From a candidate division KSB1 bacterium (GTDB lineage: Bacteria > Zhuqueibacterota > JdFR-76 > DREG01): a DNA stretch of 37,020 nucleotides. The DNA is taken from contig JADFJB010000033.1 in assembly GCA_022566355.1 (NCBI GenBank), positions 1-37,020 on the forward strand. The letters are read 5' to 3'. The notes under the pieces are model-generated. The model saw only the letters and a list, made by a program, of their open reading frames with translations, was not told the DNA's origin and ran no database searches. How positions within the stretch are numbered: the stretch's first letter is position 1; the number at the start of each line of letters is the position of its first letter. The translations under genes were made by a program, and so were the position numbers. Shown in pieces: positions 1 to 37,020 of the stretch.

Positions 1-37
1 AGAAAAGCGATTGAATCGGTTTTTAGAGTAGACTCAA
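1..37. repeat. Dispersed 37-bp repeat, copy 1 (cut by window edge)
   Basis: The first 37 bases recur exactly at 16096-16132. In the second copy an imperfect complement of part of it lies about 40 bases upstream; here that upstream arm would fall outside the window. Both copies are intergenic and lie upstream of a gene. The function is unknown; it could be the end of a small non-autonomous mobile element or a conserved RNA hairpin. Confidence 0.85.
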
Positions 38-202
38 TTGAGATTCAAAAACTTTTTTCTTGGGTTTGTTCATTTCAATACCACGAACTCAACATGCTAA
101 TTTAAAATTGAAAAATTTGATTAATTTCTAAAAAGTAATTTGAAGTAAAAACGAAAATGCCGATAAAATAAATAAGATAGTCGATTTTCGCTCATTATTA
201 TC

Positions 203-231
203 TTGACATCTCTTTTGCGATGTTATATTAT
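203..231 (+). promoter_or_regulatory. Sigma-70-type promoter of the pyr operon
   Basis: A perfect -35 hexamer TTGACA (203-208) is followed after exactly 17 bases by TATTAT (226-231). Transcription would start near 238, just ahead of the PyrR-binding hairpin at 247. That is the expected spacing for a leader-controlled pyr operon. The call rests on sequence only. Confidence 0.65.
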
Positions 232-245
232 TATCTTCGAATTTA

Positions 246-337
246 CACCCTTTAAACCAATCCAGTGAGATGGCAAGGGTCAATTCGGAGAAACTATCCT
301 CCGGAATCCCCACCTCTTTTAAACTGGAGGTTTTTTT
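246..337 (+). promoter_or_regulatory. PyrR-binding RNA attenuator (pyr leader)
   Basis: The lower stem ACCCTT (247-252) pairs with AAGGGT (275-280). Above it is a purine-bulged stem carrying the hexaloop CAGTGA, which fits the CNGNGA loop of PyrR binding sites known from Bacillus. GAGATGG (267-273), part of that element, can also pair with CCACCTC (310-316, six of seven positions), forming an antiterminator that excludes the terminator at 312-337. A further hairpin (286-303, CGGAG/CTCCG) sits between. Known mechanism: UMP-bound PyrR stabilises the upper hairpin, frees the terminator and shuts down pyr transcription when pyrimidines are plentiful. Confidence 0.85.
312..337 (+). terminator. Intrinsic terminator of the pyr attenuator
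   Basis: The stem ACCTC (312-316) pairs with GAGGT (327-331) and is followed by seven T residues (331-337). Its 3' arm GGAGG also looks like a ribosome binding site for the ATG at 338, so the same bases may control both transcription and translation. Confidence 0.75.
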
Positions 338-355
338 ATGTCCGCAAGTTGAGAA

Positions 356-907
356 ATGATCAAACGAATAAAATCGAAGTTGATGGACCAGAAAGACCTG
401 GAGCGTACGGTTACCCGTTTATCTCATGAAATAATTGAGCAAAATAAAGGCACTGAGAATTTGTGTGTCATTGGCATTCGGACACGTGGTGTATACATCG
501 GCCAACGCATCAAAAAAAAGATTTCAGAGATTGAATCCAATGCAATTCCTTTTGGGATTTTGGATGTTACTCTTTATCGTGATGATTTCAAATTTAAACA
601 ACCACAAGTTCATGTGACTGATATTCCATTTGAAATTGATGGTAAAAATTTGGTTTTGGTTGATGATGTGCTCTTCACGGGCAGAACTGTTCGTTCGGCT
701 TTAGATGCTTTAATGGATTTTGGACGCCCGGCAACAATTAAATTGGCTGTGTTGGTAGATCGCGGTCATCGAGAATTACCGATCCGGCCGGATTTTGTTG
801 GTAAGAATTATCCGACATCCCATGACGAAGAAATTCGAGTAAAAGTAATAGAGGAAGACGATGAGGATGCGGTCTTTCTCGTTGAGGTTGACAAACCAAC
901 ATTTTAA
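356..907 (+). CDS. pyrR: Bifunctional pyr operon RNA-binding regulator / uracil phosphoribosyltransferase PyrR
   Basis: A 183-residue protein of the usual PyrR length. The PRPP-binding loop [11 protein letters not shown] is at residues 101-111, and the IGIRTRG segment near residue 40 is also typical. PyrR binds pyr leader RNA in response to UMP and has weak uracil phosphoribosyltransferase activity. It is the first gene of the operon and lies directly behind the PyrR-binding leader, so it probably autoregulates. The ATG at 356 has no strong Shine-Dalgarno of its own. A four-codon in-frame ORF (338-352) ends four bases before it and may deliver ribosomes by reinitiation. Confidence 0.95.
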
Positions 908-943
908 AACAAAACAAAATGTAAGGACTTTAATAAATAAAAT

Positions 944-1879
944 ATGCAAACACGCAAACACTTGTTGGGTTTAGAGGGGATGCCCCGTGAAGAAATTCAA
1001 TCCTTTCTAGATACGGCGAAATCCTTTCTTGAAGTACTCTCCCGTCCAATACCCAAAGTTCCTATACTACGTGGAATTACAGTTGTGAATCTGTTTTTTG
1101 AGCCGTCTACAAGAACACGTATGGCTTTTGAACTTGCAGAGAAACGCCTGTCTGCAGATACGCTCAATTTTGCCGCATCCTCGTCCAGTGTTCTAAAAGG
1201 AGAAACGCTGAAAGATACGGCATGTAATATCGAAGCTATGAGAATTAATGTAGTCGTTATTCGACATTCCGCTCCTGGTGCTCCACACTTTCTAGCCAAT
1301 TGTTTGAAATCATCAGTGATTAATGCAGGTGATGGAGCACATGAACATCCGACACAAGGATTGTTAGATATTTTTACATTAAGAGAGCATTTCGGTAGTT
1401 TGGAAAATTTAAATGTACTAATCGTTGGAGATGTGACTCACAGCCGGGTGGCTCGATCAAACATTCATGGCCTGACAACAATGGGTGCGAATGTTTCCGT
1501 TTGTGGTCCTGCAACGTTATTGCCATTTGAAGCAGAATCTTTGGGGGTCACATTGGTGAACAACTTAGATGATGCTTTATCTGAAACCGATGCGGTAAAT
1601 ATATTACGGATTCAACTAGAAAGGCAGAAAACCGGGCTATTCCCAAGTTTAAGAGAATACCGTAATCTATTCGGTTTAACAATGGACAGGTTGGAAAAGG
1701 TTGGTCGGGATATTGTCATCATGCACCCTGGACCGATAAACCGGGGTGTGGAAATCGATTCTGAAGTTGCAGATAGTAAATATTCGGTCATTTTACAGCA
1801 AGTAACAAACGGTGTGGCAATTCGCATGGCCGCACTCTACCACGTCGTTGGGGCAAGTGGATTGGTGGAATCGAACTAA
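944..1879 (+). CDS. pyrB: Aspartate carbamoyltransferase catalytic chain
   Basis: Joins carbamoyl phosphate to aspartate to give carbamoyl-aspartate, the second step of UMP synthesis. At 311 residues it matches the catalytic chain. The carbamoyl-phosphate loop STRTR is at 55-59, HPTQ at 135-138 and the aspartate-side HPGPINRG at 261-268. It lies 36 bases after pyrR. No regulatory chain (pyrI) is present, so control is probably through the PyrR leader. The start ATG lacks a clear Shine-Dalgarno. Confidence 0.97.
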   Translation: MQTRKHLLGLEGMPREEIQSFLDTAKSFLEVLSRPIPKVPILRGITVVNLFFEPSTRTRMAFELAEKRLSADTLNFAASSSSVLKGETLKDTACNIEAMRINVVVIRHSAPGAPHFLANCLKSSVINAGDGAHEHPTQGLLDIFTLREHFGSLENLNVLIVGDVTHSRVARSNIHGLTTMGANVSVCGPATLLPFEAESLGVTLVNNLDDALSETDAVNILRIQLERQKTGLFPSLREYRNLFGLTMDRLEKVGRDIVIMHPGPINRGVEIDSEVADSKYSVILQQVTNGVAIRMAALYHVVGASGLVESN

Positions 1880-1923
1880 TTATGTTATGGATTAGGTTGA
1901 AGATGATATTAAGGTCAAGTTAA

Positions 1924-3210
1924 ATGCATAATGTTGAAAATATTCTGTTTAAGGGAGGAATGGTTTATGATTCAACCTTAAGAGAATTTAAAGCATCAGA
2001 TTTATTGATTGAAAATGACATTATCCAAAAAATTGGACAGATCCAAGCTTTAGGTACAAATCTTGAAGTCATAGATGTCAGTGGAAAGATCATCACACCT
2101 GGCTTAATTGATATGCATGTTCACCTTCGAGAACCCGGTAGGGAAGATGAGGAGACGATTATTTCCGGTTGTCAGTCGGCGATGGCCGGAGGATTTACGG
2201 CAGTTTGCTGCATGCCCAATACCAACCCTGCTTTACACCACCGTAGTCAAATTGAATTTGTGAAAAACCGTGCAAAAGATTTGTTGGTAGATGTTTTTCC
2301 AATTGGAGCTGTTACGAAGGATCGCGCCGGAAAAGAACTTACGGAAATGGGGGATATGTTAGACGCAGGAGCCGTAGCATTTTCAGATGACGGCGAAACG
2401 GTGGAAACTGCTGAAATGATGCGATATGCTTTGGAATATAGCAAAATGTTCAGCGTCACGATTATCGATCATTGTGAGGATCAATCACTCGTACGTGATA
2501 AAGTAATGAATGAAAGTAAAATTTCAACGTTATTGGGCCTTCCAAGCGCTCCAACTGTTGCTGAGGATATTATTGTTGCTCGCGATATTATGCTGGCTGA
2601 ATTTACCGGAGGCCATGTTCATATTGCTCATATATCAAGTGGCAAGTCAGTAGAACTGGTCCGGGAAGCAAAAAAAAAGGGCATTCAGGTAACTGCCGAG
2701 GTTTGCACGCATCATTTTGTTTTGACCGATGAAGCAATCCGGGCTTTTGATTCAAATCTACGTGTGAATCCTCCGATCCGAACTGAGAAAGATGTTGAAA
2801 AAATTATTGAAGGATTAAAGGACGGCACAATCGATGCCATTGTAACGGATCATGCGCCTCATTCAATCGAAGAAAAAGACGTTGAATTTTCTGCTGCAGC
2901 TCCTGGTATGATTGGTTTGGAAACTTCAGTTGGTTTAGTGATGAAGTTTTTGGTTACAGAAGGACATCTTTCACTGGTGGATATTGTTGAAAAAATGGCT
3001 ATTAATCCCAGGCGAATTTTGAAATTACCGGTTCCTGAAATAAAAGAAGGAGAAAAAGCGAATATCTCCATTCTGGATCAAAATTTAGAGTGGAAGGTGG
3101 ATAAATCTACATTTAAATCAAATTCCCGAAATACTCCATTCGATAATTGGACTTTAATTGGAAAAGCTTTTGGAGTCTACAATCATGGGATATGGTGCTG
3201 TGAAATGTAA
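1924..3210 (+). CDS. pyrC: Dihydroorotase (class I)
   Basis: Cyclises carbamoyl-aspartate to dihydroorotate. The 428-residue length and the metal-binding DMHVHLREPG motif (histidines 65 and 67) mark the long, class I amidohydrolase-type enzyme. SDDG lies near residue 160 and the catalytic TDHAPH contains Asp309. It follows pyrB by 44 bases in the same operon. Class I enzymes sometimes form complexes with aspartate carbamoyltransferase; whether that holds here cannot be seen. carAB, pyrD, pyrE and pyrF are not in the window. Confidence 0.95.
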   Translation: MHNVENILFKGGMVYDSTLREFKASDLLIENDIIQKIGQIQALGTNLEVIDVSGKIITPGLIDMHVHLREPGREDEETIISGCQSAMAGGFTAVCCMPNTNPALHHRSQIEFVKNRAKDLLVDVFPIGAVTKDRAGKELTEMGDMLDAGAVAFSDDGETVETAEMMRYALEYSKMFSVTIIDHCEDQSLVRDKVMNESKISTLLGLPSAPTVAEDIIVARDIMLAEFTGGHVHIAHISSGKSVELVREAKKKGIQVTAEVCTHHFVLTDEAIRAFDSNLRVNPPIRTEKDVEKIIEGLKDGTIDAIVTDHAPHSIEEKDVEFSAAAPGMIGLETSVGLVMKFLVTEGHLSLVDIVEKMAINPRRILKLPVPEIKEGEKANISILDQNLEWKVDKSTFKSNSRNTPFDNWTLIGKAFGVYNHGIWCCEM

Positions 3211-3233
3211 TAATATAAAAGAAAGACGTAAAA

Positions 3234-3782
3234 TTGTTTACGGTTCCTAAGGAAATATTTTTAACACGTGGAGTTGGTCGTCATAAGGAAAAGCTTGCTA
3301 GTTTTGAGTTGGCCCTCCGAAAAGCCGAAATTGCCGAGTTTAATTTAATCCGAGTTTCAAGTATCTTTCCACCTGGCTGTCATGTAATATCAAAAAGATT
3401 TGGACTTAGCAAATTAACTCCAGGTCAGATTGTCCCTTGTGTTATGAGTCAGAGTGAAACCAACGAACCTCGTCGATTGATGGCAGCATCGATTGGTCTT
3501 GCTATACCAAAAGAAAAAAATCAATATGGCTATTTATCCGAACACCATAGTTTTGGTGAAAATGATGATACTTCCGGTAATTATGCAGAAGACTTAGCTG
3601 CTGAAATGCTCGCCACAATTTTGGGAGTGCATTTTGACCCGGATAAAAGTTGGGATGAAAAAAGAGAACAGTGGAAGATTAGTGGAAAAATTGTCAGAAC
3701 CCGAAATATTACTCAAACTGCCCTGGGTGATAAAAGCCGGCTTTGGACTACTGTCGTTGCAGCTGCGATTTTGATCGTATAA
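3234..3782 (+). CDS. pdaD: Pyruvoyl-dependent arginine decarboxylase
   Basis: Converts arginine to agmatine. The 182-residue proenzyme contains VSSIFPPGC, the family's self-cleavage site. The chain should split between Ser42 and Ser43, and Ser43 becomes the pyruvoyl cofactor. The segment ASIGLAIPKEKNQYGYLSEH and the C-terminal KIVRTRNITQ are typical of the bacterial branch. The start is a TTG only 23 bases after pyrC; no in-frame ATG precedes the conserved VPKEIFLTRGVG region. This spacing suggests co-transcription with the pyr genes, which is unusual. speB, the next enzyme in the pathway, follows. Confidence 0.93.
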   Translation: MFTVPKEIFLTRGVGRHKEKLASFELALRKAEIAEFNLIRVSSIFPPGCHVISKRFGLSKLTPGQIVPCVMSQSETNEPRRLMAASIGLAIPKEKNQYGYLSEHHSFGENDDTSGNYAEDLAAEMLATILGVHFDPDKSWDEKREQWKISGKIVRTRNITQTALGDKSRLWTTVVAAAILIV

Positions 3783-3864
3783 GATTTTTAATGATAAATA
3801 GTACTATTTTTTCTGGGGATATTTATGAAGAACTTCACAACCTTTATTATACTTGAAATCAAAA

Positions 3865-4734
3865 ATGTTAAATTTTCTTGGCTTAGATCCTAAATACTCA
3901 AATTTGGAATCAGCAAAATATTGTATATTTCCCATTCCCTACGAACGAACAACCACTTTTGGTAAAGGCACGGAATTCGGACCCAAATCGATATTAGAAG
4001 CATCACAACAGGTTGAACTCTACGACGAAGAGTTAAATAGTGAACCTTATTTAGCTGGGATTGCTACATTGCAAGCCCTCACATTTCCTGAGAATTTGGA
4101 TATAAATGACTGTATCGATCTAATCTATTCGACTGTGAAAGACTATTTATCCGATAATAAATATCTTTGTTCACTTGGAGGCGAACATTCAATTACATTC
4201 CCAATAGTCAAAGCCCATTTGGAGAAATATCCGAATTTGCAGGTTCTGCAGATTGATGCCCATGCGGATCTTCGTCAAGAATATGAAGGATCTCCTTATA
4301 ATCATGCTTGTGTTATGGCAAGAATTCATGAATTAACTACGTTTACAAGTGTAGGTATCCGATCACTTTCAATCGAAGAAAGTGAATTCATTCGGAAAAA
4401 TAATTTGCCTGTTTGGTTTGCGCGACAAATGGCTGGTAATACTCACTGGATGTTTGAAGTTTTAGAATCGATTCAAAACCCGGTCTATATAACGTTGGAT
4501 GTGGATTATTTCGATATTTCCATCATGCCGGCAACTGGTACACCGGAGCCGGGTGGAGGACATTGGTACCCAACGCTTCAATTTTTAAAACATATGTTTT
4601 CTGAAAAAGAAGTGGTCGGATTAGATGTTGTTGAATATGCGCCCCGAGAGAATGATCATGCCTCCGGATTTATGGTTGCGAAATTTCTTTATAAGATGAT
4701 TGCTTATTGGGAAAACGGTAAACGTGAGAAATAA
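3865..4734 (+). CDS. speB: Agmatinase
   Basis: Hydrolyses agmatine to putrescine and urea, the natural partner of the upstream arginine decarboxylase. It is a ureohydrolase-fold protein of about 289 residues. Manganese ligands are in GGEHS (105-109), DAHAD (131-135) and DVDYFD (212-217), followed by TPEPGGG, typical of agmatinases rather than arginases. An in-frame TTG at 3853 would add four residues; neither start has a clear Shine-Dalgarno. A short out-of-frame ORF (3825-3893, 22 codons) overlaps the start and might be a leader peptide, but this is speculative. Confidence 0.92.
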   Translation: MLNFLGLDPKYSNLESAKYCIFPIPYERTTTFGKGTEFGPKSILEASQQVELYDEELNSEPYLAGIATLQALTFPENLDINDCIDLIYSTVKDYLSDNKYLCSLGGEHSITFPIVKAHLEKYPNLQVLQIDAHADLRQEYEGSPYNHACVMARIHELTTFTSVGIRSLSIEESEFIRKNNLPVWFARQMAGNTHWMFEVLESIQNPVYITLDVDYFDISIMPATGTPEPGGGHWYPTLQFLKHMFSEKEVVGLDVVEYAPRENDHASGFMVAKFLYKMIAYWENGKREK

Positions 4735-4890
4735 GTTCCTAAAATGCTTAAAGTTGTAAAGTGCCTAAATTGATAATTACAAAACATTAGGGACAGACCA
4801 AAGAAGAAACGGAGATGAGGAGAATTGAGTCTTGGAAAGATGACAAAAAAATTGTACCCTATTGTCAACTTTTTTTAAGACGGCACTCTT

Positions 4891-4935
4891 GATATCTGGT
4901 ATCTGGTATCCGGAATCTGGTATCCAGCCTCCAGC
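4891..4935. repeat. Degenerate tandem repeat of TATCTGG
   Basis: Consecutive copies of TATCTGG and variants (TATCCGG, AATCTGG, TATCCAG) run through this stretch. Such short, wandering tandem repeats occur between genes in many bacterial genomes. No function is evident. Confidence 0.75.
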
Positions 4936-4986
4936 TCTAAACTCTATCTCAAATTTTTTACTTTAGTATTTGTCCCTCAATTGCTG

Positions 4987-5015
4987 TTGACAAACCAAAC
5001 AAACTTTATTACATT
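4987..5015 (+). promoter_or_regulatory. Putative promoter of the ribosomal protein operon
   Basis: TTGACA at 4987-4992, a 17-base spacer, then TACATT at 5010-5015. It lies about 60 bases before the rplM start, with no gene between. Confidence 0.5.
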
Positions 5016-5077
5016 TAACAGTTTTGGAATTAGAGGTTCCTAAAACTTACGTAAGATACGAAATTTAAAGGAGTTAG

Positions 5078-5515
5078 ATGTTGAAAACATTTTCTGCCAA
5101 AAAGGAAGAAGTTAAAAGAAAATGGTATGTGATCGATGCTGAGGATCAAGTCGTGGGAAGATTGGCAACAAAAGCAGCGACAATACTCCGAGGAAAGCAT
5201 AAACCCATTTTCACACCGCATGTGGATACGGGTGATCATATTGTAATTATCAATTGCGAAAAAGTAAGACTTACCGGGCGTAAATGGAGTCAGAAAGCAT
5301 ATCATCATCATACGACTTACCCGGGCGGCTTAAAAACAATTATTGCGGATAAATTACGTGATGAACATCCGGATCGCATCATTAAATCAGCAATATGGGG
5401 TATGATACCTCACAACAGACTTGGACGCCAAATAATGACAAAGTTACGCATTTATGCTGGTTCAGATCACCCGCACAGTGCTCAAAAACCTGAAGCTTTG
5501 GAAATTAAAGCTTAA
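5078..5515 (+). CDS. rplM: Large ribosomal subunit protein uL13
   Basis: A 145-residue protein, the normal L13 length. It has the diagnostic segments WYVIDAEDQVVGRLATKAA near the N terminus, KYRGKHKP-like RGKHKPIFTP, TGRKWSQKAYHHHTTYPGG in the middle, and WGMIPHNRLGRQ toward the end. It assembles early into the 50S subunit. A good Shine-Dalgarno (AAGGAG) precedes the ATG. It forms the standard rplM-rpsI pair with the next gene. Confidence 0.97.
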   Translation: MLKTFSAKKEEVKRKWYVIDAEDQVVGRLATKAATILRGKHKPIFTPHVDTGDHIVIINCEKVRLTGRKWSQKAYHHHTTYPGGLKTIIADKLRDEHPDRIIKSAIWGMIPHNRLGRQIMTKLRIYAGSDHPHSAQKPEALEIKA

Positions 5516-5534
5516 ATTAAATTGGAGTTAATGA

Positions 5535-5927
5535 ATGAAAGATAATAGGTATTACGCAACTGGCCGGCGAAAAGAATCCGTTGCTCGTGTTTGGATGACT
5601 CCCGGGTCTGGAGAGTTCAAAATAAATGGCAGATCTCTTCTCGATCATTTTAAGCGAGAGACATTAAAGATGTTAATCGAACAACCTTTTGAAATTACCG
5701 AAACCAGTGGCCAATATGATATTAGCGCAACTGTCAATGGCGGAGGTTTATCAGGTCAAGCCGGGGCGTTACGACTGGGAATTTCACGTGCGTTGCTTCA
5801 GATAAATGATGAAATGCGACCACTCTTAAGAAAGGCAGGATTTTTAACACGCGATCCTCGCATGGTTGAACGTAAGAAATACGGCCAACCCAAAGCGCGT
5901 AAGCGTTTTCAATTTTCGAAGAGATAA
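5535..5927 (+). CDS. rpsI: Small ribosomal subunit protein uS9
   Basis: The 130-residue length fits S9. [14 protein letters not shown] opens the protein, [20 protein letters not shown] is central, and the basic C-terminal tail [16 protein letters not shown] reaches into the ribosomal P site in known structures. GGAG lies upstream of the ATG. An out-of-frame ATG four bases earlier is ignored because it gives only a few codons. It is separated from rplM by 19 bases and is almost certainly co-transcribed with it. Confidence 0.97.
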
Positions 5928-5965
5928 ATTAATAAATATATTTTAAGAATATTAGGAGAATTTTA

Positions 5966-6727
5966 ATGCCGGAAGTTTTGTTAGAGCAACTTTTAATGGC
6001 AGGATCACATTTTGGGCATCTTACTCGAAAATGGAATCCCAAAATGAAGCCATATATTTTTATGGAACGGAACGGGATTCACATCATCGATTTGAAAAAA
6101 TCATTAGTATCATTAAAAGTTGCTTTCGATGCTGTTAAAGAAATTGTTAATCGCGGTGAAAAAGTACTTCTTGTGGGAACGAAAAAGCAGGCCAGGGATA
6201 TTATACGTTCACAAGCTGAAAGATGCGGAATGTTTTATGTAACCGAAAGATGGCTTGGAGGCACGCTTACGAATTTTAGTACGATTAAAAAGAGTATAAA
6301 GCGTTTGAAAAACCTTGAAAAGATGGCTATTGATGGAACCTTTGAGAAAATCACAAAAAAAGAAATATTGCGTTTGACAAGAGAACAAGAAAAAATGGAA
6401 AAATTCCTTGGTGGTATCAAAGATATGAATCTACTACCTGGAGCAGTTTTTATTGTTGATCCCAAAAGGGAAGATATAGCAGTTGCTGAAGCCAAAAAAC
6501 TGAATATCCCGGTATTTGCGATATTAGATACCAATTGTGATCCTGAAGAAATTGATTATCCGATACCGGCAAATGATGACGCATTTAAGTCCATTGGATT
6601 GATTACACATGGTTTCACAGACGCGATTTTGGAAAGCATGGAAGAGCTTAAGATAGCTGAAGAGGTGGAGGCTGAGGAGAAGGAAGAAGAAAAAGAAGAG
6701 AAAGCTGAAGAAAGCAAAGAGGCTTAA
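5966..6727 (+). CDS. rpsB: Small ribosomal subunit protein uS2
   Basis: A 253-residue S2. AGSHFGHLTRKWNPKMKPYI and RNGIHIIDLKKS are the family signatures, and ERWLGGTLTNFSTIKKSI is the conserved central block. The C terminus is a highly acidic Glu/Lys-rich extension (from about residue 230), common but variable in S2. It follows rpsI by 38 bases and precedes tsf, the classical arrangement. A terminator hairpin just after the gene may lower read-through into tsf. Confidence 0.97.
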   Translation: MPEVLLEQLLMAGSHFGHLTRKWNPKMKPYIFMERNGIHIIDLKKSLVSLKVAFDAVKEIVNRGEKVLLVGTKKQARDIIRSQAERCGMFYVTERWLGGTLTNFSTIKKSIKRLKNLEKMAIDGTFEKITKKEILRLTREQEKMEKFLGGIKDMNLLPGAVFIVDPKREDIAVAEAKKLNIPVFAILDTNCDPEEIDYPIPANDDAFKSIGLITHGFTDAILESMEELKIAEEVEAEEKEEEKEEKAEESKEA

Positions 6728-6768
6728 TGAATCGAGTCGCTTCGAATTAAAATTGCATTTGATTTGTT

Positions 6769-6797
6769 AAAAGCACTCGTTTCACCGAGTGCTTTTT
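6769..6797 (+). terminator. Intrinsic terminator between rpsB and tsf
   Basis: AAAAGCACTCG (6769-6779) is exactly complementary to CGAGTGCTTTT (6786-6796) across a six-base loop and is followed by a T run. It lies 42 bases after the rpsB stop. It is likely a partial terminator setting the ratio of S2 to elongation factor Ts. Confidence 0.85.
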
Positions 6798-6833
6798 AAT
6801 AGTTATTAGAATATTAGGAAGGAGTTTTATTAA

Positions 6834-7424
6834 ATGTCGATTACAGCTGCAATGGTGAAAGAATTAAGAGAAAAAACCGGTGCAGGAATGATGGATTGCA
6901 AGAATGCGCTTCAAGAAGGTAATGGTGACATTAAGAAAGCAATCGAATATCTGCGAAAAAAAGGTATGGCAGCAGCTCAAAAACGTTCCGTACGGACGAC
7001 GAAAGAAGGTATCATCGATGCATATATTCACCCCGGAAATCGCTTGGGGGTTTTGATTGAAGTCAATTGTGAAACCGATTTTGTTGCAAAAAATGAAGAA
7101 TTCAAAAAATTTATTCGAAATATGGCCATGCAGGTGGCTGCCTCAAATCCATTGGTAGTTCAAAAAGATGACCTTAGCAAGGAAATGATCGAAAAAGAGC
7201 TGGAAGTCTACCGCAGCCAGGCTAAAGAAGCGGGCAAACCGGACAATCTTATTGATAAAATTGCCCAGGGAAAACTCGGTAAATACTACCAGGAAGTATG
7301 TTTATTGGAACAAAGTTATATTAGAGATCCGGGAAAAACGGTTCAAGATATGGTCACTGATATTCGATCAGTAATCGGTGAGAATATTGTAATCAAACGT
7401 TTTGAAAGATTTCAACTCGGCTAG
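6834..7424 (+). CDS. tsf: Translation elongation factor Ts
   Basis: The guanine nucleotide exchange factor for EF-Tu. The N-terminal UBA-like domain (VKELREKTGAGMMDCKNAL) and the TDFVAKNEEF motif (81-90), whose TDFV contacts EF-Tu, are clear. At 196 residues it is the short type, as in Thermus, lacking the duplicated core and coiled coil of the E. coli protein. The ATG has a strong GGAGT-type ribosome binding site. Confidence 0.96.
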   Translation: MSITAAMVKELREKTGAGMMDCKNALQEGNGDIKKAIEYLRKKGMAAAQKRSVRTTKEGIIDAYIHPGNRLGVLIEVNCETDFVAKNEEFKKFIRNMAMQVAASNPLVVQKDDLSKEMIEKELEVYRSQAKEAGKPDNLIDKIAQGKLGKYYQEVCLLEQSYIRDPGKTVQDMVTDIRSVIGENIVIKRFERFQLG

Positions 7425-7505
7425 ATGGAGCTGTTCAAAAAATCATTTTGCTTAATAGATTTGGAATGATATTTAAACAAATTCTTAGTCAAGGAGGACC
7501 GAAGC

Positions 7506-8237
7506 ATCAGTCAACTAATTCATAAACGTATTCTCATTAAACTAAGCGGCGAAGCCCTGATGGGCTCTAAATCGTTCGGAATTGAAGCTGAAGTTGTTAA
7601 GTATATTGCACATGAGATAAAAAGTGTATATGATCTTGGGGTTGAAATTGGGATTGTGATTGGTGGTGGTAATATTTTCCGAGGATTATCTGCACATGAG
7701 CAAGGATTTGGTCGAGTTACCGGGGATCAAATGGGAATGTTAGCAACAGTCATCAATTCACTGGCAATCCAAAATTATATGGAACATTTAGGTATACATA
7801 CGAGGGTGCAGACTGCAATTCGTATGGAGGCGCTGGCGGAGCCGTATATTAGAAGGCGAGCGATTCGCCACCTTGAAAAACGCCGGATCGTAATTTTTGG
7901 TGCTGGAACCGGCAGTCCCTATTTTTCAACCGATACGGCGGCAGCGCTTCGGGCAATTGAAATTGAAGCCGGTGTTATATTGAAAGGAACCAAAGTAGAT
8001 GGCGTTTATGCAGACGATCCTAAAATTGTTCCGAATGCAGAACGATTTAAAAAAATTAGTTATATTGATCTGCTGAATCGCGGCTTGAGAGTTATGGATT
8101 TTACGGCTGTAACTCTCTGTATGGAAAACAAATTACCCATAATCGTTTTTGATATGAATAAGCCTGATAATTTTAAACGATTAATGCTTGGTGATGAAGT
8201 AGGAACTAAAATTACCGGTGAGCAAAATGAAAAGTGA
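7506..8237 (+). CDS. pyrH: UMP kinase with probable non-canonical AUC start
   Basis: Phosphorylates UMP to UDP. The ATP-binding KLSGEAL motif, with the essential lysine, is encoded upstream of the first in-frame ATG (7560), so translation must begin earlier. The frame is open back to a TGA at 7467, yet contains no ATG, GTG or TTG before CTG at 7557. A perfect AAGGAGG (7491-7497) lies eight bases before ATC at 7506, giving a 243-residue protein, the normal length. GGGNIFRG and the [13 protein letters not shown] block are conserved. A sequencing error in the start codon is the alternative. Confidence 0.88.
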
Positions 8238-8784
8238 ATTCCATAAAGATGCTGAAATAAGAATGAAAAAGACCATTGAATCGTTGAAACATGAATTTGG
8301 TCATATTCGAACCGGGAAAGCCACAACTGCCCTGCTAGACGGAATAAAAGTAGAATATTATGGTAACCCGGTACCTATTAACCAAGTGGCAAATGTTAGT
8401 GTCCCGGATATTCGAACGCTTGTAATTCAGCCCTGGGAAAAGAATATGCTAGGCGAAATTGAAAAAGGAATTTTAAAATCTGATTTGGGATTAAACCCTG
8501 TGAATGACGGTCAGGTTATCAGGGTTCCAATTCCTGTATTAACCGAAGAGCGCAGAAAAGATCTGGTCAAGTTAGTGAAGAAATTAGCGGAAGAAGGTAA
8601 AATCTCTTTAAGAAATATCCGCCGCGATGTGAACGATCATATCAAGAAGCGAGAAAAAGATCACGAAATTTCGGAAGATGCGGCTCATGCCGAATTGGAT
8701 GATATCCAAAAAGTAATCGATAGCTTTTCGGGAAAAATTGATGAGGTGGTGGTTGCCAAAGAAAAAGAAGTTATGGAAGTCTAA
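8227..8784 (+). CDS. frr: Ribosome recycling factor
   Basis: A 185-residue protein, the standard RRF length. It splits post-termination ribosomes together with EF-G. The conserved [19 protein letters not shown] and the C-terminal three-helix-bundle segments ([29 protein letters not shown]) are present. The ATG at 8227 lies inside the last codons of pyrH (an 11-base overlap), indicating translational coupling. A GTG at 8218 is in frame but less likely. Confidence 0.96.
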
Positions 8785-8885
8785 AATTCCATCTTCTTCT
8801 TTTTATTGTTTTGCTATTGCCCTAACTCCCCAATAAGGCGATCAAATTTCTTTGAATTTATATCCTTTCTAATGCATAATTTACT

Positions 8886-9614
8886 ATGCCAAAAAATCAA
8901 ATAAACACCTGTGTTTACATTTATTTAGATCAAGTTGATTATCATCCTGTCTGGGATTTGCAAAAAAAACTTTCCGAAGCGCGTCGTCTTAACGAAATAC
9001 CAAATGCATTACTTCTGTTGCAACACCCGCCGATTATCACAATTGGAAAATCCGGAACGGACGCTAATCTTCTTGTGGAATCTGAATATTTGACAAAACA
9101 CGGTGTCGAACTAACCAAAACCGATCGCGGAGGTGATATTACATACCACGGCCCCGGTCAATTGGTAGGCTATCCAATTTTAGATTTGACAGAGCTAAAG
9201 AAGGACATTTTTTGGTATTTACGTCAGATAGAACAAGTGATTATCAATACGCTGCAGCAATTTAATATTGAAGCCACTCGAAATAAGAACTATACGGGTG
9301 TTTGGGTGAATGCTGAAAAAATAGCTGCCATTGGGGTAAAGGTCAGCAGGTGGATAACCTCCCACGGTTTTGCATTTAATATCAATCCAAATTTGGAACA
9401 TTTCGAATTGATCATTCCTTGCGGCATTCAGAATAAAAGCGTAACTTCCTTGGTAAAGATCGTCGACAAAGCTATTACTGTTGAAGATGTTTTACCAACT
9501 TTGGTAGATCAATTTGCTGCTGTATTTCAGGTGCGAATGATGCCGTTCAACCATTCAACCTGGCCGATACTTACCCATTACCTGGATAAATTTATTGGTG
9601 CTGGTAAGTTTTAG
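8886..9614 (+). CDS. lipB: Octanoyl-[acyl-carrier-protein]:protein N-octanoyltransferase
   Basis: Transfers octanoate from acyl carrier protein to lipoyl-domain lysines. RGGDITYHGPGQLVGYPI (81-98) is the family signature. The catalytic lysine is Lys145 in AEKIAAIGVK and the acyl-carrying cysteine is Cys179 in IPCGI. At 242 residues the length is normal. No clear Shine-Dalgarno precedes the ATG. LipA, which then inserts sulphur, is encoded 3 kb downstream, and a lipoylated E2 subunit lies between them. Confidence 0.95.
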   Translation: MPKNQINTCVYIYLDQVDYHPVWDLQKKLSEARRLNEIPNALLLLQHPPIITIGKSGTDANLLVESEYLTKHGVELTKTDRGGDITYHGPGQLVGYPILDLTELKKDIFWYLRQIEQVIINTLQQFNIEATRNKNYTGVWVNAEKIAAIGVKVSRWITSHGFAFNINPNLEHFELIIPCGIQNKSVTSLVKIVDKAITVEDVLPTLVDQFAAVFQVRMMPFNHSTWPILTHYLDKFIGAGKF

Positions 9615-10246
9615 TAATCCGAAAGATCTTAAATTTTGGATAATAATTGTGGATCATCATAATAATATGTAACTTATTCTTCAAAATATTATGTCAGGAT
9701 GAAGAATATTACAAAATGATTGTATCCACCTTTATAATTAAACATCTACGATGTTTTTAGTTATTTATACGAGATCTTATAGATCCATCCTAAACGAGGA
9801 TAACTCAAATCTGTGGATAGCTCATTCCTTATGAGTTAAGTTATAAATAACCTCGTAGAGATTTTATTTTTGTAGATTTGGAGTTGATCAAGGTTTTCAA
9901 ATCCTCGTAGAGGATTAATAATTAAGGATCATGAATAGTTTATGTACCGTACTTATTCTTCAAAAATAGGCACTAGCTTTAAGACCATCCGTTCAATAAA
10001 TAAAATAAATCTTATTGTTTGGAAATGTTATCATATCCGCTTACATTTTCAAATCAAAAAGTATGCAGCTTTATGATGAACCATAATTGTATGATATTTG
10101 GATTAACCTCATTTTTTTTATCGAAACCTTATTTTTAGTCCTATAATTCGAAGCATTTTTATATTTTTGTAGCTTATATTTGTTAATCTAATCCAACAAA
10201 AAAGTGGATAGGTAATTTTTTATAAAGAGTGGATTTGGAGTTACTG
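9615..10246. other. Long intergenic region with repeated and palindromic segments
   Basis: About 630 bases without a gene. It contains a 15-base direct repeat ACTTATTCTTCAAAA (9672-9686 and 9951-9965), each copy preceded by a similar GGATCAT-containing segment. CCTCGTAGAG occurs at 9852 and 9903. Hairpins include AAACATC-TAC-GATGTTT (9740-9756), AATCCTC-GTA-GAGGATT (9900-9916) and a larger one joining CGAGG/TAACTCA (9796-9808) to TGAGTTA/CCTCG (9833-9856). It may hold decayed small mobile elements or a structured RNA; the trxB promoter should be near its right end. Confidence 0.65.
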
Positions 10247-11191
10247 ATGACTGAAAAAAATCACCATAAAGTTGTGATCATCGGATCAGGACCTGCTGGA
10301 TTGACTGCCGCACTGTATAATTCACGCGCTATGTTAAATCCGGTGGTTATTGATGGAATAGAACCGGGTGGGCAATTGATGATCACATCTGATGTTGACA
10401 ACTATCCCGGTTTTCCGGAAGGCATCCTTGGACCGGAATTGATGGACAAGATGCGTAAACAGGTTGAAAGATTTGGTACAACTTTCATCAATGGACATGT
10501 CGAAGAGATTGATGTAAACAAACGGCCATTTCAGTTAACGGTTGATGATGATAAAATACTGGCTGATTCGATTATCATTGCCTCGGGAGCATCAGCAAAC
10601 TGGCTTGGACTTGACTCGGAAAACCAATTAAAAGGCAAGGGTGTTTCCGCATGTGCAACCTGTGATGGTTTTTTCTTTAAAGAAGAGGAAGTAGTCGTTA
10701 TAGGCGGTGGCGATACGGCTCTGGAAGAAGCTTTATTTTTGACTAAATTTGCAAAAAAAGTTACTGTTGTGCACAGACGCGATCAACTACGTGCTTCGAA
10801 AATTATGCAGGATAAATCTTTTGCAAATCCAAAGATTGAGTTCATTTGGGATTCCGTTGTCGAAGAAGTCCTCGGTGTTACAGAAGGTAAAGTAACCGGC
10901 GTGCGATTAAAAAATATCAAAAGTGGTGAAACCAGTCAATTGGATTGCCAGGGATTTTTTGTCGCCATTGGTCACACACCAAACACTTCACTTTTTAAGG
11001 GTAAACTGGAAATGGACGTAAATGGATATATTTTGACAAAAAACGGAACGACCTACACATCCGTTCCCGGTGTGTTTGCGTCTGGTGATGTTCAAGATTC
11101 AGTCTATCGGCAAGCAGTTACCGCAGCCGGCACAGGTTGTATGGCGGCGATCGATGCGGAAAAATTTTTAGAAGAAAACGGCGTTCATTGA
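10247..11191 (+). CDS. trxB: Thioredoxin-disulfide reductase
   Basis: An NADPH-dependent flavoenzyme that reduces thioredoxin. The FAD-binding GSGPAG is at 13-18, the redox-active CATC at 136-139, the NADPH-binding GGGDTALE near 155, and the C-terminal FAD motif at VFASGDVQD. Its 314 residues match the low-molecular-weight bacterial type. I choose the ATG at 10247, six bases after a GGAG; an upstream in-frame GTG (10229) would add six residues. It lies ahead of the E2-lipA pair, with a 150-base gap. Confidence 0.96.
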   Translation: MTEKNHHKVVIIGSGPAGLTAALYNSRAMLNPVVIDGIEPGGQLMITSDVDNYPGFPEGILGPELMDKMRKQVERFGTTFINGHVEEIDVNKRPFQLTVDDDKILADSIIIASGASANWLGLDSENQLKGKGVSACATCDGFFFKEEEVVVIGGGDTALEEALFLTKFAKKVTVVHRRDQLRASKIMQDKSFANPKIEFIWDSVVEEVLGVTEGKVTGVRLKNIKSGETSQLDCQGFFVAIGHTPNTSLFKGKLEMDVNGYILTKNGTTYTSVPGVFASGDVQDSVYRQAVTAAGTGCMAAIDAEKFLEENGVH

Positions 11192-11341
11192 AAAAGTGTT
11201 ATCTCTGGGGCGGTTAAGAATTTCTTGATAGTTCTTCTATAAATTATTAGAATTAGTCGCTTTAAAAACTGTTGTTTTATTTTTGTTCTATTGAATATTA
11301 TCTTGCGTTTCAAAGATAAATAATCAAAAAGGTGAAACATC

Positions 11342-12604
11342 ATGCAATTAGACGTAATGATGCCGCAATTAGGCGAAAGTGTGATAGAAGGAACGATCAT
11401 TAAATGGCATACTGAAATTGGCCAGACCATTGAAAAAGATGACATATTATTAGAGATCAGTACAGATAAAGTTGATACTGAAATTCCATCGCCTCACAGC
11501 GGAAAAATCATTGAGCTCCTTGCGAAAGAAGGGGACACTGTCCAAATTGGCTCGGTGATTGCAAAATTGGAATCAAACCAGGCAGGAGTTGTGGATGTAC
11601 AGCCAACAGATGGAAAGCCACAAAAACAAGTTGAACCAGGGATACATCCCGAAACTTTAATGGATGAGACTAAAGAGATCGTGGAAATTGACAAACCAGG
11701 AGTGCGGGTTTCAGGACGATTCCTATCTCCATTGGTTCGCTCCATTGCCAGACGGGAACAGATTCCCATTAACGTTTTAGAAACTTTGCCTGGTACCGGT
11801 AAAGACGGCAGGTTGCGTAAAGAAGATATACTGCAATACCTGGAGCAAAGAAAAACCGGTGTGATTTCGGAAAAAGAATGGGTAAGTGAGCCTGCTACCC
11901 AACCTGCATTTAAATTCGATGGCGATGTGAAACGGGTTCCAATGGATCACATACGCAAATCCATAGCAATTCATATGGTGTCAAGTGTAAGAACTTCTCC
12001 GCATGTAACTTCCATTCATGAAGTCGATGTAACGAGTATCATGGCTTATATTGATAAAAATCAAAATTCATTCAAACAGCGTGAAGGTGTGAAATTGACG
12101 GTTACAGCTTTCGTCGCCCAAGCTTCTGCCCGTTCTCTAAAAGAAATGCCCGTTGTTAATGCCTCAATTGATGGGACTGATATTATTTATCATAAGAATG
12201 TAAATCTGGGTATCGCGGTTGCCCTGGAAAACGGCCTGATTGTTCCGGTTGTGCGCAATGCCGATCAGTTAAGTCTATCAGGATTGGCCAAGTCAATTTA
12301 TGATCTCGCCACACGGGCCAGGACAAAAAAGCTCAAGCCCGATGAAGTTCATGGAGGCACTTTTTCTATTACCAATTTTGGGGTTTTTGATACGATAATT
12401 GCTGCACCCATTATCAACCAACCCCAGGTGGCCATTCTCGGAATCGGCAGCGCAAAACAGAGAGTAGTGGCGGTTGATGGAATGATTACAATAAGATGGA
12501 TGATGTATCTCGCCCTGACTTACGATCATCGCTTATTGGACGGCGCTAAGGGTGGGCAATTTTTACAAAGAATGACTCAAATTTTGGAAAATGTCGATGA
12601 TTAA
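11342..12604 (+). CDS. 2-oxoacid dehydrogenase E2 component (dihydrolipoamide acyltransferase)
   Basis: Core acyltransferase of a 2-oxoacid dehydrogenase complex. The N-terminal lipoyl domain has the lipoylated lysine at residue 43 (EISTDKVDTEIPSP). A peripheral-subunit-binding domain spans about 123-165 (LSPLVRSIARREQI...GKDGRLRKEDI). The catalytic domain ends with DHRLLDG, with His396 and Asp400. There is a single lipoyl domain and no E1 or E3 nearby, so the substrate (pyruvate, 2-oxoglutarate or branched-chain oxoacids) cannot be decided. It overlaps lipA, linking its expression to its own cofactor synthesis. Confidence 0.93.
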   Translation: MQLDVMMPQLGESVIEGTIIKWHTEIGQTIEKDDILLEISTDKVDTEIPSPHSGKIIELLAKEGDTVQIGSVIAKLESNQAGVVDVQPTDGKPQKQVEPGIHPETLMDETKEIVEIDKPGVRVSGRFLSPLVRSIARREQIPINVLETLPGTGKDGRLRKEDILQYLEQRKTGVISEKEWVSEPATQPAFKFDGDVKRVPMDHIRKSIAIHMVSSVRTSPHVTSIHEVDVTSIMAYIDKNQNSFKQREGVKLTVTAFVAQASARSLKEMPVVNASIDGTDIIYHKNVNLGIAVALENGLIVPVVRNADQLSLSGLAKSIYDLATRARTKKLKPDEVHGGTFSITNFGVFDTIIAAPIINQPQVAILGIGSAKQRVVAVDGMITIRWMMYLALTYDHRLLDGAKGGQFLQRMTQILENVDD

Positions 12605-13472
12605 AGTTGATGAAAAAACAGATATTAAGAGAATCCCAAAGCCGGACTGGTTAAAAGTTCGGTTGCCATTTGGACAAAAATATAGTGAAGTTAAGGATAT
12701 TGTCAAAAGTAACAAACTGAATACGGTTTGTGAAGATGCACGGTGTCCTAATATTGCCGAATGTTGGGGAAGGGGCACTGCGACCTTCATGATTTTAGGT
12801 GATATTTGCACCAGAAGCTGTGGATTTTGTGCGGTGAAAACAGGATTGCCGACCGAGTTGGATTTATTTGAACCCATTCGCGTTGCCAATGCAGTAAAAA
12901 AAATGAACTTAAAGCATGTCGTCATCACTTCGGTAAATCGAGACGAGTTGCATACAGGCGGAGCAGAAATATTTGCTGAAACGATTAAACAGATTCGGGA
13001 CAAAGTGCCTGGCTGTAAAGTTGAAATCCTTACTCCCGATTTTAAAGGAGTTGAAGAAGCGCTCGATATTGTAGTCGATGCAAACCCTGATATTTTCAGT
13101 CATAATGTGGAAACAGTGCCAAGTCTTCACAAAATTGTTCGGCCGCAAGCCAAATACGAACGTTCTTTATACGTGCTGGATTATATGAAACGGAAAGGCT
13201 TAATCATAAAATCCGGTTTGATGCTTGGGATTGGGGAGAAAAATGAAGAGGTCTTGTCAGTCCTTAAAGATTTACGCAGAATATTAGTTGATATCATCAC
13301 AATGGGTCAATATTTGCAACCTACCCCAAAACATTTACCCATAGATCGGTTTGTTACACCCGATGAATTTAATTGGTTTAAAAAAGAGTGTCTGGATATG
13401 GGTTTTAAACATGTTGAATCCGGTCCGTTGGTTCGCAGCTCATACCATGCAGATGAGCAGACGGTTTGTTGA
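12591..13472 (+). CDS. lipA: Lipoyl synthase
   Basis: A radical SAM enzyme that inserts two sulphur atoms into protein-bound octanoyl groups. The auxiliary cluster ligands C47, C52 and C58 (CEDARCPNIAEC) and the radical SAM cysteines C73, C77 and C80 (CTRSCGFC) are present, with the conserved C-terminal RSSYHADE (282-289) that supplies a serine ligand. It is 293 residues long. The start ATG overlaps the E2 gene by 14 bases; a second ATG at 12597, eight bases after GGA, is an alternative start. Coupling to the E2 gene is likely. Confidence 0.96.
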   Translation: MSMIKVDEKTDIKRIPKPDWLKVRLPFGQKYSEVKDIVKSNKLNTVCEDARCPNIAECWGRGTATFMILGDICTRSCGFCAVKTGLPTELDLFEPIRVANAVKKMNLKHVVITSVNRDELHTGGAEIFAETIKQIRDKVPGCKVEILTPDFKGVEEALDIVVDANPDIFSHNVETVPSLHKIVRPQAKYERSLYVLDYMKRKGLIIKSGLMLGIGEKNEEVLSVLKDLRRILVDIITMGQYLQPTPKHLPIDRFVTPDEFNWFKKECLDMGFKHVESGPLVRSSYHADEQTVC

Positions 13473-13489
13473 TTGATTAATCGGCTTAA

Positions 13490-13508
13490 ACCACTACCTC
13501 GTAGTGGT
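13490..13508. repeat. Palindrome with three-base loop after lipA
   Basis: ACCACTAC (13490-13497) and GTAGTGGT (13501-13508) are exact complements around the loop CTC. No T run follows, so it is not a typical terminator. It resembles the other short-loop palindromes of the window. Confidence 0.7.
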
Positions 13509-13544
13509 ACCCTAAATGGTTTTACACCGAGAATTAATTAACTT

Positions 13545-13584
13545 ATACTTCCTTAAAAGCTATCCTAAGCTCTTAAGGAGGTAT
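13545..13584. repeat. Inverted repeat upstream of the HEAT-repeat relic
   Basis: ATACTTCCTTAA (13545-13556) pairs with TTAAGGAGGTAT (13573-13584) with one G-U pair. The right arm contains AAGGAGG, so the hairpin would hide what looks like a ribosome binding site of the decayed gene that follows. Confidence 0.6.
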
Positions 13585-13602
13585 TATCATAAGTAAAAGT
13601 AA

Positions 13603-14066
13603 AATGAAACACATTCTGATATTGTGGTAGCAGAAATCGTCGCTTTTGCGAAAGTAAATTCTGGAATATATCTTGATTTGATCAAAAAGCAGCTTAATAG
13701 TACTTCCTGGTATGATGAGATAAAACAAGCTTCATTAATGCGCTGGGACAGTTAGAAGACAAAAAAATATTCCGGTAATGAAAGAAATACTCAAGTGATG
13801 ACTATTCCGGTAATGTCAGGATAGACGCTCTGAGCGTCTGAGAATCTTGTGACGCAGAAGATAAAGATTTGCATAGGTTATTGATAGGACTTAATGACTC
13901 GTCGGATTATACGATTCAAGAAACTGCCAGAGGAACGTTAGGTCGGCTTTATATGACGGAGAGTATACCGACATTAGAACTATCGTCTCGCATAATGCAG
14001 ATGCAAACCTAGTGGCTAGGCTCAAAATGCTTTGTCTGAAATAAAGCGCATTGTAAATAGTAAATA
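13603..14066 (+). pseudogene. Relic of a HEAT-repeat protein C terminus
   Basis: Joining frames recovers a coherent HEAT-like helical protein. SDIVVAEIVAFAKVNSG (from 13618) and YDEIKQASL run to about 13739. A frame change then gives NALGQLEDKK, a second gives PVMKEILK, and a third gives NVRIDALSV and, after a stop, ESCDAEDKDLHRLL and TIQETARGTLGRLY. Two more shifts give DANLVARLK and NALSEIKRIVNSK with a stop at 14064. At least five frameshifts and several stops show decay. The pattern resembles the C-terminal HEAT region of M1-type aminopeptidases (from memory, unverified). The upstream catalytic part is absent. A direct repeat TATTCCGGTAATG (13768, 13803) and a palindrome (13823-13839) lie inside. 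Confidence 0.75.
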
Positions 14067-14118
14067 AAAAATTAAGTTTCTAACAGTTATATTTAAAACA
14101 AAGTAAATGGAGGTTACT

Positions 14119-15117
14119 ATGAAGAAGATTTATACAGGCATAATGTGGGTAATCCTGGTTTTTATGATAGGATGTGGAGAAGATCAACAAGCTGTTAAAT
14201 CCGTACCCAAACCAGAGTTTATCTTAACCAGCAGTCAAACACATAACCGGTTCAGCAGCGCTATTCCTCCAGTTATTAAAGTTCCATCTGGTGCGATTGT
14301 GGAAGTTTATACAAAAGAAGCGACTGATGGACAGCTTACAAAGGAATCAACAGTTGCAGATGTTGCCAATTTGGATTTTGACCTTATACATCCGTTAACC
14401 GGACCTGTATATGTGGAAGGGGCTCAACCGGGTGATATCCTCGCTGTGACTCTGCATGAAATAGAGGTTGGAGATTGGGGCTGGGCTTGTATCATTCCTG
14501 GTTTTGGGTTCTTGGCTGATGAATTCACCGAACCTTATCTGAAGATATTCACCATTAATAAAAATGCAAAATCCACGAAGTTTAATGATAAAATCCAAAT
14601 ACCGCTACAACCTTTCCCCGGTGTGATGGGCGTGGCGCCTGCTACCGAAGAGATGCTTTCCACAATTCCACCCCGAGAAAACGGTGGAAATATGGATAAT
14701 CGTTATTTAACAGAAGGTGTGACGGTTTATTTTCCGGTATTTGTCGAAGGTGCATTGTTTTCCATTGGGGATACCCACGCCGCCCAGGGAATGGGTGAAG
14801 TTTGCGGAACTGCAATCGAATCTCCTATGAGAATTATTTATGAAGTGAAGGTGATCAAAGGGGAACGCAAGATCTCAGAACCACAATACGAAACGGATGA
14901 ATATTATGCAGTCTCGGCTTTTGCACCAACCTTGGATGAAGCCGCAAAAAAAGCTACTCGATTTATGATAGACTATTTGGTGGAGGTACATGGATTGGAG
15001 CGTGCGGACGCTTATGTTCTTTGTTCACTGGCCGGAGAACTCAAAATTGTGGAAGTTGTGGACGTTCCTAATTTTCTGGTTGCAATGCATATGCCTAAGA
15101 AGGTTCTAGGAATTTAA
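14119..15117 (+). CDS. Acetamidase/formamidase family lipoprotein
   Basis: The family hydrolyses short amides to acid and ammonia. Diagnostic segments are GVMGVAPA, the GGNMDNRYLTEG stretch and IGDTHAAQGMGEVCGTAIE. The ATG at 14119 follows a GGAGG; an upstream ATG at 14107 overlaps that site and is unlikely. From 14119 the N terminus is MKKIYTGIMWVILVFMIGC, a lipoprotein signal with Cys19 as the acylated residue, so the enzyme should be anchored in the envelope. Most studied members are cytoplasmic, so the location is unusual. It has 332 residues. The substrate is unknown; cyclic amides or formamide are possibilities only. Confidence 0.88.
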   Translation: MKKIYTGIMWVILVFMIGCGEDQQAVKSVPKPEFILTSSQTHNRFSSAIPPVIKVPSGAIVEVYTKEATDGQLTKESTVADVANLDFDLIHPLTGPVYVEGAQPGDILAVTLHEIEVGDWGWACIIPGFGFLADEFTEPYLKIFTINKNAKSTKFNDKIQIPLQPFPGVMGVAPATEEMLSTIPPRENGGNMDNRYLTEGVTVYFPVFVEGALFSIGDTHAAQGMGEVCGTAIESPMRIIYEVKVIKGERKISEPQYETDEYYAVSAFAPTLDEAAKKATRFMIDYLVEVHGLERADAYVLCSLAGELKIVEVVDVPNFLVAMHMPKKVLGI

Positions 15118-15236
15118 TTGAACTCATGAAAATGAATTTGTTAATTACTCCATTAGCGAAATATTTTGATCATTTCAAAATTAAATTAGTAGAATAACCC
15201 AATAAAATAAATTTGCTAAATAAATGGAGAGTCAAA

Positions 15237-15869
15237 ATGCATTATAGATTAATCAGATATTATACATTTATCATCTTTATGCTATTTATATTTCCATCCC
15301 AAGTAACCAGCCAGGTGAGTATAAGTAAAGGAATAAAATTTGGTCTGAATATCGCTAAGTTTACAGGAGATGATGCTGAAGGATCCGAGAATTTAACCGG
15401 TCTTGTCGTCGGTGGCCATTTACGTTTTGGCGCTGGTTTTTTATCAATTCAACCTGAACTTCTTTTCACTAGAAAAGGGGTAAAAACAAATGACATTGAA
15501 GAGGGTACCGAAATAAAAATTAAGAATGATTATTTGGAAATTCCTGTCCTGATCAGACTTGGATTTGGTCATTCTCCCGGTTTAAAACCCAGTCTCTTTG
15601 CGGGGCCATCTGCATCCTTGCTTGTGAACAGCAGGGGCTTAACAACGTTCGGAGGAGGTCAATCATCTATTGAAGTTGATGCCAACCATCTATTCAAAGA
15701 ATTTGAACTGGGATTTGTTATTGGCGCCGGTATTGATTTTACACTCGGGTTTAGAACATTACTATTTGAAGTAAGGTATTCAGGAGGACTGTCATCGATA
15801 GATGATTCAGGAGATGACGGCGATATAAAAAATAGTGTAATATCTATAATGGGTGGTTTGGCTTTTTAA
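15237..15869 (+). CDS. Small outer-membrane beta-barrel protein (copy A)
   Basis: A 210-residue exported protein. The signal peptide ends near TSQVSISKGIKFG. The rest alternates polar and hydrophobic residues with many glycines, as in eight-stranded PorT/OmpX-like barrels (GGHLRFGAGFLSIQPELLFTR). I use the ATG at 15237 after GGAGA; a TTG at 15213 would add eight residues ahead of the signal peptide. It is a paralogue of the protein encoded at 16246: both share SKGIK/GKGIKAGL, TGDD, YLEIPVL and a terminal KNSV motif. Its role, perhaps structural, is unknown. Confidence 0.82.
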   Translation: MHYRLIRYYTFIIFMLFIFPSQVTSQVSISKGIKFGLNIAKFTGDDAEGSENLTGLVVGGHLRFGAGFLSIQPELLFTRKGVKTNDIEEGTEIKIKNDYLEIPVLIRLGFGHSPGLKPSLFAGPSASLLVNSRGLTTFGGGQSSIEVDANHLFKEFELGFVIGAGIDFTLGFRTLLFEVRYSGGLSSIDDSGDDGDIKNSVISIMGGLAF

Positions 15870-16245
15870 ACCATTCTTTCTATTTCAAATTATTAAATTC
15901 CTATTTGTTTAAAATCGCAGCTTGTTGTTAAAAATCTAGAATTCTACAATCAAAGCATTATTTTCAAGCTTTGTTATTAAATTATTCCTACATTTCAATT
16001 GACTAATAATAATTAAAGGTGTGTTCATTCTAAAAGGTGGGATACCGATTCCATCGCTGTCATAAGTATTTGTTTTTATGTATCGATTTTTTTTTAGAAA
16101 AGCGATTGAATCGGTTTTTAGAGTAGACTCAAAGGTTTAATACAAAATAAAAATAACTGGAGGTTTGCAATAAATCTGGGCTATTCACCTTGGTTAATAT
16201 GAAATTATAAAGTATTATTCGACCAATGATTGGAGGTAGTTTTAA
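15870..16245. other. Intergenic region holding the second 37-bp repeat
   Basis: A 376-base gap between two paralogous barrel genes. Apart from the inverted-repeat element at about 16029-16132 it is featureless AT-rich DNA. A GGAGG lies shortly before the next start codon. Confidence 0.7.
16044..16132. repeat. Dispersed 37-bp repeat, copy 2, with upstream inverted arm
   Basis: Bases 16096-16132 are identical to 1-37. Within it AGCGATTGAATCGGT (16101-16115) is the complement, with one mismatch, of ACCGATTCCATCGCT (16044-16058), giving a 15-base-pair stem and a 42-base loop. TCTAAAA just upstream of the left arm matches the complement of TTTTAGA after the right arm, interrupted by eight extra bases. 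This suggests an element of about 100 bases with inverted ends. Confidence 0.8.
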
Positions 16246-16869
16246 ATGAAAAAGTCTGTACCAGTAATATCTTTATTCGTTTTAATGTCTCTCTTAATAA
16301 CATCTGTTTCTTTTGGCCAGGTTGGCTTTGGTAAAGGAATCAAAGCTGGTTTGGTAAGTTCTACATTAACAGGTGATGATGTAAATGACAACGCCGATCG
16401 ACGCTCTGGATTTGCAGCCGGAGCCTTTATTAATTTTGGCCTAAGCCCGCTCCCGTTATCCATTCAGGTGGAAGCGCTCTATGTTATGAAAGGAGCCGAT
16501 GAAGAGGATGTTGAAGAAGAAATTACATTTAACACAGAATTAAAGTTTACCTATTTGGAAATTCCTGTTTTAGCTAAACTTACAGTAGTAGCTCTACCGG
16601 GACTTAAACTGCAAGTTTTTGGCGGACCATCATTAGGTATTCTCCTGAGTGCCAAATCCAAACTAACAGTTGGCAATGAATCAGCTGAAATTGATATTAA
16701 AGATGACGTGAAAAGTACAGATTTAGGATTAGTGCTAGGAGTCGCTTTAGGAATCAGTAAAATACATTTTGATGTAAGATACATAATGAGTATGTCCACT
16801 ATAGACGAAGTTGATGAAGATGATGTAAAAAATAGTGTATTAATGGCAACAGCTGGAATCTCACTGTAA
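16246..16869 (+). CDS. Small outer-membrane beta-barrel protein (copy B)
   Basis: A 207-residue exported protein whose signal peptide ends at SFGQ (residue 25). The mature part has the same barrel pattern as the preceding gene: GKGIKAGLVSSTLTGDD, INFGLSPLPLSIQVEALYVMKG, YLEIPVLAKL and a KNSV C terminus. The two likely arose by duplication and have since diverged considerably. An acidic stretch (DEEDVEEE) probably forms an outer loop. A GGAGG precedes the ATG and a strong terminator follows, so the gene is probably transcribed alone. Confidence 0.85.
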   Translation: MKKSVPVISLFVLMSLLITSVSFGQVGFGKGIKAGLVSSTLTGDDVNDNADRRSGFAAGAFINFGLSPLPLSIQVEALYVMKGADEEDVEEEITFNTELKFTYLEIPVLAKLTVVALPGLKLQVFGGPSLGILLSAKSKLTVGNESAEIDIKDDVKSTDLGLVLGVALGISKIHFDVRYIMSMSTIDEVDEDDVKNSVLMATAGISL

Positions 16870-16892
16870 ACCAGCATTATTTGACTTGTATG

Positions 16893-16921
16893 AAGCCCCT
16901 TAACTATTAAGGGGCTTTTTT
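16893..16921 (+). terminator. Intrinsic terminator after the barrel gene
   Basis: AAGCCCCTTAA (16893-16903) and TTAAGGGGCTT (16907-16917) form a perfect 11-base-pair stem with a three-base loop and are followed by a run of T. Confidence 0.92.
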
Positions 16922-17035
16922 ATTAGATGAAAAACAATTCTTAATTTTCATTTGGAACGAAAACGGTTTCCAAACCATTCAACTTGTTATCATTATTAAC
17001 TATTTGAGAATTTTTATTAGTAAGGAAGATGTAGT

Positions 17036-17977
17036 TTGTTTAAACCGAAGATTAAAGTCAAATCCATTATTCTAGTTTTTCATTTTATAAATCTACCCTT
17101 ATTCGCTCAATCAATTATTCCTTTAGATTATCTGTATTCAATTGGATCATCCGGGGATAGCCTTGGACAATTTAATAATCCGCAAGCCATAACTATTGGA
17201 TCATCGGGGAATTTATATGTTGTCGATACCGGTAATAATAGAATTCAAATTTTCGATCTTGAAGGAAACTTTATCAAATATTTTGGTGGATTAGGCCAGG
17301 GTCAGGAACAATTTGATTCTCCATTAGATATCAATTTCCAGGACGGATTAAACGTATTTGTCACCGATTTTAATAATCATAGGGTATATCGTTTAGACCG
17401 GCAATTAAATGCAATTTCCATCATTTCCGGAGAAGTGGCTTACGGAAACGTCGAAAATTTCTTCTTCCCGAAAAGTATTACAGTTTCCAAACAAGGTGAT
17501 ATTTTCCTTGTTGAAGGTGAAAATAACAGTGTGATAAAGTTTGATTCTTTCTTCAAACCCATCTCAAAATTCGGTTCAATCGAAACCGGTGAAGGATATT
17601 TAAGTTCACCGACACAAATCGAGAATTTAGGCGTGGGATTTCTTGTTGTCAGTGATAAGCAAGCCGGCCACCTCGTGGTATTTGATTATTTTGGAAATTT
17701 TATCCGATTTTTAGGGGGCGAAAAATTGCAGGAGCCGTCAGGGTTGTTTTATTGGAATGAAAGAGAATTACTGCTAGTAACGGATATAGGTACTGGAAAA
17801 ATTCATGCCTTTAAAAGGGAAAAATGGATTGTCGAATTGGTTTCAATACAAAAATCAGATGAATCAAAATGGCAGACACCTGTTGACATAGCTGTGTTTG
17901 AAAACAGAATATTTGTGTTGGATCAAAAGAATAGTTCAATTTTAGTTTATCAAATATTGTTGAACCAAAAAGAATAA
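17036..17977 (+). CDS. Exported NHL-repeat beta-propeller protein
   Basis: A 313-residue protein with a signal peptide (cleavage near FAQS, residue 25). NHL repeats follow: GQFNNPQAITIGSSGNLYVVD with TGNNRIQIFD, then QFDSPLDI with FVTDFNNHRVYRLD, then further weaker copies (SPKSIT-like, FLVEGENNSVIKFD), consistent with a six-bladed propeller. Such propellers commonly act as periplasmic or surface interaction scaffolds. The start is TTG at 17036, eight bases after AGGAAG; no in-frame ATG precedes the signal sequence. It is the first gene of the envelope cluster and lies 79 bases before the giant barrel gene, suggesting a partner role. Confidence 0.85.
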   Translation: MFKPKIKVKSIILVFHFINLPLFAQSIIPLDYLYSIGSSGDSLGQFNNPQAITIGSSGNLYVVDTGNNRIQIFDLEGNFIKYFGGLGQGQEQFDSPLDINFQDGLNVFVTDFNNHRVYRLDRQLNAISIISGEVAYGNVENFFFPKSITVSKQGDIFLVEGENNSVIKFDSFFKPISKFGSIETGEGYLSSPTQIENLGVGFLVVSDKQAGHLVVFDYFGNFIRFLGGEKLQEPSGLFYWNERELLLVTDIGTGKIHAFKREKWIVELVSIQKSDESKWQTPVDIAVFENRIFVLDQKNSSILVYQILLNQKE

Positions 17978-18056
17978 TAAAGTTGCCAACTCGAAATGAT
18001 GGATTTGTCCAGACGTATGACAAAGGGAAATTGAGGGGCTTCAAGATCTTGCCGTA

Positions 18057-21000
18057 ATGAAAATATCACCATACATTTTGATATTGATTTCTCTCCTTCT
18101 TTTTTGTGAAAGCCAGGCACAAAATCAATCGTACCGGAAATTTCAACGTATCGTTGAAAAAATTAAAATCAATCAAGCCGATACACTGTTGCAGCTTAGG
18201 TATACTTTCATTGTTCCACAATCGGAAGAAATCGAATTCAAAAGCAGATCCCTAAATCGAGAGGTTGATTATCAAATTGATTATCGATTAGGAATTGTAC
18301 GCTTATCAACGGAAACAATAAAAGAAGACTCAATCCGGATATCCTACCGGATATTACCGATTCAATTGAAACCGAATTACCAATTTATGCCTTTTGTCCT
18401 TTGGCAGCCTAAACCGGAGCGAGTCAAAAACTCAGCAAACAATGTTGGATCAGTTCAGAAAAAAGATGTCTCAGATATTTTTGAGAATAGCCAATTGCGG
18501 CGAAGCGGTAGTTTAACCAGGAGTATTTCGGTTGGCAATAGACAGGGGTTACAAGTAGAATCTGGCTTGCGTTTACAATTGGAAGGGAAAATCACCTCGG
18601 ATGTGCATGTAGTTGCCATGCTGTCTGATCAGAATATTCCCATTCAACCGGAGGGCAATACCCAAACACTGCAGGAAATAGACAAGGTTTATATTCAAAT
18701 CCGGGGCCCGAAAATTCAGGCGCAATTAGGCGATTTTAATTTAAAATATTCAGGCGGGCGATTTGGTAATTATAATCGAAAACTGCAGGGAGCCATGCTG
18801 CAATACTCGCAAGGGTCCGGTACTGCCACAGTTTCCGGGGCAGTTTCAAAAGGAAAATTTCAGACCCAAAGATTCACCGGACAGGAAGGGCTTCAAGGTC
18901 CATATCAATTGCAAGGCAGCCGGGGTGAGTCAGAGATTATTGTGTTATCCGGAACAGAAAGAGTATGGGTGGATGGCGAACCGATGATACGAGGTGATGA
19001 AAATGATTATGTGATAGATTATGGCAACGGACAAATAACATTTACACGAAAACGTCTGATTACCGGTGATTCAAGAATTGAAGTTGATTTTGAATTCTCT
19101 GACTTCAATTTCCAAAGGAATTTGTACAGCGCTCACCTGAACGGAATAGGATTTGATAACAAATTGAAATACAACGTTTTATTCATCCGCGAAGCCGATG
19201 ATCCCAATAACTTGCTGGAGGTCGGCCTGAATGATCAAGAACGGATTATTCTTGAAAATTTGGGTGATGAAACTGATAGTGCATTCGTAGAAAGTGGAAG
19301 GTTTGTTGGCCCGGGGAAAGGCAACTATACCCTGGTTGATTCACTTGGACAACAAATCTATCAATTTGCTGGAAATGGCCTGGGAGATTATTTGGTTCAA
19401 TTTACTTACAAAGGTGTCGGCAACGGTGAATATAGTTATGCAGGTCAAGGCCGATATCGATTTACAGGTTTAGGTAATGGCAACTATTCACCAAAACGGA
19501 TTCTACCCATCGCTCAAAGCCAGAATCTTACTTCATTCTACCTGCAGTTTGATCCGAATGAAATTTTGCAATTTTCGGGGGAATTCGCGTTGAGTCTAAC
19601 AGATAGAAATTTAATGTCAGCACTGGATGATAATGACAACCTGGGCTCGGCATTTCAAATTCAGGCTCGGATTAGTCCCCGGAAGCTTCAATTTGGGAAA
19701 ACATCGGTTGGTAGTGTTCAACTTTCGGGATTATGGCGGGAAAAAGGGAAAAGATTTTTTGAGCTAAGCCGGGATGAAGAAGTGGAATATGATAGAAAAT
19801 GGGATTTGTCAGCAAATGGCGGTAGACAAGGAGAAAAGGTTAGAGAATTAAACTCAACCTATTTACCATTTAAGGGAGGGCAGTTGAGATTGAATTGGGG
19901 AGATTATCACCAGGATAATTTTATTTCGTCTCGGCGATTGCTTTCGGAATTTTCACTGAAAAAGCCAAAATTTCCTGAAATTCAATATCGGGAAGAAAGC
20001 ATTCATCGCTCCGATCAGGCAATCCGGATCAATGGAGATTGGTTTCGACGATTGGGATCCGCACAATACCGGGTTTGGCGAATTCGTCCCTTTTTTAGAT
20101 ATGAAGGAGAAAATAAAAAAGACATTTCGTTTTCTGATTCATTGAGAACCGGTTTTAATTTTGATGATTTCTCTTATGGAATAGGATTTAAGATTGCAAA
20201 ACCATTAGAAATTAGTATCAGGCAAAACCTTCGAGAAGATCAACAAGTAACCGATGGTGGTTTGCAGGATTATTCAAGAGCTGAAGCTACATTCATCAAA
20301 ATGTCATTAAAACGTTGGCGCAACTTGCAATTGAACCTTGAACTAACCAACCGGAAAAGGGAATTTGTTCAATCGGATTTACCCGAAAAACGAACAAGGT
20401 TAACAGATTTTGTGGGGATCTATTCTCCCTGGAAAAAAGCTTTGCAGGCTGATCTCAGGGTAAGGATGTCAAATACCCAAATTTCAAAAACCGAGCAATT
20501 TTATTTTAAGGTAGATGAAGGTAGAGGGAATTTTCGTTTCGAAGAGGAATTGAATGAATATGTTCCGGATATTTTTGGAGATTTCATTCTTCGTACTTTG
20601 GCAACCGGAGAATTCGAACCGGTAAATGAACTCTTAATGAATGCAAAAATTAAAATTAAACCTCAATTGTTTTGGGGAAAAACCAATAAAAAACAATCTA
20701 AACTAAAACGGTGGCTGAGCAGTATTTCGTGGTTGACTTATTTCTCGTTTGACGAAAAAAGTAGACGAGATAGTCCCTGGAAAATTTCATTTGGCGGTGC
20801 CGATAAGATTTTTCCGGATGAAGAAACGGTTTTTGGCAGGTACCTGGTTCGGCAAGATCTAAATTTTTTTGAAAATGTTTATACCAGATCCTTGAGGATC
20901 AGGTGGTTGTCGAGCCTTGAGAAGAACAACAGGTTAACGGGAGGTGGACAAGAATCAAAAAGGAATGAAATATCCATTCGGTTTAAATCAAAAGTATCAA

Positions 21001-21485
21001 AAAAATATTCATTGGAAACGACTCTTAGTGAAATTAATATCGAGCGTCTTTTTGAGTCAGCAACCCGGGTGGATCGAAAGATTTTATCAAGAGGCGGTAA
21101 GTTGCGTTTGAGCTATCGTCCAAAATCTGTATTGGAAATTGCTGCCGACTTAAAATTCAAGCACGATTTGGATCGAGTTAAAAGTCCGGGAACCAGCGCT
21201 AACCTAATAGGTATTAAACCTAATTTCAGCTATGCTTTACGAGGCAGAGGCCGGTTAAGAGGTGAAATCGAATTCTCGAAAGTTACTGTCAAACCATCCA
21301 ATGCGATTATTCCATACGAAATGGTAGATGGCCGTCGTGAAGGTCGAAATTTTAACTGGCTGTTTAGTTTTGATTATCGTGCTTCATCACGGGTGATGAT
21401 CTTATTTAGCTACCTGGGCAGGCAATTACCCGGAAGAGATGAACTGCAACATATCGGCAAAGTAGAAGTAAAGGCATACTTTTAA
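18057..21485 (+). CDS. Large outer-membrane protein of unknown function
   Basis: 1142 residues with a signal peptide (cleavage near SQAQ, residue 22). After an N-terminal segment (about 25-120) comes LRLQLEGKITSDVHVVAMLSD-type strand DNA, NIPIQPEGNTQTLQEIDKVYI, GTERVWVDGEPMIRGDENDYVIDYGNGQITFT (about 295-330) and a Gly-Asn-Gly-Tyr repeat region (about 420-481). The rest is long beta-strand sequence rich in Arg and aromatic residues, ending in VEVKAYF, as for an outer-membrane barrel. I recognise the pattern as recurring in FCB-group genomes but know no characterised member; LptD- or SprA-like translocon roles are only guesses. The stop overlaps the following Omp85 gene (TAATG). Confidence 0.75.
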   Translation: MKISPYILILISLLLFCESQAQNQSYRKFQRIVEKIKINQADTLLQLRYTFIVPQSEEIEFKSRSLNREVDYQIDYRLGIVRLSTETIKEDSIRISYRILPIQLKPNYQFMPFVLWQPKPERVKNSANNVGSVQKKDVSDIFENSQLRRSGSLTRSISVGNRQGLQVESGLRLQLEGKITSDVHVVAMLSDQNIPIQPEGNTQTLQEIDKVYIQIRGPKIQAQLGDFNLKYSGGRFGNYNRKLQGAMLQYSQGSGTATVSGAVSKGKFQTQRFTGQEGLQGPYQLQGSRGESEIIVLSGTERVWVDGEPMIRGDENDYVIDYGNGQITFTRKRLITGDSRIEVDFEFSDFNFQRNLYSAHLNGIGFDNKLKYNVLFIREADDPNNLLEVGLNDQERIILENLGDETDSAFVESGRFVGPGKGNYTLVDSLGQQIYQFAGNGLGDYLVQFTYKGVGNGEYSYAGQGRYRFTGLGNGNYSPKRILPIAQSQNLTSFYLQFDPNEILQFSGEFALSLTDRNLMSALDDNDNLGSAFQIQARISPRKLQFGKTSVGSVQLSGLWREKGKRFFELSRDEEVEYDRKWDLSANGGRQGEKVRELNSTYLPFKGGQLRLNWGDYHQDNFISSRRLLSEFSLKKPKFPEIQYREESIHRSDQAIRINGDWFRRLGSAQYRVWRIRPFFRYEGENKKDISFSDSLRTGFNFDDFSYGIGFKIAKPLEISIRQNLREDQQVTDGGLQDYSRAEATFIKMSLKRWRNLQLNLELTNRKREFVQSDLPEKRTRLTDFVGIYSPWKKALQADLRVRMSNTQISKTEQFYFKVDEGRGNFRFEEELNEYVPDIFGDFILRTLATGEFEPVNELLMNAKIKIKPQLFWGKTNKKQSKLKRWLSSISWLTYFSFDEKSRRDSPWKISFGGADKIFPDEETVFGRYLVRQDLNFFENVYTRSLRIRWLSSLEKNNRLTGGGQESKRNEISIRFKSKVSKKYSLETTLSEINIERLFESATRVDRKILSRGGKLRLSYRPKSVLEIAADLKFKHDLDRVKSPGTSANLIGIKPNFSYALRGRGRLRGEIEFSKVTVKPSNAIIPYEMVDGRREGRNFNWLFSFDYRASSRVMILFSYLGRQLPGRDELQHIGKVEVKAYF

Positions 21486-23314
21486 TGGAACTTGAGTTCA
21501 AAATTAATATCCAAAATCCTATCGTGATGAGCCTGTTGATCCCAGTAGGATTTTTCATAAGTATCTGTCCTATAAATGTTTTGGGCCAACACTATCAAGA
21601 TGAAGAAAAAAAAATAAAATATTTAAACTTTTCCTTTCATGGCAATAAGGTTTACAATAATCGGCAAATTAGAGAATTGCTGAATTTACCCAAAAGTGTT
21701 AAAAATTCTAATCAGAATGATAACCTCGGACAAACAAAAATACAATTCGAAAACAATTTACAAAAGCTGTTGTCAGCATACCAAAGTGAGGGCTTTCTCG
21801 CCGCTAAAGTTGACTCGATATTTTGGCCGGGTAAAAGTAAAAAACGTCAGACCGTAGAAATATATTTTTCAGAGGGTGAACCGTTCACTATTAACCAATT
21901 GCTGATCATCGGAAATTCGGCCTTTTCGAAACAGCAAATCAAACAATTTATGAGGGCAAGTCCAGGTGTAATTTTTAAGAGTCAGCAATTGGCGGTGGAT
22001 GTGCAGGAAATAATAGCACGCTATGCTGCCGAAGGATATTTGTTGGTCAATGTGGAAATTCAAAAAATAGATATTCGTTTTCAGGATGGCGTAGTTGACA
22101 TTTTGTTAGTAATCAAGGAAGGAAAACCCATCGTTCTGAAAAGAGTTGAAATTACCGGCAATACGAATACACAAAATAAAGTCATCTTACGAGAGTTGGG
22201 ATTCAATAAGAATGAAATTCTAACAAGCAGAAAAATATCTAAGATCAGTGAAAAAATAAAAAGGTTGAAGTATTTGGAATTAACGGAACAGCCGAAGCTT
22301 ACTTTTTCTCCTGACTCTTCAGCAATCCTTTTGCTCTCAGTCCGAGAGAAAAACAGTTCACAATTCGATGGCATTTTAGGATTTAATCCAAAACAAGGTA
22401 ACCAGAATGAATATTTATCCGGCCAGGTTAAAATTAATTTTGAGAATTTATTGGGTACAGGCCGGTCTTTCCGGGCTTATTGGGCTAAACAGAATGCTAA
22501 CACCCAGAGCCTGCAATTGAACTACGAAGAACCCTGGTTGGGTGGACAGCCAATTCACGGTAGAATTAACCTGGAGCAAACTGTTCAAGACACTACTTTT
22601 GTGCGTAGAAACTGGCAGATGGGTTTACGGGTTTTTGTTTTGGAGGATATTGCCGTTGTTGCTCAAATTGGCAGAGAAAGTGTGTTGCCGGATTCTATCG
22701 GGCGAGCTGTTTACCAATTACCCAGGAGTCTGGCAGATAGGCTGCGTTTACAAGTCTCAATGGATAATAGAAATCATCCATGGAATCCGACGGCTGGGTT
22801 GTTGTATGAAACAAGTGTCGATTTCCTTAAAAAACGAATTGAGCCATTAATTCCCGGCGAAAGTGGGCAAAAGATAAACTTTCACCGTTTAAGCTTTGAC
22901 CTGGAATTTTATCAAAAACTATTTGGCAGAAATGTTTTGATGGCTGGATTTCATGGGAAACTGGTCAAAATGAATGGATTTAGTATACCTATTGATGAGC
23001 TGTTTCGATTGGGTGGGGCAAGTGATCTTCGTGGTTATCGCGACGATCAATTCATGGGTGAAAAAATCGCATGGGCTAATCTGGAGTATCGATTGCTTTT
23101 GGATAGAACATCACGGCTTACAATGTTTTTGGACTTAGGATATATCGAGCGAGGTAACAATTCCGGAACTTTGGACAAAATTTACAAATCGGGTTATGGT
23201 TTTGGTTTATGGACTCAAACCGATTTAGGAATCATCGGATTTGATTTTGCTCTCGGAGAAGGAGATAGCTTCTCACAGGGTAAAGTTCACATTCGGTTGA
23301 TTAATGTTTTTTAG
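21485..23314 (+). CDS. Omp85-family protein with POTRA domains (BamA/TamA-like)
   Basis: 609 residues. A hydrophobic export signal (about 13-35) is followed by POTRA-like modules: LNFSFHGNKVYNNRQIRELL (about 47-110), INQLLIIGNSAFSKQQIKQF (about 135-195) and LKRVEITGNTNTQNKVIL (about 220-285). The C-terminal half is a 16-stranded-type barrel with LFRLGGASDLRGYRDDQF, the conserved lid-lock motif of Omp85 proteins. It is shorter than BamA (usually five POTRAs) and resembles TamA in size. Its start codon overlaps the stop of the giant barrel gene, so the two products are probably made together. Confidence 0.88.
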   Translation: MELEFKINIQNPIVMSLLIPVGFFISICPINVLGQHYQDEEKKIKYLNFSFHGNKVYNNRQIRELLNLPKSVKNSNQNDNLGQTKIQFENNLQKLLSAYQSEGFLAAKVDSIFWPGKSKKRQTVEIYFSEGEPFTINQLLIIGNSAFSKQQIKQFMRASPGVIFKSQQLAVDVQEIIARYAAEGYLLVNVEIQKIDIRFQDGVVDILLVIKEGKPIVLKRVEITGNTNTQNKVILRELGFNKNEILTSRKISKISEKIKRLKYLELTEQPKLTFSPDSSAILLLSVREKNSSQFDGILGFNPKQGNQNEYLSGQVKINFENLLGTGRSFRAYWAKQNANTQSLQLNYEEPWLGGQPIHGRINLEQTVQDTTFVRRNWQMGLRVFVLEDIAVVAQIGRESVLPDSIGRAVYQLPRSLADRLRLQVSMDNRNHPWNPTAGLLYETSVDFLKKRIEPLIPGESGQKINFHRLSFDLEFYQKLFGRNVLMAGFHGKLVKMNGFSIPIDELFRLGGASDLRGYRDDQFMGEKIAWANLEYRLLLDRTSRLTMFLDLGYIERGNNSGTLDKIYKSGYGFGLWTQTDLGIIGFDFALGEGDSFSQGKVHIRLINVF

Positions 23315-23347
23315 TTTACTAAAATACAGGGTTGTTAAAAATAAAAA

Positions 23348-23491
23348 TTGAAACTTCTAAAAATCAACCAACTGTCTTTTCGACGAAGCGAAGCGAGGAG
23401 AAATCTTGTTCTCCCTAAGTATGGATTAAAAGATTTCTCGTCGTAAACTCCTCGAAATGACAACATTATAGGTATTTTTCAGAAGTTTCTA
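23348..23491. repeat. REP-like nested inverted repeat
   Basis: An outer pair, GAAACTTCTAAAAA (23350-23363) with TTTTTCAGAAGTTTC (23475-23489), encloses a longer imperfect pair (23372-23405 and 23431-23462) ending in GAGAAATCT / AGATTTCTC and in TGTCTTTTCGA / TCGAAATGACA. The inner sequence resembles a palindromic repeat that I recall between genes in many FCB genomes. It fills most of the 243-base gap between two Omp85-type genes. Confidence 0.75.
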
Positions 23492-23557
23492 ATCGTCTGT
23501 TTATTCATTTAGTGCAGGGATACAGCGCCGATAAACCGGAAATCATATGGAGGTTAA

Positions 23558-24766
23558 ATGCACAATTCAGTTCATTTTAAGGTCGTATTGCTCTTTTTAA
23601 TTACTTTAATCAAAATGGCTAGCTGCCTGCAACCCACTTATGCCCAATTTAAAGTGGAACCCAAACCTAATCCTTTCGCAATTGATAAGAAGAAAACCAA
23701 ATATTATTCGCCTTTACGCTATAATAGGGTAGAGGGATTATTCCCCGCGCTTGGATTAAAAATAAAAAACAATGTCGACAGTCCTTTAACTTTTTTTGGA
23801 GATTTCGGATATGGTTTAAAGAGTAAGGAAGTTGGCTTTAACCTGGGGTTAGAATTTAAATCACCTTCATGGCAAATATTTAAGATTGGCGGGAAATATT
23901 TTGAAGACACATTTACCCAAGACGATTGGATTATTTCCAGGCTTGAGAACACTCTGGCTGCACTTTTTATACGAGGAGATTTTAGAGATTTTTACAAGGT
24001 AAAAGGATTTTCAATCTGGACGTCAAAAGATTTTCAAGAAGATGTACATTTCAGGCTGTCGTTTTGGTCTGGTGAGTATGAGGAAATGGTAAAGAATACA
24101 AAATGGAGTCTTTTTGGTGGTGATAAAAAATTTCGCAATAATCCGGCAATCACGGCAGGAACTGAAAATAAGCTCAGGTTTGAATGGATAATCGACAAAT
24201 TGGATAATCCTATGTTTCCAATGGAGGGCTGGTATTTGGAAGGAGCGTTTGAAAAAGGTGGTGATTTTTTGGGCGGTGATTTTGATCAGAGTGGAATATT
24301 TGTTTCAGGCAAAGTATTGAAACCGACGATACTAAACCAAAGACTTGTTTTGAGTGGAAGATATGGATATCGTGCTGATTCTAGGGCGCCGCAACACTTA
24401 ATGGATTTAGGCGGAATTAGTACATTACGAGGGTACAACTACAAAGAATTTCAGAATGGCAATGTATTGACTTTGGGCGCTATCCAATATTATTTCAATG
24501 GAGATATTTTACAAAAACTGCCTTTCCAGTTTATCCCCCTTTACAGCAGCCTTGGATTGGTACTATTTATGGAAGTTGGGGCGTTGTGGAACTCCAATGG
24601 AAATAGTTTCCTGAGCTCAAATGTTTCCGACAGCCCGGATTGGAAATCGGATGCAGGTTTTTCACTGAATGTAATCGGTGATTTTTTTCGAGTTGATTTT
24701 GCCAAAAGATTGGATCGTAGCAAAGACACCTGGGCGATAACCGTTAGATTACTTCCCAAAATTTAA
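23558..24766 (+). CDS. Omp85-type outer-membrane barrel without POTRA domains
   Basis: 402 residues with a signal peptide (cleavage near TYAQ, residue 31). The mature protein is nearly all barrel: FGYGLKSKEVGFNLGLEF early, NPMFPMEGWYLEGAFEKGG (the D15 surface-antigen block), then DLGGISTLRGYNYKEF, the Omp85 lid-lock motif, and VRLLPKI at the C terminus. With no POTRA domain it resembles the patatin-free, POTRA-less D15 barrels of Bacteroidetes and relatives, whose roles are unclear. GGAGG lies upstream of the ATG. A REP-like element separates it from the preceding gene, so it may have its own promoter. Confidence 0.78.
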   Translation: MHNSVHFKVVLLFLITLIKMASCLQPTYAQFKVEPKPNPFAIDKKKTKYYSPLRYNRVEGLFPALGLKIKNNVDSPLTFFGDFGYGLKSKEVGFNLGLEFKSPSWQIFKIGGKYFEDTFTQDDWIISRLENTLAALFIRGDFRDFYKVKGFSIWTSKDFQEDVHFRLSFWSGEYEEMVKNTKWSLFGGDKKFRNNPAITAGTENKLRFEWIIDKLDNPMFPMEGWYLEGAFEKGGDFLGGDFDQSGIFVSGKVLKPTILNQRLVLSGRYGYRADSRAPQHLMDLGGISTLRGYNYKEFQNGNVLTLGAIQYYFNGDILQKLPFQFIPLYSSLGLVLFMEVGALWNSNGNSFLSSNVSDSPDWKSDAGFSLNVIGDFFRVDFAKRLDRSKDTWAITVRLLPKI

Positions 24767-24878
24767 TAAAAGGGAAAATATTGTGACTTAAATAAGATTC
24801 ATCATAATAATGGATACTTCGACAAAATCTTGTATTGATCGCAATCCAAGTTCAATATTATTAATCTTGAGGTAACAA

Positions 24879-26285
24879 ATGCAAAATTATCAGCCTTCGA
24901 CTCCGCTCAGGCTGCTGGGATTGAGCTATGGTGAGCGGAGTCGAACCATGAATTCACTTTTGTCTGACTCACATTATTTTTTCAGGAATAGTACTAAAAG
25001 AATTCTGCCAGTATTGTGTGGATTGCTTTTTCAATGCTATGTTTGCCATGCCCAGGAGAGTGTCCCGGATTCTGTCCAAATTGGAAAAATTAATGTTATC
25101 GGGAACAATAAAACCAAAGATCATATTGTCACCAGAGAATTGGAATTTAGAACGGATGATTGGGTTTCAACGGATGACCTTAACCAAGCGCGTTTGAGAA
25201 TCGTTAATCTCAATCTATTTAATAATGTTGAGTTTTATTTTGATCAAAATGGCGATTTGTATGATTTAAACATCATTGTATACGAACGATGGTACATTAT
25301 TCCAATTCCCATATTTTTCCGAAATGATCGGGATTGGGACAGACTCTCGTATGGTTTAGGAGTATCCCATGCTAATTTTCGAGGGCGCAACGAACGGCTT
25401 TGGTTATCAGGATGGCTAGGTTATAATCCAAGTTTTAGCTTAAGTTATTATAATCCATGGATTACCACCAAACGACGTATATATTCTCAACTCAGCGCAT
25501 TTTCCCAGAGAATAAAAACCAAATCTTTTCTATTTGTTGGAGAAGATGAAAAACATCATGGGATTTCGTTTGTTCTGGGTCGCCGCTATGGTTTGCATTG
25601 GTATGTGAATACATTATTTGGTTTCAATTTGATTCGAACAACGAATCGTGAAATGTTGTGGAGGCCAACACACCAAAACGATAAAGTTGGTTCCTGGCAA
25701 ATTTCGATTCGACATGATACCAGGGATTTGTGGGAATATCCCAAAAATGGCGCTCATCGTAGATTCTCATTCACACATCATCGCCTGTTAAACGGAGGAT
25801 TGAGTTACAATTTGTTATTTCTTGATTTACGCCAGTACAAAAGTATAAAAGGTGTTGTTCTCGCCGGCAGGTTTTCTACAACCGTTACACAAAACCGTTT
25901 GCCTTCCTACCGCCAACTTTATTTTGGTTATTCTAGACGGATAAGGGGCTATTTCAATGAAATTATTGAGGGTGAAAGGTCAATGATTGCCTCTGCTGAG
26001 TTGCGAATTCCTTTAATTCGAGAACGATTTATACCCCTTTCCCCGGATGCCTGGTATTATTCGTTTATTCAATTCATGAAATTCGGAGTTTATTTGACAT
26101 TGTTTCACGACACAGGGGCTATTTGGGACCAAAAGGAAAAACTGGGGCATCAGCACTTTCTAAGCGGTTCAGGGATAGGGCTGAATATTCTTTTGCCATA
26201 TTCGTCGGTGCTTAGGATCGAACGCGCTTACAATGAAGACGGTATAGGGGAAACCATATTTGATGCACAAATTGCCTTTGATTGA
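24879..26285 (+). CDS. Single-POTRA Omp85-family outer-membrane protein
   Basis: Up to 468 residues. One POTRA domain (IGKINVIGNNKTKDHIVTRE to NNVEFYF, about 70-125) is followed by a barrel with FGYSRRIRGYFNEIIEGE, the Omp85 lid-lock region. The signal peptide lies at about 40-59 (KRILPVLCGLLFQCYVCHAQ). Two starts are possible: ATG 24879, or ATG 24948, which lies eight bases after a GGAG inside a palindromic repeat. Residues 6-23 of the long form merely translate that repeat, so 24948 (445 residues) may be the functional start. Together with the two genes before it, this makes three Omp85 relatives in a row. Confidence 0.83.
   Translation: MQNYQPSTPLRLLGLSYGERSRTMNSLLSDSHYFFRNSTKRILPVLCGLLFQCYVCHAQESVPDSVQIGKINVIGNNKTKDHIVTRELEFRTDDWVSTDDLNQARLRIVNLNLFNNVEFYFDQNGDLYDLNIIVYERWYIIPIPIFFRNDRDWDRLSYGLGVSHANFRGRNERLWLSGWLGYNPSFSLSYYNPWITTKRRIYSQLSAFSQRIKTKSFLFVGEDEKHHGISFVLGRRYGLHWYVNTLFGFNLIRTTNREMLWRPTHQNDKVGSWQISIRHDTRDLWEYPKNGAHRRFSFTHHRLLNGGLSYNLLFLDLRQYKSIKGVVLAGRFSTTVTQNRLPSYRQLYFGYSRRIRGYFNEIIEGERSMIASAELRIPLIRERFIPLSPDAWYYSFIQFMKFGVYLTLFHDTGAIWDQKEKLGHQHFLSGSGIGLNILLPYSSVLRIERAYNEDGIGETIFDAQIAFD
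24896..24945. repeat. REP-like palindrome at the start of an Omp85 gene
   Basis: TTCGACTCCGCTCA (24896-24909) and TGAGCGGAGTCGAA (24932-24945) are perfect complements around a 22-base loop. The sequence is like a palindromic repeat that I recall as widespread between bacterial genes. Here it lies between two candidate start codons and its right arm supplies the GGAG before the ATG at 24948. Confidence 0.85.
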
Positions 26286-26294
26286 GTGCGATTT

Positions 26295-27029
26295 ATGGCG
26301 CATTTAGAGAGTTTTATTGTATCCCCCAACCAGGTGAATAACAATCAATTGCTCATCTCCGGCAAGGAATACCATCATCTTTCTAAAGTCAAGCGAAAAC
26401 GAAAAGGGGATCGTATTTCAGTTACGGATGGCGCCGGCAATTTTTATTTTGTGAAAATTCAAAAAATTCATTCCAACGAAGCTGTTTGTGAAATCCTAAA
26501 AACAGTTCGGAAAGTGGGTGAGCCGGTAATTTCAATCCATGTTATCCAGGGATTGTTGAAATGCCAGCGCATGGATTGGCTGATAGAAAAAGGAACTGAA
26601 TTGGGTGTATCCCACTTTTACCCTGTGATGACTGAATTTTGTGAAGCCCAGACATCAGATGTAAAATTGAAACGCTGGCAGCGTATTTCCCGGTCTGCTG
26701 TAAAGCAATGCGGCCGCTCTGTCTTTCCGGAAATTCACCCAATGCAAAAACTCGAAAATCTATGGGAAGAACTACCTAAGCCTGTTTGGTTTGCCCATCC
26801 AAAGGAAGAAATAAAATTGTCAAATGCAATCGATATTAAGAAAAAAATAAAAAGTTCGAATGCGATTTCTCTACTAATCGGGCCTGAAGGCGGATTTAGT
26901 GAGCATGAATTAAATACATTTAAAGATAGAGGATTTATCCAGGTTTCACTTGGAAACCGTCGTTTGCGTGCGGAAACTGCTGCAATATCTATGGTTTTAT
27001 TGGCTTTGCAGGAGTTTGGGGAAATTTAG
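26295..27029 (+). CDS. rsmE: 16S rRNA (uracil1498-N3)-methyltransferase
   Basis: A SPOUT-fold methyltransferase that modifies U1498 of 16S rRNA. ISGKEYHHLSKVKRKRKGD in the N-terminal PUA-like part, the central QGLLKCQRMDWLIEKGTELGV, the SAM-binding LLIGPEGGFSEHE, and the knot residues SLGNRRLRAETA are all characteristic. It is about 244 residues. An in-frame GTG at 26286, directly after the preceding stop, is an alternative start. It lies nine bases downstream of the Omp85 gene, so the two are probably co-transcribed. Confidence 0.95.
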   Translation: MAHLESFIVSPNQVNNNQLLISGKEYHHLSKVKRKRKGDRISVTDGAGNFYFVKIQKIHSNEAVCEILKTVRKVGEPVISIHVIQGLLKCQRMDWLIEKGTELGVSHFYPVMTEFCEAQTSDVKLKRWQRISRSAVKQCGRSVFPEIHPMQKLENLWEELPKPVWFAHPKEEIKLSNAIDIKKKIKSSNAISLLIGPEGGFSEHELNTFKDRGFIQVSLGNRRLRAETAAISMVLLALQEFGEI

Positions 27030-27229
27030 TGAAGATGCATATAATTAAAAATTTAGTTGTATATAGTTGAGAAATTATTGTCCATAAGAAAAGAACTTTG
27101 ACTAGAGTTAATTTATCTATTAAGTTTTAATTTTTTGAATGCAACCAAGATTCATTTGTAATGTAGTGAGGATAATAATTAAAAATTGTGGTGAAATGTT
27201 CATAAAAATAAGTAATAAAAAAGAACTGA

Positions 27230-27706
27230 ATGAAACCGAAAATTTATCTTGAAACGACAGTAGTCAGTTACTATACAGCTCATATGAGCAGAGATTTAAT
27301 TATTGCTGGTCATCAGCAAATTACAAGGGAATGGTGGGGCTTTCAATTAAATAAATTTGATCCTTATATTTCAGGAATTGTCCATAATGAGATTTCGAGA
27401 GGAGATGAAAATGCAGCTCAAAAGAGAGTTATGGTTGTAAAGGATTTTAATTATTTAGAAATGAATTCGGAAGTTTTAAAATTAGCCCAGGTATATTTTG
27501 ATACTCTTGATTTACAAGATAAATCTCGATTAGATTCCTTACATTTAGCTCTAGCTGTTCAACATGGAATGGATTATTTAATAAGTTGGAATTTTGTACA
27601 TATAGTTGGTGCTCGTCCTAGAAAAATAATAGACGAAATTAATTATCAAAAGGGTATAAAAAATCCGATTTTTTGTACCCCGGAAGAATTAATGGAAGAG
27701 GTCTAA
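27230..27706 (+). CDS. PIN-domain ribonuclease toxin (VapC-like)
   Basis: A 158-residue PIN domain. Conserved acidic positions are visible in IYLETTVVSYY (Glu8, where many relatives have Asp), in IVHNEI, and in DSLHLALAV. DYLISWNFVHI is the usual C-terminal motif of this VapC-like group. These proteins cleave RNA in a metal-dependent way and are neutralised by a small antitoxin. Here the antitoxin gene starts two bases downstream, the reverse of the usual order. The gene opens an accessory island after rsmE and probably has its own promoter in the 200-base AT-rich gap. Confidence 0.83.
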   Translation: MKPKIYLETTVVSYYTAHMSRDLIIAGHQQITREWWGFQLNKFDPYISGIVHNEISRGDENAAQKRVMVVKDFNYLEMNSEVLKLAQVYFDTLDLQDKSRLDSLHLALAVQHGMDYLISWNFVHIVGARPRKIIDEINYQKGIKNPIFCTPEELMEEV

Positions 27707-27707
27707 A

Positions 27708-27878
27708 ATGAAAGATAAGATCGTGGATGAAGTCAGAAAAATTCGAAAAGAAATTGAATCTGAAAATAACGATAATTGGGATCAATTGTTGACCTATTTT
27801 GAGGAGAGACAGAAACGTCACAAAAATAAATTATATAAAGGAGCTCCTAAATCTCTTCCCAAAAGGGATGTTGCATAG
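27708..27878 (+). CDS. Small antitoxin partner of the PIN toxin
   Basis: A 56-residue ORF whose ATG follows the PIN gene stop by one base (TAAAATG). It encodes KIVDEVRKIRKEIESENN, then WDQLLTYFEERQKRHKNK and a short KGAPKSLPKRD tail. Small proteins of this design (EVRKIRxE ... DLxxxFExxxxRQ) commonly accompany PIN toxins of this type. The charged helical sequence and lack of a DNA-binding motif suggest direct toxin binding. It is too short for most gene callers but well supported by position. Confidence 0.75.
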   Translation: MKDKIVDEVRKIRKEIESENNDNWDQLLTYFEERQKRHKNKLYKGAPKSLPKRDVA

Positions 27879-27986
27879 GATTTTATTTTTTTCATTGAAC
27901 AATTTTGATTTTCCTAAGAACCAAGTTGGTAGCAAGTGCCGGTAAAGAAATAAAGGAAATCAACCCACTGAATTAGGATTGAAAAT

Positions 27987-28238
27987 ATGTGGAATATGAA
28001 TGAAGTAAAGAGGATCGAGTATAAAAGCAATTATGTGTACTTTGTCGAATTTGATGATGGTTCGAACGGAGATGTGGATTTTTCAGAATATATTGGTAAA
28101 GGTCCCGTATTCGAACCATTTAGGGAACAGGAGTTTTTTCAAAGAGCGACAATCGAAGGTGGTACGATTTCATGGCCAAATGGAGTTGACATTGCGCCTG
28201 AGACATTGTATGAAAAGTTAATTGCACTCAACCGCTAG
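27987..28238 (+). CDS. DUF2442 domain protein
   Basis: An 83-residue protein matching the DUF2442 pattern: YVYFVEFDDGSNGDVDFSEYI in the first half, GPVFEPFREQEFFQRATIEGGTISWPNGVDIAPETLYE in the second. The fold is small and the function unknown. The genes often pair with DUF4160 genes in suspected toxin-antitoxin modules, but no DUF4160 is present within the 108 bases upstream or downstream, so this is an orphan. Its neighbours are other toxin-antitoxin genes. A second ATG at 27996 is possible. Confidence 0.78.
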   Translation: MWNMNEVKRIEYKSNYVYFVEFDDGSNGDVDFSEYIGKGPVFEPFREQEFFQRATIEGGTISWPNGVDIAPETLYEKLIALNR

Positions 28239-28347
28239 AGGCTAGAGGTTGGAGACTAGCTGTAAGACGGGAAACGGAGAAAACCACGGAGGCACAAAGA
28301 CGTGAAAAGGCACAAAGCGGAAAGTAAAAATAAACATTAATGTGATA

Positions 28348-28380
28348 AAACCTCTCAGGTTTTCGAAACCTGAGAGGTTT
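28348..28380. repeat. Perfect 15-bp palindrome with TCG loop
   Basis: AAACCTCTCAGGTTT (28348-28362) and AAACCTGAGAGGTTT (28366-28380) are exact complements around a three-base loop. It resembles intergenic AACCT-CAGG palindromes that I recall from Bacteroidetes and relatives. It could act as a bidirectional terminator, although only three T residues follow. Confidence 0.85.
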
Positions 28381-28589
28381 AGTGTTTGATTAATTCATCA
28401 CATAACAAATGACACAGTATTAGACTAAATAGTATGCAATTATTTTAACTTACAAAACATTACCATTTATTAACTAAAACAACCATAAATAGATATAAAT
28501 AAATAGAAGAGAATATAAGTTTATCGCTTTAAAAAACTGATATCTTTAGAATTTTGAGCTTAAAAATTATTACTTCTAATCCGTTTACG

Positions 28590-28687
28590 AATTGTTACTT
28601 GTTTCATAAACGATTAAATACCGTCGTAAAATCTTCCCTTGCTTTCCCTTACATTTTATAGATTTACACCTCTAATTATTTTATCTT
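28590..28687. repeat. Duplicated leader, copy 1 (upstream of the antitoxin-MntA-HepT genes)
   Basis: This segment aligns over its whole length, at roughly three-quarters identity by eye, with 29826-29922. The pair share an exact 17-base block AATTGTTACTTGTTTCA (28590-28606 and 29826-29842) and end in ATTTTATCTT. Similarity may extend about 60 bases further upstream in both. Confidence 0.75.
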
Positions 28688-28792
28688 AAGACCCATATAT
28701 TATTTTAATTTAAGTTTCGATAAATAAAGTGTCATTTGTTAAAACTTAAACACCAATTTTTTAAGGTGATAGTAAAATTAAGAGGACATATT

Positions 28793-28978
28793 ATGGAAAT
28801 TGCAAAATCCTATATTACTGATGAGGAGGGTTCCATCAAAAGTGTGGTTATTGACTTCAAAACATTTAAAAGACTAGAAAACATTTTACTTGATCAGGGG
28901 CTTGCCAAGGCAATGAACGAAGTAGAAAGTGACAACGAACATTCAATTGATGACGCTAAGCTCTTGGTAAAAGAATAA
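28793..28978 (+). CDS. Orphan antitoxin-like protein
   Basis: A 61-residue protein: SYITDEEGSIKSVVIDFKTFKRLENILLDQGLAKAMNEVE, then an acidic tail with IDDAKLLVKE. This is the layout of Phd/RelB-type antitoxins that pair with RelE/ParE toxins. The ATG at 28793 follows AGAGGA; an in-frame TTG at 28736 would add 19 residues but has no support. The stop overlaps the start of what should be the toxin gene, but that frame closes after nine codons, so the toxin is lost. Confidence 0.7.
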   Translation: MEIAKSYITDEEGSIKSVVIDFKTFKRLENILLDQGLAKAMNEVESDNEHSIDDAKLLVKE

Positions 28979-29007
28979 TGAAAGTGCCAGTCTATAAAAA
29001 AGCGTGA
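28978..29007 (+). pseudogene. Beheaded RelE/ParE-like toxin start
   Basis: An ATG overlapping the antitoxin stop (TAATG) opens a frame of nine codons, MKVPVYKKA, and then a TGA. This is what the first residues of a RelE/ParE toxin look like; the rest is gone and the MntA gene begins within 25 bases. Inference from position and a very short sequence. Confidence 0.4.
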
Positions 29008-29030
29008 TAATTAAACGAATGGAAGATTCA

Positions 29031-29321
29031 ATGGATCCTAAAGAAATAATTCACCTATTGAAAATATTTAAAGAAGAAAATAAGAATAAATATCATATAA
29101 AAAAAATTGGAATTTTTGGATCAGTTGCTAAAGATAGAATGAATGAGAAAAGTGATATTGATATTGTTGTAAATTTGACAAAACAGGACTTGTTTGAATT
29201 AATCGGTATTAAGCAGGATTTAGAGGAAAGACTAAAATGTCCAATCGATATTGTTAGTTATAGGAAAACAATGAATTCATTCCTTAAAAAACGAATCGAT
29301 GAGGAAGCAGTTTATGTATGA
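29031..29321 (+). CDS. mntA: MntA-type nucleotidyltransferase antitoxin
   Basis: A 96-residue minimal nucleotidyltransferase. The active site GSX10DXD is exact: Gly30-Ser31 then Asp42-Ile43-Asp44 (GSVAKDRMNEKSDID). In the characterised HepT/MntA systems such proteins neutralise the HEPN RNase by adding AMP units to a tyrosine. The ATG at 29031 follows GGAAG by five bases; ATG 29019 or GTG 29004 are in-frame alternatives. It overlaps the HEPN gene by eight bases, as expected for a coupled toxin-antitoxin pair. Confidence 0.87.
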   Translation: MDPKEIIHLLKIFKEENKNKYHIKKIGIFGSVAKDRMNEKSDIDIVVNLTKQDLFELIGIKQDLEERLKCPIDIVSYRKTMNSFLKKRIDEEAVYV

Positions 29322-29685
29322 TAAAGAACTTGCTAAAGAAATACTAAATCAAATTTATCATGCAACAGAGCTTATTTTGCAACGGTTTGAGTCAATTCAT
29401 AATGTTACTGATTTTACAAATAGCACAGCTGGAATGGAAAAACTAGATTCTATTTGTATGCAGCTTATAGTAATTGGTGAGGGATTAAAAAATTTTGATA
29501 AAGTTACTGAAAACTCTATTTTGTCAAAATATCGCCAAATCGAATGGAAGAAAGCAAAAGGATTAAGGGATATTATTACTCATCACTATATTGACATCAA
29601 TGCTGAAGCTATTTATGACATATGTAAACATAAAATAGATAAATTAGCAGAAACCGTTAATAAAATATTAGAAGATATTGAATGA
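29314..29685 (+). CDS. hepT: HepT-type HEPN ribonuclease toxin
   Basis: A 123-residue all-helical HEPN protein. The motif RX4HXY is exact: Arg85, His90 and Tyr92 in GLRDIITHHY. Arg and His form the RNase site and the tyrosine is the residue AMPylated by MntA in characterised pairs. The ATG at 29314 overlaps the end of mntA and is preceded by GAGGAAG. An earlier ATG at 29299 would add five residues. All key residues are intact, so the module looks functional. Confidence 0.88.
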   Translation: MYDKELAKEILNQIYHATELILQRFESIHNVTDFTNSTAGMEKLDSICMQLIVIGEGLKNFDKVTENSILSKYRQIEWKKAKGLRDIITHHYIDINAEAIYDICKHKIDKLAETVNKILEDIE

Positions 29686-29825
29686 TTAATTTATAGAATC
29701 ATGTATAATTAAGATATTCAATTGACTTAATTGCTTTGATTTAAATTTGGCCAAATCAGTCGGTTCGCACTTTTTTAAGATATATCTTAAAATCTTTGAT
29801 GAGTTTAACTTCTTCCCATTGATCT

Positions 29826-29922
29826 AATTGTTACTTGTTTCACAAAAAATTAATACTTTCGCTAAACCTTCACAAGCTTTCCACTATAATTTTCTAGATT
29901 TATCCCCTTATTTATTTTATCT
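29826..29922. repeat. Duplicated leader, copy 2 (upstream of metH)
   Basis: The partner of 28590-28687, with the same exact 17-base block and similar spacing to the following gene (about 60 bases to metH). No cobalamin or SAM riboswitch motif is evident in the 296-base gap before metH. Confidence 0.75.
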
Positions 29923-29981
29923 TTTGTTCTTAAATTTTAATTTAATTCAATGTAAACAATAAATGGTTCGATAAAATAATA

Positions 29982-32900
29982 ATGAACTCAACCCAAAAAA
30001 TACTGCAAGAAATCTTATCCAAACGAATCTTGGTTCTCGATGGTGCAATGGGAACCATGATCCAGAGCTATCAATTGCAGGAAGAGGATTTTAGAGGTGA
30101 TCAATTTGCGGACCATCTTTATGACTTGAAAGGAAATAATGACATCCTTTCCATAACCAAGCCACAAATCATTGTAGAAATTCATAGGTCATTTTTAGAA
30201 GCAGGATCGGATATCATTGAAACCAATACCTTCAATGCAACCCCAATATCTCAATTGGATTATCATACTGAATCTGCAGTTTACGAGATAAACCTTGCAT
30301 CTGCAAAGATTGCCCGGCAAGTTGCTGCAGAATTTACAGAGAATCAACCGGAAAAACCCAGGTTCGTGGCAGGTGCGCTTGGTCCGACCAATAAAACCTT
30401 GTCTCTTTCGCCTGATGTCAATGATCCCGGTTATCGAAACATTTCTTTTTCTGAAATGGCTTCTGCTTACGGTGAGCAAATCATCGGACTTGTCGAGGGT
30501 GGGGTAGACATCCTTTTAGTGGAAACCATATTTGATACTTTGAATGCAAAAGCAGCGCTCTATGCCATTTCGGAGTATTTTGAATCCAGTGGAAATAGCA
30601 TTCCAGTGATGATTTCCGGAACGATAATAGATGCCAGCGGCAGAACACTCTCCGGTCAAACAACTGAAGCATTCTATATCTCAGTATCGCATATGCAAAA
30701 TCTACTCAGCGTGGGGTTGAACTGTTCACTCGGCTCGCCCCAAATGAGGCCGTTTATCGAAGAAATGGCCAGGATAGCATCCTACCATGTTAGCCTTTAT
30801 CCGAATGCCGGTCTACCCAATGAATTTGGCGGTTATGATGAGACACCGGAGTTTATGGCAGCACAAATTGATGAGTATGCCAAAAGCGGTTTCCTAAACA
30901 TTGTGGGTGGTTGTTGTGGAACAACCCCGGATCATATTCGGGCAATTGCCGAAGTCGTTCAAGGATATCCTCCCAGGAAAATTCCACAAAGCAAACCCTA
31001 TCTCAGGTTGAGTGGACTCGAGGCTCTCGTCGTACGTCCGGATACCAATTTTGTCAATGTGGGTGAACGCACTAATGTAGCGGGTTCAAGAAGATTCGCA
31101 AAATTAATAATAGGGCAAGATTATGAAAAGGCGCTGTCTGTCGCCAGGCAGCAAGTAGAAAGTGGCGCTCAAATTTTGGACGTCAATATGGACGAAGGTA
31201 TGTTGGATTCCGAGCAGGTCATGACTACTTTCCTTTACCTGGTTGCTACAGAGCCTGATATTTGTAAAATTCCCATTATGATTGATTCATCCAAATGGTC
31301 GGTAATCGAAGCAGGCCTCCGTTGTCTGCAAGGAAAGTGTGTAGTGAATTCCATCAGCTTAAAAGGCGGCGAAGAGGAATTTAAAGCACAAGCTCGCAGC
31401 ATTTTGAGGTACGGTGCGGCAGTTATTGTAATGGCTTTTGACGAACAAGGCCAGGCAGATAACTTTGAGCGCAAGATTGAGATCTGTCGACGAACTTATG
31501 ACATATTAACGAAAGAGATTGGATTTAAACCGAAGGACATTATTTTTGATCCCAATATACTCACTGTTGCAACAGGCATGCAAGAACATAATAATTATGC
31601 AGTAGATTACATTAACGCAACAAGATGGATTAAAGAACAATTGCCATTAGCGCATGTAAGTGGCGGTGTGAGTAACATTTCTTTTTCATTCAGAAGTAAT
31701 GAGCAAGTACGAAGGGCAATGCACTCTGCATTTCTATTTCATGCAATAGAAGCAGGTATGGATATGGGCATCGTAAATGCCGGCCAGCTCGATGTCTACG
31801 AAGATATCGACAAAGATTTACTCGAAAGAGTAGAAGATGTATTACTGAATCGACGCACGGATGCGACTGAGAGATTAGTGGAATTTGCAGAAACTATCGG
31901 AAGAAATGGTAAAGTTAAGGTAAAGACTGATGAATGGCGCAAATTAAGTGTGGAAGAGCGCTTAAAACACGCGCTTGTAAAAGGGATAGTCGACCACATT
32001 ATTGAAGATACCGAAGAAGCCAGGCAACAATATCCGGAGCCTTTAAAGGTGATTGAAGGACCCTTGATGGATGGCATGAATATCGTTGGCGATTTGTTCG
32101 GATCGGGAAAGATGTTCTTACCACAAGTGGTAAAAAGCGCCCGTGTCATGAAGAAAGCTGTTTCTCATTTAGTCCCATATATTGATGCGGAAAAAGCCAA
32201 GGCCAAAGTTGTACGATCTAAAGCCAAAATCTTACTTGCCACCGTCAAAGGAGACGTTCACGATATCGGCAAAAAGATTGTTGGCGTTGTGCTTGCATGC
32301 AATAATTATGAAGTTATTGATCTTGGAGTAATGGTGCCGGCTGATAAAATACTGAATAAAGCGATAGAAAATGACGTGGATATTATTGGCCTGAGTGGAT
32401 TGATTACTCCATCTCTGGATGAGATGCAGCACGTTGCTGCTGAAATGGAGCGTTTGAATTTTACCAAACCCTTGCTGATCGGCGGCGCTACAACTTCTCG
32501 AATTCATACAGCCGTCAAAATTGCTGAAAATTATTCCGGACCGACAGTACACGTTTTGGATGCCTCCCGGAGTGTGCCGGTGGTTTCGAAATTAACAACT
32601 CCGGATAATAAAGAAGGCTTTGTAAAAGAGATTGAAGAGGAATACAAAGGTGTTAGGGAAGAGCATTATCGAAGACAATCTAAAAAGCAATTCCTCTCAT
32701 TCCAGCAAGCACAAAAGAATAAATTCCAAATCAATTGGAAAGACACCAATATTACCACGCCGAATAAATTAGGAATAACCGTATTCAAAAATTATCCTTT
32801 AAATGAAATAAGACCCTATATTGATTGGAAACCATTTTTTATTACCTGGGAATTAAAAGGGAATTATCCGGATATCTTCGAAGATCCGAAGGTAGGGGAG

Positions 32901-33662
32901 GAAGCTAAGATATTATTTGATGAGGCGAATTCCATGTTAGATAATATCATCCAGGATAAGTTACTAACGGCAAATGGAGTCATTGGATTATTTCCGGCAA
33001 ATTCCGTAGTAGATGATATTGAAGTTTACAAGGATGAGGCAAGGACAGAAAATTTAGCAAAGTTCCATACCCTTCGGCAACAAACGCTTAAATCGGCTGG
33101 CAATCCGAACCGGGCTTTAGCAGATTACGTTGCTCCAAAAGGAACAGTGGATGATTACATAGGTGGATTTGCAGCGAGTGTTGGTTTTGGTGTTGATGAG
33201 ATGGTTAAACAATTTGAGAAAGAATATGATGATTATAATGCCATCATGGTGAAAGCGCTTGCCGATCGTTTTGCTGAAGCTTTTGCGGAGCTTTTGCATG
33301 AGAAAGTCCGTAATGAAATTTGGACGTACGCACCCGTCGAAAAATTTACGAATAAAGAGCTTATCAGGGAAAAGTACCAGGGGATCCGTCCCGCACCCGG
33401 TTATCCGGCCTGTCCTGATCATACTGAGAAACTTACTTTATTTGAATTGTTAGAAGTCGAAAAACATACCGGTATCCAACTAACAGAGAATTTAGCTATG
33501 CTTCCGGCGGCATCCGTTTGTGGTATTTATTTTTCGCACCCCGATGCCAATTATTTTAGTGTCGGAAAGTTACTGAAGGATCAAATAGAAGATTATGCCG
33601 CGCGAAAAGGAATGGCTGTTGAAGAAGTTGAAAGATGGCTATCTCCCGCATTGGGCTATTGA
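29982..33662 (+). CDS. metH: Cobalamin-dependent methionine synthase
   Basis: Transfers the methyl group of methyltetrahydrofolate to homocysteine through cobalamin. At 1226 residues it is full length. The homocysteine domain (1 to about 325) has zinc ligands Cys248 (GLNCSLG) and the CC pair near 311 (GGCCGTT). The pterin domain starts near 350 ([16 protein letters not shown]). The cap is near 650-735. The cobalamin domain carries DVHDIG with His760 as the axial ligand. The C-terminal activation domain contains [12 protein letters not shown] near 1136, which binds SAM. It appears to be a single-gene unit. Confidence 0.97.
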
Positions 33663-33970
33663 AAAGATAAACTTCATAACGCAGCTCAAGGCTACAAAAA
33701 ATATACTTGAACTAATCTAATCTAGATGTTCATTTTTAGACAGGATAAACAGGATTATCAGGATAAAAATCCAGTATATCTTGTTAATCCTGTCAAAAAA
33801 GAAAAAACAGCTATTAAAAGTTTGTTCAAAAAACAAAGTTTTTGGCTATAATAGCATAAGTTCCATATACACCAAATCTTAACAAATACAACATTATTTC
33901 GATTTATTAGTTTGCTTTTTTAAGAAGATCAGTTTTGAACTTCACAAGAAAAGATAAATGAGGAGGTGAA
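33663..33970. other. Intergenic region between metH and the P1 peptidase gene
   Basis: 308 bases with no gene. An inverted repeat at 33739-33794 is the only clear structure. The rest is AT-rich and should hold the peptidase promoter. Confidence 0.65.
33739..33794. repeat. Imperfect inverted repeat downstream of metH
   Basis: GACAGGATAAACAGGAT (33739-33755) is complementary, with two mismatches, to ATCTTGTTAATCCTGTC (33778-33794). Internal AGGAT units repeat every nine to ten bases. The motif is of a type I recall between genes in many unrelated bacteria. It could serve as a terminator for metH, since A-rich rather than T-rich DNA follows only on this strand. Confidence 0.7.
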
Positions 33971-35095
33971 ATGCAAAAGATTAGTGCATTTTTTATCTGC
34001 GTTTTTGTATTAGTGTCAGTTAGTATTTTTGCAGCCGAAGATCGACCTCGGATCCGTGATGCAGGCATTAAAATTGGCATACTGCAGGTGGGAAAATGGA
34101 ATGCCATCACGGATGTAGCGGGGGTAAAAGTTGGCCATAAAACAGTGTGGAAAGGGGACGGTATTCGCACTGGAGTGACTGTTATTTTACCTCACGATGG
34201 GAATTTGTTTCGTGAGAAAGTCCCTGCTGCAATTCATGTCGGAAATGGATTTGGCAAACTGTTGGGTGTCATTCAAGTGAGAGAGCTGGGTGAGATAGAA
34301 AGTCCCATCGCACTAACCAATACGTTAAATGTATTTCAAGTCGCAGATGCTTTAGTGGATTATACCTTAAATCTTCCAGGCAATGAAAATGTTCGATCCT
34401 TCAACCCGGTAGTGGGTGAGACCAATGATGGCAGGTTAAACAATATCCGCATCAGGCCGGTCGCCAGGGAAGATGTCTTTGAAGCAATCGAAGCAGCAAA
34501 AGACGGCCCGGTAGAGGAAGGGAATGTCGGAGCCGGAACCGGGACAGTTTGTTTTGGATTCAAAGGCGGCATCGGTACTTCTTCCAGGGTAATTCCGGAG
34601 CAAAGAGGTGGTTATACTGTTGGTGTACTCGTTCAAACAAACTTTGGCGGGATTTTACGGATCAACGGTGTCCCGGTCGGTCAAAGGCTGAATCAATTTT
34701 ATATGCAAGGTGAAAGACAAGAAAACGGCTCTTGTGCGATTGTAGTTGCCACAGACGCTCCCTTAACTTCGAGAAATTTACAGAGATTGGCCAAACGCGC
34801 ATTGTTGGGAATTGCCCGAACCGGTGGATTTATGAGCAATGGCAGTGGAGACTATGTGATTGCTTTTAGTACTTATCGTGAAAATCGAAATGAAATTGAT
34901 AAAAGAGAATTCGTCAAAAAATTTGATAAACTGAATAATAACCGCATGAGCCCTTTATTCCTTGCCGTTGTGGAAGCAACCGAAGAAGCGATTTATAATT
35001 CGCTTTTTAAAGCAGAGACTTTAACCGGTATTAATGGCAGAACCGTCGAAGCATTGCCGTTGGATAAAGTGATCCCATGGCTCAAGGAGGAATGA
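33971..35095 (+). CDS. Secreted P1-family peptidase (DmpA/BapA-like aminopeptidase)
   Basis: 374 residues with a signal peptide (cleavage near IFAA, residue 22). The family self-cleaves before a serine that becomes the N-terminal nucleophile. Here the conserved NGSCAIVVATDAPL places that serine at 253. NAITDVAGVKVGHKTV near the start, GAGTGTVCFGFKGGIGTSSR (188-206) and the late NGSGDYVIAFST are further signatures. Such enzymes release N-terminal D- or beta-amino acids from peptides or amides. A strong AGGAGG precedes the ATG. Export implies a periplasmic or extracellular role. Confidence 0.92.
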   Translation: MQKISAFFICVFVLVSVSIFAAEDRPRIRDAGIKIGILQVGKWNAITDVAGVKVGHKTVWKGDGIRTGVTVILPHDGNLFREKVPAAIHVGNGFGKLLGVIQVRELGEIESPIALTNTLNVFQVADALVDYTLNLPGNENVRSFNPVVGETNDGRLNNIRIRPVAREDVFEAIEAAKDGPVEEGNVGAGTGTVCFGFKGGIGTSSRVIPEQRGGYTVGVLVQTNFGGILRINGVPVGQRLNQFYMQGERQENGSCAIVVATDAPLTSRNLQRLAKRALLGIARTGGFMSNGSGDYVIAFSTYRENRNEIDKREFVKKFDKLNNNRMSPLFLAVVEATEEAIYNSLFKAETLTGINGRTVEALPLDKVIPWLKEE

Positions 35096-35137
35096 ATGAT
35101 TAAGCTAGTTCGTCTCCTTTTTTCCAAAAAACGAACA

Positions 35138-35206
35138 AGATTCTTCAAGAATGACAAACCCCAATCTTCGCGCAAATTGTCACTTTTTGTCATTCAGAAT
35201 GAATCT
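35138..35206. repeat. Imperfect inverted repeat of REP type
   Basis: The left arm 35138-35158 (AGATTC then GAATGACAAA) is complementary to the right arm 35186-35206 (TTTGTCATTC then GAATCT), with a short central mismatch. It lies between the peptidase and the oxidoreductase genes. It shares the TGACA-AGAT theme with the element at 23372-23462. Confidence 0.65.
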
Positions 35207-35344
35207 ATTCGAATATAAGTAAGATCTTGCAAAATTATATATGATCTCGTCATTCATGGCTTTCGCCATTGTCTGTAAACAAAAGAATTCATACTTTAAC
35301 CAGTTCTAATATTTAAAAAGGTTTTTGCGAGATAAAAGATCAAA

Positions 35345-36358
35345 ATGACTAAAATAAAATTTGGACAAATAGGCGTTGGGAATTGGGGCAAGAATTTATT
35401 ACGGAACTTTGACAACCATCCGGACACAAATTTAATAGCAGTATCAGATGTTTCTAAGGAAATATTAGCGGCTGTTGGACGACAATATCCCTCCGTTCAA
35501 TTGTTGGAAAATGCCCAAAACCTGATTCAACACCCAGAGACTGAAGCCGTGATTATTGCAACGGAACCGGTCACTCATTACAAATTTGCACTTGAGGCGC
35601 TTAAAGCAGGCAAACATGTATTCGTTGAAAAACCGATGACCCTTGTCCCAAAAGAAAGTGAATCTCTGGTTGAACTTGCAAAAAAGAATAATCGAATCCT
35701 GATGGTGGGGCATATTTTGGAATATCATCCAGCATACCGGAAGGCAAAGGAATTAATGGATTCCGGCGAGCTTGGGGCTGTTCATTACATGTATTCTACC
35801 CGGGTTAACCTTGGAATTATTCGAAAAGACGAAAATGCTCTTTGGAGTTTAGCACCGCATGATATTTCAATCGCACTGATGTTTATGCAGAATCTTCCTA
35901 TTCAGGTAGCCTGCACCGGCCAATCTTTTTTGCAACCTGGAATAGAGGATGTGGTTTTTCTTACTATGCATTTTTCCCATCAACGAATGGCTCATGTTCA
36001 TTGTAGTTGGTTGGATCCACACAAAGTACGTAAATTGACTGTCGTTGGATCGAAAAAAATGGTTGTTGTGGATGACATGGAAGCGAATGAGAAGGTTCGT
36101 ATTTATGACAAGGGTGTGGAAAAGAAACCCAAATATGCCAACTACTCTGAAATGCTAACATTACGGAACGGTGATATCCAAATTCCCCGTTTGGAAATGA
36201 AGGAGCCGCTTCGTTTGGAATGCGACCAATTTATTAAAAGTATCCGATCAGGGAAAAACCCACCCAGCGATGGAAAAGATGGTCACATGGTTGTAAAAAT
36301 ATTAGCGGCTGCAGACAAATCTTTGAAAAATGGTGGGAAACCAATAAAAATATCTTGA
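35345..36358 (+). CDS. Gfo/Idh/MocA-family oxidoreductase
   Basis: 337 residues. The Rossmann motif GQIGVGNWGKN is at 7-17, and FVEKPMT with the catalytic-site EKP at 95-97. A C-terminal alpha/beta domain follows (VHYMYSTRVNLGIIRKDENALWSLAPHDISIAL). This subgroup commonly oxidises or reduces nucleotide sugars, such as UDP-N-acetylglucosamine derivatives, for surface polysaccharides. The next gene is a hexapeptide acyltransferase 15 bases downstream, which supports a sugar-modification role. The exact substrate cannot be read from the sequence. Confidence 0.9.
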   Translation: MTKIKFGQIGVGNWGKNLLRNFDNHPDTNLIAVSDVSKEILAAVGRQYPSVQLLENAQNLIQHPETEAVIIATEPVTHYKFALEALKAGKHVFVEKPMTLVPKESESLVELAKKNNRILMVGHILEYHPAYRKAKELMDSGELGAVHYMYSTRVNLGIIRKDENALWSLAPHDISIALMFMQNLPIQVACTGQSFLQPGIEDVVFLTMHFSHQRMAHVHCSWLDPHKVRKLTVVGSKKMVVVDDMEANEKVRIYDKGVEKKPKYANYSEMLTLRNGDIQIPRLEMKEPLRLECDQFIKSIRSGKNPPSDGKDGHMVVKILAAADKSLKNGGKPIKIS

Positions 36359-36373
36359 GAAAGTCGAATTCAA

Positions 36374-37020
36374 ATGGATCAAAAAATTAGCAAATCTGCT
36401 AAGATAGGCAGCAACGTTCAACTCGGTTCTTATTCTGTTATTCATGATGAAGTAATCATTGGTGATGATTGTGTAATCGGATCTCATGTGGTCATTCATG
36501 CCGGTTCCAAAATCGGCAGTGGAGTTCGTATTGATGACCAAACCGTCATTGGCAAGCAGCCGATGCGAGCTAAACGCAGTATTTTCAAAACCGAACAGAA
36601 ATTAGCGCCACCGGAAATTGGCGATTCATGTTTGATTGGCACCGGAGTTGTTCTTTATGCCGGGTGTGATTTAGCAGCCAATATCCTTATTGCCGATTCT
36701 GCCGTGGTTCGCGAAAATGTGACGGTTGGTGAATTTACCATCGTTGGCCGCGGCGTAACGATTGAGAATTTAACCAAAATCGGCAAGAAGTGCAAATTGG
36801 AAACCGGTTGTTACATAACGGCTTATTCGGAAATTGAGGATTACTGCTTCATTGCGCCTAATGTGACCACATCCAACGATAATTTTCTAGGCCGCACGGA
36901 AGAGAGATTTAAGCATTTCAAAGGAGTTACGGTTCGAAGGGGTGGTAGAATCGGAGCTGGCGCAGTTATTCTACCAGGCATCGAGATCGGTGCCGATGCA
37001 GTAGTAGCAGCTGGCTCTGT
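36374..37020 (+). CDS. Hexapeptide-repeat acyltransferase (partial, runs off the end)
   Basis: An open frame of 215 codons with no stop before the window edge. Left-handed beta-helix hexapeptide repeats are continuous: AKIGSNVQLGSYSVIHDEV, VIIGDDCVIGSHVVIHAGSKIG, then EIGDSCLIGTGVVLYAGC, and finally RIGAGAVILPGIEIGADAVVAAGS. Such proteins are acyl-CoA-dependent N- or O-acetyltransferases acting on sugars. Together with the preceding Gfo/Idh/MocA enzyme this looks like the start of a nucleotide-sugar or O-antigen gene set continuing beyond the window. Confidence 0.87.
   Translation, partial: MDQKISKSAKIGSNVQLGSYSVIHDEVIIGDDCVIGSHVVIHAGSKIGSGVRIDDQTVIGKQPMRAKRSIFKTEQKLAPPEIGDSCLIGTGVVLYAGCDLAANILIADSAVVRENVTVGEFTIVGRGVTIENLTKIGKKCKLETGCYITAYSEIEDYCFIAPNVTTSNDNFLGRTEERFKHFKGVTVRRGGRIGAGAVILPGIEIGADAVVAAGS

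Follow-up and report, generated by a model that had tools for sequence, protein, structure and literature searches.

The DNA analysed here (hereafter the window: 37,020 nucleotides, contig G000:C33 of the candidate division KSB1 genome G000) carries a conserved unit of three genes, NHL-BIG-OMP, whose central product, BIG, is a half-length, distant relative of SprA, a homology that is well supported by profile comparison. BIG is probably an undescribed outer-membrane conduit. In the best reading of the evidence—one to which we assign about even chances—it is an SprA-type giant conduit that is co-encoded with an insertase and a propeller. A first-pass annotation of the window had proposed that five consecutive genes form a dedicated outer-membrane machine outside the known systems. 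Such a unit, conserved among FCB bacteria, is borne out for the three-gene cassette; the five genes do not make up one machine, only three of them being conserved together and the barrel usually standing alone in Bacteroidota and Ignavibacteria. The five genes are:

17036-17977, + strand: NHL-repeat beta-propeller gene (313 aa, with a signal sequence at the N-terminus), which opens the conserved cassette
18057-21485, + strand: BIG, predicted giant outer-membrane barrel protein related to SprA (1142 aa)
21485-23314, + strand: OMP, BamA-family Omp85 protein (609 aa; three POTRA domains and a 16-strand barrel)
23558-24766, + strand: Omp85 barrel without POTRA (402 aa), a lineage-specific neighbour outside the conserved cassette
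24879-26285, + strand: Omp85 protein with one POTRA (468 aa), a lineage-specific neighbour

The positions, + strand and lengths of all five open reading frames (313, 1142, 609, 402 and 468 aa) were confirmed, and the domains that had been assigned to them agree with Pfam: (i) four NHL repeats in the propeller (PF01436, 2.3e-21), (ii) an Omp85 barrel with three POTRA domains in OMP (PF01103, 1.1e-22, plus three PF07244), (iii) an Omp85 barrel with no POTRA in the 402-aa protein (PF01103, 2.6e-15, and a weak DUF5686 match), and (iv) an Omp85 barrel with a single POTRA in the 468-aa protein (PF01103, 3.8e-14; PF07244, 3.8e-08). The reported overlap of the BIG and OMP genes is also real: the sequence TAATG at 21483-21487, with one base shared. 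From this overlap the first-pass annotation had suggested that the two proteins may be produced in a fixed ratio. The 468-aa Omp85 gene is abutted by the housekeeping gene rsmE, which starts at 26286. At the other end, two small outer-membrane barrels directly precede the NHL gene, at window positions 15213-15869 and 16246-16869 (a TDE1717-like protein with a weak PorT/SprT match, and an OMP_b-brl_2 protein). Window positions 29299-29685 hold a HepT-type toxin-antitoxin RNase-like gene, with a score under the family cut-off.

Conservation of gene order in FCB genomes, which had been suggested as a check on the five-gene proposal, holds for NHL, BIG and OMP and fails for the remaining two genes. 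The cassette is found through candidate division KSB1 and in several other FCB phyla: of 153 BIG-family loci, 68 have an NHL gene at -1 in the same orientation and 55 an OMP-type Omp85 gene at +1. Median gaps are 15.5 nt (NHL-BIG) and 11 nt (BIG-OMP), with most genes separated by no more than 50 nt or overlapping. Gene maps show the three genes kept together while their surroundings otherwise vary, often downstream of housekeeping genes whose counterparts sit at window positions 5078-8784. Counterparts of the 402- and 468-aa genes lie beside the cassette in only one other genus, of the same family (locus L040, genome G001), for which reason a five-gene machine is rejected.

On the BIG tree, presence of OMP changes state 11 times (mean 26.8 and minimum 21 for shuffled labels), as does presence of NHL (shuffled mean 34). 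So few changes indicate that the cassette arrangement is inherited, not scattered. Genuine OMP orthologues (E<1e-60) occur in 33 of 39 KSB1 relatives, all 33 of which also carry BIG, while one relative (G012, 94% complete) has neither. Ignavibacteria and most Bacteroidota carry BIG without adjoining NHL and OMP genes—neither is present beside 34 of the 39 drawn Bacteroidota loci—and the two partners are therefore not essential everywhere.

BIG itself is widespread. It is present in 29 of 30 high-quality KSB1-relative genomes, and as a single copy in 36 of the 39 relatives; extra matches in a handful of fragmented genomes come from pieces of that one gene. At least 575 BIG loci turned up when GTDB genomes were scanned, and the top 80 bear the labels KSB1, Calditrichota, LCP-89, Zixibacteria, Gemmatimonadota, Marinimicrobia, Latescibacterota, Ignavibacteria and Bacteroidetes (apart from a few under other names or plain 'bacterium'). 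BIG was found in 174 of 297 Bacteroidota genomes (an even draw across the phylum to which an Ignavibacteria genome belongs, treated as Bacteroidota) and in 111 of 150 Marinimicrobia genomes (drawn from the phylum of a Marinimicrobia genome), and plasmid records gave no BIG match. The family has a median length of 1156 aa. Two candidate members were set aside: a 1603-aa frame (L247), which resembles a fusion and most probably reflects a GC-rich frame that extends beyond the real start in the upstream direction, and a 1118-aa SprA-motif protein (L249), apparently a different protein that has only the small beta-domain in common with BIG. Some neighbourhoods have genes of their own. In Ignavibacteria-type loci (L143, L191, L194) BIG is immediately preceded by MacB/FtsX-type permease genes in tandem, and in one Bacteroidota clade (L199, L200, L202, L204, L227, L229) it has a DsbD-type gene upstream and ExbB-ExbD-ExbD downstream.

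The following features were recognised within BIG:

18057-18122, + strand: signal peptide, ~aa 1-22 (MKISPYILILISLLLFCESQAQ; helix 5-15 in the AlphaFold2 model; judged by eye)
18156-18353, + strand: first SprA-type beta-domain, aa 34-99 (predicted periplasmic; aligned by hhalign to SprA 619-680, and also matched by TIGR04189)
18498-21482, + strand: predicted barrel region, aa 148-1142 (~40 beta-strands and short loops, from DSSP on the AlphaFold2 model)
18639-18656, + strand: PIQPEG motif, aa 195-200 (almost invariant; lies in the loop that joins strands 3 and 4)
18882-19097, + strand: second SprA-type beta-domain, aa 276-347 (an insertion that separates strands 8 and 9; aligned by hhalign to SprA 627-677)

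Three lines of sequence evidence connect BIG to SprA. Firstly, BIG gives a local match to the SprA model TIGR04189 (NCBIfam; 2.1e-10, 38.5 bits against an equivalog cut-off of 200 bits), as do 20 of 31 BIG relatives. Secondly, a KSB1 SprA profile finds two copies of a ~65-residue SprA beta-domain in BIG: the first (match span aa 25-105) aligns by hhalign with a segment E-value of 3.9e-10 (reversed control 0.4), and the second (aa 276-347) aligns with the same SprA domain at 1.1e-10 (reversed control 0.22). Thirdly, with deeper profiles, an N-terminal barrel segment (aa 140-275) aligns with SprA 202-319 (E 1.3e-5) and a C-terminal segment (aa 880-1142) with SprA 1766-2016 (E 1.3e-3). The matches are collinear except for the duplicated domain, and no reversed-profile control does better than E 0.11; residues 560-900, in mid-chain, have no similarity to SprA in the profile alignment. 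SprA had been named in the first-pass annotation as a protein worth comparing, which the local match and the collinear segments show to be the right lead. The description of BIG as an unassigned barrel stands insofar as the protein falls outside known family models—no Pfam or NCBIfam model of its own exists—and gives way to a more specific one, that of an SprA relative. BIG is not the SprA of the type IX secretion system (T9SS), since a true SprA of 2028 aa is encoded on another contig of the same genome (G000:C76), which also encodes about 92 T9SS type A cargo tails.

The predicted structure is compatible with this relation. An AlphaFold2 model built from 77 sequences (pLDDT 87.6, pTM 0.77) begins with a beta-domain and a disordered linker (aa 109-143), after which come about 40 long strands with short turns or loops, a number that is a DSSP count and not that of a closed barrel seen in three dimensions; the second beta-domain and a glycine-rich insertion are placed between barrel strands. 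The last residue is F in 128 of 153 members. BIG would be a Sec-exported, giant outer-membrane barrel whose strands presumably close. Its most conserved stretch is aa 150-350, which includes the PIQPEG motif; pLDDT falls below 50 around the motif (aa 193-207), which is a likely candidate for contact with a partner or substrate. The three best fold matches of BIG in the PDB are SprA structures. BIG superposes poorly on SprA (TM 0.26-0.31; rmsd about 27-33 A), and the E-values of other barrels come close to those of SprA, so that the fold comparison agrees with the SprA relation rather than proving it. Single-sequence and profile searches against solved structures gave no relevant match, a viral fold library gave generic barrels and beta proteins alone, and a dyad-hydropathy count, tried as a membrane-strand test, failed to tell barrels apart from the soluble propeller and carries no weight here. 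A weak match to DUF2460 (phage) in 13 of 31 members is, like the phage-tail matches, tentatively put down to the small beta-domain.

A third SprA-related architecture was encountered along the way. Two KSB1 genomes (L248:667-4785, + strand; L250:1226-5719, - strand) encode a propeller fused to an SprA-type barrel, with Reg_prop repeats, a weakly PorZ-like N-terminus and an SprA match of E 4e-22. This is a different, rarer protein than BIG. The fusion is nevertheless suggestive, because gene fusion often reflects contact.

OMP is a BamA paralogue, distinct from the genome's own BamA. Its AlphaFold2 model (pLDDT 87.7) has the three POTRA domains and 16 barrel strands that place it in the Omp85 superfamily, and its best PDB match, by sequence and by fold, is BamA, with which it aligns over POTRA3-5 and the barrel. 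It scores 196.8 bits against the BamA model TIGR03303, under the 297-bit cut-off, and a separate BamA-type protein of ~780 aa is encoded in G000 (G000:C27) and in its relatives. As for the propeller, a lipobox is recognisable in 8 of 68 NHL members and most are without one. In a Flavobacterium BAM study from 2025, FCB-specific BAM subunits are tied to the building of complex outer-membrane proteins, SprA included (PMC12611786); from what is reported there, a special assembly need of giant barrels seems reasonable.

On these grounds, we propose the following scheme: (i) BIG would be exported by Sec and become a giant outer-membrane barrel, a slimmed-down relative of SprA; (ii) OMP, made from the overlapping gene, would most likely fold and insert BIG, as BamA does ordinary barrels; (iii) the NHL propeller may work with them in the periplasm, keeping hold of the unfolded BIG chain or handing it over in the manner of BamB, or else may gate the finished pore; and (iv) the finished barrel would serve as a wide conduit that exports a large substrate, beside the T9SS in FCB bacteria. 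Export is proposed because BIG is related to SprA, a protein-export pore in which bound substrate has been seen, as described in PMC10994853. In its most far-reaching form, which we put forward tentatively and would not call likely, BIG forms the pore of an export system, undescribed and spread across FCB bacteria, that shares a common ancestor with the T9SS translocon and that, in most FCB phyla other than Bacteroidota, has its own insertase (OMP) and propeller.

Whether BIG instead has a role tied to the T9SS turns largely on co-occurrence. Among the 297 Bacteroidota genomes, SprA is present in 173 of the 174 that carry BIG, 55 have SprA alone, and 68 have neither: a nested pattern (Fisher p 1.5e-31, with genomes counted without correction for phylogeny). 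Both proteins are also present in all 12 further BIG genomes checked across many FCB groups, and G000 has its SprA and cargo tails. The propeller-SprA fusion with its PorZ-like N-terminus points the same way. SprA accompanies BIG in 110 of 111 Marinimicrobia genomes; however, it is nearly universal in that sample (148 of 150), so the co-occurrence is uninformative there as a test. Against a T9SS role, the two come apart in both directions: G320, one of the Bacteroidota genomes, retains BIG but lacks SprA and shows a single marginal cargo tail, which makes it a useful case for a T9SS-independent role, while G012 has SprA and 85 cargo tails with no BIG, as the 55 Bacteroidota genomes and Marinimicrobia of 0.8-1.0 Mb likewise have SprA without BIG. 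Further, no T9SS core gene was identified among the neighbours adjoining BIG loci. BIG, then, goes with T9SS-bearing genomes yet is separable from the T9SS, as G320 and G012 demonstrate, and we consider a T9SS role unlikely, if a serious contender. The small Marinimicrobia genomes (G370-G380) are of interest in themselves: the presence of SprA in such streamlined genomes means that it is retained under strong genome reduction.

The remaining explanations fare considerably worse. The first-pass annotation had offered lipid export among the possible functions, and the unit could accordingly be a machine for the export or assembly of lipid or lipopolysaccharide-type molecules, with BIG in an LptD-like function. 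A wide barrel beside an Omp85 protein would be compatible with this, and LptD chains are among the fold matches of BIG; but those matches are no better than the ones to TonB receptors, no LptD or OstA Pfam domain is found in BIG at E<=1, and no Lpt gene was recognised among the annotated neighbour families. We judge lipid export improbable. Very improbable, too, is an arrangement in which OMP is a working two-partner-type transporter and BIG its large substrate: the overlapping, adjacent genes recall TpsB/TpsA and OMP has a weak ShlB match (7e-4), but OMP is closest to BamA rather than to FhaC/ShlB, and BIG, widespread without an adjoining OMP, is a predicted barrel with a C-terminal aromatic residue, not a passenger. 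Hardly credible is the idea of a plain porin or TonB-dependent receptor, merely large and beside Omp85 genes by chance, an identity that would have told against the first-pass proposal: BtuB, Cir and SusC structures are among the fold matches of BIG, but no plug or receptor Pfam domain is found in it at E<=1, and single copy number, gene order conserved across phyla and collinear SprA homology all speak against it.

The preferred reading, an SprA-type conduit with a co-encoded insertase and propeller, appears to be new: no description of an SprA paralogue like BIG, or of an Omp85 protein with NHL repeats, was found in the open-licence literature (preprints excluded). The novelty would lie in a giant barrel of SprA kinship whose genes for a BamA-type and a propeller partner come with it. 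BIG, moreover, is a giant outer-membrane protein, single copy and common through a major branch of bacteria, for which Pfam and NCBIfam have no family model. Its relation to SprA places the T9SS translocon within a broader superfamily (SprA, BIG and the rarer propeller-fused form), which bears on the origin of the T9SS. With a BamA paralogue and its probable client encoded side by side, the insertion of giant barrels would become directly testable.

The cassette resembles several known systems in part. The Flavobacterium BAM complex (BamADGHMP) is likewise an FCB-specific elaboration of barrel assembly, but the subunits named in PMC12611786 include neither an NHL protein nor a BIG-like barrel. 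BamB-type and PorZ propellers are, like the NHL protein, exported beta-propellers encoded with an outer-membrane assembly or secretion unit; the NHL protein differs in its NHL-type repeats and in matching neither BamB nor PorZ in Pfam and NCBIfam. OMP shares with TamA its three POTRA domains and 16-strand barrel, but is nearer BamA in sequence and fold, and its gene is linked not to TamB but to BIG, a protein that matches no Pfam domain, TamB's among them. To BamA (TIGR03303) it is alike in POTRA3-5 and the 16-strand barrel, and unlike in having three POTRA domains as opposed to five and in falling under the equivalog cut-off.

The closest comparison is with SprA/Sov (TIGR04189; PDB 6h3i, 8gl6). 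SprA is a single 36-strand barrel with a large extracellular cap and a lateral opening, and binds PorV and Plug. BIG has in common with it the beta-domain (in two copies), the collinear N- and C-terminal barrel segments (SprA 202-319 and 1766-2016), and the predicted character of a giant, all-beta outer-membrane protein with an FCB distribution. It differs in length (1142 aa against 2028 aa for the SprA of the same genome, and about 2000-2400 aa for the SprA class), in that no counterpart of SprA 320-610 was found in it, and in its predicted short loops where SprA has the large cap. Finally, BIG coexists with a true SprA, and is linked to Omp85 and NHL genes of its own.
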